Source of the DNA: Cycloclasticus sp.
GTDB taxonomy: Bacteria; Pseudomonadota; Gammaproteobacteria; Methylococcales; Cycloclasticaceae
Assembly (NCBI GenBank): GCA_040743155.1
Contig: JBFLJU010000001.1
Span: 1,795,144 to 1,859,143, forward strand
Reading direction: 5' to 3'
DNA length: 64,000 nucleotides
Shown: in pieces, positions 1 through 64,000 of the stretch
How positions within the stretch are numbered: the stretch's first letter is position 1
How the letters are laid out: each line of letters opens with the position of its first letter
Translations under genes and position numbers: made by a program
Notes under the pieces: model-generated
What the model saw: the letters and a program-made list of their open reading frames with translations, nothing else
What the model was told of the DNA's origin: nothing
The model's database searches: none

Positions 1-580
1 TCGCTACCGCATTTGTACCGTCTTCCAATAATGTCGCTAGCTGTCGCTGAACACTCACTGCATCAGGCGTGGTATTGATCGTTTTCTTTAAATTTTCAAC
101 CGAACCCCAACCCAACGTACCAATAACACCGCAAGCCTCAGCTGCATTTTTGTTCGAATTAAGCGCCTGCGCAATAAAGTGACTGACCGATGTCTTCCCA
201 TTGGTGCCGGTAATGCCAATCACGGATAATTCACGTGTTGGGTGCTGATAAAAACGCGCTGCAATGGTACTGATATTTATCTGCAAATTAGGCAGCTCAA
301 ATAAGCAAACATTATGTTCTTTTTTGACTTTCTCAGCTAAAAACTCTCCACCTGCCGCGGGGTCATAAATAATGGCTATCGCGCCCATTTTTATCGCCTG
401 ATCCGCATACATCATGCCGTGTGTTTGAGAACCCGCCACCGCTAAAAACACGTCATTGGCCTCAATATTTCGTGTATCTAGCCTTAAATTTGCAACTAAG
501 ATATCCGAACTCATTTGCACCATGTCGCCTAGTAAAGATTCCAGCGACACCAGTGAACGGTTTTGTTTCGCAGGCATCAT
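1..580 (-). CDS. murE: MurE, UDP-MurNAc-tripeptide synthetase (partial, C-terminus off window)
   Basis: The reverse-strand reading frame runs off the left edge, so only about 193 N-terminal residues are visible. It shows a Mur-ligase N-terminal domain followed by the ATP-binding P-loop GTNGKTS at about residues 125-131. MurE adds meso-diaminopimelate to UDP-MurNAc-L-Ala-D-Glu in the cytoplasm. MurF has a similar P-loop, but the position directly after ftsI in a dcw cluster supports MurE. The chosen ATG (578-580) overlaps the ftsI stop codon in an ATGA arrangement, which indicates translational coupling; a second ATG follows immediately. The DAP-specificity motif lies outside the window, so the third-residue substrate is inferred. 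Confidence 0.93.
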   Translation of the reverse strand, partial: MMPAKQNRSLVSLESLLGDMVQMSSDILVANLRLDTRNIEANDVFLAVAGSQTHGMMYADQAIKMGAIAIIYDPAAGGEFLAEKVKKEHNVCLFELPNLQINISTIAARFYQHPTRELSVIGITGTNGKTSVSHFIAQALNSNKNAAEACGVIGTLGWGSVENLKKTINTTPDAVSVQRQLATLLEDGTNAVA

Positions 581-2316
581 TGGATACCTCGTTCGAGTGA
601 CGCTAACACCGTTGCTTTTTCAAGATTATCTGGAGCAACATTCATCAACCGTAGCGCACCGGCCATCACTCTAGAAAACACCGGCGCAGCGACTAAGCCG
701 CCATAATAATCACCGGCTTTGGGCTCATCTATAACCACAACCATCACTAATTTAGGGTCATTAGCGGGTGCCATGCCTGCAAAAATACCTAAGTATTTAT
801 CTTCTGAATAACCACCAGCCACCGCTTTCTTAACGGTGCCCGTTTTACCGGCAACCGAATAGCCATAAACTTTTGCTCTTGGCGCGGTACCGGTTTTACT
901 CACCACCCCTTTCAACATCTCACGGACACTTTTCGCCACCGCTGGGCTCATCACTTTTTCGCCCGCCGTATGCGGCGCATTCGCCACCAACGAAACAGGT
1001 TCCAACACGCCATCATTTGCAATCGCCGCATAGCCATGCGCCAGCTGAAGAGCAGACATCGACAGGCCATAACCAAATGCCAATGTTGCCGTTTCAATCG
1101 GACGCCATTGTTCATACCCCACTAATTTTCCACGCGCTTCACCCGGAAAACCTAAGTTGGCCGCATGACCAAACCCCAGCCCATTGAGTAAACCCCATAA
1201 GCCCTCTGGCGGAATACCCAGCGCTATTTTTGCAGACGCTACGTTACTGGACTTGAGCAACAAGGTTGCCAAATCAATTTCGCCATAATTACGATGGTCT
1301 CGCACTTGGCTTCGCCCTACTCGCATATAACCTGGGTTAGTATCGATAATTGTTGAAGTATCAAATAAGCCCGACTGCATCCCTGCCGCGACGGTAAACG
1401 GTTTCATTGTTGAACCTGGCTCAAACACATCCACAAAAGCACGGTTGCGAACATGGCTTGCTTTAAACTTCGAACGGTCATTTGGGTTAAACGCCGGCTG
1501 ATTAGCAACCGCCAACACTTCGCCGGTTTTAGGGTTTAACAACACCAACGAACCTGAAGATGCTTTTTGCTGTGCAACAGCCGCCTTAAGTTCTCGGTAT
1601 GCCAAATACTGTAAACGCCTATCAATCGACAACTGGATATCTTGGCCTGGAATCGGCGCACGAATGTCATCAACGTGTTTCACCATTCTACGCTTGCCAT
1701 CGCGAAGCACACGCTCAACCCCAGCCGTTCCTTGTAATTGATCGTTATACGCCAGCTCAAGGCCTTCTTGCCCTTCATCATCGATGTTTGTAAAGCCGAC
1801 AAGGTGCCCAGCGACTTCACCGTCTGGGTAGTAACGTCTATATTCTTTTTGCAGATACACACCCGGTAATTGCAATTCATCAACCAAGGCGGCAACTTGT
1901 GGGTCCATATGTCGACGCAAATAAACAAACCGTCTTGATGCTACTTTTTTTAATTTCTTATCTAAGCTGTTTACGCTTAACCCAATCAGCTTGGCAAATT
2001 CCTTTTTCTTGCCGTCTAAATTCAACTCTTGTGGGTTCACCCAAACCGAACTAACCGGTGCACTAATCGCCAAGGCATGGCCGTCAGCGTCTGTGATTTT
2101 CCCGCGATAAGCAGGTAACTTAATGTCACGCAGGTGAACCGCTTCACCACGCTTTTGAAGGTAACTGTTGTTTAACACCTGAAGGTCGACGGCACGGTAA
2201 ATAAGCCCACACATCACTAACATAAAACACGCAAGAATAAACCGACGACGCCCAGCAAGTTCCGGCACCACGACCTTTTGCGCTTTATCGTTAGATTGTG
2301 GATGCCCGTAACTCAT
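577..2316 (-). CDS. ftsI: FtsI / PBP3, septal peptidoglycan transpeptidase
   Basis: A 579-residue class B penicillin-binding protein. It has a short cytoplasmic tail, one membrane anchor at about residues 26-46, a PBP dimer domain at about 60-215 and a C-terminal transpeptidase domain. The three active-site motifs are visible: STMK (after EPG) with the acylated serine, SSN in LLLKSSNVAS, and KTGT in VAGKTGTVKK. It cross-links septal peptidoglycan in the periplasm as part of the FtsQLB/FtsW divisome. The start overlaps the end of ftsL and the end overlaps murE, so the five genes form one transcription unit. Length is typical for FtsI. Confidence 0.97.
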   Translation of the reverse strand: MSYGHPQSNDKAQKVVVPELAGRRRFILACFMLVMCGLIYRAVDLQVLNNSYLQKRGEAVHLRDIKLPAYRGKITDADGHALAISAPVSSVWVNPQELNLDGKKKEFAKLIGLSVNSLDKKLKKVASRRFVYLRRHMDPQVAALVDELQLPGVYLQKEYRRYYPDGEVAGHLVGFTNIDDEGQEGLELAYNDQLQGTAGVERVLRDGKRRMVKHVDDIRAPIPGQDIQLSIDRRLQYLAYRELKAAVAQQKASSGSLVLLNPKTGEVLAVANQPAFNPNDRSKFKASHVRNRAFVDVFEPGSTMKPFTVAAGMQSGLFDTSTIIDTNPGYMRVGRSQVRDHRNYGEIDLATLLLKSSNVASAKIALGIPPEGLWGLLNGLGFGHAANLGFPGEARGKLVGYEQWRPIETATLAFGYGLSMSALQLAHGYAAIANDGVLEPVSLVANAPHTAGEKVMSPAVAKSVREMLKGVVSKTGTAPRAKVYGYSVAGKTGTVKKAVAGGYSEDKYLGIFAGMAPANDPKLVMVVVIDEPKAGDYYGGLVAAPVFSRVMAGALRLMNVAPDNLEKATVLASLERGIQ

Positions 2317-2594
2317 TTAACCTTCATGTAGATTATTTGTTCAGGCTTAGGCGCTTGTAAATTCAATGTAGTGCGCGCTAGTTTTTCTATCCGATTATTT
2401 GATGCCCAAGTGTTTTGCTCCAACTGCAAGCGACTCCATTCAACACCTAATCTGTCTTGCTCGCGTAGCTCTTGTTGCAACTGGTTAAACATTAAACGCG
2501 CATCGTATTTCACATACACAACCGTCAATGCCGACATCATGACTAAAGCCAATAACAACACCATCAGGCCCATTAGACTATGATCGGCCATCAT
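2313..2594 (-). CDS. ftsL: FtsL, cell-division protein
   Basis: A 93-residue bitopic membrane protein. Its short N-terminus and membrane segment (about residues 8-28, LMGLMVLLLALVMMSALTVV) are followed by a periplasmic leucine-zipper-like coiled coil (LMFNQLQQELREQDRLGVEW). FtsL forms the FtsQLB complex that activates FtsWI at the septum. Sequence conservation in this family is low, so identification rests on size, topology and the invariant rsmH-ftsL-ftsI order. Stop and start codons overlap with both neighbours, implying coupled translation. Confidence 0.93.
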   Translation of the reverse strand: MMADHSLMGLMVLLLALVMMSALTVVYVKYDARLMFNQLQQELREQDRLGVEWSRLQLEQNTWASNNRIEKLARTTLNLQAPKPEQIIYMKVK

Positions 2595-3526
2595 AGTTTC
2601 TCCGCGATACGTAACACGGCACTACGGCTTCGCACATTTTCCGCCACTTCGCCTGCAGAGGCTTTAATCGCCTTGCCGATACACTTTAAAGCTGGCTTTT
2701 CAGCATCCAACGGCATCGGTAAATGACGAGGCACTACTACGCCACGTGATTTCACACGCATAAACCTTTTTACAATTCTGTCTTCCAATGAATGAAAGCT
2801 GATCACCGCCAACCGCCCACCTGGCTTAAGAATATCAATCGAGTTTGCCAATGCCTCTTCAAGGTCATCCAGCTCTTTATTGATTTTGATTCGAATAGCT
2901 TGAAAGCTCCGTGTCGCAGGATGCTTGCCTGGCTCACGTCTGCTCACAGTATTTCCGATGAGCGCCGCCAACTGGGCCGTTGTTTCAATTGATTTTTCTT
3001 CTCGCTGAAGAACAATTTCCGCCGCAATTTTGCGCGCAAACTTCTCTTCACCATAAACTCGTAAGACGTTGACTAACTCACTTTCTTCAACATGAGACAA
3101 CCACTGTGCGGCAGATTCGCCTTGGGTAGAGTCCATCCTCATATCCAGCGGTCCATCTTTCATAAAACTAAAACCGCGTTCGGCTATGTCCAACTGCGGC
3201 GAAGAGACACCAAGGTCGAGCAAAATCCCATCGACCTTTCCATCCAATTGCCGCTGCTCAACTAATTCATCCATGCACGCAAAACTGCTATGCACCAGTT
3301 CAAACCGTTCATCTGCTGATAATGTCAGAGCCTCTGGAGAATTCACAGCGTCCACATCCTTATCAATGGCGAGCAACCGCCCTTGAGGCGACAACGCCCG
3401 TAATATTGACCCGCTATGTCCACCACGACCAAAGGTTCCATCGATATAAACCCCATCAGTTTGTCGTATTAGCCCATTTATCGCTTCGTCCAATAAAACC
3501 GGTTTATGTAATAAGCTATTGGACAT
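2591..3526 (-). CDS. rsmH: RsmH, 16S rRNA (cytosine-1402-N4) methyltransferase
   Basis: A 311-residue SAM-dependent methyltransferase. The N-terminus HKPVLLDEAI and the SAM-binding GTFGRGGHS near residues 31-39 are family hallmarks, followed by LLDLGVSSPQLD and the late RSRSAVLRIAEK motif. It methylates N4 of C1402 in the ribosomal P-site region. It lies between mraZ and ftsL with overlapping stop and start codons, the standard dcw position. Length matches the family (about 310). Confidence 0.97.
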   Translation of the reverse strand: MSNSLLHKPVLLDEAINGLIRQTDGVYIDGTFGRGGHSGSILRALSPQGRLLAIDKDVDAVNSPEALTLSADERFELVHSSFACMDELVEQRQLDGKVDGILLDLGVSSPQLDIAERGFSFMKDGPLDMRMDSTQGESAAQWLSHVEESELVNVLRVYGEEKFARKIAAEIVLQREEKSIETTAQLAALIGNTVSRREPGKHPATRSFQAIRIKINKELDDLEEALANSIDILKPGGRLAVISFHSLEDRIVKRFMRVKSRGVVVPRHLPMPLDAEKPALKCIGKAIKASAGEVAENVRSRSAVLRIAEKL

Positions 3527-3981
3527 TACAGTGACAACATTCCCAGTTCGGGTGAGAGTTCACCTTCTTCTGCATTCTCCTCTTCAAACCACATATCACG
3601 CTTAATAATCCATGTTTGTTCATTCCAAATTTCGAACTTGTTTCCTTGCCCAATCATCACCGTCTTTTTATTCAGATCAGCAAACTCACGTAGCGGAGGC
3701 GAAACCAGCACTCGACCCTGCCCGTCTAACTCACATTCCGTTGCGTGCCCAATCAGTAAACGTTGTAGACGCCTAGCTTGTTTATTTAACGTTGGTAGCT
3801 TTATCAATTTACGCTCTATATCTTCCCAAACAGGTAGTGGATACAATAAAAGGCTATGCTCACGATCAACCGTCATCACCATTTGCCCATCGCAAGAAGT
3901 TTTCAATTGCGCACGGTAACGCGTAGGGATAGACAACCGTCCCTTAGCATCCAACGTAACGTTATTAACTCCTCTGAACAA
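3526..3981 (-). CDS. mraZ: MraZ, dcw-cluster transcriptional regulator (TTG start chosen)
   Basis: Two SpoVT/AbrB-like MraZ repeats are seen: FRGVNNVTLDAKGRLSIPTRYR at the N-terminus and ATECELDGQGRVLVSPPLR in the second half, each carrying the D-x-K/Q-GR motif. MraZ binds repeats ahead of its own gene and represses the dcw operon. I chose the TTG at 3979-3981, giving 151 residues, close to the usual ~150. It has an AAGGGG ribosome-binding site six bases upstream. An upstream in-frame GTG at 4027-4029 gives 167 residues, but it falls inside the promoter/operator (start close to +1) and has no Shine-Dalgarno sequence. The product identity does not depend on the start choice. Confidence 0.93.
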   Translation of the reverse strand: MFRGVNNVTLDAKGRLSIPTRYRAQLKTSCDGQMVMTVDREHSLLLYPLPVWEDIERKLIKLPTLNKQARRLQRLLIGHATECELDGQGRVLVSPPLREFADLNKKTVMIGQGNKFEIWNEQTWIIKRDMWFEEENAEEGELSPELGMLSL

Positions 3982-4003
3982 ATCCTTCCCCTTACTCGGT
4001 ATT

Positions 4004-4028
4004 TTCCCTTTATTACCACTTTGCCCCA
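4004..4028 (-). promoter_or_regulatory. MraZ operator (three 10-bp-spaced repeats)
   Basis: Read on the minus strand the segment contains TGGGG, TGGTA and GGGAA, each beginning exactly 10 bases after the previous one. Known MraZ boxes are TGGGN repeats separated by five bases. The first repeat matches fully; the second and third are degenerate. It lies just downstream of the predicted transcription start of mraZ, which fits autorepression. Confidence 0.72.
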
Positions 4029-4037
4029 CTTTTTTGC

Positions 4038-4067
4038 ACTATAAGGATGAAAATACCACTCTGTCAA
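4038..4067 (-). promoter_or_regulatory. Sigma-70 promoter of the mraZ-ftsI-murE operon
   Basis: On the minus strand a perfect -35 TTGACA (4062-4067) is followed after 18 bases by TATAGT (4038-4043), a 5/6 match to the -10 consensus. The expected start of transcription is near 4030, immediately before the MraZ repeats. This placement argues against the upstream GTG start of mraZ. Confidence 0.8.
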
Positions 4068-4104
4068 GCTTCGCATTCCATAAATACTTTCTTTACGAAC
4101 AAAC

Positions 4105-4505
4105 ACTTAGCAACACTTCATAGCAAAATACTGAAGGCACAGGAAAACAAAAAATAAAGGCAATAAAAATCATCATGTTGCAGTGCTTTATTAAAGAAAA
4201 TACTCTTTATTTAGTTAACACACGCACTCAACAAAGAAATATCAAAGACGACGACAATCAACGGCAAGCACTGCCGAAAACAAGCTAACTTATTGAATAT
4301 TAAGGATATTAAAAAACAACTTTAGTTTATGGCTACGTCACGCAAAAAAAAAGAGCCACCAAGCCATTTAACCGCCAGAAAATAGCGCTCAATTGCAATA
4401 TAAATTCACAACAATTTTGCACTTATAGAGGCAAAAAAAACGACTCTTTCACCCCAATAATAACCATTAAATGGGAAGTAACAGAAAACACACAAGCTGC
4501 GTTTA
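4105..4505. other. Gene-free AT-rich stretch
   Basis: About 400 bases between the mraZ promoter and the first 185-bp repeat. I found no convincing reading frame, RNA gene or strong terminator. A small CGGCA/TGCCG hairpin sits near 4261-4275. It marks the boundary between the conserved dcw cluster and the accessory region. Confidence 0.5.
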
Positions 4506-4690
4506 TCGCGTAAAAATGAACTCAGTACTGTAAAAGCCAATTGTTTTTTAGCTCAATTGATTATCCATCACGACCGTATGAAGTATTGCCCACTTTTGTT
4601 ATATTAATTTCACAATACATGGAAGTACTGTCCGCATATATACAATTCATACTTGGGCAATAGCTTTCGGTTATTAACACTGTTATGAGC
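4506..4690 (+). repeat. ~185-bp leader repeat, copy 1
   Basis: This segment is recognisably homologous along its length to 7886-8067. Both begin with TCGCGTAAA, share a nearly identical core (TTGTTATATTAATWTCACAA then ATACATGGAAGTACTRTCCGC) and end with TTATTAACACTRTTA. Copy 1 has an inverted repeat TATTGCCCA (4584-4592) / TGGGCAATA (4654-4662). It ends 15 bases before the start of the GIY-YIG/RAMA-like gene. Its right end, CGGTTAT-N7-GTTATGA, resembles the right arm of an integron attC site, but I could not find a matching left arm. Function unknown. Confidence 0.7.
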
Positions 4691-4704
4691 CAATCGAGAA
4701 AGTT

Positions 4705-5322
4705 ATGGAAAATGATTTAAACACAGGAATCGTTTATGTTTTAACCAACCCTGCAATGCCTGGGGTTGTCAAAATTGGAAAAACATCTCGTGGTTCAGTA
4801 GATGCACGATTAAGAGAACTTTACTCCACAGGAGTCCCCGTTCCTTTTGAATGCGCTTTTGCCGGTCGAGTTTCGGACGAGTCAAAAGTTGAGAGAGCAT
4901 TTCATTTGGCTTTTGGCCCATATCGCCTAAACCCAAAAAGGGAGTTTTTTACAATAGAGCCTGAACAAGCAATTGCATTGTTGGCATTAATGATTATCGA
5001 AGACGTAACACCAACACTTCAAGCAGAAGCCGAAAAGGTAGATATAGAAGCAAAATCAGGAGCCGACAAGCTAAAAGCTCGACGACCTAATCAGAATTTC
5101 TTTGAAATGGGCATTCCAGAGGGTGGAATCCTACGGTTTTCACAAGGGGAGGAAAGCTGTACCGTAATAAATGGTCGGAAGGTTTGCTATAACGGTGAAG
5201 AAATTTCATTAACTGCTCTTACCAAAAAGTTACTTGATACCGACCGCCCTCTTCAGCCTTCACCACATTGGTTTTTCAATGGACGGTGCCTAAATGATAT
5301 TTACAATGACACGTACCAATAG
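4705..5322 (+). CDS. GIY-YIG (T5orf172/MUG113-type) protein with RAMA-like C-terminal domain
   Basis: A 205-residue cytoplasmic protein. Residues 8-90 match the T5orf172/MUG113 branch of the GIY-YIG nuclease fold: VYVLTN then VKIGKT, an Arg in DARLREL, and a Glu in KVERAFH. Residues about 110-203 resemble a RAMA/DUF4357-type module: G-x-L-R-F, a C-x-V-x-NG-x-x-x-YNGEE stretch, and the final W-F-F-NGR-x-L-x-D-I-Y. RAMA modules are usually found with DNA modification and restriction proteins, so a DNA-processing or defence role is plausible but inferred. The gene starts 15 bases after a repeat that is also found before the gene at 8074. It stands alone with no methyltransferase nearby. Confidence 0.72.
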   Translation: MENDLNTGIVYVLTNPAMPGVVKIGKTSRGSVDARLRELYSTGVPVPFECAFAGRVSDESKVERAFHLAFGPYRLNPKREFFTIEPEQAIALLALMIIEDVTPTLQAEAEKVDIEAKSGADKLKARRPNQNFFEMGIPEGGILRFSQGEESCTVINGRKVCYNGEEISLTALTKKLLDTDRPLQPSPHWFFNGRCLNDIYNDTYQ

Positions 5323-5514
5323 GGGCAAACTTCTTTGATTCCTATGCTAGGCCCTTGCAAGCGACGAGGCGGAGCGAATAGAGATAAAGCCACCAGCAAA
5401 CCTAGACTTGCAATACAACAGATTAACGGCGCTCTGGGCTGGGTTTAAAGGCCGACATTAAAACTAAGTGACCTCAGCAGGAACCTTCAGCCACTTTAAA
5501 CGCTTGCTACATCT
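5323..5514. other. Intergenic stretch between convergent genes
   Basis: About 190 bases separating the GIY-YIG gene from the oppositely oriented YtoQ gene. It contains two short direct copies of CTAG-N2/3-CTTGCAA-like sequence (near 5350 and 5401) but no terminator with a T-run and no reading frame I would support. No clear attC site is visible here. Confidence 0.4.
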
Positions 5515-5958
5515 TCAGTCCTTTGAAATGACGTATTTTAATATTTCGACCACTTGCTCTGCGCTCGTTGCCCACGCCATCGCCGAAGCGTCTACCTCTT
5601 TTAATGGGTGAATAATATCGTCGGCGTGTAGCGTTATATAGGGTTTACCTAATGCGGCGCAGCTCCCTGCATCAAAAGCGGCATTCCATTGCTTATACTT
5701 ATCGCCAAAACGTATCACCGCGATATCACAATTCTCAATCAGGGTTTTAGTTCTTATCGCATTGACCTTCGCCGATTTATGGTCACGCCAAAAGTTATTA
5801 TCTTCTGAACCAAGTACATCCCCCGCGCCATCACTAGCCGCGTGATCGGTTACCGCCGACGTGAATGTAATATCCAGCTCTAGCGCCTCACAAGCTTGTT
5901 TTATCTGTTGTCGCCAATCTGTGTGTATTTCACCCGATAGGTATACATTCCAGCTCAT
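5515..5958 (-). CDS. ytoQ: YtoQ family protein
   Basis: A 147-residue protein beginning WNVYLSGEIHTDWR and containing FTSAVTDH, NFWRDHKSAKVNAIRT, CDIAVIRFGDKYKQWNAAFDAG and ALGKPYI. These are the characteristic stretches of the YtoQ family, which belongs to the nucleoside 2-deoxyribosyltransferase-like fold. The biochemical role of YtoQ is not established. It is on the minus strand, opposite to its left neighbour, and separated from the Tim44-like gene by 120 bases, so it may have its own promoter. Full length. Confidence 0.85.
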   Translation of the reverse strand: MSWNVYLSGEIHTDWRQQIKQACEALELDITFTSAVTDHAASDGAGDVLGSEDNNFWRDHKSAKVNAIRTKTLIENCDIAVIRFGDKYKQWNAAFDAGSCAALGKPYITLHADDIIHPLKEVDASAMAWATSAEQVVEILKYVISKD

Positions 5959-6078
5959 GTTTTTTCCTATATTATTTGTTTAATCAATCATCTTTATTAG
6001 CGCTAATAATAACTATCAGCGATATTTCCTGCGTCTGCTAACTACAAGCTGCTAGCTCTTTAGCCGTAGCTAAAGGTC

Positions 6079-7011
6079 TTATTCTTCGAGTTGCTGCAAA
6101 CCGTCTAAGAACCACTTAGGCTGCAAACTGTTTTTAGCTTTGGTAAAAGTCCACACCTCACGTACCTGTTGCGGCCTTGCACCCTCGTCTTCACGCAATA
6201 ATGTATCGAATAAAACACTCGCTTCTAGCTCATTGCCGATTTCACGCACCTCTAATAACGTCACCTTAACACTCAACACATCCGTTTTGTTTTCGCCGTC
6301 ATCGGCTTGTATTTGAGACTGTATTTCTGCAAATACTTTGTCTGTCGTGAGGCCACGAATTTCCGCTAATTCTTTATCATCCCATGCGCTTTGCAATATT
6401 TCATACGCCATTTTTGCGCCGTCTAAAAACTCTTGCTCATTAAAGCCTTCCGGTAAAACCGCGCTTTTTTCTTCACTAATAGCAGCGGATGCAGGCGGTA
6501 ATTCACTATCAAATTTTGCATCATTATCTTGGCTATTACGCAGGTAGTTATTATCTAGCTTAGAGAAACTATCGCTTTCCCCTTCGCGATAATTGCTTTC
6601 GCTGAATGCCGTTTGTTGCTGCGGCTTGTTCTTTGCGGCAAACAATTTAAATAGCAGAAAAGCAATCCCGCCGAAAACCAGTAGATCCATGAAATTGAAA
6701 TTTTCAAACGCACCACCAAAAAATAGCGAACCCAATAAACCGCCTAACGCTAACCCTCCGAGTATGCCCATAAACCCACCCCGTTTAGACATGGTTTGCC
6801 GAGCAGTTTGGTTTTGCTGATAAGCTTTTTGTTGGCTCGCGGTTTTTGGCGCAGTTGCAGTCGACTTCTTACTATAAGGTTTACTGTAAACAGACTTACT
6901 ACCAAATGATTTCATGCCCCCAAATCGCTTAGCTTCAGCATCGGGTATGCCTCCGATTAAAAGAGTAAAGCTCAGCACGAAGGTAAAAAATGCGGCAGAT
7001 AATTTATTCAT
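6079..7011 (-). CDS. Tim44-like domain protein, exported or membrane-anchored
   Basis: 310 residues. An N-terminal signal (residues 1-27, ending near DAEAKRFGG) is followed by a low-complexity Lys/Ser/Thr/Gln stretch (about 28-75), a glycine-rich hydrophobic segment (about 80-100, GGFMGILGGLALGGLLG) and a second hydrophobic stretch (about 108-125). After a variable linker, residues about 190-308 form a Tim44/MRP-L45-like globular domain (EFLDGAKMAYEILQSAWDD ... REVWTFTK ... PKWFLDGLQQLEE). The same architecture is common in proteobacterial Tim44-like lipid- or membrane-associated proteins of unknown function. The role is not known; assignment to the family is confident. Confidence 0.85.
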   Translation of the reverse strand: MNKLSAAFFTFVLSFTLLIGGIPDAEAKRFGGMKSFGSKSVYSKPYSKKSTATAPKTASQQKAYQQNQTARQTMSKRGGFMGILGGLALGGLLGSLFFGGAFENFNFMDLLVFGGIAFLLFKLFAAKNKPQQQTAFSESNYREGESDSFSKLDNNYLRNSQDNDAKFDSELPPASAAISEEKSAVLPEGFNEQEFLDGAKMAYEILQSAWDDKELAEIRGLTTDKVFAEIQSQIQADDGENKTDVLSVKVTLLEVREIGNELEASVLFDTLLREDEGARPQQVREVWTFTKAKNSLQPKWFLDGLQQLEE

Positions 7012-7193
7012 AGGTTATGCGGTTAATTGTCGTTAATAAAGTTAAGGAGCCGCGCATTCTACAGCAACTCAATTATTATGCGGGGTGATGAGGTCTATCG
7101 CCTATTGGCAAGCGAACTGATTGTTTATGCCGCTACGAGGTATCTCTTCAGATTAAAAAAAAGTATTTATTTTCAACACGCTATAGAATCAAA

Positions 7194-7270
7194 GGCTAGC
7201 GCCAGCTTAAATACACTAGGCAGCTTCAAGCGTGCTTTGCACAAGGCCAACGCTTAGCAAGACGTTAGCC
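7194..7270 (+). repeat. attC-like imperfect palindrome (degenerate)
   Basis: The outer arms GGCTAGCG-CCAGCTTAA (7194-7210) and CTTAGCAAGACGTTAGCC (7253-7270) are nearly complementary, and an inner GTGC-TTT-GCAC hairpin closes the structure. The right end GTTAGCC resembles the integron R' core (GTTRRRY), with a CGCTTAG box six bases before it. The site ends seven bases before the membrane-protein gene at 7278. It is less convincing than the two sites at 9107 and 11509. Confidence 0.45.
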
Positions 7271-7277
7271 GAGAAGC

Positions 7278-7841
7278 ATGGAGACTGATTTGGAACACAG
7301 CTTTGTTGAGCAAGGAACACTGAAACGACCCGGCCCTATTGGCAGGTTGGTACGGCTGCTCTTTGCTGCGGTGTGCGGGTGGTTTTTAGTGTGGCTGATT
7401 TTAGCTGGCCCCGCACAGCTTGCTGCTCAATTTCCATATATTATCGAGCTGTGGCTTTGGGCGTTGCTAGCGTTGTATTTATTCCCTTATGTGATCAACA
7501 TTGGGTTTGGTAGGGACTGGGGCCGACGGCCTCAGCTAATAGTTATTGCCTGTGGTTGTGTAGCGTCAATTCTTAGCTATACGATTGATAATAACGTCTG
7601 GGGCGCACCACTGGCTTGGTTTATTATTGCGTGGCTTTTCTACGTTTATACGCACTTGGCAATCTCATTTTTCTTATCGGCCATTCTTGCTACTCCAGGT
7701 TGCGAAATGCGGGCGTTACCACACCTTTTAGCAATCATGCGTAATCGCCCTCCGCTTGAACACCATTGCCCAGTAGGGCCGCTAAGCCGCATCGACGCTT
7801 GGGAATCAAAAAAACGATCAGGCAGCAAGAATGAACGCTAA
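7278..7841 (+). CDS. Unknown integral membrane protein
   Basis: 187 residues with no motif I recognise. Three to four hydrophobic segments are visible: about 24-49 (LFAAVCGWFLVWLILAG), 52-75 (ELWLWALLALYLFPYVI), 85-102 (LIVIACGCVASILSYT) and 110-138 (PLAWFIIAWLFYVYTH then FFLSAIL). The C-terminal ~45 residues are soluble and basic (MRNRPPLEHHCPVG ... KKRSGSKNER). The start ATG is preceded by AGAAGC. It lies between an attC-like palindrome and the second leader repeat, so it may be a cassette gene. Function unknown. Confidence 0.6.
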   Translation: METDLEHSFVEQGTLKRPGPIGRLVRLLFAAVCGWFLVWLILAGPAQLAAQFPYIIELWLWALLALYLFPYVINIGFGRDWGRRPQLIVIACGCVASILSYTIDNNVWGAPLAWFIIAWLFYVYTHLAISFFLSAILATPGCEMRALPHLLAIMRNRPPLEHHCPVGPLSRIDAWESKKRSGSKNER

Positions 7842-7885
7842 GAATTGGCTTATTAAGCGACTGTTGTTTTACGTGCCCCGTAGAG

Positions 7886-8067
7886 TCGCGTAAATGCAAA
7901 CTCAGGATTGTAAACACTGATTCTTTGTAACCAACTGGTTACCTATCACAACCATATAAAAGACTATCCACATTTGTTATATTAATATCACAATACATGG
8001 AAGTACTATCCGCCTACATACAGTTAATACGCGGACAATAGCTCCCGCTTATTAACACTATTAGGGC
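7886..8067 (+). repeat. ~185-bp leader repeat, copy 2
   Basis: This is the diverged second copy of the element at 4506-4690. The most conserved part is 7971-8012 (TTGTTATATTAATATCACAA followed by ATACATGGAAGTACTATCCGC). It has the direct pair ACTATCCAC (7963-7971) and ACTATCCGC (8005-8013), with GCGGACAATA (8031-8040) inverted. The final ATTAGGGC lies seven bases before the ATG at 8074. A GTAACC-aac-TGGTTAC palindrome (7927-7942) occurs only in this copy. The repeat ends with attC-like right-arm spacing but has no clear left arm. Confidence 0.7.
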
Positions 8068-8073
8068 TGAAAA

Positions 8074-9105
8074 ATGGACGAGATTTCACATCTTCCTGAA
8101 GAATTTGAGTTCAGCCATTGGTATAGCTTTTTTTTGCACGATCAACTGGTAGAAACACTTAAATCTGCTGAAGAAGCAGAAGTGTTCAATTCAACAATTC
8201 AGTTCAAAGATGAATCTCACGGCAAGGCAGTTGAGGGCTTATCTGGCGAGGATTTCATTTTGTGGCTTGAGGGAAACGGATATAAAGAAGAAGTTCTGGT
8301 TATCTACTACAAACAGTTGTGCGCAGCCTTGTTGTCGGATTTTCTGCATTTCATATATGAGTCTTTAAAATGCAGTCGAAAAGGGAAGCTTACCGTTGCT
8401 TATGCTCTATTGAGAAAGCCTTTAAAAGAAAACTTATTCTATCTGGAGTGGCTGTTAGCACGTCCAGACGACTTCCTAGAAAGGTTTGAAAAAGAAAATC
8501 CTCAAAGGTTTAAACTACCTTTTCCAGAGGAACCGACGGAGTCTGAGCACATAGCGATTATTAGAGAGGCCTTAGAGAATACAAAAACCGGGAAATGGAT
8601 GGAGCCAGAGTTTATTCACGAACTACGTTTCAAGAAAAATTCTCTAATCAGCCTAGAACCGCTTTGGCAAAAAGCAAATCATCTTGTGACTACCTTCAAG
8701 CACATGGAAACAGAAGAGTGCAATCTCAATTTTTTGTTTTCTGACTCTGATGCACATTACTCACAATGGTTAGGGTTCTATCAATTTGTTCCCATACTTC
8801 TTTTCCATGCGGTCGAGGTCATCGAGGCACTTCTTAAGAGCTTTGCAAGAAGGGAAATTGAGGAAGCGGACATCATATCCCTGAGAACAGTCGCGGGAAT
8901 GATGTTATACCTCGAAAATCCTCCATGGGAATCCGATATGGCTGAGGCTATTTCTGATTTCGGTGCAACACTCCAGGAGGCGGGGTTGAACTGCCCAAAA
9001 TGCGGAGCAGAATTTCAGTTTCACCAAAGGAATATATCCTTGTTTTACGAGAGTGGATCTCTGGAATGCGAGCAAGGATGTGGTGAAGTATGTCTGCATC
9101 AGTAA
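8074..9105 (+). CDS. Unknown 343-residue protein with C-terminal Cys-rich (zinc-ribbon-like) tail
   Basis: A soluble, largely helical protein. Residues about 80-150 (YYKQLCAALLSDFLHFIYES ... TVAYALLRKPLKENLFYLEWLL) resemble the helical core of DUF5677-like accessory-genome proteins. This resemblance is from memory of the pattern and is weak. The C-terminus contains C307-x2-C310 and C332, C336, C340, a spacing compatible with zinc binding. The stop codon lies one base before an attC site, the classical position of a cassette gene. Upstream is leader repeat copy 2. No membrane segment or signal peptide is seen. Function unknown. Confidence 0.65.
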   Translation: MDEISHLPEEFEFSHWYSFFLHDQLVETLKSAEEAEVFNSTIQFKDESHGKAVEGLSGEDFILWLEGNGYKEEVLVIYYKQLCAALLSDFLHFIYESLKCSRKGKLTVAYALLRKPLKENLFYLEWLLARPDDFLERFEKENPQRFKLPFPEEPTESEHIAIIREALENTKTGKWMEPEFIHELRFKKNSLISLEPLWQKANHLVTTFKHMETEECNLNFLFSDSDAHYSQWLGFYQFVPILLFHAVEVIEALLKSFARREIEEADIISLRTVAGMMLYLENPPWESDMAEAISDFGATLQEAGLNCPKCGAEFQFHQRNISLFYESGSLECEQGCGEVCLHQ

Positions 9106-9106
9106 G

Positions 9107-9187
9107 CCCTAACAAGGCCATAAACGCGGACGCATTTTTCGTTCGCTACGCTCACTACAAATGCGCCGGTTATAGCTGGCGTTACAC
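9107..9187 (+). repeat. Integron attC recombination site
   Basis: An 81-base imperfect palindrome. The left arm CCCTAACAAGGCCATAAACG (9107-9126), continuing through CGGACGCATTT, pairs with the right arm AAATGCGCCGGTTATAGC (9159-9176) and its extension TGGCGTTACAC. The TTCGTTCGCTACGCTCAC loop is typical of attC sites in marine gammaproteobacterial integrons. The R' core is GTTACAC (9181-9187) and the R'' core CCCTAAC. It begins right after the stop codon of the 343-aa gene, as attC sites do. No integrase gene lies in the window. Confidence 0.8.
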
Positions 9188-9231
9188 GTCAATTACACTA
9201 TGAAGTATCAACCAAAATATGGACATCACAG

Positions 9232-11502
9232 ATGAATAGGCTTTCCCAAAAAGAAAGGGTCGTATCACTAGCGATAGACCTCCTTCTACTTTTACTAATA
9301 TGCGCCTTAGCGTTTGGTAACCTTTACCCACCTGTTGGTGATAGCGGTTTTTGGTTTTATACAGCTTTGTTAAGCGTTCTTGTTGGTTCAAAGATAGTCA
9401 CACCATTCTACGTTAAACCTGTTGATGCAATTTCATACGCAGTTCCTGCATTTGTATCATTAATGCTTGTAAACAGTTGGGGGACATGGTCTATAGAAAC
9501 AAAGGTTTCTTTTGTTGCGGTTTCGGCATTGTCCGCAACAGTTCTAGCTTCTGCCTTATTGGCTATTATTTTGAATAATTGGGGAAATGAAAAGCTACAA
9601 GAAATATCAAATAAAATAAGAATAGTTCTTGAAATATTGGCAAAGCCTCAGGTTATTTATACCCCAATAATAATTTTTGCAATGTATGCCTATCACATAG
9701 GAAAGCCAAACGAATTAATATTAATATCTATTGCTATAATACTTACCGTTGCTATGTCGGCGGGTGACGCAGTAGTTAAAACATTCAACAGAATTCGAAA
9801 AACAACCAAAATTGGACAGCGCGTATCTAACTTTGCAGAAATTGCTGCTTATCAGCAGCCAAATATTATTCTGCTTCGCCAAGTCAAAGACAACAATTTG
9901 CCGCTTAAAAAGATCGTTTACGTCAAAGATAAGCATTCGAACTCAAAATTGGCGCTAACACTTGATTTGGTTGGCCGAGATAATGGTGTTTTAATCCGGG
10001 CAGTTGAAATTACAAACCTTTCGTCTAGTCGATACAGGGAGCTTGAATCAATTGTTTCAAATGATTCTGCCGTTTTAATCGATGATGACTACCTCCAAGA
10101 AATTTGTACTTCAGAAAATATAGACTTAGCACAAAAAGATAACGTTATCGGGATTGTTGCACCCGACTCTTCAATAGAAAGGCTGTTTTTTGAAGTCGTT
10201 GATAACTCTAATATTGAGGAGGGTCGACTTGTTACAGTCATCGTTCAAAATCAAAAGGTTCTGTATCAAATAGTTGGAGGCTTGACCAAGGAAGAGGTTG
10301 TTCACCAAAAGAATACTTATGGTTATTTACGTGCTCAAGCTCAACAGATAGGAATTTGGAATGAAGACCACAGAAAGTTTACTCAATTTAGTTGGCTGCC
10401 TAACATTAATGAACCAGTATACCTTGAAGCCCAAGAAAACCATGTTATTGAACCTGATGCAATAGGGCACTTCCCTAATAGTAATTACCAAGTAAAAATC
10501 GGGAATATTAATCATTTAGTAACTCATAATACCGCGATCCTTGGTATTCTCGGTGTGGGAAAGTCTATGCTCGCCATTGAGTTGCTAGAGAGAATGATGT
10601 CAGAAGGCATAAAAGTCGTGTGCCTAGATTTAACGGATCAATATTCATCAGAGCTATCTGATTACTATGATACACCTCACGAAGAGGCATGCCTTGCAAA
10701 GCTTAGAACAGCTACAGAAGATGATCGGGACGTGTGGCAGGAAAATCCAGAGCAAGGCGGTAGTTTACCTAATTTAAAGAATGCATTTTTTGATGATCTA
10801 AATGAATTTATTCACAATACAGATGGGCGTCTCCTAAAAATTTATAACCCAGCGGAGTTTGTTGCTACACGCCAAGAGCGTGCGCCAGGCAGCTTTCAAG
10901 CCGCAGGTCAGTGGCAGCGCGGCGCTGCTCTATTTAGTGTTACGCCTGTAGAGATCACAAAAATTGTTTCGGAGACCGTTCTTGATATTTTGTCTTCCGA
11001 AATGTCAGACAATGCTAGGGTTTGTCTGGTTTATGAAGAGGCACATTCACTGGTTCCTGAATGGAATTCTGTTGTCGCAGAAGGTGACAAACACGCTACT
11101 AGCGGCACAGCTAGAGCTATTTTGCAAGGTCGGAAATTTGGTTTAGGCTGCCTTCTTATTACCCAAAGAACGGCTAACGTGACAAAAACCATTCTCAATC
11201 AATGCAACACCATATTTGCCATGCGCACGTTTGATGATACTGGTAAGGATTTTCTAGGAAACTATATCGGTCGAGATTATGCTCAATCGTTATCTTCAGT
11301 AAAAGAACGTCATGCAGTATTTTTTGGCAGAGGTTCTAGTTGTGAAAATCCAGTTTTGATAAAAGTGAACGATAGGGATGACTTCCGAAGAATATTCAGA
11401 GAAGCACATCGCCTCCCTGTATTTCCTCATCCAGAAGCAGCTATTCCCGTAGTGGAAGAACAACAGACAGCCACTGAGTTTGATAATGACATTCCGTTCT
11501 GA
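9232..11502 (+). CDS. Membrane-anchored HerA/DUF87-type ATPase
   Basis: 756 residues. About six hydrophobic segments occupy residues 10-180 (near 10-28, 40-55, 66-81, 92-115, 140-155 and 160-176). A linker and a beta-rich domain (about 205-430) follow, which may correspond to the HAS-barrel of HerA. The RecA-like motor has Walker A GILGVGKS at 438-445 and Walker B VCLVYEEA at about 597-604. Further on, TSGTARAILQGRKFG and LITQRT match sensor and arginine-finger regions of HerA/FtsK ATPases, and a C-terminal NPVLIKVND follows. HerA ATPases pump DNA or partner with nucleases; several antiphage systems use them. The N-terminal membrane domain is unusual for HerA. No NurA- or Sir2-type partner is adjacent. 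The gene is bracketed by attC sites, so it is a cassette. The function is inferred to be defence-related at best. Confidence 0.78.
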   Translation: MNRLSQKERVVSLAIDLLLLLLICALAFGNLYPPVGDSGFWFYTALLSVLVGSKIVTPFYVKPVDAISYAVPAFVSLMLVNSWGTWSIETKVSFVAVSALSATVLASALLAIILNNWGNEKLQEISNKIRIVLEILAKPQVIYTPIIIFAMYAYHIGKPNELILISIAIILTVAMSAGDAVVKTFNRIRKTTKIGQRVSNFAEIAAYQQPNIILLRQVKDNNLPLKKIVYVKDKHSNSKLALTLDLVGRDNGVLIRAVEITNLSSSRYRELESIVSNDSAVLIDDDYLQEICTSENIDLAQKDNVIGIVAPDSSIERLFFEVVDNSNIEEGRLVTVIVQNQKVLYQIVGGLTKEEVVHQKNTYGYLRAQAQQIGIWNEDHRKFTQFSWLPNINEPVYLEAQENHVIEPDAIGHFPNSNYQVKIGNINHLVTHNTAILGILGVGKSMLAIELLERMMSEGIKVVCLDLTDQYSSELSDYYDTPHEEACLAKLRTATEDDRDVWQENPEQGGSLPNLKNAFFDDLNEFIHNTDGRLLKIYNPAEFVATRQERAPGSFQAAGQWQRGAALFSVTPVEITKIVSETVLDILSSEMSDNARVCLVYEEAHSLVPEWNSVVAEGDKHATSGTARAILQGRKFGLGCLLITQRTANVTKTILNQCNTIFAMRTFDDTGKDFLGNYIGRDYAQSLSSVKERHAVFFGRGSSCENPVLIKVNDRDDFRRIFREAHRLPVFPHPEAAIPVVEEQQTATEFDNDIPF

Positions 11503-11508
11503 AGCAAC

Positions 11509-11605
11509 GTGTAACAAGCCAAAGCACTCGGACTTGATAAAGCCGTCACTTTTTTGTTCTAAAAAATCCGCCAACTTCACCAAGCCGGTGTGTGAGGCGT
11601 TATGC
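11509..11605 (+). repeat. Integron attC-like recombination site
   Basis: A 97-base imperfect palindrome starting seven bases after the HerA stop codon. The left arm TAACAAGCCAAAGCACTCGG, extended by ACTTGATAAAG (11512-11542), pairs with the right arm CTTCACCAAGCC extended by GGTGTGTGAGGCGTTA (11575-11602). The R' core is GTTATGC (11599-11605) and the R'' core GTGTAAC (11509-11515). Together with 9107-9187 it would delimit one cassette of about 2.4 kb. It overlaps by one base the stop of the minus-strand gene at 11605. Confidence 0.72.
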
Positions 11606-11955
11606 TACCGACTACATGCTGCATCCATCATTGTTTTGTTACCCGATGACCTTAACTTCCTGTATTCAGTCACCCAAAAATCACAAGTTTCCCTCTTAAC
11701 TCTTTGAGTGTTTTTTTTGTTTGCTGATTCAATGACGGCAACTCTCTTTCTTTCTCGATTCTGAATTTGCATTTCTTTTATTCGTTTAGCAGACTCAACT
11801 TTCCCCTTTTCAGCAGATTTTTGCATCATTTGAGCAACGACTCTTAACTCATAATTCGTCCACACTTTTCCTACAACTAATAGCATCCCATTGCCTAAAA
11901 AAATAGCTATTGCTAGCGTAATGCATAGCGCAACGTAATTAATTCCCTGTTTCAT
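11605..11955 (-). CDS. Small membrane-anchored protein of unknown function
   Basis: 116 residues. A single N-terminal membrane segment (about 7-30, YVALCITLAIAIFLGNGMLLVV) is followed by a highly charged Lys/Arg/Glu-rich helical region (about 33-90) likely to form a coiled coil, and a C-terminal CDFWVTEYRKLRSSGNK ... AACSR with two cysteines. A good ribosome-binding site, AAGGAAG, precedes the ATG, which supports a real gene. It lies antisense to the preceding cassette. I do not recognise the family. Confidence 0.62.
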   Translation of the reverse strand: MKQGINYVALCITLAIAIFLGNGMLLVVGKVWTNYELRVVAQMMQKSAEKGKVESAKRIKEMQIQNRERKRVAVIESANKKNTQRVKRETCDFWVTEYRKLRSSGNKTMMDAACSR

Positions 11956-12230
11956 TTTTCTTCCTTGTTAAAAATTTAGTTTGGTACGCTATACAAGTAT
12001 AACTATTATTAATAAATTAATTTTTGGGTTAGCCCTCATGGGGGGGTGAAATCAAATTTAAAGGGTGAAACATGTTTCGGAATGTAGTGGCTAGTTAAAG
12101 AGGACACTACCCTTTGATTCGCAAGAAAGTGGATAGCGAATATTGTAGCCAACCGAACCCAGCACCACTTTTTACGAGTCGCGTAGAATCGCGTAAAAGT
12201 CGCGTGATTTTTAAGGGGGAAGGCTTGAAA
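11956..12230. other. Intergenic stretch with tandem TCGCGT repeats next to tRNA-Met
   Basis: No convincing gene. An ATTCGC / GCGAAT inverted repeat occurs near 12117-12141. Three TCGCGT units lie at 12179, 12189 and 12200, 10-11 bases apart, within 30 bases of the 3' end of tRNA-Met. Such short direct repeats by a tRNA 3' end resemble integrase arm-binding sites of a former attachment site, but no integrase is present. Single copies of the same word (CGTAGARTCGCGTAAA and TCGCGTAAA) start or precede the two 185-bp repeats. Confidence 0.45.
12177..12207. repeat. Triple TCGCGT direct repeat (possible integration scar)
   Basis: AGTCGCGTAGA, ATCGCGTAAA and AGTCGCGTGA follow one another with a 10-11 base period. 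The array is 24 bases from the tRNA-Met CCA end. The core word also occurs at 7886 and 4506. Confidence 0.5.
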
Positions 12231-12307
12231 TGGTGGTCATGGGTGGACTTGAACCACCGACCCCAGCATTATGAATGCTGTGCTCTAACCAGCTGAGCTA
12301 CATGACC
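12231..12307 (-). tRNA. tRNA-Met (CAT), elongator type
   Basis: On the minus strand the acceptor GGTCATG (5') pairs with CATGACC (3'), followed by A and an encoded CCA. The D-loop TAGCTCAGCTGGTTAGAGCA, the anticodon stem-loop CAGCATTCATAATGCTG with CAT, and the T-arm GGTGGTTCAAGTCCACC are all present. A paired first acceptor base and overall likeness to MetT indicate the elongator rather than the initiator. It borders the accessory region. Confidence 0.97.
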
Positions 12308-12438
12308 ATACTTTGAAGGATGTGAATTCTCGTGGTTTCAGCTCATTTTGTCAAGCTGAACCATCGCACAAGGGCTATTTTTTGTGCCATAAGGCATATG
12401 TTTCATCGAGATAGGAAAATACCTACCGCACTTCAACT

Positions 12439-13530
12439 CTATACATTAAACCTAAAGTGAGTGACGTCTCCGTCTTGCATGATGTATTCCTTGCCTTGCA
12501 CGGTTAATTTTCCGGCTTCTTTTGCGCCTTTTTCGCCGTTATATTCAACAAAGTCGTCATAGGCGGTAATTTCTGCGCGAATAAAGCCTTTTTCAAAATC
12601 GGTATGAATTACACCGGCTGCTTGGGGAGCGGTCGCACCTTTTTTGATGGTCCATGCTCTAACTTCTTTTTCACCTGCGGTGAAGTACGTTTGCAAACCA
12701 AGCAAGTGATAACCCGCTCTAATAACACGGTTTAAACCCGGTTCTGTTAAGCCCATTTCTGATAAAAACTCGGCGCGTTCATCTTCTTCTAGTTGAATAA
12801 TTTCCGCTTCCATCGCCGCACACACAGCGACAATTTCTGCGCCTTCTTCTTTAGCCAGTTTGCTTACAGCGTCTAAATGCGGATTGTTTTCAAAACCGTC
12901 TTCTTGCACGTTTGCAATATACAACATGGGCTTTAAGGTTAGCAGTTGAAAACCTGCTAGGTCTTTTAAATCATCTTCACTTAAATCTAGCGTTCTTAAG
13001 GTAATGTCGGCGTCTAAATGTTTTAACGACTTTTCTATCAACGCTTTACGCTTTAGCTCATCTTTATTGCCTGACTTAGACGCTTTGGTTGCTTTGATTA
13101 ATGCCTTATCCAGCGATGCCATGTCTGCCAATGCAAGTTCTGTTTGAATAACCTCGATATCAGCCAACGGGTCTATTGTCCCAGCGACATGAATAACGTC
13201 ATCATCTTCAAAACAACGAACCACGTGGGCAATCGCGTCGGACTCACGAATATTTGCTAAAAACTGGTTTCCTAAGCCTTCACCTTTTGAGGCACCTGCG
13301 ACTAAACCGGCAATATCTACAAATTCAAACGTGGTGGGTAACACGCGTTCTGGTTTGACGATATCGGCTAATTTATCTAAACGTGAATCCGGCACCGGCA
13401 CTATGCCGGTGTTCGGTTCAATCGTGCAGAAAGGGTAGTTTTCTGCTGCAATAGTTGCCTTGGTTAATGCATTAAAAAGGGTTGATTTACCCACGTTCGG
13501 CAAGCCGACAATGCCACAATTTAAAGCCAT
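12439..13530 (-). CDS. ychF: YchF, Obg-family P-loop ATPase
   Basis: 363 residues, the full family length. The N-terminal [18 protein letters not shown] is the P-loop, followed by [10 protein letters not shown] (switch I) and FVDIAGLV (G3). The nucleotide-specificity motif is NVQE at about residues 203-206, consistent with the ATP preference of YchF rather than the GTP-specific NKxD. A helical middle region and a C-terminal TGS domain (about 280-363, [16 protein letters not shown]) complete it. YchF binds ribosomes and modulates translation and oxidative-stress responses. It is a monocistronic minus-strand gene; its usual partner pth is not adjacent. Confidence 0.96.
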
Positions 13531-13635
13531 AGTTATTCTCTTTGAAATTCTGTGAAGGCGGTGATTATACGTTAAGCACCTACAGACTTAAAAACTATCT
13601 CAAGTTGTTCGTTGCCGTAAAGATACTCGGTTGTT

Positions 13636-15942
13636 TCACACTGCTTCCTCAGACTCTTGTTTGCTCCACTGCCGTAGCTGCTCAGCGGCGCTCACCATAT
13701 TGGAAAGTGCCAACTCTACTTCTTTCCAGCCACGTGTTTTTAAGCCGCAATCTGGATTAACCCATAAGTTTTCTAATGGTATCCGTTTAGCCGCCAATTT
13801 GATCAACGCAGTCATCTGTTCAACACTCGGTACATTCGGTGAATGAATATCATAAACACCCGGGCCTATTTCGTTGGGGTAGCTAAAGCTTTCAAACACA
13901 TCCAGTAATTTCATGTCCGAACGGGATGTTTCAATGGTAATAACATCGGCATCCATTGCCGCCACGGCCTGCATAATGTCATTGAAGTTGGAATAGCACA
14001 TATGGGTGTGAATTTGGGTCTTGTTCTGCACCCCTGAGGTGGTTAAACAAAAAGCCGCTATCGCCCATGTTAAATAGTTATCCCACTCGCTCTTCCTCAA
14101 CGGTAGTCCTTCGCGCAGAGCCGCTTCATCAATTTGAATGATTTTTATACCGGCTTGCTCAAGATCTAGCACTTCGTCTCTGATAGCGAAGGCGATTTGT
14201 CGGCAGGTTAACGCACGCTCTTGATCATCTCGTACAAAAGACCAGTTTAAGATCGTCACCGGCCCGGTCAACATGCCTTTCATGGGTTTATTCGTTAATG
14301 ATTGCGCGTAACTGGCCCAACTCACGGTCATGGGTTGCGGCCGTGATACATCACCATAAATAATCGGCGGCTTAACACAACGAGAACCATATGATTGAAC
14401 CCAGCCATATTGACTAAAAACAAAGCCGTTTAGTTGCTCGCCAAAGTATTCCACCATATCGTTTCTTTCCGCTTCACCGTGAACTAGCACATCAATACCC
14501 AAGGCTTCTTGCTTCGCAATATCGCTAGCTATCTCTTGTTGCATTTGCTGGGTGTACGCCTCGGTGCTTATTTCCCCCGCTTTATAGCGCCGCCTACTCG
14601 TTCTAATACCTGCGGTTTGGGGGAAAGAACCAATGGTTGTTGTTGGGAATAATGGCAGGTTTAATTCTTTTTGTTGTAATGGACGACGCGCTGCAAAGCC
14701 GAGTGGCCGCTGTAAGCTAACAGAAGCCTCTGCTGTTAACCGTTGCTGTACCTGTTCGTTATGTACGAGATTTGATTTTTTCCTAGACTCGGCGGCTAGA
14801 CGGTTCTGACTGAAAGCCTCTTGTTGAGTGACGCCTGGGTCTTTAACCGCTTGTTTTAGCAGATTGATTTCCGTTAGTTTTTCAAGCGCGAAGGCCAACC
14901 ATTGTTGAATATCCGCCGCTAACTTTTGCTCCTGCTTAAGGCTAACCGGCACGTGTAATAAGGAACACGAGGGAGCTAACCAAACCGTTGCTGAGGTACG
15001 CTCAATTACTGATTTAATCAGCGCCAAACGATCATCTAAATCACTTTTCCATATGTTTCGCCCATCAATGATGCCTAATGACAACACCTTGTACTGAGGC
15101 AACCAGTCCAACACTTTATGCAGTTGTTCTGGTGCTCTAAGCAAATCAATATGCAGCCCAGCAACGGGTAGCTCGCAAGCCAGCCTTAAGTTTTCAGATA
15201 AGTCACCGAAATAGCTGGTCAGTAACAACTTTAAATCACCGCGCTGTATTTTGTTGTATGCCCTCTCAAAAGCAGTTTTCCATTCAATAGGTAAGTCTAA
15301 TACCAATATTGGCTCATCAACTTGCACCCACTCTACGCCTAAATCTGACAAGCGGTTTAAGATGTCCTCATAGGTCGCCAGTAGGCCCTCTAATAAATCT
15401 AGTTTATTAAAATTATCGCCCTTCACCTGCCCTAACCAAAGATAGCTAAGTGGGCCTAAAATAACGGGTTTGACAGAATGACCTTGCGTTAAGGCTTCTT
15501 CAACCTCATCAAAAAGCTTATCGCTAGAGAGTTGAAAATACTGATGTTGCGTAAACTCTGGCACGATGTAATGGTAATTCGTATCAAACCATTTGGTCAT
15601 TTCGCAGGCGCTAACGCCTTCCCCAGTGGCAGAACGCCCACGCGCCATACGAAAATACGTTTCAAGGCTAACCTTTTGCTCATTATGGTTAAAACGCTCT
15701 GGGATGCAGCCAAGCATGACACTGGTGTCTAACACTTGGTCATACATTGAGAAATCTCCTACTGGGATTAAGTCTAAACCAGATTCTGACTGTGCTTGCC
15801 AATGTTTCGCGCGCAGTATCTCAGCGTCTTCTAACAACGCTTCTTCAGTGATGCCGCCTTTCCAAAAAGCTTCTAGGGAATGTTTTAGTTCTCGGTTTTC
15901 ACCGATTCTTGGGAAACCCAAATTGTGTGTTTTGATCATCAT
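13636..15942 (-). CDS. metE: MetE, cobalamin-independent methionine synthase
   Basis: 768 residues from the ATG at 15940-15942, which has AAGAGAG upstream. E. coli MetE has 753. The N-terminal folate-binding barrel begins HNLGFPRIGENREL. The C-terminal catalytic barrel carries PLFPTTTIGSFPQT and the zinc ligands in HTHMCYSNF (His, Cys), TIETSRSD (Glu) and NPDCGLKTRGW (Cys). It transfers a methyl group from 5-methyl-THF-Glu3 to homocysteine without B12. A longer frame reaches a GTG at 16035, but that would overlap the MetR operator. It is divergent from metR with a MetR site between, so activation by MetR is expected. Confidence 0.97.
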   Translation of the reverse strand: MMIKTHNLGFPRIGENRELKHSLEAFWKGGITEEALLEDAEILRAKHWQAQSESGLDLIPVGDFSMYDQVLDTSVMLGCIPERFNHNEQKVSLETYFRMARGRSATGEGVSACEMTKWFDTNYHYIVPEFTQHQYFQLSSDKLFDEVEEALTQGHSVKPVILGPLSYLWLGQVKGDNFNKLDLLEGLLATYEDILNRLSDLGVEWVQVDEPILVLDLPIEWKTAFERAYNKIQRGDLKLLLTSYFGDLSENLRLACELPVAGLHIDLLRAPEQLHKVLDWLPQYKVLSLGIIDGRNIWKSDLDDRLALIKSVIERTSATVWLAPSCSLLHVPVSLKQEQKLAADIQQWLAFALEKLTEINLLKQAVKDPGVTQQEAFSQNRLAAESRKKSNLVHNEQVQQRLTAEASVSLQRPLGFAARRPLQQKELNLPLFPTTTIGSFPQTAGIRTSRRRYKAGEISTEAYTQQMQQEIASDIAKQEALGIDVLVHGEAERNDMVEYFGEQLNGFVFSQYGWVQSYGSRCVKPPIIYGDVSRPQPMTVSWASYAQSLTNKPMKGMLTGPVTILNWSFVRDDQERALTCRQIAFAIRDEVLDLEQAGIKIIQIDEAALREGLPLRKSEWDNYLTWAIAAFCLTTSGVQNKTQIHTHMCYSNFNDIMQAVAAMDADVITIETSRSDMKLLDVFESFSYPNEIGPGVYDIHSPNVPSVEQMTALIKLAAKRIPLENLWVNPDCGLKTRGWKEVELALSNMVSAAEQLRQWSKQESEEAV

Positions 15943-15990
15943 CGTGCTCTCTTGATTTAAGTTGCGGAGAGTATCTTGCAAGTATAGAAT

Positions 15991-16034
15991 TGAATCAATC
16001 TCATAATTTTCACAATTTACCTGAATCAAATTCA
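15991..16034. promoter_or_regulatory. MetR binding sites in the metE-metR intergenic region
   Basis: TGAATCAAATTCA at 16022-16034 exactly fits the MetR consensus TGAA-N5-TTCA, just before the metR start codon. A second, one-mismatch site TGAATCAATCTCA lies at 15991-16003, closer to metE. Two sites between divergent metE and metR match the arrangement in enteric bacteria, where MetR with homocysteine activates metE and represses metR. Confidence 0.82.
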
Positions 16035-16036
16035 CT

Positions 16037-16933
16037 ATGTTTTTAGAAATTCGTCACCTAAGGACCATCAATGTTATCGCCCAAAGCAAAAGCCTTAACC
16101 AAGCCGCTCAACAACTCCACCTCACGCCATCGGCGCTGTCACATCAAATTAAAACCATTGAGACTTATTTTGAAACCGCTATTTTCTTTCGCCAACATAA
16201 ACCCTTACGCCTAACCGATGCAGGGCAACGCCTATTACGCTTGGCACAAAAAACATTGCCCTTGATTGAAGAAACTGAGTACGAATTAGAGCAAATTTCA
16301 GCGGGCAAAGTAGGACGGCTGTTCATCACCATTGAGTGTCACGCCTGTTTTGAGTGGTTACTACCCACCTTAGAAACCTACCGTCAACAATGGCCCGATA
16401 TCACCATTGATATTAAACTTGGCATGAGCTTTAACCCCTTGCCAGCGCTGACCCGTGGCGAAATTGATCTCGTTATAAGCACCGACCCGGTGGACAAACC
16501 AGGCATTGAATTTTTACCCTTATTTCCATATCAAGCGATGTTGGTTATTAATAAGCAACATGCCTTAAAAGATAAGCCTTTTATTTCCCCTAGTGATCTA
16601 GCCGATCAAACCCTCATCACCTACCCCGTTGAACGTAGTCGCTTGGATATTTTTAAGCATTACTTAGAACCCGCCAATGTAGAACCGGCCCATATTCGGC
16701 AGGTTGAGCTGACGACCATGATCTTGCAATTAATTGCTATTGACCAAGGTGTTGCTGCACTTCCTGATTGGGTTCTTGAAACGTCAAGCAATGCTCAATC
16801 ATTGATCAGCAAACCGTTGAGCGCCAATGGTATGCACGGTGTTTTACACGCGGCCTGCCGTACAGCCGATAGCCAAATTCCTTACATCAGCGCTTTTATT
16901 GACTTGGCTAGGCAATTTAAAGCCCCCAAATAA
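16037..16933 (+). CDS. metR: MetR, LysR-family activator of methionine genes
   Basis: 298 residues. The N-terminal winged helix-turn-helix (MFLEIRHLRTINVIAQ then SLNQAAQQLHLTPSALSHQI) is typical LysR and specifically MetR-like. Residues about 90-295 form the periplasmic-binding-fold effector domain, which in MetR senses homocysteine. It is divergent from metE with MetR-type sites overlapping its own start region, which suggests autoregulation. Length matches MetR (about 300). Confidence 0.93.
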   Translation: MFLEIRHLRTINVIAQSKSLNQAAQQLHLTPSALSHQIKTIETYFETAIFFRQHKPLRLTDAGQRLLRLAQKTLPLIEETEYELEQISAGKVGRLFITIECHACFEWLLPTLETYRQQWPDITIDIKLGMSFNPLPALTRGEIDLVISTDPVDKPGIEFLPLFPYQAMLVINKQHALKDKPFISPSDLADQTLITYPVERSRLDIFKHYLEPANVEPAHIRQVELTTMILQLIAIDQGVAALPDWVLETSSNAQSLISKPLSANGMHGVLHAACRTADSQIPYISAFIDLARQFKAPK

Positions 16934-16987
16934 ATAATACTTGCCAACTCAATAAAAACACCTTATCTTGTTGCCTAATTTTTAATA

Positions 16988-17090
16988 AGCACTAGATATA
17001 GTGCTTGAGGGGAATCTGGTTAAAATCCAGAACTGTCGCGCAACGGTGTTGTGAATAAGCTATTCACTCAGTCCGATACCCTCCTAAATT
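16988..17090 (+). ncRNA. Cobalamin (B12) riboswitch aptamer upstream of nrdAB
   Basis: The leader contains the aptamer landmarks in order. These are an AGCACT/AGTGCT stem (16988-17006), GAGGGGAATCTGGTTAAAATCC (17007 on), CTGTCGCGCAACGGT (B12-box region), and then AGTCCGATACCCTCC (17070-17084). In the last of these, CCCTC pairs back to GAGGG. These are the conserved blocks of AdoCbl-type riboswitches. It reads toward the nrdA start codon 107 bases downstream. No other cobalamin-related gene is present in the window. Confidence 0.9.
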
Positions 17091-17196
17091 TCACCAAACC
17101 TCGCGTCAAAGGTTGTGTAAGTGAGTTGATACTTCCGTATCAGTTCGCCTTCGCTGTTATTGCCCGAGGTTTTAATAACCTAAAGAGGACATAACA
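17091..17196 (+). promoter_or_regulatory. Expression platform of the cobalamin riboswitch
   Basis: Three alternative elements are visible. AAACCTCG (17096-17103) can pair perfectly with CGAGGTTT (17165-17172). A TGATAC-ttcc-GTATCA hairpin stands at 17127-17142. AGGTT-ttaat-AACCT (17167-17181) forms a hairpin that shares bases with the first pairing, so the two are mutually exclusive. The ribosome-binding site AAGAGGAC (17183-17190) follows immediately. No T-run is seen, so control of translation start is more likely than termination. Confidence 0.6.
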
Positions 17197-19977
17197 ATGA
17201 GCTTAGCTGCTACCAGCCCTGCCACCGAACACAGCACCACCATGGTCATTCGCCGCAATGGCAAAGCCACCCAGTTTGATAGTAATAAAATTTATATCGC
17301 CATCAGTAAAGCTTTTTTAGCGGTTGAAGGCGAACACAGCCAGCAATCCAGCCATATTCACGACATTGCCACGCAATTAACGAAGCAAATTCAACAAGCA
17401 ACGTTTAGAAATTTATCCGTCAACGACACCATCCATATCGAGCAAATTCAAGACCAAGTTGAACTCGCCCTAATGCGAGCCGACCACCACAAAGTGGCAC
17501 GTGCTTATGTTCTATACCGTGAAAAACGCTCCAATGAACGCTCCGAACAAGAGCAAGACCAACAAGCGTCACCAGCAATCCAGATAAAAGCTACCGACGG
17601 CAGTCTAAGCCCCTATAACAAACAGCAATTAGTGGCCTTGATAGATGAATGCGCAGCTGGGCTTGAAGATATTTCAAGCAGCGCGGTGTTAGAGGCTATT
17701 CAAAAAAATCTATTTGATGAAATTCCGCAGCATGCTTTTGAGCAAGCGATAGTCATGGGTGCAAGAGGCTTGATCGACCAACAGCCTGACTACAGCCGCT
17801 TAGCCGCGCGTTTGCTTTTAAATAACGCCAGAACTGAGGCGCTCAATTTTACCCAGCAACATAATGCCGCTGTTTTACCATCAGAAATGGCCGCTCTTTA
17901 CCCTGAGTATTTCGTTAATTACATTAAAAAAGCCATTTCACTAGAGCTGGTCGACGAAGAGCTAGGCCGTTTTGATCTACAAAAACTGGCCAGCGCAATA
18001 CAGTCAGATCAAGATGCTAACTTTAGCTACCTTGGCCTACAAACCTTGTACGACCGCTACTTCATTCATCATGACGATATTCGTTTTGAGCTACCCCAAG
18101 CCTTTTTTATGCGCGTAGCCATGGGCTTGGCGATTAACGAAGTGGAACGTGAAAGCAAGGCCATTGAGTTCTACACATTACTGTCATCTTTCGACTTTAT
18201 GAGTTCCACCCCAACCTTGTTTAACTCTGGAACTCCTAGGCCACAACTTTCAAGCTGTTACTTAACCACGCTGGGTGATGATTTGGGCGATATTTATTCT
18301 GCCCTTAAAGACAACGCACTACTGTCAAAATACGCCGGTGGTTTAGGTAATGACTGGACGCCTGTCAGAGGTTTAGGCGCCGCAATTAAAGGCACCAACG
18401 GAAAATCACAAGGGGTTATTCCTTTCTTAAAAGTTGCTAATGACACCGCTGTGGCGGTAAACCAAGGCGGCAAACGCAAAGGCGCTGTGTGTGCTTACTT
18501 AGAAACTTGGCATATTGATATTGAACACTTCTTGGAACTGCGCAAAAACACCGGTGATGAACGCCGCCGCACCCACGATATGAACACCGCCAACTGGATT
18601 CCCGATTTATTTATGCAACGGGTTATTGAAGAAGCCGATTGGACGCTCTTTTCACCCGAAGAAGTGCCGCACTTACATGACTTAACTGGCAAGGAATTTG
18701 AAGCAGCCTACCGAGTCTGTGAAGAAAAATCAGAAAAAGGTGAGATCAAGCTGCATAAAACCATCAGGGCAGTCGAGTTATGGCGAAAAATGCTCGGCAT
18801 GTTATTTGAAACAGGCCACCCGTGGATCACCTTCAAAGACCCTTGTAACATTCGCTACACCAACCAACATGTTGGGGTTGTGCACAGCTCAAACCTTTGC
18901 ACAGAAATAACCCTACACACCAATGAAAACGAAATTGCCGTGTGTAACCTTGGATCTATCAACCTGCCTGCGCATATTAAAAATGGCCAACTGGATAAAG
19001 ACAGTCTAGAAAAAACCATCAATACTGCCATGCGGATGCTCGATAATGTGATTGATTACAATTTTTACAGCGTTCCGCAAGCGCGTAATTCCAACTTAAA
19101 ACACCGTCCGGTGGGCCTTGGTATTATGGGTTTTCATGACTGCTTGCAACAACTAAACATCGCTTATGCCAGCGAGCAGGCGGTTGAATTTGCCGATACC
19201 TCAATGGAGCTGATCAGCTACCTTGCGATAAAAGCGTCGTGCGAATTAGCCAAAGAACGCGGTGCATACCCAACGTTCCAAGGCTCTTTATGGAGCCAAG
19301 GCATTTTACCGATTGACTCATTGCAAACACTCGCCGATATCCGTGGCGAATATTTAAACGTAGACCAAAGCCAAACACTTGATTGGGATAGCTTGCGCCA
19401 GCAAATCATTCAAAGCGGACTGCGTAACAGTAATTGCCTAGCGATAGCGCCTACCGCCACTATTTCTAATATTTGCGGCATTTCTCAGTCTATCGAACCC
19501 ACTTATCAAAACATGTACGTTAAATCGAACTTGTCTGGCGAATTTGTGGTGATTAATAACCAGTTGGTTAATGACTTGAAAAAACAAGGACTGTGGGATG
19601 AGGTGATGATTAACGACCTTAAATACTACGAAGGTTCAATTCAACAAATTGAACGTGTGCCAGACGAGCTAAAGACTCTCTATGCCACCGCGTTTGAAAT
19701 TGACTCGCGTTGGTTAGTTGAAGCCGCTAGCCGTCGCCAAAAATGGCTAGACCAATCACAAAGCCTCAATTTGTACATGGCTGAAACATCAGGCCAAAAG
19801 CTAGACAGCCTCTACAAACTGGCTTGGGCGCGCGGCTTAAAGTGCACTTATTATCTACGTTCTATGGGCGCAACACATGTAGAGCAAACCTTAACGCCAA
19901 GCAGCAATGATGCAACAGAAATTGTTGAGGCCAGTGTTTGCTCCATCCTAGACCCCGATTGCGATGCTTGCCAATAA
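17197..19977 (+). CDS. nrdA: NrdA, class Ia ribonucleotide reductase large subunit
   Basis: 926 residues, longer than enteric NrdA (about 760). Two ATP-cone domains appear at the N-terminus (about 14-110, starting VIRRNGKATQFDSNKI, and about 125-215). The catalytic barrel carries the SSCYL and NLCTEI cysteines, the NSNCLAIAPTATIS loop and a C-terminal redox tail CSILDPDCDACQ. It reduces ribonucleoside diphosphates using the tyrosyl radical supplied by NrdB. The gene lies behind a cobalamin riboswitch and is followed by nrdB after 32 bases. Double ATP-cones also occur in Pseudomonas NrdA. Confidence 0.97.
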   Translation: MSLAATSPATEHSTTMVIRRNGKATQFDSNKIYIAISKAFLAVEGEHSQQSSHIHDIATQLTKQIQQATFRNLSVNDTIHIEQIQDQVELALMRADHHKVARAYVLYREKRSNERSEQEQDQQASPAIQIKATDGSLSPYNKQQLVALIDECAAGLEDISSSAVLEAIQKNLFDEIPQHAFEQAIVMGARGLIDQQPDYSRLAARLLLNNARTEALNFTQQHNAAVLPSEMAALYPEYFVNYIKKAISLELVDEELGRFDLQKLASAIQSDQDANFSYLGLQTLYDRYFIHHDDIRFELPQAFFMRVAMGLAINEVERESKAIEFYTLLSSFDFMSSTPTLFNSGTPRPQLSSCYLTTLGDDLGDIYSALKDNALLSKYAGGLGNDWTPVRGLGAAIKGTNGKSQGVIPFLKVANDTAVAVNQGGKRKGAVCAYLETWHIDIEHFLELRKNTGDERRRTHDMNTANWIPDLFMQRVIEEADWTLFSPEEVPHLHDLTGKEFEAAYRVCEEKSEKGEIKLHKTIRAVELWRKMLGMLFETGHPWITFKDPCNIRYTNQHVGVVHSSNLCTEITLHTNENEIAVCNLGSINLPAHIKNGQLDKDSLEKTINTAMRMLDNVIDYNFYSVPQARNSNLKHRPVGLGIMGFHDCLQQLNIAYASEQAVEFADTSMELISYLAIKASCELAKERGAYPTFQGSLWSQGILPIDSLQTLADIRGEYLNVDQSQTLDWDSLRQQIIQSGLRNSNCLAIAPTATISNICGISQSIEPTYQNMYVKSNLSGEFVVINNQLVNDLKKQGLWDEVMINDLKYYEGSIQQIERVPDELKTLYATAFEIDSRWLVEAASRRQKWLDQSQSLNLYMAETSGQKLDSLYKLAWARGLKCTYYLRSMGATHVEQTLTPSSNDATEIVEASVCSILDPDCDACQ

Positions 19978-20009
19978 GCACCCCATTAATAAACCAAACA
20001 GGAATTCAG

Positions 20010-21107
20010 ATGCTTAATTGGGACGACCCTTTTTCAAACCAAAAACCGACCGCCAAGATTGTGCAAAAACCTGATGTCATCGTGACTCATTCACAAAATG
20101 GCTCCGTAAAACCGATCAATCCAGAAGATAAACGCGTGGTGAATGGTTTTGCGGACATCAATCAACTCGCGCCATTCAAGTACCAATGGGCGTGGAATTA
20201 TTTCTTAAACGCCAATAAAAATCATTGGACGCCGCTGGATGTGAATATGACCCAAGATATTCACGATTATCATCATAATCTGACCTTGGAAGAACGCCAT
20301 GTTTATGAAAATGTTCTGGCTTACTTAACCACCTCCGATATTCTCGCAATGCGTAATATTGGCTTAGCCGTGATGGAAAAAATGAGCGCGCCTGAGCTGC
20401 AAATATACCAAGCACGGCAGGTGTATGAAGAAGCCATGCACACTTGGACATACCAACATTGCATTGAAACCATCGGACTAGATCAAGGGGAAATTTATAA
20501 CCGCTACCGCGTGGTTCCGCAAATAAACCGTAAAATTCAATTATGCAGCGAGCGGCTTGGATCGATTATGCGCCCAGATATAGACCTATCCGACCGCGCC
20601 GAATTAGAAAACTTCCTGATGTCGTATTTCTTTTTTGCAGCTATTTTTGAAGGCACCTGGTTTTACAATGGCTTTAGCCCCATTTTTGCCCTACAACGCC
20701 GTGGTCTAATGAAAGGCACCGCCGAACAACTGCAATACATCATGCGCGATGAAGTAATGCACTGCTCTTTTGGGCTACGGGTGATCAAACAAATAATGCT
20801 CGAAGAGAATATAGCGATCGACCCAAAAGCCGCGCAAGAACTGTGGGAAGAAGCAGAAGCGGCAGAAAACGATTATGCCGAGTATCTTTTTGAAAATCCT
20901 ATTTTGGGTTACAACAAAGAAGACCACATGGAGCAGTTCCGCTTTATTGCCAATCGACGTGCACGTTCATTAGAGATGCCCGAGCCCTTCCCCGGCGCAA
21001 AAAACACCTTAACGTGGTTAGATGAACAAGCAAACTTAAGAAAAGAGAAAAACTTCTTTGAAACTCGGGTGACAGAGTATCAAACTGGCGGCGCTCTTAG
21101 TTGGTAA
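20010..21107 (+). CDS. nrdB: NrdB, class Ia ribonucleotide reductase radical subunit
   Basis: 365 residues from the ATG at 20010, which has AGGAATTC upstream. An upstream in-frame start at 19938 would lie inside nrdA and is unlikely. Di-iron ligands are visible: EEAMH (Glu, His), FEGTWFY (Glu) and RDEVMH (Glu, His). The radical tyrosine stands four residues after the first His (HTWTY). It houses the Fe-Fe centre and tyrosyl radical and forms the class Ia complex with NrdA. It is co-transcribed with nrdA and so falls under the same B12 control. Confidence 0.97.
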   Translation: MLNWDDPFSNQKPTAKIVQKPDVIVTHSQNGSVKPINPEDKRVVNGFADINQLAPFKYQWAWNYFLNANKNHWTPLDVNMTQDIHDYHHNLTLEERHVYENVLAYLTTSDILAMRNIGLAVMEKMSAPELQIYQARQVYEEAMHTWTYQHCIETIGLDQGEIYNRYRVVPQINRKIQLCSERLGSIMRPDIDLSDRAELENFLMSYFFFAAIFEGTWFYNGFSPIFALQRRGLMKGTAEQLQYIMRDEVMHCSFGLRVIKQIMLEENIAIDPKAAQELWEEAEAAENDYAEYLFENPILGYNKEDHMEQFRFIANRRARSLEMPEPFPGAKNTLTWLDEQANLRKEKNFFETRVTEYQTGGALSW

Positions 21108-21192
21108 GTGTTTATACGCTGTTTGTAGCGAACTTTAGCTTAGTCGCGTAAAATAGCTCGCTTTCTCTCAAATAAAATCAACAGGTAAGTTC

Positions 21193-22299
21193 ATGAAAAA
21201 TTACAAAATTGCCGTTATGGCAGGGGACGGCATTGGCCCAGAAATTATGCAAGAAGCCGTTAAGGTTCTTAAATTGGTTGAAGAACGCAATGACGTGACG
21301 TTTGAATTAATGCCTGCGCTATTTGGCGCGTGTGCTTACTTTGAAACAGGCGATGCATTCCCACAAGAAACAAAAGACATTTGTGACGCAGCTGATGCCA
21401 TCATTAAAGGCCCTATTGGTTTAAGCCACGAAGAGTCTAAAAAGATTCCTATTGATAAACAGCCTGAACGTGGTGCCTTGTTACCGATGCGTAAACGCTA
21501 TAACACCTACGCTAACTACCGCCCAGTTTCACTACCTCAAACACTCGCTCACTTCTCGCCGTTAAAGCCTGAAATTATTGGTGACGGCATTGACCTGATC
21601 ATGATTCGCGAATTAGTTGGCGGCTTATATTTTGGTAAAAAAGAAGTTGGCGTAAACGATCAAGGTCTTCGCTACGTTAAAGAAACGTTGGAATATGACG
21701 AAGCGCAAATTCGCCAGATCATGCATCACGCGTTTAAATTGGCTAACAGCCGTAAGAAAGTTTTACATAATATCCACAAAAGCAACGTACTGAAATCGTC
21801 TGTACTGTGGAACGAAGTTATGGAAGAAGTGGCTACCGAATACCCAGAGGTTGAGGTGATTAATATCTTAGTCGACGCTGTTGCTACCTTGCTTTGCTTA
21901 AAACCAACGCAGTTTGACGTGATGGTAATGGAAAACATGTTTGGCGACATTTTAAGCGACCAAGGCGGCGGAATTTTAGGCTCTTTAGGCCTTATGCCTT
22001 CAGCGTGTTTAGGCGACGAAAAAGCTTACTACGAACCTTCTCACGGTTCTGCGCCCGACATTGCTGGCAAGAATATGGCGAATCCTTATTCCATGATTGG
22101 CTCTGTCGCGATGATGTTGGAATACAGCTTTGGTATGGTCGATGAAGCGAAAAACGTTTGGGCTGCCATGCAAGGCGTGTTTGCCGATGGTTACTCGACC
22201 GCCGATTTATCGAAACCGGGTTCTGGCGTGAATATGATCAGCACGGTTGAATTTGGTGACAAGGTTGTTGAGAAATTAAAAGCAATGCCAAAGGTATAA
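21193..22299 (+). CDS. leuB: LeuB-type 3-isopropylmalate dehydrogenase family protein (divergent)
   Basis: 368 residues of the isocitrate/isopropylmalate dehydrogenase family: N-terminal KIAVMAGDGIGPEIMQEA, then RKRYNTYANYRPV, NMFGDILSDQGGGILGSLGL and EPSHGSAPDIAGKNMANP. The loop around HNIHKSNVLKSSVLW differs from the usual DKANVL of LeuB. So this is a divergent branch, and 3-methylmalate or related substrates are possible. It is convergent with leuC-leuD-cimA, whose pathway needs this step. It has its own start after an 85-base gap from nrdB. Confidence 0.85.
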   Translation: MKNYKIAVMAGDGIGPEIMQEAVKVLKLVEERNDVTFELMPALFGACAYFETGDAFPQETKDICDAADAIIKGPIGLSHEESKKIPIDKQPERGALLPMRKRYNTYANYRPVSLPQTLAHFSPLKPEIIGDGIDLIMIRELVGGLYFGKKEVGVNDQGLRYVKETLEYDEAQIRQIMHHAFKLANSRKKVLHNIHKSNVLKSSVLWNEVMEEVATEYPEVEVINILVDAVATLLCLKPTQFDVMVMENMFGDILSDQGGGILGSLGLMPSACLGDEKAYYEPSHGSAPDIAGKNMANPYSMIGSVAMMLEYSFGMVDEAKNVWAAMQGVFADGYSTADLSKPGSGVNMISTVEFGDKVVEKLKAMPKV

Positions 22300-22353
22300 A
22301 GCTGAATTAATCGTATAGCGTTTTATACGATTCAATGCGAAGTGCCCGCAGGG

Positions 22354-22384
22354 TGAAACTTATGCCCCTTGGGTATAAGTTTCA
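22354..22384. repeat. Long hairpin in the leuB-cimA gap
   Basis: TGAAACTTATGCCC-ctt-GGGTATAAGTTTCA forms a 14-base-pair stem with one wobble. It lies between a TCGTATA/TATACGA hairpin (22311-22330) and the terminator at 22399. It could be part of a bidirectional transcription end or a REP-like element. Confidence 0.6.
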
Positions 22385-22398
22385 TTACTAATACACAT

Positions 22399-22429
22399 AA
22401 AAAAGGCTTACCCAAGGTAAGCCTTTTTT
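22399..22429. terminator. Bidirectional terminator between leuB and the synthase gene
   Basis: AAAAAAGGCTTACC, a CAA loop and GGTAAGCCTTTTTT make a 14-bp stem with A/T runs on both sides. It serves convergent leuB (plus) and the leuC-leuD-synthase operon (minus). Confidence 0.88.
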
Positions 22430-22447
22430 ATAATACTTTTTTAAAGT

Positions 22448-23974
22448 CTAAACTTTTTCGTGCAACTGAATGTTAATCATCCGTAGCGCTGCCAAAATAG
22501 AAGCAAACACCTGATTGGCATGCACACCACGCGTTTTACGCATTTTTATGTCATTATCCCAAGTGATAACACATTCCGTTAATGCGTTAGTATGCCCGCC
22601 TTTAGGAATACGCACTTCATAATCTGCTAACTCAGGCAACACCGCATCATACTCAGAAAGAACCTTATTAACGGCGTCTATAAAGGCATCAAACCCGCCG
22701 TTACCCGACCCTGATGACTCATGATCTTTGCCTTTTATATTGACCTTAATATTGGCGACTGACGACTGATCTAACCGACTTGTAACCGAACAGTCGAGCA
22801 GTTTAATGTGCTTATAGCTCTCACTTTCCAATACATCAGCGATAATAAACGGCAAGTCTTCGGTGGTGATGGTTTGCTTAGAGTCTCCTAAGCGGACGAT
22901 GCGTTCGAGTACTTTCTTTTGATTTTCATCTGATAACGTAATACCCAATCGCTCTAAATTTTTACTTAGCGATGCTTTGCCACTCATTTTACCGAGCGCG
23001 TAACTGCGTATTCTTGAGAAACGTTCAGGGCTGAGTTTGCTTTCGTACAAACCGCCTTTTTTATCGCCATCGGCATGAATGCCCGCCGTTTGGGTAAACA
23101 CATCTTCTCCAATAATAGGCGCATTGGCTGACACCCATTTACCGGAAAAATTTTCCACCATATTACTCAAACGAACAATATTACTTTCATCAATCGCTAA
23201 TTTCATACCCATCTTATCGCGTAACACAACGGTCACTTCCGACACCGATGCATTACCCGCGCGCTCGCCCAAGCAGTTAACTGTACAGTGAATTGCGCTC
23301 ACGCCGGCACGAACTGCGGCCATTATATTGGCTGTTCCTAAGCCATAATCGTTATGCGGGTGGAAATCGAATTGCACCTCTGGGTAGCGTTCACACATGT
23401 CACTCAACGCTGAGAACACTTCATCTGGCGACATAACACCCAAGGTATCAGGCAACATAAAATGTTCTATGCCAGAGTCTTTAATGCTGTCCATAAAGGC
23501 AAACACATAGTCTGGGCTATCGGCATAACCATTCGACCAGTCTTCAAGGTACACATTAACCTTCAAGCCTTGCTCTAAAGCGTAATTGATCGTGTTAAGC
23601 ACTTGCTCAACATGCTGTTCAAGCGTTTTACCTAGCTGTTCCCGGCAATGTTTTTCACTGCCCTTAGTCAACAGGTTAATCACTTTACCGTTAGCGGCAA
23701 CAATCCAATCCACACTGCGCTTATGATCGGCAAAACCCAGCACTTCAACGGCATCGCCTAATCCTTCAGACTGCGCCCATTCGTTGATATTACGAACGGC
23801 CTCTTGCTCTCCCTCAGAAACACAGGCAGAAGCAACTTCTACACGATCAACGCGCAGAGATTCAAGCAGGGCTTTAGCAATACTGACTTTTTCGGCAGGC
23901 GAAAACGACACACCCTGCGTTTGCTCACCATCACGCAAGGTGGTATCCATTATTTGGATATATCGAGAATCCAT
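22448..23974 (-). CDS. cimA: Citramalate / 2-isopropylmalate synthase family protein (CimA-like)
   Basis: 508 residues from the ATG at 23972-23974, 22 bases after leuD. A longer frame would start inside leuD. The HMGL-like barrel begins MDTTLRDGEQTQGVSFS with catalytic RD. It contains YLEDWSNG, FDFHPHNDYGLG (metal-binding HxH), CLGERAGNAS and GEDVFTQTAGIHADGD. The C-terminal third is the LeuA-type regulatory (allosteric) domain. The whole resembles Leptospira citramalate synthase more than ordinary LeuA; pocket-region stretches NLLTKGS, QLGKT and VYLED are the same. Citramalate synthase condenses pyruvate and acetyl-CoA for isoleucine synthesis. Substrate is inferred; 2-isopropylmalate synthase activity is the alternative. 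Confidence 0.78.
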   Translation of the reverse strand: MDSRYIQIMDTTLRDGEQTQGVSFSPAEKVSIAKALLESLRVDRVEVASACVSEGEQEAVRNINEWAQSEGLGDAVEVLGFADHKRSVDWIVAANGKVINLLTKGSEKHCREQLGKTLEQHVEQVLNTINYALEQGLKVNVYLEDWSNGYADSPDYVFAFMDSIKDSGIEHFMLPDTLGVMSPDEVFSALSDMCERYPEVQFDFHPHNDYGLGTANIMAAVRAGVSAIHCTVNCLGERAGNASVSEVTVVLRDKMGMKLAIDESNIVRLSNMVENFSGKWVSANAPIIGEDVFTQTAGIHADGDKKGGLYESKLSPERFSRIRSYALGKMSGKASLSKNLERLGITLSDENQKKVLERIVRLGDSKQTITTEDLPFIIADVLESESYKHIKLLDCSVTSRLDQSSVANIKVNIKGKDHESSGSGNGGFDAFIDAVNKVLSEYDAVLPELADYEVRIPKGGHTNALTECVITWDNDIKMRKTRGVHANQVFASILAALRMINIQLHEKV

Positions 23975-23996
23975 CGTGTTAGCTTTCAAAAAGGCC

Positions 23997-24611
23997 TTAT
24001 GCCCAGAGCCAAGGAAAGCGTTGTTTGTGCTGCTCTTCGTAGGTACCAATTTTAGCTTCGTGCTTCAAAGTTAAACCAATATCATCAAGCCCTTTTATCA
24101 TATTCTCTTTACGGAAGGGATCAATTTCAAAGTCAAAACCATTACCCGCAGGTGTTGTCACTTTTTGGTTTTCAAGATCAACAGAAAAACTAACGCCTTC
24201 GTTCGCATTAATTTCTTCCATTAATGCATTTAACTGCGCTTCGTTCACTTTAATAGCCAAAATGCCATTTTTAAAACAGTTGTTATAAAAAATATCAGCA
24301 TAACTGGTTGAAATTATTGTGTTAAAACCATAATCGGCAATCGCCCACGGCGCATGCTCACGCGATGAACCACAACCAAAGTTATCACCCGCCACAAGAA
24401 CTTTTGCGCCTTTAAAAGCTGGCTTGTTTAATTCAAAGTCTGGATTATCGGTTACGCCATCATCGTTGTAGCGCCAATCGTGAAACAAGTGCACACCAAA
24501 ACCGGTACGTTCAACTTTTTTCAAAAACTGTTTAGGAATAATTTGATCGGTATCAACGTTGTTTCTATTCATCAACGCCGCGATGCTTTCGTGTGTTTTA
24601 TATTGTTCCAT
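23997..24611 (-). CDS. leuD: LeuD, isopropylmalate isomerase small subunit
   Basis: 204 residues of the aconitase swivel domain: [26 protein letters not shown] and the late [10 protein letters not shown]. With LeuC it isomerises 2- to 3-isopropylmalate, and in other bacteria also citramalate to 3-methylmalate. It is four bases downstream of leuC and upstream of the CimA-like gene. Length is typical. Confidence 0.96.
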
Positions 24612-24615
24612 AGTC

Positions 24616-26016
24616 TTAACCTAATTTACTGATGTCAACGAAATGACCCGCTGCCGCTGCCGCCGCTGCCATTGCAGGAGACACCAAATGCGTGCGACCG
24701 CCTTTACCTTGACGCCCTTCGAAGTTACGGTTTGATGTTGATGCGCAACGTTGGCCGTCTTTAAGCTCATCGCCATTCATTGCTAAACACATGGAACAGC
24801 CCGGTTCGCGCCATTCCCAACCCGCGTCTTTAAAGATTTTATCCAAACCTTCTTTTTCTGCCTGAATTTTCACGTGAAAAGAACCCGGTACGGCAATCGC
24901 TGTTACACCACTAGCCACTTGCGTGCCTTTTGCCATTTCGGCAGCATCACGGAAATCTTCAATACGGCCATTGGTACAAGAACCAATAAACACGTAATCG
25001 ATATTGATATCCGTTATTTTTGTATTCGCTTCAAGGTCCATATAGGCTAAGGCACCTTCACACGCAAGGCTTTTACCTTTGTTATCAAAACTTGCTGGAG
25101 CAGGCACAACGCCGTTAACACCAACCACTTGCTCAGGTGACGTACCCCAAGTTACTTGTGGTGCAATATCGCCTGCCTCTAACGTAATAACAGCATCATA
25201 TTCAGCACCTTCGTCGGTTACTAATGATTTCCAGTACGTTAATGCTTGATCCCAATGCTCTTCTTTAGGTGCAAATTCTTTGCCCGCCAAGAAATCAAAG
25301 GTCTTTTGATCTGGTGCCACCATACCGGCACGCGCACCCGCTTCAATCGCCATATTACAGACTGTCATACGGCCTTCCATTGAAAGCGCCTCAATTGCCT
25401 CGCCTGCATACTCAAATACATAGCCTGTGCCACCCGCTGTTCCGGTTACACCAACAATCGCCAAGGCAATGTCTTTAGCCGTACAGTGTTTAGACAATTT
25501 GCCGTTCACTTGTACCAGCATTGTTTTTGATTTTTGTTGCGGCAATGTTTGTGTTGCCATCACGTGTTCTACTTCTGACGTGCCTATACCAAATGCCAAC
25601 GCACCAAATGCACCGTGTGTCGCTGTATGGCTATCGCCACAAACAACTACCATGCCTGGGTGTACAAAACCGTGTTCTGGCACAACCACGTGAATAACGC
25701 CGTTATCTGGGCTTTCCATGTCATACAGGTTTAAACCGTTTTCTGCACAGTTGTCCGCCATTGTTTCAATTTGTTTTTTAGCAATAGGGTCAGCAATAGG
25801 AAGATCACGATCTTTCGTCGGCACACAATGGTCCATGGTGGCCAAAATACTGTGGGGATTCCGCACTTTTCTCTTCGACATGCGCAAACCTTCAAACGCT
25901 TGCGGGCTAGTCACCTCGTGCATTAAGTGTCTATCAACATATAACAAAGGGGCCTGTCCTGGTTCTTGGTGAACAAAGTGACTTTCCCAGATTTTTTCGT
26001 ACATTGTTTTTTTCAT
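24616..26016 (-). CDS. leuC: LeuC, isopropylmalate isomerase large subunit
   Basis: 466 residues, exactly the usual length, from the ATG at 26014-26016 with GGAAAG upstream. An earlier TTG at 26028 lies ahead of the Shine-Dalgarno sequence. Aconitase-type features: [20 protein letters not shown], the iron-sulfur cysteines in [12 protein letters not shown] and [10 protein letters not shown], and [10 protein letters not shown]. First gene of the leuC-leuD-cimA minus-strand unit. Confidence 0.97.
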
Positions 26017-27243
<1,227 letters not shown>

Positions 27244-27275
27244 AACCTTTAATTAGAGTTCACCTCGCGAATAAT

Positions 27276-27311
27276 AAAAAAGGCCTTAGATCATGATCTA
27301 AGGCCTTTTTT
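27276..27311. terminator. Perfect palindromic terminator after bphD
   Basis: A-run, then GGCCTTAGATCATGATCTAAGGCC, then T-run: the 36 bases are a perfect palindrome. It can end bphD transcripts and also tRNA-Thr transcripts from the opposite strand. Confidence 0.9.
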
Positions 27312-27317
27312 ATAACA

Positions 27318-27393
27318 TGGAGCTGGTGAGAGGATTCGAACCACCGACCGGCTGATTACAAATCAGCTGCTCTACCGACTGAGCTACACCAGC
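27318..27393 (-). tRNA. tRNA-Thr (TGT)
   Basis: On the minus strand GCTGGTG pairs with CACCAGC, followed by T and an encoded CCA. The anticodon stem-loop GCTGATTTGTAATCAGC presents TGT, and the T-arm is GGTGGTTCGAATCCTCT. All 76 bases fit the cloverleaf. Confidence 0.97.
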
Positions 27394-27437
27394 GTCAGGG
27401 CCGGTATTCTAATGCATATAAAAATTTCGGGCAATGC

Positions 27438-28106
27438 TTAACAGCTAATTTTACGTATACTATTTTTCTTGTTCACCGGAACGCTCCTTAGATAGTGCTG
27501 AATTAGCTCTATTCCACCCTTAGTTTCCACCTTAATGCTATAGCGATATTTTTCCCGACGAATAATCTCCGCTTCAACTTCCTTTTTTCTTAGCTCACCT
27601 AGTCTTTTATTGGCTCTATCAATTGTTATAAATAGACCCAGAGAAACCGTTCCCATGTAAGTACCATTAGGAACTAACCAGAAATCTGTCACCCCTTTGG
27701 CTTGTAGTTGCTCCACATTAAGCAAAGACTGGTTCCAATCTTCATCCGCAGGATACACAACCCAAAACTCTTCGAGCACTGTAGATGGGACGATTGACAC
27801 CACGCCCTCTAAACCATTTAAGACTGCTGCTGACTCGCTAGCCTTATTTTCATTATCAAAATCTCCAATCAAAAAGCACTCTTTATCCAGCTCGACTTTC
27901 TTTACTTCTGGTTCCTGGTTTGAATATGCTTGCCCTGCAATCAGCTGAGCCGCGTCTTCTTTTGAAATAGCCAGCAGCTTCTCAAGCTTACTTGCGTTAT
28001 ACAACGGTGCTTGCTGTTTCACCAATAGCGTTTCTTTACTGGCGGTCATTCCCCAAAAGAAATAAACGATATTCACAAACACTAGCAAGAAGAAGAGCCT
28101 TTTCAT
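27438..28106 (-). CDS. Membrane-anchored SPOR-like domain protein
   Basis: 222 residues. An N-terminal membrane segment (about 3-20, RLFFLLVFVNIVYFFWGM) is followed by a periplasmic portion. The segment ECFLIGDFDNENKA ... EEFWVVYPA ... LQAKGVTDFWLVPNG ... SLGLFITIDRANKRLGEL (about 77-170) follows the pattern of SPOR repeats, which bind denuded septal peptidoglycan glycans. The start overlaps the coaX stop, so it is the third gene of a birA-coaX unit. The SPOR call is by pattern and the precise role is unknown. Confidence 0.7.
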   Translation of the reverse strand: MKRLFFLLVFVNIVYFFWGMTASKETLLVKQQAPLYNASKLEKLLAISKEDAAQLIAGQAYSNQEPEVKKVELDKECFLIGDFDNENKASESAAVLNGLEGVVSIVPSTVLEEFWVVYPADEDWNQSLLNVEQLQAKGVTDFWLVPNGTYMGTVSLGLFITIDRANKRLGELRKKEVEAEIIRREKYRYSIKVETKGGIELIQHYLRSVPVNKKNSIRKISC

Positions 28107-28840
28107 TGCGACTGTTTAACGATCAATTTCAGACCCTGCAACACGAGGTCCCCTTCTAACTCCACCGAAACAACCAAGCCATCAAGTAAGTCGTTCGCGT
28201 GACCACCGGTTAAAACAACGGTGACTTTTTGTTGATATTTGGATTCAATCTCGACCACTTTTCCTCGTACAAAGGCCTGTAACATTTGTTCAATACCAAA
28301 GCTCACTGCTTCTTTTGTATTCTTCCCTAACTGACCCTGCTTCGCCGTATCGTCAAGCTGTATTTTCTGCGTATTGTCGAGCAAGCTTTTTGTCATTAAC
28401 GCAGCACCGGGAACAATAAAGCCACCCAAATGTTCGCCATTTCCTAACAAAAAATCCATCGTTAACGCTGTACCACTATCCACCACACATAGCATCCCAG
28501 GATATTTATTGTGCGCAGCAATCATGGCTAACCAACGGTCCACACCCAACCGTTCTGGCTCTTTATACGCATTAACCACACCGCAAACTTCACGCGTACT
28601 TTCAATAAACACGGGTAAAGGCTGACTATATTTTTTAGCCCACACTGTCAAATCACGACAGAAGTTATCAGAGCCCACGCTTGAAACATAAATACCAGAT
28701 AGCCTCTGTGTCGCCAGCGTATTCCATTCATCCTCTAATAGTCTTTCGTTGCTAACAACACCCTCTCCCACTAAAGAAGTTTTCTCAACAAGCTGCCATT
28801 TGAGCGCTGTATTACCCTTATCTATAAATAACTGAAGCAT
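28103..28840 (-). CDS. coaX: CoaX, type III pantothenate kinase
   Basis: 245 residues of the ASKHA fold: DKGNTALKW (phosphate 1), ERLGVDRWLAMIAA, VVDSGTALTMDFL (phosphate 2), GGFIVPG and VVLTGGHAN. It phosphorylates pantothenate, the first step to coenzyme A, and type III enzymes are insensitive to CoA feedback. It begins immediately after the birA stop, as in many gammaproteobacteria where coaX follows birA. Confidence 0.95.
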   Translation of the reverse strand: MLQLFIDKGNTALKWQLVEKTSLVGEGVVSNERLLEDEWNTLATQRLSGIYVSSVGSDNFCRDLTVWAKKYSQPLPVFIESTREVCGVVNAYKEPERLGVDRWLAMIAAHNKYPGMLCVVDSGTALTMDFLLGNGEHLGGFIVPGAALMTKSLLDNTQKIQLDDTAKQGQLGKNTKEAVSFGIEQMLQAFVRGKVVEIESKYQQKVTVVLTGGHANDLLDGLVVSVELEGDLVLQGLKLIVKQSQ

Positions 28841-29836
28841 TTATTGATCACTTAGTCGCAAACTAACTTCGCCAGATATAATTTTTTTCACTTGACCATC
28901 AGCCTTTAATAAAAGCAGTTCTCCGGTGCTTGAAATACCTTTAGCAAGCCCTTCTTCATATTGCCCACCCGATATGATTTTAACCTTCTTATCTCGATAA
29001 CAATCATAGCTGTTCCACTGCTCAACATGCGGCACCAAACCACCCTCTTCGTACCCTTCCAGCACGCTTAAGACGTTATCAATTAGTCTCCCAGCTAGTT
29101 CATTTCGTCCCATCGTCCCAGCATAAGCTTTATGCACATCAACCCATGGTTGGTCTATCTCAGTGGACGATTGAAAGCTCATGCGGTAATTAAGCCCTAT
29201 ACCAATAATCGCTGTATACCCACCTTGGCTTTCCCCTTGAATCTCTACCAATACCCCACCTAGCTTTTCACCTTGCCATAAAATATCGTTTGGCCATTTC
29301 AAGCCGTGATTTTCCATACCAAGTTCTTTAAGCGCATGACAGACAGCCAGCCCACAGGCCAAACTTAATCCCGATAAAGCCGATATTCCACCCTTAAAGT
29401 TCCATAAAAAAGAGACGTATAAGTTCTGCCCATAAGGTGAAACCCACGCTTTACCTAACCGACCTCGCCCCATTGTTTGCATTTCGGCCATACAAATCGA
29501 ACCATTAGGCAGTGACTCAAGGCTATGTCGTTGAGCGATATATTGGTTAGTTGATGTACACACATCTAATACGTCTAATTGCTCAACAAAGTGCCGTCTC
29601 TCTACAGATAGACTCGAGATAATACGCTGCTTATCAAGCAGTTCTATGGGTAACTTTAGGCGCGTGCCTTTGCCTTTAACTGCGTGAAATTCGAAGCCGG
29701 CAGCTTCCAGTGTTTTAAGGTAATTCCAAATGGATGCACGGCTAACATTGAGCTCATTAGCTAATTGCTGGCCGGAAAAAAACTGGCCATCGGCCATCCG
29801 TTTTATGATTGTTTTATGTGCTGTTAATAGTTCCAT
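28841..29836 (-). CDS. birA: BirA, biotin ligase and biotin-operon repressor
   Basis: 331 residues. The N-terminal winged helix-turn-helix (about 1-60, SGQQLANELNVSRASIWNYL) precedes the biotin protein ligase domain with CTSTNQYI, the biotinyl-AMP loop GRGRLGKAWVSP and KWPNDILW, and a C-terminal SH3-like domain. It attaches biotin to the acetyl-CoA carboxylase carrier and with its DNA-binding domain should repress biotin genes. First gene of the birA-coaX-SPOR unit. Confidence 0.95.
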   Translation of the reverse strand: MELLTAHKTIIKRMADGQFFSGQQLANELNVSRASIWNYLKTLEAAGFEFHAVKGKGTRLKLPIELLDKQRIISSLSVERRHFVEQLDVLDVCTSTNQYIAQRHSLESLPNGSICMAEMQTMGRGRLGKAWVSPYGQNLYVSFLWNFKGGISALSGLSLACGLAVCHALKELGMENHGLKWPNDILWQGEKLGGVLVEIQGESQGGYTAIIGIGLNYRMSFQSSTEIDQPWVDVHKAYAGTMGRNELAGRLIDNVLSVLEGYEEGGLVPHVEQWNSYDCYRDKKVKIISGGQYEEGLAKGISSTGELLLLKADGQVKKIISGEVSLRLSDQ

Positions 29837-29902
29837 AGAAAAAGCATAACAGCTTCAAACAAATGGCTGAAGGAAGGTATCTAAAAAATACGGTAATAGA
29901 GG

Positions 29903-30472
29903 CTAATCTTTTTGCTCACGAATATCATTCATCTGCTTTTTAACCACATGACGAATCAACAGATCCCTATCATCGTCACTCAATTGGTTGTATTCAACAG
30001 CCACTCGAAACTGCTTACCTTCAGGTTTGCAGGAAACAACGCTTGAAAAAGTTTTAATGCTGGCTAAAGACGGTGTAAGGATGAATTTTATTTCAAGATA
30101 ATCGCCGACCTTTAACGCCTCTTCAACTGTAAACGAAACCCCCGAGCCACTGAGGTTAACAGGCTGCGTAGTCTTCACAAACAACTCGTCGCTGCCCATC
30201 ATCAAGTGATGTGCTAATAAATTAATCTTAGCCTCTATAAAAGAAAAATAACGCGCCACTTCTTGCGACTCTTTTTCCACATGGCGGAAATGTATTCGAG
30301 ACACTTCGTTCATTTTTTCCAATTCATTCGCCAGAGAGACAGGCGCTCTTTCAGCAGTCGTCAACCCACTGCTGTTACTCAGCCCGTTATCAGGAACCAG
30401 ACGATAGCTTAAAGCGACCTCATCATTTATCCTAAAAAACCGCCTACGTTCTTGCCCTTCTTCTTGGCTCAT
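29903..30472 (-). CDS. PilZ-domain protein linked to the motAB unit
   Basis: 189 residues. It starts EEGQERRRFFRINDEVALSYR, where the QERRRFFR stretch matches the c-di-GMP binding RxxxR motif of PilZ proteins, though here it stands near the N-terminus. The C-terminal half has PVNLSGSGVSF (the D/NxSxxG motif) and VEYNQLSDDDRDLLIRHVVKKQ. Two parts of a PilZ fold thus flank a helical insert (about 45-110). The start overlaps the motB stop, so the gene is co-transcribed with the stator genes. A role in c-di-GMP control of motility is inferred. Confidence 0.8.
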   Translation of the reverse strand: MSQEEGQERRRFFRINDEVALSYRLVPDNGLSNSSGLTTAERAPVSLANELEKMNEVSRIHFRHVEKESQEVARYFSFIEAKINLLAHHLMMGSDELFVKTTQPVNLSGSGVSFTVEEALKVGDYLEIKFILTPSLASIKTFSSVVSCKPEGKQFRVAVEYNQLSDDDRDLLIRHVVKKQMNDIREQKD

Positions 30473-31398
30473 TGTTGTCTCACCACTTCTAAAATTGGGT
30501 CATTTAAATCTTGCGGCATTTCGCCCTGAATTAAAATAATTTCTACACGCCGATTCATCGCTCTATTTTCCGGTGTCTCATTATCGGTTAACGGCACGGT
30601 ATCGGCGTGCCCTTCAATAACCATCCTAGTTTCATCTACCGTGCCATCGTTCAGCAGCGTTTGAGCAACCGTAACGGCACGCGCCGCTGATAACTCCCAA
30701 TTTGACCGATACAAGCCTGCCTTAATTGGAATATTATCCGTGTGTCCAGCAACGGTTACAGTGCCTACACTACCATTTACAACCGCCGTTATTTTATCCA
30801 TGATGGGTAAGAAATCAGGGTTAAACTCAGCGCTACCTGAAGGAAAAGAACCGTTCTCGTGTATCCTAATTATCACCCGAGCAAGATCCGTTTCAACACT
30901 GACCATGTTCTGCTCAATCTCCTCGACCATAAACTCTTTTACTTCTTCGGCTAAGTCCTTCGCATCATTGATTTTCTGTTCTGTCGCTTCAACATACTCG
31001 GTCACAATTTGCGCTTTTGCTTCTATTTCTTGCTGCTTTTTAGCTTGCTCTTGTTTACTTTCTTCTGATTCCTGCTCAGAATCTTTACCTAAAAACTCCC
31101 TTTCTGAATCGGTTGTTTGCTGCCGAACCTCATCTAAAATTGTTGGATCACCCGCTGCTGGGCTAAAGTGCTGCGCCACTACAGTTGTACCCTTCACAAT
31201 TTCATAGGCGATCACTTGTCGTTGTACACCAAACGCATCATTTAACGATTCAGCCATCTTCTTAAAACGGTTAGCATCCATCGTTGCCATGGATAGTAGC
31301 AAGACGAAAAAGCACATCAACAAAGACATTAAATCTGCAAATGTTCCCATCCATGCAGGCAGTCCTTCAACGCACTTCGGACAATTGTCATCATTCAT
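30469..31398 (-). CDS. motB: MotB/PomB, flagellar stator subunit
   Basis: 309 residues. It begins CPKCVEGLPAWMGTFADLMSLLMCFFVLLLSM, a single membrane helix with the essential ion-binding Asp in FADLM. A Glu/Gln-rich linker (about 85-150) follows, then the OmpA-type peptidoglycan-binding domain with VAGHTDNIPI, NWELSAARAVTVAQTLL and NRRVEI. The N-terminal pattern is closer to sodium-type PomB than to proton-type MotB; ion choice is inferred. It follows motA after 21 bases. Confidence 0.93.
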   Translation of the reverse strand: MNDDNCPKCVEGLPAWMGTFADLMSLLMCFFVLLLSMATMDANRFKKMAESLNDAFGVQRQVIAYEIVKGTTVVAQHFSPAAGDPTILDEVRQQTTDSEREFLGKDSEQESEESKQEQAKKQQEIEAKAQIVTEYVEATEQKINDAKDLAEEVKEFMVEEIEQNMVSVETDLARVIIRIHENGSFPSGSAEFNPDFLPIMDKITAVVNGSVGTVTVAGHTDNIPIKAGLYRSNWELSAARAVTVAQTLLNDGTVDETRMVIEGHADTVPLTDNETPENRAMNRRVEIILIQGEMPQDLNDPILEVVRQQ

Positions 31399-31419
31399 TG
31401 TTACACCCCTACTGGGTCA

Positions 31420-32196
31420 TTACCCTTCAGCTGCTTCAGGCTCACCCACCGAAGATCGTTTGTTTTCTGGCAAGTACGTCTTGAGCAAGGTTTCTAAAAC
31501 ACGCGGATTCATACCCTCTTGAATACTTTGAACTGTCTCTAAAATCAGTGTTTTATTAAGTCGTTCGTTATTACAAATACTGGCTAGTTTTGCAGACATT
31601 GGCAACGCAAACGCATTCGCAATTACCGCACCGTACAGCGTTGTCAATAACGCCACCGCCATCGCAGGGCCAATCGCCGCTGGATCAGCCATATTCGCTA
31701 ACATTTGCACCAAACCCACGAGTGTTCCGATCATACCCATTGCCGGCGCCATGTCGCCTACCGCCTTCCACATCGTTTGACCTACTTCGTGGCGACCAAT
31801 AGCCAAATCCATATCTCGGCCCAATAATTTTTGCACCATCACCGTATCATGTCCATCGACACAAAGACTCAAGCCTCGCTTAAGGAATTCATTGTCTACT
31901 TCTTGATCCTCTAAGGCCAACAAGCCGTTTTTCCGTGCGATATCAGATAACTCCACTGCTTTTTCAATCAATGCCACTGGGTCATCATTTTTATTCATAA
32001 AGGCTTTAATCGCTACTTTAAACGAGCTCAAAAACTCAGCAATCGAGAGTTGCATCAATGTCACCATAAATGTACCCACAATAACGATTAAGATTGATGG
32101 CACATCAACAAACATCATCACGTCACCACCTGTTGCGATAGCGGCAATAATGATGCCCAAGCCGCCCACAAAACCTATTATTGTTGCAAAATCCAA
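31420..32196 (-). CDS. motA: MotA/PomA, flagellar stator subunit
   Basis: 258 residues with four membrane helices (near 4-22, 30-50, 150-172 and 180-205). The cytoplasmic loop contains the conserved charged stretch, and the third and fourth helices carry GMIGTLVGLVQML and AVALLTTLYGAV. The length (about 255) and the N-terminus DFATIIGFVGGLGII match PomA. With MotB it forms the ion channel that powers flagellar rotation. A sigma-28 promoter lies upstream. Confidence 0.94.
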   Translation of the reverse strand: MDFATIIGFVGGLGIIIAAIATGGDVMMFVDVPSILIVIVGTFMVTLMQLSIAEFLSSFKVAIKAFMNKNDDPVALIEKAVELSDIARKNGLLALEDQEVDNEFLKRGLSLCVDGHDTVMVQKLLGRDMDLAIGRHEVGQTMWKAVGDMAPAMGMIGTLVGLVQMLANMADPAAIGPAMAVALLTTLYGAVIANAFALPMSAKLASICNNERLNKTLILETVQSIQEGMNPRVLETLLKTYLPENKRSSVGEPEAAEG

Positions 32197-32236
32197 TGTA
32201 TTTCCCTTATTCAGATTCTAATTGTCGCCGATTAAA

Positions 32237-32264
32237 TAATCGGCAATGTATTCCTTAAACTTTA
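32237..32264 (-). promoter_or_regulatory. Sigma-28 (FliA) promoter of motA-motB-pilZ
   Basis: On the minus strand TAAAGTTT (32257-32264) and GCCGATTA (32237-32244) are separated by 12 bases. The FliA consensus is TAAAGTTT-N11-GCCGATAA, so the match is 8/8 and 7/8 with one extra spacer base. The -10 also forms half of a GCCGATT/AATCGGC hairpin. Late flagellar control of the stator is expected. Confidence 0.82.
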
Positions 32265-32378
32265 GCAGATAAAACAATTTTTTAAAGTGAAGCCTTCAAA
32301 ATTTAGAGCTTGTTAGTTAACAACCACCAAGCCTAGTCATAATAAACCGCTACAGTTAATAACTCCTACAGCAAGGCC

Positions 32379-33629
32379 TTATGAAAAGGCACTTTTAAGT
32401 ATGTAGAAGAAAATAATCGCCAGCACGCCACCAATTGGTAACGTAACAATCCACGACATAAAAATACCCCGTACGACGCTAAGGTTTAATGCAGACATGC
32501 CTCTGGCCATACCGACACCTAATACGGCGCCAACTAATGTATGTGTCGTTGATATTGGCAAACCAATACCTGACGCCAATACAACAGTCGTTGCTGCAGA
32601 CACTTCACAACAAAACCCACGACTTGGAGTTAATTCTGTGATTTTAGTTCCTACGGTTTCAATAACTTTTCGACCATACATTGCAAGGCCCAGTACGATG
32701 CCTACACCACCGACAAATAAAATCCAGATCGGCAACGCCGATTTTTGAGACAGCTCACCTGATTCAACAATACTAGCAACGGCAGCTAAAGGACCAATCG
32801 CATTGGCCACATCATTCGACCCGTGTGCGAACGCCATCGCGCACGCCGTCAACAACATTAACATACTGAATATTTTTTCGACATTCGTGTAATGAAAGTT
32901 GATGTCGTCTGACGCTTCAAACTTCAAGCGGTTGATTAAGAACTTACCCAATAGCATCAGCAACACACCAATACCTATAGAAATGTAGACCGCTTCCATG
33001 CCTTTTACGTCTAGACCAATATGCTTTAACCCCTTCACCATCGTCACCATGGAAAGAATAAAGCCCACAAAGAAAATGTACATCGGCACGTATTTCTTAG
33101 CATTCTCTAATGGGTTTTCTGTTTCTAAAATTAATTTTTGTACACTTCTAAAAATAAAGAATGCCAACACAGCCGCCAATAATGGTGAAGTGACCCAGCT
33201 TATGACAATCGTACCGACTTTGCCCCATTGAACGGCATCCATACCAATTCCAACAATGGCAAACCCAATAATTGAACCCACAATGGAATGGGTTGTTGAT
33301 ACCGGCCAGCCTTTATGCGACGCAATTAACAACCAAGTGCCAGCCGCCAGCAAAGCCGCCAGCATCCCTAACACCAATATTTCCGGTGTCGCGCCGAGGT
33401 CGCTCACATCAATAATGCCTTTACGAATTGTTGAGGTGACTTGACCACCCGCCAAAATCGCACCTGCAAACTCAAAAATAGCGGCAATAATAATCGCCTG
33501 TTTAATCGTTATTGCTTTTGAACCCACTGAGGTCGCCATCGCATTCGCCACGTCATTCGCGCCGATACCCCACGCCATGAACAAACCAAAAACCACCGCC
33601 AGTACTAAATAAGTCGTCCCGTAATCCAT
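32379..33629 (-). CDS. pit: PiT-family inorganic phosphate transporter
   Basis: 416 residues with about ten to eleven membrane helices. The two internal-repeat signatures of PiT are present: GIGANDVANAMATSVGSKAI near the N-terminus and HGSNDVANAIGPLAAV in the second half. It is a cation-coupled low-affinity phosphate importer of the inner membrane. It follows the DUF47 gene by 13 bases, the usual regulator-transporter pair. It is located beside the Pst/Pho cluster but has no Pho box of its own that I can see. Confidence 0.94.
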   Translation of the reverse strand: MDYGTTYLVLAVVFGLFMAWGIGANDVANAMATSVGSKAITIKQAIIIAAIFEFAGAILAGGQVTSTIRKGIIDVSDLGATPEILVLGMLAALLAAGTWLLIASHKGWPVSTTHSIVGSIIGFAIVGIGMDAVQWGKVGTIVISWVTSPLLAAVLAFFIFRSVQKLILETENPLENAKKYVPMYIFFVGFILSMVTMVKGLKHIGLDVKGMEAVYISIGIGVLLMLLGKFLINRLKFEASDDINFHYTNVEKIFSMLMLLTACAMAFAHGSNDVANAIGPLAAVASIVESGELSQKSALPIWILFVGGVGIVLGLAMYGRKVIETVGTKITELTPSRGFCCEVSAATTVVLASGIGLPISTTHTLVGAVLGVGMARGMSALNLSVVRGIFMSWIVTLPIGGVLAIIFFYILKSAFS

Positions 33630-33642
33630 CTTAGAAACTCCT

Positions 33643-34323
33643 TTATTTAGATAACATTAATTGAAAACGACGTCCCACACGCTCGGCATCATCAGCAATC
33701 TCAGCGATAGATTCGATAATGCGATACATAAACATCACATCAACGGCATATAAGTCTTGTTCAACAGAAAACAAATCAGCACGCAGGTCAACTTGAATTC
33801 GGTCCGTAACGGATTCTAAGTTATCAAGCTCTATTAACAATTCTTCAACCACGCGAACGGCATGGCCTCTAAAGCCTGTTTCAACCAATTCGTCTAATTC
33901 ATTAACAACTTTCAATGCTTGATGGCAAGTATCCACCGTGGCTTTCACCAGCTCGATCACGCGTCGACTTGCCGGCTCTGGAAACTGAAGTTTACGCCCA
34001 ACTATAATACCTGCAATGTCTCTAGCACGATTAGCTAAAAGGTCTTGCACACGTAACGCGCCCAGTAAATCTTGTCGCTCAATGGGCATAAAAAGATTGG
34101 TGGGTAATTGCTCACGTAACATATGCTTTTTATCATCGGCCTTTTGTTCTAGCGCGGCGATTTCGTGATAAACCAGTTCAACAGCAGCGGTGTCGCCATT
34201 GGCCATGTTTTCAAACAATTGAATCAGTTTGCCCACACACTCATCAACCAGTTTCATATGTGCTTGCAGTGGTGCAACTGGGGATGCTCCGAATAAACCG
34301 GACAGATAATTTTTAGATGCCAT
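33643..34323 (-). CDS. DUF47 (PhoU-like, TIGR00153) partner of the Pit transporter
   Basis: 226 residues from the ATG at 34321-34323, MASKNYLSGLFG. An in-frame TTG upstream (34356) gives 237 but is unlikely. It is all-helical with the PhoU-like pattern HEIAALEQKADDKKHMLREQLPTNLFMPIERQDLL and IAEIADDAERVGRRFQLML. Such proteins accompany Pit transporters and likely regulate them or bind metal clusters. It is the first gene of a two-gene unit with pit. Confidence 0.9.
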   Translation of the reverse strand: MASKNYLSGLFGASPVAPLQAHMKLVDECVGKLIQLFENMANGDTAAVELVYHEIAALEQKADDKKHMLREQLPTNLFMPIERQDLLGALRVQDLLANRARDIAGIIVGRKLQFPEPASRRVIELVKATVDTCHQALKVVNELDELVETGFRGHAVRVVEELLIELDNLESVTDRIQVDLRADLFSVEQDLYAVDVMFMYRIIESIAEIADDAERVGRRFQLMLSK

Positions 34324-34394
34324 ACTCGTTAAACCTTTATCGTTAATTGCGCGCAATGTAAGAGTTGCTAATTATATCAGTTAGCGATAGGTAT

Positions 34395-34422
34395 AAAAAA
34401 GCCCTGACATCACGTCAGGGCT
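34395..34422 (-). terminator. Terminator of the porin gene
   Basis: On the minus strand AGCCCTGAC-gtgat-GTCAGGGCT is followed by a T-run. It stands 26 bases after the porin stop. Confidence 0.88.
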
Positions 34423-34447
34423 AAAACAAGCTTCTATTATTACGTTT

Positions 34448-35662
34448 TTAGAACTTAGCTTTTAAGTCAATTTGCCACGTATCAACATCGCCTTTACCTT
34501 TACTGGTTAAATTACCCATTTCAGTATCAAGGTACGTTGTTGCTACGCTGAAGTTTTTATTAATTTCATAAGATAATTTCCAGCGGCTACCTTCTGAATC
34601 GCTATAACCATCTGCAAAATCAGAATCATTAAACGCTGCAAACACCGAGTTCAACTCAACTTCACGGTAATCATAACTGGCTTTCCAATTACCCATTTTT
34701 GTACCAACACCTAATAACCACGCTGTATCTTCACTTTTATTCACGCCATTAGCATCGTTATTGACTACGTAGTGACCGTACAACTTGATAGGTAAACCCA
34801 ACTTTAGTTCTGTTTGAGCAAAAACCTCTGTTAATTGATATTCAGTTGAATCGTTGCCTTTAGCCTTCGATAGAGCATCTAGGTCTAGTGGATTATTATC
34901 ACCTTCAGAAAAGTCATAAACACTCACACCCAACATGCTTTTTGCGCCCGCCACGTTAAATTTAGCCGCTAATTGTGCAAAGTTAATACTTTCGTCTTCT
35001 GAACTACTTGAGCCATTGTCATCCAATGTTAAATAACCCGCTGAAGCAATCATTTTTGCGCTACCCAATTTTGTTGTATAACGAGCCGCCACACCTTCAG
35101 GGTTTAAATCACCATCCCATACCATGCCACCGCTAACTTGCTGCCAAGGCTGTTTAAATTTACCGCCAATTAACTCTAAGCCTTCCAACGCTGTCCAGTT
35201 AATATAGGCTAAATCAATACCAACATCATCTTTTTGAAAGTAGTCTTCTGTTGTTTCATTTGTTGATGTCGCCGTGTTATTTTTACCTGAAGATATACGA
35301 ATACCTGCTTTTACATTTTCAGTTACATCAGCATATACTCCAATACGCGCACGGTAACGTGTACGGCCTTTTGTGCTGATATCATTTGATGTGCTGCGGT
35401 TTTCGTTACGAATACGCAAGTCACCTTTCACTTTGATTTTTCCTGCCCATGCCATTTTTTTAAGCAGCTCATCAGACGGTCTATTATTTTTATTCATCAT
35501 GTTTGACATAGATAGCTCTGTGTACTGATCTTCAGTAATAGCGCCATTGGCTTTTAAGATATCCAATAATTCTTTATCTGCTGAAAAAGCAGCAGGTGCA
35601 AGTGCAATTGAAGCACCTAATACGGCGGCCTTAACGGCAATTGATAATGTTGATTGTTTCAT
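34448..35662 (-). CDS. Putative outer-membrane porin, Pho-regulated
   Basis: 404 residues. A signal peptide (about 1-28, ending APAAFSADKE) precedes a short conserved helix region (about 28-65) and then a beta-barrel with alternating strands ending in the C-terminal aromatic residue (DLKAKF). It resembles the Porin_5-type putative porins, for example KVKGDLRIRNENRS, ELIGGKFKQPWQQVSGGMVWDGD and NPEGVAARY. A triple Pho box lies upstream, so it is probably a phosphate- or anion-selective channel induced by phosphate starvation. Specificity is inferred. Confidence 0.85.
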   Translation of the reverse strand: MKQSTLSIAVKAAVLGASIALAPAAFSADKELLDILKANGAITEDQYTELSMSNMMNKNNRPSDELLKKMAWAGKIKVKGDLRIRNENRSTSNDISTKGRTRYRARIGVYADVTENVKAGIRISSGKNNTATSTNETTEDYFQKDDVGIDLAYINWTALEGLELIGGKFKQPWQQVSGGMVWDGDLNPEGVAARYTTKLGSAKMIASAGYLTLDDNGSSSSEDESINFAQLAAKFNVAGAKSMLGVSVYDFSEGDNNPLDLDALSKAKGNDSTEYQLTEVFAQTELKLGLPIKLYGHYVVNNDANGVNKSEDTAWLLGVGTKMGNWKASYDYREVELNSVFAAFNDSDFADGYSDSEGSRWKLSYEINKNFSVATTYLDTEMGNLTSKGKGDVDTWQIDLKAKF

Positions 35663-35709
35663 TTTATATCCCTAGTTTTTAAATTTGAGTCATTCTTTAA
35701 CACGGGAGA

Positions 35710-35754
35710 ATCTTAGATCGACTAGATGACAGCCAGATGACAAGCCGGTGACAA
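35710..35754 (-). promoter_or_regulatory. Pho box and -10 of the porin gene
   Basis: On the minus strand TGTCA recurs three times with an exact 11-base period (as TGACA on the plus strand at 35727, 35738 and 35749). This is the PhoB half-site spacing. A -10 hexamer TAAGAT (35710-35715) lies ten bases after the last box, as in PhoB-activated promoters lacking a -35. Confidence 0.88.
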
Positions 35755-35780
35755 TTGTTGTTTTTTTGCAGCCTAACAAC

Positions 35781-35808
35781 AAAAAGCCCGCTGCTCAGCG
35801 GGCTTTTT
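35781..35808. terminator. Terminator of the pst-phoU operon
   Basis: AAAAAGCCCGCTG, a CT loop and CAGCGGGCTTTTT form a 13-bp stem with terminal A/T runs. It stands 27 bases after the phoU stop. Confidence 0.92.
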
Positions 35809-35834
35809 AAAAAGATTAACTAGGCTAAGCGCTA

Positions 35835-36533
35835 TTACAGCTGCGCCTTTAAATCCTTCATTTTTATGTGTCGCACATCCTTTCCCTTAACCAGATAAAT
35901 AACGTACTCACAAATATTACAAGACCGATCACCAATTCGCTCTAACGATCTTGAAGACCATAAAAGATCGATAGCCACGGGGATTTTTCTTGGGTCTTCC
36001 ATCATATAGGTGATTTGCTGGCGAACTAGACTCTCATAATCCTTATCCACTTTTCGATCCAAGCCAATCACTTCAAGCGCTTCGTCTACATCTTTACGAG
36101 CAAACGCATCCAGGCTCCTATTGAGCATATCTTTAACACGAATCGCCATTTGCTCAATTCTCTCAAACTGCTCGGGCAAAGCTCCTTGCTTAGCAACATC
36201 AACCGCCTGCCTGGCAATCCTTTTTGCTTCATCGCCCATTCTTTCCAGGTCATTGGTGGTCTTGATAATGGTCATGATCAGACGTAAATCTGTCGCTGTC
36301 GGCTGGCGCATAACAATAATGCGATTACACATTTCATCAATGTCCACATCAAATGCATTCACCTTCACATCATCTGCTATCACCGATTTTGCCAGTACTT
36401 CATCGCTTGTTAATAACGCTTTAACGGCTCGGTCAATTTGCTCAAGCACCAAACCACCCATGCTCAAAACACCGCTCATTACTGCATCGACTTCTTCATC
36501 AAATTTATGTGAAATATGTTGACCTGTGCTCAT
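35835..36533 (-). CDS. phoU: PhoU, negative regulator of the Pho regulon
   Basis: 232 residues from the ATG at 36531-36533, with AAGGAG upstream. The earlier in-frame start at 36560 overlaps pstB. The two PhoU three-helix repeats each carry an E/D-rich metal motif: MGDEAKRIARQAVD and SRSLERIGDRSCNICEYVIYLVKG. It transmits phosphate sufficiency from Pst to PhoR and dampens uptake. It is the last gene of pstS-pstC-pstA-pstB-phoU. Confidence 0.95.
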   Translation of the reverse strand: MSTGQHISHKFDEEVDAVMSGVLSMGGLVLEQIDRAVKALLTSDEVLAKSVIADDVKVNAFDVDIDEMCNRIIVMRQPTATDLRLIMTIIKTTNDLERMGDEAKRIARQAVDVAKQGALPEQFERIEQMAIRVKDMLNRSLDAFARKDVDEALEVIGLDRKVDKDYESLVRQQITYMMEDPRKIPVAIDLLWSSRSLERIGDRSCNICEYVIYLVKGKDVRHIKMKDLKAQL

Positions 36534-36543
36534 TATTTTCTCC

Positions 36544-37329
36544 TTAGCCGAATCGGCCACTAATGTAGTCTTCCGTTTGCTTTTGTGATGGCTTCATAAA
36601 AATCGTATCCGTTTGATCGTATTCAACCATTTCACCCAGATACATAAAACCGGTGTAGTCCGAAATACGCGCCGCTTGTTGCATATTATGGGTCACGATA
36701 CAAATACTGTATTTTTCCCGTAGTACCGAAATCATTTCTTCAATCGCTAAGGTTGAAATAGGATCTAGCGCACTGGTTGGTTCATCAAACAAAATAACTT
36801 CTGGTTTTAAGGCTATTGCACGCGCAATACACAACCGTTGTTGCTGACCGCCACTGAGGCCACGCGCATCATGACCCAACCGATCCTTTGCCTCATCCCA
36901 AAGCGCCGCGTCACGCAAAGACTGTTCTACTATTTCCTGAATATCTATTCTTTTTTTAACGCCTGAGAGTCTTAAACCGTACGCAATATTTTCAAAAATT
37001 GTCATTGGGAACGGTGTCGGCTTTTGGAAAATCATACCCACACGCTGGCGTAAACGAATCATTTCCGCTTCTTTTTTAATGGCTAATATATTCGTGTAGC
37101 CATTCTCATCGGAGTCCAACAAATTTATAACACCTTCATAGCGGTGGCCCGGATACAAATCATGAATGCGATTCATACCGCGTAATAATGTCGACTTGCC
37201 GCAACCACTTGGGCCAATCAGCGCTGTTACTTTATTTTTTTCAATCGGTAACGAAATACTCTTTAGTGACGGCTCGCTCGCACCACTGTAAGTAAAAGTT
37301 AAGTCTTGAACTTCCATCATGTTCTTCAT
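36544..37329 (-). CDS. pstB: PstB, phosphate ABC transporter ATPase
   Basis: 261 residues. Walker [11 protein letters not shown]-loop FQKPTPFP, signature LSGGQQQR and Walker [14 protein letters not shown] are all seen. It energises high-affinity phosphate import together with PstSCA. It starts three bases after pstA. Length is typical. Confidence 0.97.
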
Positions 37330-37332
37330 TAT

Positions 37333-38142
37333 CTAAACTCTCTTTCTATTGCTAGCGTACCTGCCTAGCAAATTAATTATTAACACCATGGCCGTTAGTA
37401 AAAACGCCCCTGTCCAGCCCAACTGAACCATTTCATCGTCCGGCATCGTTGCAAGGTTGTATATTGATACGGTTAAAGAGGGAAAAGTGCTACTTAGGTC
37501 CGTTGACCAGAACTCACTAGAGCCACTGGTGTATATCAATGGAGCTGTTTCACCCACGACTCTTGCGAAAGCAAGCAAAATACCGGTCAAAATACCCGCT
37601 TTAGCGTATCGAATAACGATATTCATCGTTACATGGTACTTAGACGCGCCAATCGCAATGCCGGCTTCGCGTAATTCGATAGGAACGAGCTTCAGCATAT
37701 CGTCCGTTGTCCTAACGATAATAGGCACCATTAAAATAAACAGCGCCAAAACGCCCGCCCAACCACTGGTATGCCCTGTTGGCACCACCACAATCGCGTA
37801 CACAAACGTGCCCACCACGATGGATGGTGCAGACATCATAACGTCACTCAAATCACGCATAAATTCTGTCATTTTTGTATTACCGCCGTATTCTTGCAAA
37901 TAAACGCCCGCCAGAATACCAACGGGAATACCGATAACCGTGGCCACCCCGGACATCATGATTTGGCCAACAATCACATTTCGTAAGCCGCCATCTATCA
38001 AGTCCTTGGTGAAGACGTCTAAGCTCAAGCCTTCCAAGCCTTTTGCGCAAAGCGTGAATAAAATCCAGCTTAAGAAAAACAGGCCTATTAGCGCAGCCAG
38101 TGTGGAAAATATGAGAAATAAACGATTCAGTAATAAACGCAT
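37333..38142 (-). CDS. pstA: PstA, phosphate ABC transporter permease
   Basis: 269 residues with about six membrane helices. The ABC permease EAA loop reads IELREAGIAIGASKYHVTMNIV, and LAFARVVGETAPLIYT follows, a PstA hallmark. It overlaps the pstC stop by one base. It forms the membrane channel with PstC. Confidence 0.96.
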   Translation of the reverse strand: MRLLLNRLFLIFSTLAALIGLFFLSWILFTLCAKGLEGLSLDVFTKDLIDGGLRNVIVGQIMMSGVATVIGIPVGILAGVYLQEYGGNTKMTEFMRDLSDVMMSAPSIVVGTFVYAIVVVPTGHTSGWAGVLALFILMVPIIVRTTDDMLKLVPIELREAGIAIGASKYHVTMNIVIRYAKAGILTGILLAFARVVGETAPLIYTSGSSEFWSTDLSSTFPSLTVSIYNLATMPDDEMVQLGWTGAFLLTAMVLIINLLGRYASNRKRV

Positions 38143-39164
38143 TATTTTCTCCTCAAGAAGTAAAATTTAGCAATCGCGATCACCGCAAAGCTCATCACAA
38201 ATAGAACCAGCGCCAAATAGAACAGTACCGATAAGCTCAGCCCGCTAGATTCAGCAAAGCTATTAGCCAGCACCACTGGAATCGAGTTGGTTGGGTCCGT
38301 CACTTTTCCAGCGAATTGATAAACACCGCCAATAACAAACGCTACCGCCATCGTTTCACCTAAAGCTCGTCCAAAAGACAAGATAATGGAACCAATAATG
38401 CCCGATTTTGCATACGGGAAAACCACGTCTTTAATCACTTCTAATTTAGTGGCTCCCATCGCATAAGCCGATTCTTTTAGCATATCGGGTACTGTGCTTA
38501 TCGCATCTCTGCTAAGCGCAGCCATAAAGGGAATAACCATAATACCTAAAATAAGCCCCGCGACGAGTAATGACACCGTATTGCCGCCAAACAAGTTTGC
38601 GATAAAGGGGCCGAAATAGAACAAGCCCCACATGCCGTAAATAATACTAGGAATAGACGCTAACAACTCAATCGCCACCCCAATAGACTTAGCAATTGCG
38701 CTAGGCGCAATTTCTGAGAGAAAAACAGCGATACCCATCGCAATTGGAATGGAAAAGAACATGGCGATTAATGTAGAAAATGCGGTGCCGACAATCGGCA
38801 CCAATGCACCATAAATCACTTTGGGTTGCTTACCGCCCGGCTCCATATCATCATCAGTGATAAAGTCATCATCGTCCATAATGAAGTCGTCCTCGTCATC
38901 CATAATGAAGTCTTCTTCATCGTCTATATCGCCCTGGCTAGCAGATGACCCTTGCATGCCTTGTACCGACTCGAGCTGCTCTTGTTCACTCGGAGACAGC
39001 TCAACTTTTTCGCTAACACCCCAGCGCGATTCAAACAAAAAATTCACGCCAAATTCTTCTATCGCAGGCTTTGCCGATATATAAAGCACGATGGCTGTAG
39101 CTGCCAAAATAACAAAAACCAAACTAGCGCTAAGCTGAGCAATTTTTCTAAAAATTAATTCCAT
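38142..39164 (-). CDS. pstC: PstC, phosphate ABC transporter permease with acidic repeat insert
   Basis: 340 residues. The first membrane helix (about 10-32) is followed by an unusual soluble loop (about 45-118). Its residues 79-106 are a degenerate Asp-rich octapeptide repeat (DEEDFIMD, DEDDFIMD, DDDFITDD). The permease core follows: PIVGTAFSTLIAMFFSIPIAMG, LLASIPSIIYGMWGL, and the EAA loop LKESAYAMGATKLEVIKDVV with FGRALGETMAVAFV. The insert lies on the periplasmic side by the expected topology. It is encoded by roughly 24-base tandem repeats near 38861-38930, so length variation between strains is likely. Function of the loop is unknown. Confidence 0.93.
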   Translation of the reverse strand: MELIFRKIAQLSASLVFVILAATAIVLYISAKPAIEEFGVNFLFESRWGVSEKVELSPSEQEQLESVQGMQGSSASQGDIDDEEDFIMDDEDDFIMDDDDFITDDDMEPGGKQPKVIYGALVPIVGTAFSTLIAMFFSIPIAMGIAVFLSEIAPSAIAKSIGVAIELLASIPSIIYGMWGLFYFGPFIANLFGGNTVSLLVAGLILGIMVIPFMAALSRDAISTVPDMLKESAYAMGATKLEVIKDVVFPYAKSGIIGSIILSFGRALGETMAVAFVIGGVYQFAGKVTDPTNSIPVVLANSFAESSGLSLSVLFYLALVLFVMSFAVIAIAKFYFLRRK

Positions 39165-39242
39165 TACTGCCTTCCGTAATATACAAAAACCTTCTCAACA
39201 CTATATTGAGAAGGTTTTAACGAACCTAAATAAGGACCCGAG

Positions 39243-40241
39243 TTATTTTAAACCCTTTTCTAGCCAATAGCCCTGCACTTTTTTGACCACTGCTTCTGGA
39301 AGCGCCACATAACCAACGGCTTCGATTAACTTGTTCTTTTTAGTCAGCGCATAGTCAAAGAATTTAATCACTTCTTTTGAATTTTTGCCTTCCTTGGGCA
39401 CCAAAGCGAACGTTGCAGTCACAATAGGGTAACCTTTTGGCGGGTACGCAATGTTTGCATAAAAATCCTTCTTAGGGTCTAAGTCGGCATAGACCGCAGC
39501 CGCTTCAAAAGTAGCCGGTTCTGGATTAACAAACACCTTCGCGCGGTTCTCAACAATCGCCATATCCAAGCCATTCTTTTTTGCATCGGCGTAATCCACA
39601 TAACCAATTGAGAACGCGTTGTTTTTGATCGCTGTCGCCACGCCGAAATTGCCTTTGCCCGCAATGCGGTTTTTAGATGGCCATGCCACTACTTTTTTAG
39701 CGCCAATTGTTCTACGCCACTCTAGATTCATTTTGCTTAAATAGTATGTGAATGCGAATGTCGTACCCGACTTATCACTACGGTGAACAAATAAGATTTT
39801 TTCAGCTGGTAATTTAATGCCTACGTTCTCGCGAGCAATGGCCTCGTCATCCCAGTGGGTGATTTTTCCAAGCATAATACCTGAAATAGCCGCTTCACTT
39901 AGCTTCATGCCGCTCACGCCTTCAATGTTATATGCAAATGTGACTGCACCAATCGCTGTTGGAAACATAATTAAGCCCGCTTTAGCCAGCACTGCCGATT
40001 TCAAAGGCTTATCAGAACCACCAAAGTCAACGTGACGAGCCATTACTTCTTTAATACCTGAACCACTGCCTGTTGGCGTGTAATTCACTTGATTGCCTGT
40101 TTCGTCGTAATACGCCTTGCTCCAAGTTTTGTAGGCTGGGTAAGCAAAACTTGAACCTGTACCTTCAATTTTGGCAGCGTATGCGGCTGTGCCAATTGAC
40201 AAACTCAGTAGTCCTAATGCTAGTACTTTTTTCATTTTCAT
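39243..40241 (-). CDS. pstS: PstS, periplasmic phosphate-binding protein
   Basis: 332 residues from the ATG at 40239-40241, with GGAAG upstream; the frame extends to 40271. A signal peptide (about 1-22, ending TAAYAAKIEG) precedes the phosphate-binding fold: GTGSSFAYPAYKTW, TPTGSGSGIKEV, DFGGSDKPL and VHRSDKSGTTFAFTYYLS. It binds phosphate in the periplasm and delivers it to PstCA. A Pho box is located upstream. Confidence 0.96.
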   Translation of the reverse strand: MKMKKVLALGLLSLSIGTAAYAAKIEGTGSSFAYPAYKTWSKAYYDETGNQVNYTPTGSGSGIKEVMARHVDFGGSDKPLKSAVLAKAGLIMFPTAIGAVTFAYNIEGVSGMKLSEAAISGIMLGKITHWDDEAIARENVGIKLPAEKILFVHRSDKSGTTFAFTYYLSKMNLEWRRTIGAKKVVAWPSKNRIAGKGNFGVATAIKNNAFSIGYVDYADAKKNGLDMAIVENRAKVFVNPEPATFEAAAVYADLDPKKDFYANIAYPPKGYPIVTATFALVPKEGKNSKEVIKFFDYALTKKNKLIEAVGYVALPEAVVKKVQGYWLEKGLK

Positions 40242-40316
40242 ATGTCTTCCAATTAGTTGAATTACCGGCAAAGCCTGTGCTCTACCATGTAGTGCAGTTT
40301 ATTGTTGATATATGGC

Positions 40317-40352
40317 ATTATAATGAACGTAATGTGACAGTTTAATGACAGC
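40317..40352 (-). promoter_or_regulatory. Pho box and -10 of pstS
   Basis: On the minus strand TGTCA repeats with an 11-base period (plus-strand TGACA at 40335 and 40346, plus a degenerate TGAAC at 40324). TATAAT at 40317-40322 is a perfect -10. This is a PhoB-type promoter for pstS-pstC-pstA-pstB-phoU, located between phoR and pstS. Confidence 0.88.
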
Positions 40353-40357
40353 ATTTA

Positions 40358-41659
40358 CTATTTGATTCTTGCGGATGGAAAAACACATTGAAAGCAGCTG
40401 CCTTCGCCTTCTTTACTGTCGATGATAAGGTGCGCTTCGTGCCGCTCGAGCTCATGTTTAACAATCGCTAAGCCAAGGCCCGTACCCGTTTTATTCATCA
40501 CGTTATTTTCAGCTACTCTGTAAAAACGCTCGGTTAATCTGGCCAAATGTCTAGCGGCAATACCTTTACCCGAATCCTTAACAAAAAGGGCACCATCGCC
40601 TTGGTCGTTGATAGACCAGCCAATTCGAATATCTGCTTTCTTATTCGAATAATTTATCGCGTTAGCGACTAGGTTTCTCAACACGGTCAAAATTGAAGCC
40701 TTATTACCCTGAAGCCTAAGGTTAGACGGGATATCAAAAATTAACGTTTGCTCGCGTTCTGTCGCTGCAGTTTGCAGTTCCCCCTTAACGTGCTCACACA
40801 GTGCGCGCACATTAACAAGGCTGTTTGAGTTTTCTACGCTGCCTTCTTCAAGCCGACTGAGCGCTAGAAGTTCTTCGATCATTGTCTGCATTTTAATGAC
40901 TTGCTGATCAACCTTTCGCAGCGAAGCACCTACTTGCCCTTTGTCGTCCACTGTCGATGCTAACAACATTTCCACATAGCCTTTCATCACCGTTAACGGT
41001 GTTCTTAACTCATGCGAGGCATTCGATACAAAGTCTTTTCTCACTTGATTGGTACGCTCAACCTTGGTGACATCGCGAACTAATAATAAGCGTTCATCGT
41101 CGCCATAGGACAGCAAGCGTATTTCGATTTTTTCAGCCGACCAATTAGTTTCTACGATAGGTGCCTCCATAACAATGGCGTCATCATCCGTACGATTTTT
41201 AAGAAAGTGCGCGAAACGCGGGTGACGTACTAAGTGATTAATCAACTGTCCGGTGTCTTCTTTCTTCAACACCAATAAGCGAGATGCCTGACCGTTAAAC
41301 CATTGAATTTCATTGGATAATGACAAAATAACAACACCATCAGGAAAAACTGAAATCAGCTTTTTAAAACGCTCCAACTGGTATTTAACACTTTCCTTCT
41401 GTGCCAAACGCTGTTTCTTAGAGCGGTAAACATCTTCAGCAATTTGACCAAATAAGCCACCCTCAAAAGGCACCTTGTTAGAAACGGGGGCTTTTGACCA
41501 GTCATAAAGTCGCAATAAACGACGATAGAAAAATACCACGTAGGCCAATAAAGAAGCCGCCATTAACTCGGCGAAGTATCCAATCGCCGCGCCTATCACG
41601 CCAATAACTAACAAACATATTAGCAACATATTGCGCTCATACTGACGACTCATATTCAC
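40358..41659 (-). CDS. phoR: PhoR, phosphate-regulon sensor histidine kinase
   Basis: 433 residues. Two membrane segments (about 9-50), a short charged linker and a PAS domain (about 98-200, VFPDGVVILSLSNEIQWFN) precede the kinase core. The H-box is FVSNASHELRTPLTVMKGY, with NLVANAINYSN (N), DSGKGIAARHL (G1) and GTGLGLAIVKH (G2). It phosphorylates PhoB under phosphate limitation, signalled by PstSCAB and PhoU. The start overlaps the phoB stop. Confidence 0.96.
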   Translation of the reverse strand: MNMSRQYERNMLLICLLVIGVIGAAIGYFAELMAASLLAYVVFFYRRLLRLYDWSKAPVSNKVPFEGGLFGQIAEDVYRSKKQRLAQKESVKYQLERFKKLISVFPDGVVILSLSNEIQWFNGQASRLLVLKKEDTGQLINHLVRHPRFAHFLKNRTDDDAIVMEAPIVETNWSAEKIEIRLLSYGDDERLLLVRDVTKVERTNQVRKDFVSNASHELRTPLTVMKGYVEMLLASTVDDKGQVGASLRKVDQQVIKMQTMIEELLALSRLEEGSVENSNSLVNVRALCEHVKGELQTAATEREQTLIFDIPSNLRLQGNKASILTVLRNLVANAINYSNKKADIRIGWSINDQGDGALFVKDSGKGIAARHLARLTERFYRVAENNVMNKTGTGLGLAIVKHELERHEAHLIIDSKEGEGSCFQCVFPSARIK

Positions 41660-42351
41660 GGCTTAACACTCACCAATTTGTAGCCAAAACCACGTACTGT
41701 TTGCACCAAATCCGCACAGCCTTGAGCGTCTAAAATTCGCCTTAAACGCCTAATGTGAACATCAACGGTCCGATCTTCCACATATACATTGTCACCCCAC
41801 ACGTTATCTAGCAATTGATTACGCGAAAATACTTTGTTGGGGCTTGATGCAAAAAAGTAAAGTAATTTATATTCCGTCGGGCTCATCATAACGTCGACAT
41901 CATTAATCGCCACACGGTGACTTTCAGGGTCAATAAACAAAGGCCCGACAGAAATGATCTCTGTCTGCGTCTTTGCCCCAGCTCGTCTTAACACTGCTTT
42001 CATCCTAGCAATTAACTCTTGCACCGAAAAAGGCTTCGTCACGTAGTCATCAGCGCCCGTTTCTAGCCCAGTTATTTTATCTTCCTCTGAACTTCTCGCC
42101 GTCAGCATAATAATCGGGATGCGCTTATTGTCTTCCTGGTTCTTCAAGAATTTAAGCCACTCCGGCCCACTAATACCCGGCAACATCCAATCCAACAAAA
42201 TTATATCGGGCGTCGCGTCACGTAAAGAATCTTGTGCTTTCATCACATCTACGCACCATGTTACTCCAATATTATTTGACTGAAGAGACAGCTGTAACAT
42301 CTCTCCGATGTCTTCATCATCCTCAACCAGCAGTACATTTATTTTTTCCAT
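41656..42351 (-). CDS. phoB: PhoB, phosphate-regulon response regulator
   Basis: 231 residues. The receiver domain shows VEDDED, the phospho-acceptor Asp in ILLDWMLPG, and the conserved Lys in YVTKPFSVQELIARMKA. The OmpR-type winged helix ends with VDVHIRRLRRIL and TVRGFGYKLV. It binds the Pho boxes described here. Its own Pho box at 42398 indicates autoregulation. First gene of phoB-phoR. Confidence 0.97.
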   Translation of the reverse strand: MEKINVLLVEDDEDIGEMLQLSLQSNNIGVTWCVDVMKAQDSLRDATPDIILLDWMLPGISGPEWLKFLKNQEDNKRIPIIMLTARSSEEDKITGLETGADDYVTKPFSVQELIARMKAVLRRAGAKTQTEIISVGPLFIDPESHRVAINDVDVMMSPTEYKLLYFFASSPNKVFSRNQLLDNVWGDNVYVEDRTVDVHIRRLRRILDAQGCADLVQTVRGFGYKLVSVKP

Positions 42352-42397
42352 AAAAAGTCGTTTAGCATTTATTTAGCCATAGGGTACATAAAATTTA

Positions 42398-42424
42398 TGA
42401 CGACATGATGACAATTACATCACA
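42398..42424 (-). promoter_or_regulatory. Pho box of phoB
   Basis: Plus-strand half-sites TGACG (42398), TGACA (42409) and degenerate TCACA (42420) are spaced exactly 11 bases apart and read TGTCA-like toward phoB. Confidence 0.78.
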
Positions 42425-42488
42425 ACAGACAATTCAGCCTACAACATCTCCTTGTTTTTCAAACATAAAGCACCGCCAGTATTACCGT

Positions 42489-42526
42489 TGTCATACTGTT
42501 GTCATCTTCCAAGAAGATACTGTTAT
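42489..42526 (+). promoter_or_regulatory. Pho box of the EAL-GGDEF gene
   Basis: TGTCA at 42489-42493 and at 42500-42504 on the plus strand have the 11-base PhoB spacing, in GTTGTCATACTGTTGTCATC. A -10-like TGTTAT (42521-42526) stands ten bases after the second unit. It points toward the gene at 42555, away from phoB. Confidence 0.75.
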
Positions 42527-42554
42527 TGTTTACAACAGTTATTAACATAAGGAC

Positions 42555-44345
42555 ATGACAAAAGAAGAATTATCACACTACCAAACTCTGACGCACATTC
42601 TAGCTACTTCGTCACTAACCCCTGTTTTCCAACCCATTATTTCCCTCAAAGATAACAAGATTTACGGTTATGAGGGCTTAATACGCGGCCCATCGAATAG
42701 CCCACTCCACTCTCCTATCAAGCTTTTTAATGTGGCAGCTAAACATGGGCGACTAGCAGATTTAGATTTACTTTGTAGGCAGGTCACGATTAAAAAATTT
42801 GGTCAGATGAAACTCAATGCTAAATTATTTGTTAACACTACTCCTCAAGTTTTATTACAGAATGATTACAAACACGGTTTAACCCTTAAATACTTAAAAC
42901 AGGCCGGTATGGAAGCGAGTCAAGTTGTCATTGAAATAACGGAGCAGTACCCGATCGATGATTACGAGCTAATGGTAAACGCAACCAAGCACTATCAAGA
43001 AATGGGCTTTTCGATCGCCCTTGATGATCTAGGCGCTGGCTATTCGGGACTAAGAACGTGGTCAGAAATCAGACCTGATTTTGTAAAAATTGACCGCCAC
43101 TTTTTGCAAAATATTCACGAAGACACCATAAAACAGCAATTTTTAAAATCTATCATTGAGCATTCGAAAGCTTTTAATTGCAAAGTCATTGGCGAAGGAA
43201 TTGAGGTTCGAGAAGAGTACATAACCGCCAATGAAATGAATATCGGTTTCGCCCAAGGTTATTATTTTGCTCGGCCTGCTAAGCACCCCGAACGTACTAT
43301 TAACCCAAGACTATTTAAAACTCGAAACACGCCATACAAAGCACCGTTGAATATCGAAAGGTCTACCACCACTGTTTCAACACTACTTTTTTACGTCAAA
43401 CCCATATCAATCCATACTTTATTTGACGACATTGGCGAACGCTTTCAATCATCTAAAGAATTGTCTGCACTACCCGTTATTAACACCGACTCAAGCATCG
43501 CTGGCATTATTTGGAGAACGGATTTTTTAACCATCTATGCCAGCCGCTACGGCAAAGAACTATACAAAAAGAATCAAGCTTCCTTTTTTATCGACAAAAA
43601 ACCACTGACTGTCAAAAGTGACCTTACTCTTAGCAAATTAAGCCAGCAGGTCACCAGCCAAAGCACCGACATAATACACGATGACTTTATTATCACCGCT
43701 TCAGGCCGTTACAAAGGCATGGGGAAATTAATTGATTTGCTAAAAGCTATCACCGACATGCAGATCAGCTTTGCACGACACATGAACCCACTGAGCAACC
43801 TGCCTGGCAACGTCCCCATTAGCCAAAAAATTCGCTCTTGTATCAATAGCCGGCAAGACGTTGTTATCTGTTATTTCGATCTCGATAATTTCAAGCCCTA
43901 TAACGATACCTATGGCTTCGGTAAGGGCGATAAAGTGCTACGCAAAACGGCACGACTGCTATGCCAATACGCAAATGAGGACCTCGACTTTGTTGGCCAC
44001 GTTGGCGGGGACGATTTTATTATTATCTTTAGCAGTAAAGACTGGAAAAAACGCTGTGAAAAAATCCTGCATGACTTCACTACTTTTCACGCTGAATTAT
44101 ATTCCCAGGAGCACTTCTCGATGAAAGGCATTGCTGCTTTGGATAGAAACTCAAAATCCGTTTTTTTTCCGTTATTATCCATCTCCATAGGAGCCATCAG
44201 GCCCTATGACTTTGACAGCATTGAATCAGAAGATGATCTAGTTGCTGCAGCCAGCACAGCCAAGTCCCAAGCGAAAAAGATCGTCGGTAACAGTCTATAC
44301 CAGTTGCAACCAGAAGTAGCGGCTGTCTACAACTCAACCAGGTAA
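42555..44345 (+). CDS. EAL-CBS-GGDEF protein (cyclic-di-GMP turnover)
   Basis: 596 residues, no membrane segment. Residues 1-250 form an EAL phosphodiesterase domain with YEGLIRG, VIEITEQYP, ALDDLGAGYSGL, FVKIDRHF, GEGIEVREE and AQGYYFARP, so catalytic residues look intact. Residues about 265-410 resemble a CBS pair. Residues about 420-580 form a GGDEF domain with YFDLDNFKPYNDTYGF and the motif GGDDF, which may still be active. The start has AAGGAC upstream. It is divergent from phoB behind a Pho box, so it is probably induced by phosphate starvation. Net activity (synthesis or breakdown) is unknown. Confidence 0.9.
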   Translation: MTKEELSHYQTLTHILATSSLTPVFQPIISLKDNKIYGYEGLIRGPSNSPLHSPIKLFNVAAKHGRLADLDLLCRQVTIKKFGQMKLNAKLFVNTTPQVLLQNDYKHGLTLKYLKQAGMEASQVVIEITEQYPIDDYELMVNATKHYQEMGFSIALDDLGAGYSGLRTWSEIRPDFVKIDRHFLQNIHEDTIKQQFLKSIIEHSKAFNCKVIGEGIEVREEYITANEMNIGFAQGYYFARPAKHPERTINPRLFKTRNTPYKAPLNIERSTTTVSTLLFYVKPISIHTLFDDIGERFQSSKELSALPVINTDSSIAGIIWRTDFLTIYASRYGKELYKKNQASFFIDKKPLTVKSDLTLSKLSQQVTSQSTDIIHDDFIITASGRYKGMGKLIDLLKAITDMQISFARHMNPLSNLPGNVPISQKIRSCINSRQDVVICYFDLDNFKPYNDTYGFGKGDKVLRKTARLLCQYANEDLDFVGHVGGDDFIIIFSSKDWKKRCEKILHDFTTFHAELYSQEHFSMKGIAALDRNSKSVFFPLLSISIGAIRPYDFDSIESEDDLVAAASTAKSQAKKIVGNSLYQLQPEVAAVYNSTR

Positions 44346-44380
44346 TGAGCATGCAAACCAATGACGCAACGAAAGCAGAG

Positions 44381-44517
44381 ATGTTTTGCAAGATATTCAA
44401 TGAATATTGGGAATGAGTATTACAGAAATAAGCGCCGTTGCCATCATGGCGGACACCGACCAAACAGGTGCCGCCACGCAAGCTTACTTTGGTGACATAT
44501 GGTTTAGCGATCGCTAA
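44381..44517 (+). pseudogene. Remnant of a DUF3047-like gene (C-terminus only)
   Basis: A short frame at 44413-44517 encodes ISAVAIMADTDQTG and then [11 protein letters not shown]. This resembles the conserved C-terminus of DUF3047 proteins, as I recall it. Just upstream, in a shifted frame, MFCKIFNEYWE (44381-44413) fits the preceding part. The rest of the gene is missing and a frameshift separates the pieces. The remnant overlaps the end of clpB on the other strand by four bases. Family call is moderate. Confidence 0.5.
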
Positions 44518-47108
44518 TCATCGACAACTTCTCCCTTATTAAACACGAGTGCTTCTTTTTCCAGCTCGATATTGATAACCTCACCCGGCACAAATCGACC
44601 CGCTAATAAGTCTTGCGCAAGGGAGTTTTCAAGACGTTGCTGAATCGCACGTTTTAAAGGCCGTGCTCCATACACTGGGTCAAAGCCTGCTTCACCTAGC
44701 TTATCCATGGCCGCTTCTGACACCTTCAATCCAATCTCACGTTCTTGTAAACGCTGACGCAAAATATCTACCTGAATGGTCGTAATTGCTCGAATTTGTG
44801 AGCGCCCTAAAGGATGAAACACCACCGACTCGTCAATACGGTTAATAAATTCCGGACGAAAATGGCGACCTACTACGTCCATGACAGCCGCTTTCATTTC
44901 ATCGTAGTTCGCTTCACCCGCTAATTCTTGAATGCGGTCAGAGCCTAAATTCGATGTCATCACGATCACGGTATTTCTAAAATCAACCGTGCGACCTTGA
45001 CCATCTGTTAAGCGGCCATCATCCAATACTTGTAACAATATATTGAATACATCAGGGTGCGCTTTTTCCACTTCGTCCATCAAGATAACGCTGTAAGGTC
45101 TACGCCGAATGGCCTCCGTTAAATAACCACCCTCCTCGTATCCCACGTAGCCTGGGGGCGCACCAATCAACCGTGCGACCGAATGCTTTTCCATAAATTC
45201 AGACATATCGATACGCACAATCGCTTCTTCGGTATCAAATAAAAATTCAGCTAACGCCTTACATAACTCTGTTTTACCTACACCCGTTGGGCCTAAAAAT
45301 AAGAAAGAGCCATTAGGGCGATTAGGGTCTGACAAGCCTGCACGTGAACGACGAATGGCATCACTCACCGCTTTTACCGCTTCTTCTTGACCGATAACAC
45401 GTTGACTTAAATTACCCTCCATTTGCAATAATTTTTCGCGTTCACCTTCAAGCATTTTAGACACGGGAATCCCCGTCCATTTAGACACCACTTCAGCAAT
45501 TTCTTCCTCGGTCACTTTATTACGCAGCAGCGTAAATACCTGCTCATCAGCACCGTCTTCGGCCGCTTTAATCGCTTTTTCTAAGCGTGGAATTTCACCG
45601 TATTGCAATTCAGACATGCGCGTTAAGTCACCCGCACGGCGCGCTGTTTCCATCTCGAGCTTTACACGCTCCAACTCTTCTTTATGTTGCGCACTGCCTT
45701 GCATTGCTGCTTTTTCAGATTTCCATATTTCCTCTAAATCAGCATAGTCTTTTTCCAGCTCGTTAATTTCAGATTCGAGTAATTGCAATCGTTTAATAGA
45801 CGCCTCATCGCTTTCTCTTTTTAACGCTTCACGTTCAATTTTTAGTTGAATTAAGCGGCGTTCTAAACGATCCATTGATTCTGGTTTCGAATCCATTTCC
45901 ATGCGGATGCGACTGGCCGATTCATCGATTAAATCAATCGCCTTATCCGGTAATTGACGATCCGTTATATAACGATGCGACAACATAGCCGCCGACACAA
46001 TGGCGGGATCGGTAATATCCACACTGTGATGCACTTCGTAACGTTCTTTTAAACCACGCAAAATAGCAATAGTGTCTTCAACCGTTGGTTCTTCGACCAA
46101 TACTTTTTGAAAACGCCGTTCCAGCGCCGCATCTTTTTCAATATATTGGCGATACTCGTCCAACGTGGTTGCGCCTACGCAATGTAATTCGCCTCGGGCG
46201 AGAGCAGGTTTAAGCATATTGCCCGCATCCATCGCTCCATCGCCTTTGCCCGCCCCCACCATGGTGTGCAATTCATCAATAAACAAGATGATTTGACCTT
46301 CTTGCTTTGACACGTCGTTCAACACCGCTTTTAAACGCTCTTCAAATTCGCCGCGGAACTTAGCACCCGCGATAAGCGCCGCCATATCCAGCGACAGTAA
46401 GCGCTTGGATTTTAAGCTTTCTGGCACTTCGCCGTTAACAATACGTTGCGCCAAACCTTCTACGATAGCGGTTTTACCCACCCCCGGCTCGCCGATAAGA
46501 ACTGGATTATTTTTTGTGCGCCGTTGTAGCACTTGAATGGTTCGGCGGATTTCTTCGTCACGGCCAATCACTGGGTCTAATTTTCCCTGTTCCGCACGCT
46601 CTGTTAAATCGATACTGTATTTTTCCAGTGCTTGACGATTTTCTTCGGCATTTTGATCGTTGACGGCCTCGCCTCCACGTATATCGTCTATCGCTTTTTC
46701 CAATACATTTTTAGTCGCACCCGCTTTCTGTAAAGCTTTTCCTGTTTGACCTTTATCGTCAAGCGCTGCTAAGACAAATAACTCACTTGAAACATAGGCA
46801 TCTTTGCGCTGCTGAGAAAGCTTGTCGGTGATATTCAGAATACGGCCCAAGTCATTAGACATTTGCACGTCGCCTGCCGCACCTTCAACTGTTGCTAAGC
46901 GACCAAGAGTTTCAGCTAAAGATGAACGTAGCTGATTTACATTAACACCCGCTAATTGCAGTAAATGACGCACGCTCGCGCCTTGCTGATCTAGCATTGC
47001 AATCAACAAATGAGCCGGTTCTATAAATTGATGGTCTTTGCCCAGCGCTAAACTTTGCGCATCTGAAAGTGCCGCTTGAAACTGACTGGTGAGTTTATCC
47101 ATTCGCAT
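44514..47108 (-). CDS. clpB: ClpB, disaggregase chaperone
   Basis: 864 residues. An N-domain begins [23 protein letters not shown]-1 has Walker A GEPGVGKT and Walker [12 protein letters not shown] coiled-coil M-domain (about 400-530) precedes AAA-2 with GPTGVGKT and [11 protein letters not shown]. It threads aggregated proteins with DnaK. A sigma-32 promoter lies upstream. Length and domain order are those of ClpB. Confidence 0.97.
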
Positions 47109-47145
47109 ATTTCAATCCTCATTAATTGTATTTGATGCCTAATTA

Positions 47146-47172
47146 ATGGGGGTAAAACAGCTGTTTTACAAG
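47146..47172 (-). promoter_or_regulatory. Sigma-32 heat-shock promoter of clpB with palindromic spacer
   Basis: On the minus strand CTTGTAA (47166-47172) and CCCCAT (47146-47151) are separated by 14 bases, matching the sigma-32 pattern CTTGAAA-N13/14-CCCCAT. The spacer and flanks form a perfect 18-base palindrome, GTAAAACAG-CTGTTTTAC (47152-47169), which could bind an additional dimeric regulator. Confidence 0.8.
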
Positions 47173-47196
47173 GCGCTGAGGGCTGAGGTGTTTGTT

Positions 47197-47976
47197 CTAA
47201 TGAATAAAACTATGCAGCCAACCGATCAAACCGATACCCGCAAACATCAGCAAGATCTGCTCAACGGCGGCGGCTGGGCTGACGCGTTTATGCAACGTGG
47301 GAATTAGATCTGCCACTGCGATATAAATAAAGCTTGCGGCAGCAAACGCCAAAACATAAGGCAAAATATGTTCGAAATCTGCCAACCAAAAATATGCCAG
47401 TAAGCCGCCCACTAACGTCGCAATACTTGAAATAACGTTATAGATAATAGCTTTTTTACGAGTAAAGCCGCTCTGTAATAAGATCGCAAAATCACCGACT
47501 TCTTGTGGGATTTCATGGGCCGTTACTGCCAACGCCGTCACCACACCAAGGTGAATATCGGTTAAAAACGCAGCCGCAATGAGAACGCCATCGACAAAGT
47601 TGTGTACGCTATCACCAACCAAAATTAAGGTACCCGCCGACTTATGGCTGTGTGCGTGAACATCGACGTGCGTTTCACAGTCATCATGGTGACAGTGTCG
47701 CCATAGCACCATTTTTTCTAACGCAAAAAAGAACATCAGACCGCCCAGTATCGTGATCGATAAAGTATGGAAATTCTCTGAGCCTACTTCTTCTAAGGCG
47801 TGCGGAATCAAACCGACAAACGACACACTTAATAAGGCGCCTGTTGCAAAACTCACACTAAAGGGCAAGGCTTTGCTAATAACTTTCTTCGGTAAGAAAA
47901 GCACCAATGAGGCACCTAGAACACTCAGCACACCGCCAAATATGGTAAACAAAATGATCCAAGTAAGTACTGTCAT
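47197..47976 (-). CDS. ZIP-family metal transporter
   Basis: 259 residues with about eight membrane helices. A His-rich cytoplasmic loop (about 93-112, RHCHHDDCETHVDVHAHSHK) follows helix III. The metal-site motifs HNFVDGVLI in helix IV and HEIPQEVGDFAIL in helix V are the ZIP hallmarks. It should import zinc or a related divalent metal across the inner membrane. It ends 225 bases ahead of the clpB start and is probably a separate unit. Confidence 0.92.
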   Translation of the reverse strand: MTVLTWIILFTIFGGVLSVLGASLVLFLPKKVISKALPFSVSFATGALLSVSFVGLIPHALEEVGSENFHTLSITILGGLMFFFALEKMVLWRHCHHDDCETHVDVHAHSHKSAGTLILVGDSVHNFVDGVLIAAAFLTDIHLGVVTALAVTAHEIPQEVGDFAILLQSGFTRKKAIIYNVISSIATLVGGLLAYFWLADFEHILPYVLAFAAASFIYIAVADLIPTLHKRVSPAAAVEQILLMFAGIGLIGWLHSFIH

Positions 47977-47986
47977 GGTTGATAAA

Positions 47987-48721
47987 TTAAGGTTGAAGCC
48001 AAATTAACGAAGCCATCCGGCCGGTCACCGGCTCACGCCGATACGAATAAAACTGATCCGGCTGATTATACGTACAATGTTCACCACCATAAATTCTTTT
48101 TACACCACAATGAAGCAAGGTCATTCTTGCTAATGCGTATAAATCAGCGAGGTAATGCGTACTATCAACTTGTTGAAAGCCCTGCCGCAGCACCAACTTC
48201 TTATTAACAAAAGCTTGTTGAACCTCTTCACCTACTTCAAAGCAGCTGGGGCCTATTGCTGGGCCTAACCACGCCATTATCTTGTTTGTCGAGCCTAGTT
48301 GCGAAACCGTGTTTTCTATAACACCCGCGATTAAACCACGCCAACCTGCGTGTACAGCTGCAACGGCCGTACCCTCTTCGTTACACAATAAAACAGGTAA
48401 ACAGTCTGCCGTCATCACGGCACAAACGGATTTGGAGCTTCTTGATATAGCAGCATCCGCTTGGATCGCTAGCGCCTTCTCAACGCACTCTAACTCCACA
48501 ACCTTTGTGCCATGGGTTTGCTCCAACCAAACCGGGGCAGCCGGTAACTCAAATTCACGAACTAGTGCAGACCTGTTTTGCTCAACCGCCTGCGGGTTAT
48601 CGCCGACGTGACTGGCCAAATTTAAACTCGAATACGCCAGTTGACTTACGCCAGCTTCACGGCACGTTGTGAGCGCCTGAACTTGCATAGGTGCTGGCCA
48701 GTCAGGCGTAATAAACTCCAT
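47987..48721 (-). CDS. pgeF: PgeF/YfiH, multicopper-oxidase-like peptidoglycan editing protein
   Basis: 244 residues from the ATG at 48719-48721, with AAAGAG upstream; the frame extends into rluD. It shows QTHGTKVVEL, the metal-binding Cys and His residues in TADCLPVLL and AAVHAGWRGL, and GPAIGPSCFEVG. This is the YfiH/DUF152 family. In E. coli the protein removes misincorporated serine from peptidoglycan precursors. It follows rluD by seven bases, a common gammaproteobacterial pair. Confidence 0.93.
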   Translation of the reverse strand: MEFITPDWPAPMQVQALTTCREAGVSQLAYSSLNLASHVGDNPQAVEQNRSALVREFELPAAPVWLEQTHGTKVVELECVEKALAIQADAAISRSSKSVCAVMTADCLPVLLCNEEGTAVAAVHAGWRGLIAGVIENTVSQLGSTNKIMAWLGPAIGPSCFEVGEEVQQAFVNKKLVLRQGFQQVDSTHYLADLYALARMTLLHCGVKRIYGGEHCTYNQPDQFYSYRREPVTGRMASLIWLQP

Positions 48722-48728
48722 GTGCTCT

Positions 48729-49721
48729 TTATTTGACGGGCGTTTCTTGCGCCAACACGTCAACTAAATTCGCCATATCCGCCGGCATTTCACATTCCCA
48801 AGCGACCTCTTCGCCCGACACGGGATGTACCACACCCAACCTCGCAGCATGTAGCGCTTGGCGCTTAAAATTACGCAGCGTCTCGGTGAGCAATTCACTC
48901 GCATTCGCCAGTGCCCTATAGCGGCCACCATAAACCTGGTCGCCGACAATGGGGTGTTTTATATGGCTCATATGGACTCTGATTTGATGCGTACGACCTG
49001 TTTCAAGATTAACTTTCAACAAGGTGTGCTTAGCAAAGCGTTTTTTCACTCGATAGTGCGTTACCGCTTCTTTACCACCCGCTCTCACCGCGTATTTCTT
49101 TCGGTCTGTTGGATGCCGGGCCAACGGTTCAACCACCGTTCCACCTGCCGTCATATAACCTCGAACCACGGTCACATATTCTCTTTCAAAGGCACGCGCC
49201 TGCAACTGATCTACCAAGGTCTTATGCGCGGTTAAGGTTCTCGCTACCATCAATAAACCACTGGTTTCTTTATCAATTCGATGTACTAAGCCCGCCCTTG
49301 GCAAACCTTCTAGATCAGGGTCATAGTGTAGTAGTGCGTTTTGTAAGGTACCGCCCCAATTGCCCGCCGCAGGGTGCACCACTAAACCAGCAGGCTTATT
49401 GACCACTAGTATCGATTCATCTTCGTAAACGATATTCAGTTCAATCGGCTCGGCCTCAACATTTAGTGAGCTATCTGCAATCGGATTGATAACGACCTGT
49501 TCGCCGCCGTTCACTTTATCGCGTGGTCGATAACGTTTATTGTCGACCAGAATATTGCCGCTATTAACCCAGCTTTTTAGGCGGCTACGAGAATACTCAG
49601 GACATAACTCAGCCAACGCCTGATCAAGCCTAAGCCCAGCCATTTCGGGAGGAATAATTAATTCTATTTGTTGTTCAGTTTTCAAGCTAATAACATTGTA
49701 ATAATTGATGTGCTGCGGCAT
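48729..49721 (-). CDS. rluD: RluD, 23S rRNA pseudouridine synthase
   Basis: 330 residues. An S4 RNA-binding domain (about 30-90, LRLDQALAELCPEYSRSRLKSWV) precedes the pseudouridine synthase domain with the catalytic Asp in GLVHRIDKETSGLLMVA. Later QIRVHMSHIKHPIVGDQVYGG is seen. It modifies helix 69 of 23S rRNA. It is divergent from bamD, as in many gammaproteobacteria. The first ~15 residues before the S4 domain are longer than in E. coli; a later start is possible. Confidence 0.95.
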   Translation of the reverse strand: MPQHINYYNVISLKTEQQIELIIPPEMAGLRLDQALAELCPEYSRSRLKSWVNSGNILVDNKRYRPRDKVNGGEQVVINPIADSSLNVEAEPIELNIVYEDESILVVNKPAGLVVHPAAGNWGGTLQNALLHYDPDLEGLPRAGLVHRIDKETSGLLMVARTLTAHKTLVDQLQARAFEREYVTVVRGYMTAGGTVVEPLARHPTDRKKYAVRAGGKEAVTHYRVKKRFAKHTLLKVNLETGRTHQIRVHMSHIKHPIVGDQVYGGRYRALANASELLTETLRNFKRQALHAARLGVVHPVSGEEVAWECEMPADMANLVDVLAQETPVK

Positions 49722-49759
49722 TATAACCGCTTAATTTCCCTTAACTCGTTATTTAACTC

Positions 49760-50614
49760 ATGACTTTAATTAATTGCCGACCCATCAAACAAGTTTTACT
49801 GGCCCTAATGTTCTCTACGTTGAGCGCTTGCAGCGTAATGGACATTGTTACACCTATCGAAGCCCCTGATGACAAGGCAACTTGGTCTGCCGCCGACTTT
49901 TATAATGAAGCCAAAGCCTCTTTGGATGATGAAAGCTACGTCAACGCCATCGAACTGTATGAAGGCTTGGAATCTCGCTATCCATTTGGCCAGTATGCTC
50001 AACAAGCTCAAATTGACTTAACCTTTGCTTATTATAAAAATGACGAACCAGAATCAGCGATTGCCACGGCTAATCGCTTTATTCGAATTCACCCGCGCCA
50101 TAAAAATATTGATTATATTTATTATCTTAAAGGCCTCATTAATTTTAATCGGGGCATTGGATTTTTAGAACGCTATTTGCCGACCGATAAATCTCAACGT
50201 GACCCTGGCGCGGCTATTGAATCGTTAGATGACTTTGCAACACTCATTAGGCGCTTCCCAAACAGCCAATACGCTGCAGATTCCAAACAACGTATAGTTG
50301 CGCTTAAATCGAACCTTGCTCTTCATGATTTAAATGTCGCTAAGTATTACATGAAGCGTAAAGCGTATGTTGCAGCAATAAATCGTGCCAAAAACATCAT
50401 CGAGCAGTATCAAAACAGTACCGCTGTTCCGCGTGCGTTATTGCTGATGATCGATGCTTATCAGCAAATTGAGATGAATGACTTGGCAGCAGATGCGCAG
50501 CGCATTTATGATCTAAACTACCCACATGGCTTACCGCCTTTGGATAACCCTAAATATGCACACGAAAAAACAACCTCTGAGAAAATTTGGGATTTCCTTG
50601 AGCTCGACGAATAA
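49760..50614 (+). CDS. bamD: BamD, outer-membrane assembly lipoprotein
   Basis: 284 residues. A lipoprotein signal with the lipobox STLSAC (Cys at about residue 24) precedes five TPR-like repeats, for example ADFYNEAKASLDDESYVNAIELYEGLESRYPF. The family signature LNFNRG region appears as GLINFNRGIGFLERYLPTD. It is an essential subunit of the BAM complex. It is divergent from rluD with a 38-base gap between starts. Confidence 0.95.
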   Translation: MTLINCRPIKQVLLALMFSTLSACSVMDIVTPIEAPDDKATWSAADFYNEAKASLDDESYVNAIELYEGLESRYPFGQYAQQAQIDLTFAYYKNDEPESAIATANRFIRIHPRHKNIDYIYYLKGLINFNRGIGFLERYLPTDKSQRDPGAAIESLDDFATLIRRFPNSQYAADSKQRIVALKSNLALHDLNVAKYYMKRKAYVAAINRAKNIIEQYQNSTAVPRALLLMIDAYQQIEMNDLAADAQRIYDLNYPHGLPPLDNPKYAHEKTTSEKIWDFLELDE

Positions 50615-50638
50615 AGTATTCGAGCGGCTAGAGCAGCG

Positions 50639-52261
50639 CTAATCCGTCGAAAAAAGAACCTTACTAAAGCCTGATGTCATCGGGAACCTACGTTCCCGAC
50701 CAAAGGCACGCGAGGTAATTTTAACCCCAGGCGGCGCTTGGCGACGCTTATATTCATTCTGCTCAACCAGCCTCAATACTCGATCCACAACCGCTTGCTC
50801 ATAGCCCGCGTCTAGTATCTGACGCCTCGATTGATCCAACTCAATATAACGTTCAAGAATATCATCCAATACTGGGTATGGCGGCAAACTGTCCTCATCT
50901 TTTTGATCCGGCGCTAATTCCGCAGAGGGCGGACGCACAATGACCCTTTCAGGGATCACCGGCGAGATTTGATTACGGTATTTAGCCAAGGCGTAAACCA
51001 TCATTTTAGGTACGTCTTTTATTGGTGCAAAACCACCCGCCATATCACCGTACAAGGTGGCATAGCCCACACTCATTTCACTTTTATTACCCGTCGTAAG
51101 CAGTATTTTTCTTTTTTTGTTAGACAGAGCCATAAGCAATACACCGCGGCTTCGTGCCTGAATATTCTCTTCTGTTACGTCAGCCTCTAGCCCCTCAAAA
51201 GCCCCTTCCAACATAGATGAAAAAGCTGAAACAGCGGGTTCGATGGGAATACTTTGGTGCTTAACAGCTAATTTTTCTGCCTGCTTTATGGCGTCTTCAT
51301 TACTCATATCCGCGGTATATTTCGATGGCATTAACACCACCTCAACACAATCCCCACCCAATGCATCTGCCGCGATAGCCAACACTAACGCAGAATCTAT
51401 GCCGCCAGACAAGCCAAGCACTGCGCCTTTAAACCCATTTTTTGTAACGTAGTCTCGAACGCCCAATACCAAAGCTTGGTAAATACTTTCTAATCCGGTC
51501 TGAGTCACCACAGGACTTTTATTTCCTGCCGGCTGATGCAGCGCTGCTAGGTCAATATAGTCTATCGCCTCAACAAACTCGGGGATTCGTTGCACAACAA
51601 GCCCCTCAGCATTTATTGCAAAAGAGCCACCATCAAACACCAACTCATCTTGCCCACCAACTTGATTGACGTAAACGATAGGTAAACCAGTCTCTTCAAC
51701 CCGAGTCCGCACGGTTTCTTCACGCTTATCTGATTTATTAATTTCAAAAGGTGACGCATTAAGGTTAATAATAAGCGAGGCCCCTGCTTGTTTTAACTGG
51801 CCGCACACTGCCGGCGTCCAAATATCCTCACAAATACTCAGCCCCACCCGTTCAGCACCTAATTTAAAGGTACGCGCTTTGGTACCCGCTTGAAAATAGC
51901 GCTTTTCATCAAAGACGCCATAATTCGGCAATTGCTGTTTTCGATAATTTGCAACCAATTCACCCGCCTGAACCACCGCGACGCTATTGTATAAAACACC
52001 TTCACCCTTTTCTGGGTAGCCGATAATAACCGTTAATAACGGACACTCAATCGATATTCTTTCCAACTGTTTTTCAACAGCATTTATAAAATCATCACGC
52101 AGCAATAAATCTTCAGGTGGGTAACCCGTTATGGCTAACTCCGGAAAAACAATAGCCATCGCTTGCTGCTCAATGGCCCGATGACAATAAGCAATGATTC
52201 GGTCTGCATTGCCGATTAAATCACCAACAACGGGGTTAAATTGTACTAAAGCTATCTTCAT
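50639..52261 (-). CDS. nadE: NadE, glutamine-dependent NAD+ synthetase
   Basis: 540 residues. The N-terminal nitrilase-type glutaminase domain (about 1-250) has the Glu-Lys-Cys triad in FPELAITGYPPEDLL, VANYRKQQLPNYG and GLSICEDIW. The C-terminal synthetase has the PP-loop LGLSGGIDSALV and STGNKSE-like TTGNKSEMSVGY. It amidates nicotinic acid adenine dinucleotide. nadA, for the start of the same pathway, lies elsewhere in the window at 60303. Confidence 0.96.
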   Translation of the reverse strand: MKIALVQFNPVVGDLIGNADRIIAYCHRAIEQQAMAIVFPELAITGYPPEDLLLRDDFINAVEKQLERISIECPLLTVIIGYPEKGEGVLYNSVAVVQAGELVANYRKQQLPNYGVFDEKRYFQAGTKARTFKLGAERVGLSICEDIWTPAVCGQLKQAGASLIINLNASPFEINKSDKREETVRTRVEETGLPIVYVNQVGGQDELVFDGGSFAINAEGLVVQRIPEFVEAIDYIDLAALHQPAGNKSPVVTQTGLESIYQALVLGVRDYVTKNGFKGAVLGLSGGIDSALVLAIAADALGGDCVEVVLMPSKYTADMSNEDAIKQAEKLAVKHQSIPIEPAVSAFSSMLEGAFEGLEADVTEENIQARSRGVLLMALSNKKRKILLTTGNKSEMSVGYATLYGDMAGGFAPIKDVPKMMVYALAKYRNQISPVIPERVIVRPPSAELAPDQKDEDSLPPYPVLDDILERYIELDQSRRQILDAGYEQAVVDRVLRLVEQNEYKRRQAPPGVKITSRAFGRERRFPMTSGFSKVLFSTD

Positions 52262-52292
52262 AACGACTTATTTGCTCATTAATTGCAGGCAT

Positions 52293-52323
52293 AAAAAAGG
52301 GCTGTATAGTTTACAGCCCTTTT
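52293..52323 (-). terminator. Terminator of sucCD
   Basis: AAAAGGGCTGTA-tagtt-TACAGCCCTTTT forms a 12-bp stem, between the sucD end and the nadE start. The symmetric runs allow function in both directions; sucCD is the transcript that needs it. Confidence 0.88.
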
Positions 52324-52349
52324 CCACTACTCTAAAACTTTAAGCGATA

Positions 52350-53222
52350 TTAGCCTAAAATTTCTTTCATTTTTGCGCCCATTTCGGTCGGTGATTTAAC
52401 AATGTGCACACCGGCTGCTTCTAACGCTTCAAACTTAGCATCAGCCGTGCCTTTACCGCCTGACACGATAGCACCTGCATGACCCATGCGTTTTCCAGGA
52501 GGCGCTGTAACACCAGCAATATAACCAACTACTGGTTTAGTTACGTGCTCTTTGATGTATTCAGCTGCTTCTTCTTCCGCCGTGCCACCAATTTCACCCA
52601 CCATGATAATACCCTTGGTATTTTCATCAGCTTCAAAACGTGAAATAACATCGATAAAGTTCATGCCGTGGATTGGATCACCACCGATACCAACACAGGT
52701 GCTTTGGCCTAAACCAGCCGTTGTTGTTTGATGAACTGCTTCATACGTTAAAGTACCAGAACGTGAGACCACACCAATGCTACCGGCTTGGTGAATAAAG
52801 CCAGGCATAATGCCAATTTTACATTCACCCGGGGTGATAACACCTGGGCAGTTAGGGCCAATAAGAACAGTATCTTCATATGTATCTAATGTTGCTTTTA
52901 CTTTCAGCATATCCAATACAGGAATACCTTCGGTAATACACACAATGATCTTAATGCCGCTAGCAGCCGCTTCTAAAATAGCATCCGCAGCAAATGGAGG
53001 TGGCACATAAATCATCGTTGCTGTGGCACCGGTTGCGTTAACAGCATCTTCTACCGTATTGAATACCGGTAGATCTAAATGTGTTTCACCACCACGGCCC
53101 GGCGTTACGCCACCAACAACTTTCGTTCCATAAGCAATCGCTTGCTCTGAATGGAAAGTGCCTTGTTTGCCGGTAAAGCCTTGGCAAATTACTTTTGTGT
53201 CTTTATTAATTAAAATACTCAT
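52350..53222 (-). CDS. sucD: SucD, succinyl-CoA synthetase alpha subunit
   Basis: 290 residues. A CoA-binding domain at the N-terminus has [19 protein letters not shown]. The active-site phosphohistidine stands in [14 protein letters not shown]. It makes succinate and ATP from succinyl-CoA in the TCA cycle. It follows sucC by 12 bases. Confidence 0.97.
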
Positions 53223-53234
53223 CTTTGTTCCTTA

Positions 53235-54395
53235 TTAAGACGCTGCTTTTACAGCTGCTTGAGCTGCTAGCGTTAAATCATCCGCAGCAATAATATCAAG
53301 ACCAGAGTCTTTCAATATTTGGCGACCTTGGTCAGCATTTGTACCTTCTAAACGAACGACAACTGGTACTTCTACACCCACCTCTTTAACCGCTTGAATA
53401 ATACCGTCAGCAATTAAGTTACAACGCACAATGCCGCCGAAGATATTAACCAAAACAACTTTCACTTTTTTGTCAGACAAAATCAATTTGAATGCTTCAG
53501 CTACTCGTTCAGCCGTTGCACCACCACCTACGTCTAAAAAGTTTGCTGGGAAACCGCCTTCTAATTTAACCAAATCCATCGTCGCCATAGCCAAGCCAGC
53601 ACCGTTCACCATGCAGCCAATACTGCCATTCAATGTGATGTAGTTAAGGTCGTGTTGTTGTGCAGCGTGTTCTTTTTCATCTTCTTGCGAAGGATCACGC
53701 ATTGCGACCATATCTGGGTGACGGTAAGCCGCATTATCATCAAGGTTAACTTTTGCATCTAGTGCGATTAAATCGCCATCGCCATTAACGATTAACGGGT
53801 TAATTTCCACTTGACTCGCATCTTTTGCGTGAAAAACCGCCAAAATGCCAGCCATTACTTTCTGTAATTGACCAATCTGCTTGCCTTCTAAACCCATTTT
53901 GAATGCAATGTTACGGCATTGGTAGGCTTGTAAACCAGCGACTGGGTCAATCTCAGCGAGCAAGATTTTTTCTGGCGTTTCTTCAGCCACTTCCTCAATA
54001 TCCATACCGCCTGCTTCAGACGCCATAAACATAATGCGCTTGGTACCACGGTCAACAACGGCGCTTAAATATAATTCGCGATCAATTGGCTTCACTTCTT
54101 CAACGATCAACGTTTCAATCGGCAAACCTTCAGCGTCAGTTTGTGGCGTCACCAAACGTGAGCCTAATAGCTTTTTGCTGAACGCTTCAACTTCATCCAT
54201 ACCTTTGCAAAGCTTTACACCACCCGCTTTACCACGACCGCCTGCATGTACCTGCGCCTTTACAACCCAACAATCACCGCCCAACTCTTTGGCGACATTA
54301 ATGGCCTCTTTTACCGACCGCGCTGGCTTTCCTAGTGGTACTGGCACGCCATATTCAGCAAACACTTGTTTTGCTTGATACTCATGTAAATTCAT
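53235..54395 (-). CDS. sucC: SucC, succinyl-CoA synthetase beta subunit
   Basis: 386 residues. An ATP-grasp domain begins [18 protein letters not shown] with [15 protein letters not shown] and EINPLIV. The C-terminal ligase domain has [18 protein letters not shown] and [13 protein letters not shown]. It forms the heterodimer with SucD. First gene of sucCD, independent of the sucAB genes, which are not in the window. Confidence 0.97.
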
Positions 54396-54489
54396 TCATC
54401 TTTCCTAATATTTAATTAAACAGCGAAATTAACCAAACTATTCTAGGTGATTTTTCTAAAAAAATCAGCCAAAGATCTATAATAAGCAT

Positions 54490-56121
54490 ATGTCCGCAAC
54501 TCATATACCCGACCTTTTAGTAAAAACTTGCCCTTTCGGTAACGGCTTTCAGCTGCCCGCTGAGCAAGCCTGGCGAACACTCAAGGTTTTTCATGCTTAT
54601 CAATTAGTGCTGTCTGCCGCTTTCTTTGGTTTGTTCATTAGCCATACCGGACCCTCTATTTTCGGTCAGACTAACCCTAGTTTATTTCAATCTGTAAGCT
54701 TGGCTTACCTAGCCATCACCACTTTTAGCACCGTTTTTATCCGCAAACCCTATATTCCTTACACTCGGCAAGTTCAGTTCAAAATCATCTCCGATGTTAT
54801 TTTTCTTACCTTACTAATGCATGCTAGCGGAGGCATCACTAGCGGCCTAGGTATTCTACTAGCCGTCAGCGTTGCGGCGGGTGGCTTATTGGCGGGCGGT
54901 CAATGTACCTTAGTTTTTGCGGCTATCGCTACATTTGCGGTCTTAGGGGAACAAAGCTATGCCGACATAACACATGCCTTCGCTAAAACGGCCTATACCT
55001 ACGCGGGTGTTTTAAGCGCCTCCTTTTTTACTATCTCTATACTGGCACTGGTCTTAGCAAAGCGCGTTGAAACCTCCGAACAAATCGCCCAGCAACGAAG
55101 CCGTGAAATTGATGACCTCGTGCAACTGAATGACTACGTGATCAAGCACCTTCAGTCAGGTATTATTGTTGTTGACCAGCAGAATAATGTACGTCTTGCT
55201 AACGATGCAGCCAACACCTTACTTGGCCACCCAATTACGCTTGGCAAGCCTCTATCTGACGCGTCCACCGAATGTTGGCAGCTATTTAAACGCTGGCAAA
55301 GAGACCCGGCAGAAAACACCGCTGATATCGCCGCTAGTGTTGATTTACCAAGAACCAAACTTCGTTTTAGCCAGCTAGATATGCTTGCAGAGAATGCTTA
55401 CATTATCTTCCTCGATGATTTATCAACTATTGATATACAAATTCAACAAGGCAAACTAGCTTCACTTGGCAGGCTAACCGCTAGCATTGCTCACGAGATT
55501 CGCAACCCTTTAGGCGCCATTAGCCACGCGGGTGAATTACTCTCCGAATCGAATTCCATTGAGAATGAAGACCGACGACTTCTCGATATCATTCACAATC
55601 ACACCGGACGCGTAAACAGCATAGTCAAAAGCATCCTTCAATTATCACGCCAAGAAGAAAGTCATATCGAAACTATCACGTTACATACATGGCTGGAGGA
55701 ATTCGAGAGTGACTTTAAAGAACAATTTGGGCTTTCAAACTCACCCATAGAGATAACAATCAACGATGACACAAAGACAATTCTTTTCGATAAGAATCAC
55801 CTTAAACAGATCATTGATAACCTTTGTAGCAACGCACTAAAGTACGGTCAACTCCCTAATAATTTGCCAATCATTTATATACAAGTAGACAAACACCCAC
55901 AGAGCCAACAAGTCTTTATAACTATTTGTGACGACGGCAAAGGCATGGAAGAAAAAATTGCACAACAAGTTTTCGAGCCATTTTTCACAACATCGCCGTC
56001 CGGAACAGGACTTGGCCTCTACATTTCAAATCAACTTGCAGACCTTAACCATGCTAAATTAAGCTATGCTAACAGACCGACAGGCGGTAGTTGTTTCACC
56101 CTTCTTTTTACAGCCCATTAA
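54490..56121 (+). CDS. pilS: PilS, sensor histidine kinase of type IV pilin expression
   Basis: 543 residues. About six membrane helices (about 30-190) precede a PAS-like segment (about 215-310) and an NtrB-class kinase core: H-box LTASIAHEIRNPLGAISHAGELL, N-box DNLCSNALKYG, and the G-box CDDGKGM followed by GTGLGLYISNQLAD. In Pseudomonas PilS senses pilin in the inner membrane and controls PilR. pilR starts six bases later and the pilin gene follows, confirming the assignment. Confidence 0.92.
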   Translation: MSATHIPDLLVKTCPFGNGFQLPAEQAWRTLKVFHAYQLVLSAAFFGLFISHTGPSIFGQTNPSLFQSVSLAYLAITTFSTVFIRKPYIPYTRQVQFKIISDVIFLTLLMHASGGITSGLGILLAVSVAAGGLLAGGQCTLVFAAIATFAVLGEQSYADITHAFAKTAYTYAGVLSASFFTISILALVLAKRVETSEQIAQQRSREIDDLVQLNDYVIKHLQSGIIVVDQQNNVRLANDAANTLLGHPITLGKPLSDASTECWQLFKRWQRDPAENTADIAASVDLPRTKLRFSQLDMLAENAYIIFLDDLSTIDIQIQQGKLASLGRLTASIAHEIRNPLGAISHAGELLSESNSIENEDRRLLDIIHNHTGRVNSIVKSILQLSRQEESHIETITLHTWLEEFESDFKEQFGLSNSPIEITINDDTKTILFDKNHLKQIIDNLCSNALKYGQLPNNLPIIYIQVDKHPQSQQVFITICDDGKGMEEKIAQQVFEPFFTTSPSGTGLGLYISNQLADLNHAKLSYANRPTGGSCFTLLFTAH

Positions 56122-56127
56122 AACCAA

Positions 56128-57495
56128 ATGACCCAAGCACTTGCACTAATTGTTGACGATGAACCCGATATTCTAGAATTACTAGAAATCACTTTATCCC
56201 GCATGGGCATCGCAAGCAAAGCCGCTCAAGATTTGGGCGAAGCAAAGCTACTACTGAAAAAACATACCTTCGATATTTGCCTAACCGATCTTCAACTGCC
56301 AGATGGGGATGGACTTGAACTCGTGGAACATATTCAAAAGCACTGCCCCAGTATTCCCACCGCCGTCATCACCGCCTTTGGAAGTATGGAAGTTGCTATC
56401 AAAGCATTAAAGTTGGGCGCTTTTGATTTTGTCTCAAAACCTGTTGATCTAAAAAGCCTAAAAAGCCTTGTCAGCTCCGCCATAAAAATAAATGACACTA
56501 TCGAACCTGTTGACCGGCGTAGCCGAGATCAATTATTGGGCGATTCTGTTGTGATGGCAAAAGTACGCGCTAGCATTACAAAACTCGCGCGCAGCCAAGC
56601 ACCTATATATATAAGTGGTGCATCTGGTACCGGCAAAGAACTGGTGGCAAAACTAATACACGAAAAGGGCCCACGAGCAACGCAAGCCTTCGTCCCTATT
56701 AACTGTGGTGCGATTCCACATGAACTCATGGAAAGCGAGTTTTTTGGGCACAAGAAAGGCAGCTTTACCGGTGCGATTGCTGATAAAAAAGGCTTATTTC
56801 AAACCGCCAGTGGTGGCACGCTATTTTTAGACGAAATAGCCGACTTACCACTACATCTGCAAGTAAAGCTACTGCGAGCCATTCAAGAAAAATCCATTCG
56901 ACCTGTCGGTAGCGACACAGAAATACCTGTTGACGTAAGAATCCTCAGTGCAACCCACAAAAATTTAAGCACCCTCGTGGAACTGGGCTATTTTCGACAA
57001 GACTTATATTACCGTATCAATGTTATCGAATTACCACTACCCAAACTGAGTGAGCGTAAAGAAGACATTAAACAACTCGTGAGCCACATACTCAATAAAT
57101 TAAATAGCGCTCAACATGACACCATAAAGCTCACGAAGGATGCCTTAAAGGCACTTGAGCAATACAGTTTTCCCGGTAATGTTCGTGAGCTGGAGAACAT
57201 ATTAGAACGCGCCTTCACATTATGTGATGACAATGTCATCCAGCAAAGCGATTTACAATTACCCAAACTTGACAGCAGAACAAGCCTCTCTAGCGAAGCA
57301 AAGCCAATCGCACAAAAAAACACCGCCCTACAAGCAGACGCGCCATTAGAAGATTATCTTGGCATATTGGAAAAAGAGGCCATTGTTAACGCACTAGAAA
57401 AAACACGCTGGAACAAAACTGCAGCAGCCAAAGAGCTTGGGATTACATTTCGCGCATTACGTTATCGTTTAAAAAAACTAGAGCTGGAAGACTAA
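56128..57495 (+). CDS. pilR: PilR, sigma-54-dependent response regulator
   Basis: 455 residues. The receiver has VDDEPDILELLE, the phospho-acceptor Asp in CLTDLQLPDGDG, and KPVDLKSLK. The AAA+ domain has Walker A GASGTGKE, the sigma-54 contact loop GSFTGA and Walker B TLFLDEIADL. A Fis-type helix-turn-helix (WNKTAAAKELGITFRALRYRL) ends the protein. It activates pilA from the sigma-54 promoter at 57633. Confidence 0.94.
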   Translation: MTQALALIVDDEPDILELLEITLSRMGIASKAAQDLGEAKLLLKKHTFDICLTDLQLPDGDGLELVEHIQKHCPSIPTAVITAFGSMEVAIKALKLGAFDFVSKPVDLKSLKSLVSSAIKINDTIEPVDRRSRDQLLGDSVVMAKVRASITKLARSQAPIYISGASGTGKELVAKLIHEKGPRATQAFVPINCGAIPHELMESEFFGHKKGSFTGAIADKKGLFQTASGGTLFLDEIADLPLHLQVKLLRAIQEKSIRPVGSDTEIPVDVRILSATHKNLSTLVELGYFRQDLYYRINVIELPLPKLSERKEDIKQLVSHILNKLNSAQHDTIKLTKDALKALEQYSFPGNVRELENILERAFTLCDDNVIQQSDLQLPKLDSRTSLSSEAKPIAQKNTALQADAPLEDYLGILEKEAIVNALEKTRWNKTAAAKELGITFRALRYRLKKLELED

Positions 57496-57499
57496 AAAT

Positions 57500-57520
57500 A
57501 AGTGACCTTCAGCGTCACTT
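57500..57520. other. Hairpin after pilR
   Basis: AAGTGAC-cttcagc-GTCACTT makes a 7-bp stem directly after the pilR stop. No T-run follows on the plus strand. It could be a weak terminator or a regulator site between pilR and pilA. Confidence 0.45.
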
Positions 57521-57632
57521 TATGACAAAAAAATCATTAGACCCCTGCTGCTTTAAAAAACCCTAAAAGCTCATCAAATAAAACAACTTTGCAATCATAA
57601 GGTTATAAAAAATAAATCAATAAAATATGACA

Positions 57633-57648
57633 TGGCATAGTCTATGCA
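57633..57648 (+). promoter_or_regulatory. Sigma-54 promoter of the pilin gene
   Basis: TGGCATAGTCTATGCA has GG and GC separated by ten bases, as in the -24/-12 consensus TGGCAC-N5-TTGCW. It lies 50 bases ahead of the pilin ATG and directly after genes for the sigma-54 activator PilR. Confidence 0.8.
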
Positions 57649-57697
57649 TTAATCTACCTGCAAGTAAAATTTATTACATCTTAATAAGGATATAAAC

Positions 57698-58294
57698 ATG
57701 AAAAACCTACAAACAATGAAACAAAACGGTCAAAAGGGTTTCACCCTGATCGAACTAATGATCGTAGTCGCGATTATTGGTATTTTGGCTGCGTTAGCGA
57801 TTCCCGCTTACAAAGATTACACCATTAAAGCACGTGTAAACGAAGGTGCCTCTGTTAGTGGCGCCGTTAAAACAGCAATGGAAGTGTACTGGAGTGAAAA
57901 AGGAAACCTCACAAATGCATACCTTTCCACTTCAATTTTTGGACATGAATCCCTAGGCGTAAGCACTGTTGCATCACAATATGTATCCGAAATTTCAATA
58001 ACAGGTGACACGACATTCCCGCGTATTACGGTAGCATTACGAACACTAAACGACCTTGGTGAGGCATCAGGTAAGTGCTTCCAATACATTCCTTATATTG
58101 ATGGTGGTCAAGCATCTAATTTAACTTGGGCAGTAGCGGGCGAAGTAGCACCATCAGACGCCATCACAGCTAGCTCAACAGATGTTGACAAGTCTACTGC
58201 CTTTGCTGCATCCGACATCGTCGTTGAAGCTGTAGGTAATAATGCTTGCGCGGTTGCCGACGGAATTAAAAGCAAATACAAACCAAGACGTTAA
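57698..58294 (+). CDS. pilA: Type IV major pilin (PilA)
   Basis: 198 residues. A 14-residue leader ends in KG, and cleavage before Phe gives the methylated N-terminus [20 protein letters not shown], with Glu5 present. The globular part ends with two Cys (GKCFQYIPY and NNACAV) that would form the D-loop disulfide. The mature chain of about 184 residues is longer than usual (about 145-160). A sigma-54 promoter and PilRS precede it. A GT-C-type membrane protein follows, suggesting modified pilin. Confidence 0.94.
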
Positions 58295-58324
58295 TAATAA
58301 CAATTGAGTCTATTAACAAAATGC

Positions 58325-58351
58325 AAAGGCGGCCGAAAGGTCGCCTTTTTT
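58325..58351 (+). terminator. Intrinsic terminator between pilin and the GT-C gene
   Basis: AAGGCGGCC-GAAA-GGTCGCCTT followed by a T-run. Its T-run abuts the next ATG at 58352, so downstream expression must come from read-through or a ribosome loading within the hairpin. A GAAAGG in the loop is the only visible ribosome-binding site. Confidence 0.85.
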
Positions 58352-60253
58352 ATGAGCTGGAAATCATTATTATTAATCGGTCTACCGGCTCTACTCATTA
58401 GCGCTTTAATATATGGCCCTGGTGTAAGCGGGCCATTTATATTTGACGACCAAAGCAGTATTACAAAAAATTCGCTTCTACGAATAACAACTCTTAACAG
58501 CGACAGCCTAGTTGCAAGCGCACAATCAGGGCACGCAGGCCCCCTTAAAAGGCCCATTCCAATGATGAGTTTCGCGCTTAACTATTTATGGAACGGCAAA
58601 TACCAAGCTTCTACCTTTAAAATAACCAACATAGTTATTCACGCTATCAATGGCTTACTTGTTTTTGTTTTATGCCGGCAGCTAATTCAGCTTCTATATA
58701 AAAAAAGTTCAACCCCAAGACAAAGATTCATTATTGCAGCCTCAATCTCGGCTCTTTGGCTGGTTCACCCTATCAACCTAACAAGCGTTCTTTACATCGT
58801 TCAAAGAATGACCTCTTTAAGTGCTCTGTTCAGTTTACTGTGCATTATTTTTTACTTATCTGCGAGACAGACCCATACGGAAAAAAACTCCACCTTTAAA
58901 GCTATTCTCTATAGCAAATCCAGCTTTACATGCTGGGTTTTTGCCTTATACAGCAAAGAAAATGCAGCGGTTATTCCTTTGATTCTACTTACAATAGAAA
59001 GCATTGTTTTTAACAATAATTTTCTTCTGGGCTATTTTAAAAAGGCAACTAGCGGCTTAAAAATAACATTCTGCCTCGCAGCTTGTTACTTGCTCTATGA
59101 GCTCTTTATATTTGCTTATAACGGCTATGGTTCACGAGATTTTACGATGTTTGAGAGACTGCTAACGCAAAGCCGTGTATTAACTTTCTATGTTTCTTTA
59201 ATTTTCATCCCCAGATTAGATGCTTTTGGCCTATTTCACGATGACATACTAATTTCCACATCACTAATTACCCCCCTCACAGCAATCCCTTCAATTGCAT
59301 TTATCACAGCATTACTTGTGTCCGCATTCTACTTTAAACACAAGAACCCTTTGTTTTCACTAGGTGTACTATGGTTTTTTATAGGTCACTTGATCGAGTC
59401 AACAATAATTCCTTTAGAAATGGCTCATGAGCATAGGAACTATCTCCCTTCATTAGGGCTCATATTGTCCGCATACTCATTGGTTAACTTAAATAAAATC
59501 ACTGACAAAAAAAACCTTTTTGCCATACTCTCTTTATGCGTACTATGCAGCCTCACAACCGCGACTAGAGCCTATCAATGGGGCAGCTTTGAAAGGCTTG
59601 CTTTTTTTGAAGCTAAACATCACCCGCAATCTGCTGCTGCACAAGCACTTAATAGTAATATTAATCATAAAATTGGCAATATAGAATCCGCTATTGAATC
59701 TATAAAAAAAGCGATGCTACTCGCGCCAGAAGAAGCAACATACACGCTACATTATCAGCATATGCTGACTGAAATAGGGCAGAGTGTTCCACCTACACTG
59801 CAAAACGAGACATTAAGAAGGTTGAACCAACACACATTAACGCCGTCAACACGAGGCGCCTTAATGAGTATTTCTACTTGCCTGACAAAAGAGTCCTGTA
59901 AAGGAATAGTCAGCAACTACATGGCGTGGTTAAAATTGATTTTGACCAATCACCCAGATAGCTCCCTCTTTCATTACCTATACGGCAAAGGTTTTGAGGC
60001 TAAGGGCAATAGTTTGCAAGCACTAAATGAATTTCAAAAATCGCATTTATTGGATAAAAACTACTTAGACCCACTGATCAGTATGATTATCATTTTAATA
60101 AAAAATGGTCAACTACGGCAAGCAGAAGAGGTTTTACAATGGGCAGAAGAAAAAAACAAAACTGTTGAAATTCCTCATACTGAGGACCTCAGAAAGCTAC
60201 GAGAAGGAATTACAGAATTGATGAAAAGCGCTCCAACAAACACCACTAAGTAA
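58352..60253 (+). CDS. Multi-spanning GT-C-like / TPR membrane protein, candidate pilin glycosyltransferase
   Basis: 633 residues from the ATG at 58352; a TTG at 58304 would extend through the terminator. About ten to twelve membrane helices occupy residues 1-400. A periplasmic FDDQSSI motif after the first helix and WLVHPINLTSVLYIVQRMTSLSALF are like TMTC/ArnT-type GT-C enzymes. The C-terminal ~200 residues are TPR-like (QALNSNINHKIGNIESAIESIKKA; GNSLQALNEFQKSHLL). Following pilA directly, it may transfer a sugar or oligosaccharide to pilin, as TfpO/TfpW do in Pseudomonas. Function is inferred from position and fold only. Confidence 0.72.
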   Translation: MSWKSLLLIGLPALLISALIYGPGVSGPFIFDDQSSITKNSLLRITTLNSDSLVASAQSGHAGPLKRPIPMMSFALNYLWNGKYQASTFKITNIVIHAINGLLVFVLCRQLIQLLYKKSSTPRQRFIIAASISALWLVHPINLTSVLYIVQRMTSLSALFSLLCIIFYLSARQTHTEKNSTFKAILYSKSSFTCWVFALYSKENAAVIPLILLTIESIVFNNNFLLGYFKKATSGLKITFCLAACYLLYELFIFAYNGYGSRDFTMFERLLTQSRVLTFYVSLIFIPRLDAFGLFHDDILISTSLITPLTAIPSIAFITALLVSAFYFKHKNPLFSLGVLWFFIGHLIESTIIPLEMAHEHRNYLPSLGLILSAYSLVNLNKITDKKNLFAILSLCVLCSLTTATRAYQWGSFERLAFFEAKHHPQSAAAQALNSNINHKIGNIESAIESIKKAMLLAPEEATYTLHYQHMLTEIGQSVPPTLQNETLRRLNQHTLTPSTRGALMSISTCLTKESCKGIVSNYMAWLKLILTNHPDSSLFHYLYGKGFEAKGNSLQALNEFQKSHLLDKNYLDPLISMIIILIKNGQLRQAEEVLQWAEEKNKTVEIPHTEDLRKLREGITELMKSAPTNTTK

Positions 60254-60302
60254 AACCAAGGGGCCGGCCTACTCTCAATATAAAGCAAATCCTTTAATCA
60301 TT

Positions 60303-61400
60303 CTAAAAAATCGACAGCATACTATCTAGCGACTTTTTAGCCATAACCTTATCGTCTTCTGCCACTTGAATTTGATTAACCAAATTTCCTTCAACCAAAT
60401 TCTCAAGCACCCATGCCAAATGCTGCGGATCGGTTCTAAACATGGTGGAACACATCGCCACGGTAGGTGACATAAAGTGGACGTGCTTGCCTTGGTCCTT
60501 CACCTCTTCTTTTAAGCGGTTAACCAAATTAAGCTCTGTTGCAATCAACCAGCGTGTATTTGATTTTGCTTCACGAACGGTTTTTAGAATGGCTTCTGTT
60601 GAGCCAACATAATCGGCTTTTTCACACACTTCAAAATTAGCCTCTGGGTGTGCAATAACGATTGTTTCTGGATATTGCTTTTTAAAATCATCAATTTGAT
60701 TGGCTTGAAACATTTGATGAACCGAACAAAAACCTTTCCACAAAATCATTTTTGCATTGTTAATTTGTTCTTTTGTTAACCCGCCCATCGGCTGATTGAA
60801 ATCCCACACGACCATTTCTTCTTGTGGGATACCCATTCTATAACCAGTGTTTCTACCAAGATGCTCATCTGGGAAGAACAATATCTTTTCACGTTTCTCA
60901 AAACACCAATTGAGTACTTTCTCGGCGTTTGACGAAGTACATACGATACCCTCATGACGACCGCAGAAAGCTTTTAAGTCTGCTGCTGAGTTGATATAGG
61001 TGACCGGTGTCACCATCTCATCAGCATTAAGAACTGCATTTAATTCTTTCCAGCTACGCTCAACATTTTTCAAATTAGCCATGTCTGCCATTGAACAACC
61101 TGCAGCAAGGTCGGGCAAGATAGTAATTTGCTCTGGACGTGACAAAATATCGGACACTTCTGCCATAAAATGTACGCCACAAAAAACGATGAATTCTGCT
61201 TTTGAGTCAGCCGCATAAGCGGAAAGCTTTAACGAATCACCACTAACATCTGCGTGTTTAAACACTTCATTACGCTGGTAGTGATGGCCCAAAATAACGC
61301 AGCGATCACCTAACGTTTCTTTCGCGGCTTGAATACGTTGATCGCACTCTTCATCACTGAGCAATGAATAATCTTGAATATTGCGTACAGGTGTAGACAT
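60303..61400 (-). CDS. nadA: NadA, quinolinate synthase
   Basis: 365 residues. It shows GHHYQRNEVFKHADVSGDSLKLS and three [4Fe-4S] cysteines, in AAGCSMADM, GIVCTSSNA and AMCSTMFRTDPQHL. It condenses iminoaspartate with dihydroxyacetone phosphate. nadB is not adjacent. It follows aspS by 11 bases on the minus strand and converges with the GT-C gene. Confidence 0.96.
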   Translation of the reverse strand: MSTPVRNIQDYSLLSDEECDQRIQAAKETLGDRCVILGHHYQRNEVFKHADVSGDSLKLSAYAADSKAEFIVFCGVHFMAEVSDILSRPEQITILPDLAAGCSMADMANLKNVERSWKELNAVLNADEMVTPVTYINSAADLKAFCGRHEGIVCTSSNAEKVLNWCFEKREKILFFPDEHLGRNTGYRMGIPQEEMVVWDFNQPMGGLTKEQINNAKMILWKGFCSVHQMFQANQIDDFKKQYPETIVIAHPEANFEVCEKADYVGSTEAILKTVREAKSNTRWLIATELNLVNRLKEEVKDQGKHVHFMSPTVAMCSTMFRTDPQHLAWVLENLVEGNLVNQIQVAEDDKVMAKKSLDSMLSIF

Positions 61401-61411
61401 AACAAATAACC

Positions 61412-63196
61412 TTATTTTTCTTCAACCACAGGTGGTTTTCTTAAACGAATACCCAGCTCTTTAAGCTGCGCGTCGCTCACCATTGCCGGCGCTGATGTTA
61501 ATGGACACGCCGCTGTTTGCGTTTTCGGGAATGCCATCACGTCGCGGATTGTACTCGCACCGGACATCAACATAACCAAGCGATCCATGCCAAAAGCAAT
61601 ACCACCGTGTGGTGGACAGCCGTACTCTAGCGCATCCAGTAAGAAACCAAATTTTTCTTTAGATTCTTCCTCTTCAAGGCCTAGTAGATTAAACACCGCT
61701 TGTTGCATATCAGTTTTATGAATACGGATAGAACCACCACCTACTTCGGTACCATTAAGCACTAAATCGTAAGCTCTTGAGATTGTTTGACCCGGGTTAG
61801 CTTGCAATGCTGCAATATCTCCAGCAGGTGCTGTAAACGGATGGTGCAGGGCTGTCCAGCGGTTTGATTTTTCATCCCAATCGAACATAGGAAAGTCGAT
61901 AACCCAAACAGGTTCCCAGTCACCTTCTAATAAGCCTTGGTCTTTGCCAATTTTGTCACGCAAGGCGCCCAATGCTTCGTTAACTACTTTAATGCTGTCT
62001 GCACCAAAAAAGACGATGTCGCCCGTTTGCGCTTCTGTTCGTTGCATGATGGATTCAACAACATCATCCGGCAAAAATTTCAGAATCGGTGACTGCAAGC
62101 CGTCAATGCCAGCCGCGCGGTCATTCACTTTAATATACGCCAACCCTTTCGCGCCATAGATGCTGACGAATTTTGTATATTCATCAATGTTTTTACGGCT
62201 TAGTGAACCAGCGCCCGGTACGCGCAATGCGGCTACACGGCCTGTTTCACTGTTTGCAGGGCCAGAGAATACCTTAAATTCAACACCTGCCATTAAGTCG
62301 CCCACGTCTTTTAATACTAATGGGTTACGTAAATCTGGGCGATCTGTGCCATACAGATCCATCGCATCGGCATAAGTAATCGTTGGGAATTGTTCTGGTA
62401 ACGTCACATCAATCACTTCACTAAATAGTCGGCGAATCATGCCTTCCATCATTGCCATAATTTGAGTCTCGTCCATAAACGAGGTTTCAATATCCAATTG
62501 GGTAAATTCTGGCTGACGATCCGCACGTAAATCTTCATCACGGAAGCAACGCACTACCTGATAATAACGATCCATACCGGCAATCATTAACAATTGTTTA
62601 AATAACTGCGGTGATTGCGGCAAGGCAAAAAAGCTATTTTCGTGGGTACGACTAGGGACTAAATAATCACGCGCGCCTTCTGGTGTTGCTTTGGTTAAGA
62701 ATGGTGTTTCAATTTCGTAAAAACCTTCATCTTCTAGAAAACGGCGAAGGTTTAATGTTGCTTCGCGACGCATGCGAATTTTTTCCAGCATTTCTGGACG
62801 ACGTAAATCGATATAACGGTAGCGCAGGCGCAGTTCTTCGTTTACTTCAATATCGCCATCTACTTGAATAGGCGGTGTTTTAGATTCGTTAAGCACTTCT
62901 AAGTTCAAGCCTAACAGTTCGATTTGACCAGTCTTCATTTTAGGGTTTACCGTGCCTTCTGGACGACGGCGTACACGGCCACGAAGTTTCAACACGTATT
63001 CGCCACGCACACTTTCGGCAATCGCAAACGAATCTGCACGATCAGGGTCGTAAACCACTTGAACAATGCCCTCGCGATCACGCAAGTCAATAAAAATAAC
63101 GCCACCGTGATCGCGTCGTCTATGCACCCATCCGCAAATTTCTACTTCTTGATCTAGGTCTTTTTCGTTAATGTCGCCGCAATAATGACTACGCAT
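61412..63196 (-). CDS. aspS: AspS, aspartyl-tRNA synthetase
   Basis: 594 residues, the bacterial type. An N-terminal OB anticodon-binding domain ([26 protein letters not shown]), the class II core with [22 protein letters not shown], a GAD insertion domain (about 290-410) and motif 3 [13 protein letters not shown] are seen. Length equals the E. coli enzyme (about 590). Between fmdB-like and nadA genes on the minus strand. Confidence 0.97.
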
Positions 63197-63255
63197 TTAT
63201 TTTATTCCTTACTGTCATGTTTTATTGAATCGTTAGCAATAAGAGCCGAAAGCTC

Positions 63256-63510
63256 TTATTTACTCTCACTCGATGTTTTCTTTTCACTCGTGCTCTTTGA
63301 CGAGCCTTCCGCTAAGTTTTTCTTATTACCGCTTTTAAAATCTGTTTCGTACCAGCCATTGCCTTTTAATCGAAAGCCTGCCGCGGAAATCATTTTAGTC
63401 AATGTTTCTTCGCCACACTCTGGGCACTTTGTTAAAGGTGCGTCACTGATTTTTCGCAACGCCTCACAACGATGCTCGCACGCACCGCATTTGTATTCAT
63501 AAATAGGCAT
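63256..63510 (-). CDS. FmdB-family zinc-ribbon protein
   Basis: 84 residues: MPIYEYKCGACEHRCEAL, then KCPECGEETLTKMIS, with two CxxC pairs of the FmdB regulatory family. The C-terminus is a Ser/Lys-rich disordered tail. This gene often precedes aspS in proteobacteria, as here. The biochemical function is not established. Confidence 0.92.
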   Translation of the reverse strand: MPIYEYKCGACEHRCEALRKISDAPLTKCPECGEETLTKMISAAGFRLKGNGWYETDFKSGNKKNLAEGSSKSTSEKKTSSESK

Positions 63511-63671
63511 GTTTTAATTTCGCTCCGACAATACTAAAATGTTGACCCGCGCGCAAAAACACACAAGCACTTAACTGAACTCGCTATTTTCGGCGATTTA
63601 CAAGGTCTATAGCAAGCAATGTATGTAAAATAAGCTGAATTTATAGCGAATACGATCTAATTCAGGCAAAT

Positions 63672-64000
63672 ATGACAGCTCAACTAACCATTACTAAACC
63701 AGATGATTGGCACTTGCACCTACGTGATGGCGATGCACTAAGCACTACCGTTGCGTTTACGGCCAACCAATTTCAACGGGCTATCATCATGCCTAATTTA
63801 GCGCAGCCTATTGTCAACGCAGAATTAGCCACTGCTTATCGGCAGCGAATTTTAAATGCCATACCTAAGGGCAGCAGCTTTCAACCGTTGATGACGATTT
63901 ACCTAACAAACAACACCAGCGTCGATGATATTAGGCAAGCAAGCTTAAACGAACATATTTTTGCTGCGAAACTATACCCTGCCGGCGCCACAACCAACTC
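63672..64000 (+). CDS. pyrC: PyrC, dihydroorotase (partial, C-terminus off window)
   Basis: The frame starts at the ATG at 63672 and runs off the right end after about 109 residues. It begins [20 protein letters not shown], where HLHLRDG carries two metal-binding histidines. QRAIIMPNL and [12 protein letters not shown], including the Lys that is carbamylated in this family, follow. Dihydroorotase closes the pyrimidine ring in de novo synthesis. It is divergent from the fmdB-like gene. Confidence 0.95.

Follow-up and report, generated by a model that had tools for sequence, protein, structure and literature searches.

The window, a 64-kb stretch of the complete Cycloclasticus sp. genome (2,563,313 bp), holds an attI-led array of integron cassettes that ends beside a tRNA gene and ychF (Table 1). 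A cassette with a 343-aa ORF is followed by a cassette whose only gene, in a single copy in the genome, codes for a membrane-anchored HerA-type ATPase of 756 aa. An earlier, sequence-only reading of this DNA had placed attC sites on both sides of the gene and proposed a single cassette of about 2.4 kb with a possible stand-alone defence role. Here, we report the evidence on the cassette, on the predicted motor and its homologues, and on a C-terminal tip that resembles the docking tip of single-stranded DNA-binding protein (SSB).

Table 1. Features of the cassette array (positions are those of the window)
Feature	Position	Strand	Basis
attI copy heading the array, no integrase gene adjoining	7975..8060	+	~82-bp element match to congeners
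Upstream cassette, ORF 8074-9105 (343 aa)	8061..9181	+	5' end TTAGGGCT complements its own attC start AGCCCTAA
attC of upstream cassette	9107..9187	+	matrix score 34.3, rank 1 of window; covariance model E=0.0079
HerA cassette, 2418 bp, crossover to crossover	9182..11599	+	junctions kept in L028 (both ends), L027 and L029 (5' end)
Six-codon leader ORF (MDITDE*), overlaps HerA start codon	9219..9239	+	same frame and place in L027 and L028
Membrane-anchored HerA-type ATPase, 756 aa	9232..11502	+	profile, alignment and structure evidence
Predicted membrane domain, aa 6-194, about six transmembrane helices	9247..9813	+	AlphaFold helices; hydropathy
Predicted extra beta-rich domain, aa 198-300	9823..10131	+	outside solved-HerA matches; aligned rows span 299-725
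Predicted HAS-barrel and RecA-like HerA core, aa 301-720	10132..11391	+	Z 26.8, rmsd 3.9, 342 aligned, HerA 8xau
Walker A, GILGVGKS, aa 438-445	10543..10566	+	G438, G441, G443 and K444 invariant in 34 homologues
Walker B, CLVYEEAH, aa 598-605	11023..11046	+	E602, E603 and H605 invariant in 34 homologues
Predicted arginine finger R634 and sensor Q645 (QGRKFGLGCLLITQR)	11125..11169	+	both invariant in 34 homologues
Predicted disordered linker, aa 726-747	11407..11472	+	no secondary structure after aa 725; pLDDT blocks 57, 45, 45
SSB-Ct-like tip TEFDNDIPF, aa 748-756	11473..11499	+	SSB of the genome ends DFDDDIPF
attC of HerA cassette, 3' end of gene	11509..11605	+	matrix score 32.8, rank 2; same site after L028 homologue
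Conserved 3' array end with ORF 11605-11955, beside tRNA and ychF	11600..11955	-	same place in L117, L118 and L123

Both sites at 9107-9187 and 11509-11605 are attC, as first proposed, and the HerA gene is a true integron cassette. Briefly, attC sites were scored with a weight matrix in two parts combined with inner-arm pairing. The 26 attC sites used for training excluded the tested ones and came from congener arrays, from the integrase-linked array of the genome itself and from one other locus in it. On both strands of the window the two sites rank first and second, above all shuffles: the next score is 22.0, the best over 20 order-1 Markov versions of the window is 23.5, and the leave-one-out scores of the training sites are 20.6 to 47.9. 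The trained matrix took the place of a simple scanner for AAC/GTT palindromes, which did not tell attC sites from chance matches (best shuffle 15.8). An Infernal covariance model built from 14 of the 26 sites, with five pairs, gave one match in the window, 9107-9175, and missed 11509-11605, a site with a long variable loop that lies outside the five pairs. An Rfam gathering search of the window returned no attC-like family. When the DNA of both sites was folded, the z values were modest (-1.1 to -1.4) and the non-site 7180-7270 was about equally ordinary; folding energy is therefore not evidence either way.

The 5' end of the HerA cassette, G|TTACACG (9181), perfectly complements the start of its own attC, CGTGTAAC (R'' core), and GTTACAC at 9181 pairs with GTGTAAC at 11509, as in the circular cassette form; the upstream cassette shows the same relation between its 5' end (8061) and its attC start (9105). 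Since each cassette's 5' end complements its own attC start, the HerA cassette runs from 9182 to 11599, in agreement with the single cassette first proposed, and its junctions are conserved in other genomes. Homologues in three other marine gammaproteobacteria, namely Amphritea (L028, 88% identity), an Oleibacter MAG (L027, 85%) and Marinomonas (L029, 76%) share the 5' junction G|TTACACG(T/C)CA, and the DNA before this junction is unrelated. The same attC stands at the 3' end of the Amphritea homologue, and a different attC precedes the Oleibacter one. The Amphritea copy is part of a Mu-like prophage with genes for Mu transposase, GemA, Mor and Mu portal, in which it separates Mor from the late genes. 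Beside the Marinomonas copy is a fused nucleotidyltransferase-HEPN gene (L029 2797-3771), a toxin-antitoxin-like pair in one protein. A sigma-70 promoter search of 7800-12300 found none that stands out over shuffles. The leader ORF that overlaps the HerA start codon is kept in L027 and L028 (MDVIDE*), with a purine-rich stretch in its place in L029, and it may serve translational coupling.

By profile, alignment and model, the protein has a HerA-type motor core in which the catalytic residues and the arginine finger are intact. Its profile matches are Pfam DUF87 (6.5e-8) and PADLOC HerA (1.6e-22), in line with the motor type originally assigned. The AlphaFold model (mean pLDDT 82.5, pTM 0.66) arranges the chain as helices 6-194, a beta-rich part 198-423, a RecA-like core that extends to about residue 712, a final helix as far as 725, and then a disordered tail. 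The expectation of about six membrane helices before the motor fits both this model and the hydropathy scan, which has four strong segments and two weaker ones matching AlphaFold helices. In the structure search with residues 305-716, solved HerA 8xau scores Z 26.8, and VirB4, TrwB and FtsK score Z 17-20. The HerA/FtsK clade is defined by an arginine finger upstream of strand 4 and a sensor Gln at the strand end (PMC10853773), and both are found here together with Walker A, Walker B, the HAS barrel and the RecA-like core.

No SIR2, NurA or DUF4297 partner was found beside the gene (ORFs 8074-9105, 7278-7841 and 11605-11955 were profile-searched). The lack of a nuclease or Sir2 partner, already pointed out from the DNA, is general in the family of the cassette protein. 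In a distant relative (L025) the gene after the homologue looks by eye like one for a DUF4365-type protein, and some family members may therefore have a partner. The hypothesis of a single-gene partner was dropped; once restriction-modification (RM) genes are set aside, no neighbour family is present at more than 5 of 80 loci.

The homologues occur in many phyla. By BLAST, RM-type genes (restriction-modification genes and an AAA/protease pair) account for 34 of the 389 genes that lie within 3 kb of a homologue. The figure falls to 11 of 282 genes at a distance of 3-6 kb and to 2 of 308 at 6-10 kb; by the test used, only 19 of the 80 loci have an RM gene. Near genes match 400 PADLOC families and far ones eight, a count inflated by redundant models. 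The nearest Pfam families are ResIII, Methylase_S, SWI2_SNF2 and N6_Mtase, with housekeeping families far away, and the commonest kinds nearby are restriction, methylase and recombinase. At several loci the HerA homologue sits between hsdS and hsdM; annotated plasmid relatives are found beside AbiE and reverse transcriptase genes and within a type I RM operon. This neighbourhood is a property of the family, not of the window itself. Homologues that lie among RM genes within 3 kb, in an association that fades by 6-10 kb, argue for a defence role, which for the family appears well supported by association. A pair of genes for an AAA ATPase and a subtilisin-like protease is found near a homologue at two loci (L036 628-3948, and L041).

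The sequence-only reading expected homologues to recur in integrons or defence islands and named a conserved housekeeping operon as the opposing outcome. The first expectation stands for the RM neighbourhoods and for a four-member marine clade of cassettes; outside this clade the homologues are not cassettes and are mostly in or near RM operons or other accessory regions. Among the 80 homologous loci, no attC signs were found near the gene beyond the marine clade, a third match, at L047, falling within coding sequence and at null level (5 of 900 windows). No housekeeping operon emerged, and such a role is rejected on the neighbourhoods and on the sporadic distribution of the family (6 of 369 genomes of the class). 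IMG/VR viral contigs and a collection of phage records contained no relatives of the protein.

What is new here is that a membrane-bound HerA motor ends, behind a disordered linker, in an SSB-type docking tip. It was missing from the sequence-only reading, as were the attI copy and the distant integrase gene described below. As in SSB (PMC10164576), acidic residues followed by hydrophobic-Pro-Phe stand at the extreme C-terminus after a disordered linker; in contrast to SSB, the tip belongs to a motor in which no SSB domain was found and is linked to a membrane domain. The tip is present in 18 of 75 full homologues by a strict pattern and in 23 of 76 rows by a looser one, and in 0 of 670 neighbour proteins of the homologues. 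Over all loci fetched, 3,319 distinct ORFs are 100 aa or longer, a set enriched in SSBs since SSB loci had been fetched; 43 of them have the motif, and each of the 43 is an SSB or a member of the cassette protein's family, with no third kind of protein carrying it. With about 70% of the homologues lacking it, the tip cannot be indispensable across the family; on the family tree it needs at least eight changes on well-supported branches, so it was gained or lost repeatedly.

The tip also follows the SSB of its host. Where the SSB of the same genome could be read, tip and SSB agree on Leu or non-Leu at the -3 residue in 21 of 21 comparisons, with Leu in both in seven (Bacteroidota, Balneolota) and non-Leu in both in 14 (Fisher p=9e-6, a value uncorrected for relatedness; one clade supplies five of the seven Leu cases, and one or two genomes give more than one SSB). 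The Leu cases L037 and L042 are separate lineages; L037 clusters with proteobacterial and planctomycete relatives, yet its tip carries the Leu form of its host. RecG binding of the SSB C-terminus (SSB-Ct) requires the terminal Phe and Pro, and other SSB-interacting proteins have similar specificity (PMC10164576). RecJ, ExoI and RecQ are encoded in the host genome, which makes recruitment of host enzymes possible, not proven.

The nearest solved relatives are the SIR2-HerA and DUF4297-HerA complexes (8wiv, 8wld, 8xau, 9c1m, 8ziq, 8j4u), which share the HerA core (Z 19-27) and the defence context; the cassette protein differs in having no adjoining SIR2 or DUF4297 and in adding the N-terminal membrane domain and the SSB-like tail. 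Against the NCBIfam anti-phage HerA models it scores 48 and 47 bits, versus cut-offs of 800 and 850. The repair motor HerA-NurA (4d2i, 9x1m) has the same core fold, whereas the cassette protein has a membrane anchor and no NurA was found beside its gene. FtsK, VirB4 and TrwB belong to the same motor superfamily and are membrane-associated, but the core of the cassette protein is clearly nearer to HerA, and no transfer or division operon accompanies it. Defence-associated genes are likewise carried as integron cassettes (Darracq et al.; Kieffer et al. 2025), as reviewed in PMC12409362, where such cassettes are called "streamlined" in size; the HerA cassette, in contrast, is large at 2.4 kb. HerA is absent from the text of that review, and in the open-access literature we found no description of HerA with an SSB tail, of HerA in integrons or of HerA cassettes, which is weak evidence of novelty.

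The HerA defence systems known so far rely on a partner enzyme of their own. Tentatively, and at somewhat short of an even chance, we favor the reading that this cassette is a one-gene anti-invader module: a membrane motor that would recruit SSB-interacting nucleases and helicases of the host, with no dedicated partner. The HerA-type subunits would assemble into a ring at the inner membrane, engage invading DNA during its entry or replication at this site, and use ATP to pump it. Through their free tails they would dock SSB-binding host proteins, of which ExoI, RecJ, RecQ, RecG and PriA are normal examples, and thereby bring them to the DNA, so that the motor would borrow host nucleases and helicases in place of an encoded SIR2, NurA or DUF4297 partner. 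It is because of the identity of the tip and its matching to the host that we infer the recruitment of nucleases. More doubtful is the wider proposal that a family of membrane-anchored HerA motors mimics the host SSB tip to conscript repair nucleases and helicases at the membrane, with different lineages retuning the mimic to the SSB of each host. If true, SSB-Ct mimicry would explain how a motor without a nuclease could defend the cell, one residue change could test it, and the SSB interaction hub would be a resource exploited by defence.

The same tip and neighbourhood data are also consistent with a defence motor in which the tail, instead of recruiting nucleases, serves for targeting or sensing: it might place the ring at replication forks through DnaG, PriA or the clamp loader, be released once phage factors have occupied the SSB-binding proteins, or fold back on the motor as an inhibitor. 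Many non-nuclease partners bind SSB-Ct (PMC10164576, PMC5872125); such a motor, however, would need some other effector to destroy the invader, and we consider this reading unlikely, at perhaps one chance in a few. With the N-terminal helices conserved and a nuclease absent, the protein might alternatively act as a membrane-damage effector, in which ATP powers a movement of the membrane domain that depolarises the cell and leads to abortive infection, with a purely regulatory tail. This leaves the match of the tail to the host SSB tip unexplained, and the motor retains the arginine finger and the sensor of DNA translocases; it seems improbable. We regard as quite improbable a motor working with an unlinked nuclease encoded elsewhere, like HerA-NurA, and bearing an incidental tail: the close solved HerA structures with partners are indeed SIR2, DUF4297 or NurA complexes, but apart from RM genes no neighbour family exceeds 5 of the 80 loci, the array holds no such partner, and the tip is specific to SSB and the family of the cassette protein. 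A motor of DNA transfer or segregation without a defence role, similar to FtsK, VirB4 or TrwB, to which the membrane anchoring and the structural matches might point, is very improbable given the clearly closer match to HerA, the RM rather than transfer genes as neighbours and the sporadic distribution in the class.

Apart from the HerA gene, the array bears on how integrons are organized in this genus. In five congeners the ~82-bp attI element lies 80-90 bp from intI in divergent orientation, and well-aligned copies of the genus end in ..A(A/T)(C/T)ACTG|TTA (ACACTG|TTA or a near variant). The crossover base of the copy heading the array is A; it is G in the other copies. A second copy lies at 4597-4685 of the window; directly behind it is a GIY-YIG (T5orf172) gene, 4705-5322, after which no attC was recognised. 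A third copy in the genome (G000:C1:1131116-1131185) is followed by an attC. Beside the window array intI is absent, the sole complete intI of the genome (2462100-2463044; 427 bits versus a cut-off of 265 in the profile search) being about 660 kb away; with a complete intI elsewhere in the genome, the array could therefore be served in trans. The remnant of a second integron integrase, with a stop codon, is found at G000:C1:1166440-1166673. In congeners the same tRNA/ychF locus holds an attI-led array, with eight attC sites in one of them, and dispersed attI copies without adjoining intI occur in congener loci L117, L118, L123, L124 and L148-L174, several of them heading cassette arrays. These dispersed copies may mark integron platforms on which a single integrase acts in trans, or they may be what is left of integrons that have lost intI. 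A Shewanella prophage provides one precedent for attI heading an integrase-less array (PMC9892861), and cassettes with partial attI sites are known from mobile integrons (PMC12901181); the present locus adds integrase-less, attI-led cassette arrays at several places within a genome. The ORF of the upstream cassette has no significant match in Pfam, PADLOC, NCBIfam or PHROG; its product has a zinc-ribbon-like end, and relatives of 30% identity are on Vibrio and Pontibacter plasmids. The genome's integrase-linked array (L010) contains one cassette twice, at 15912-16494 and 18356-18940, near-identical over about 590 bp.
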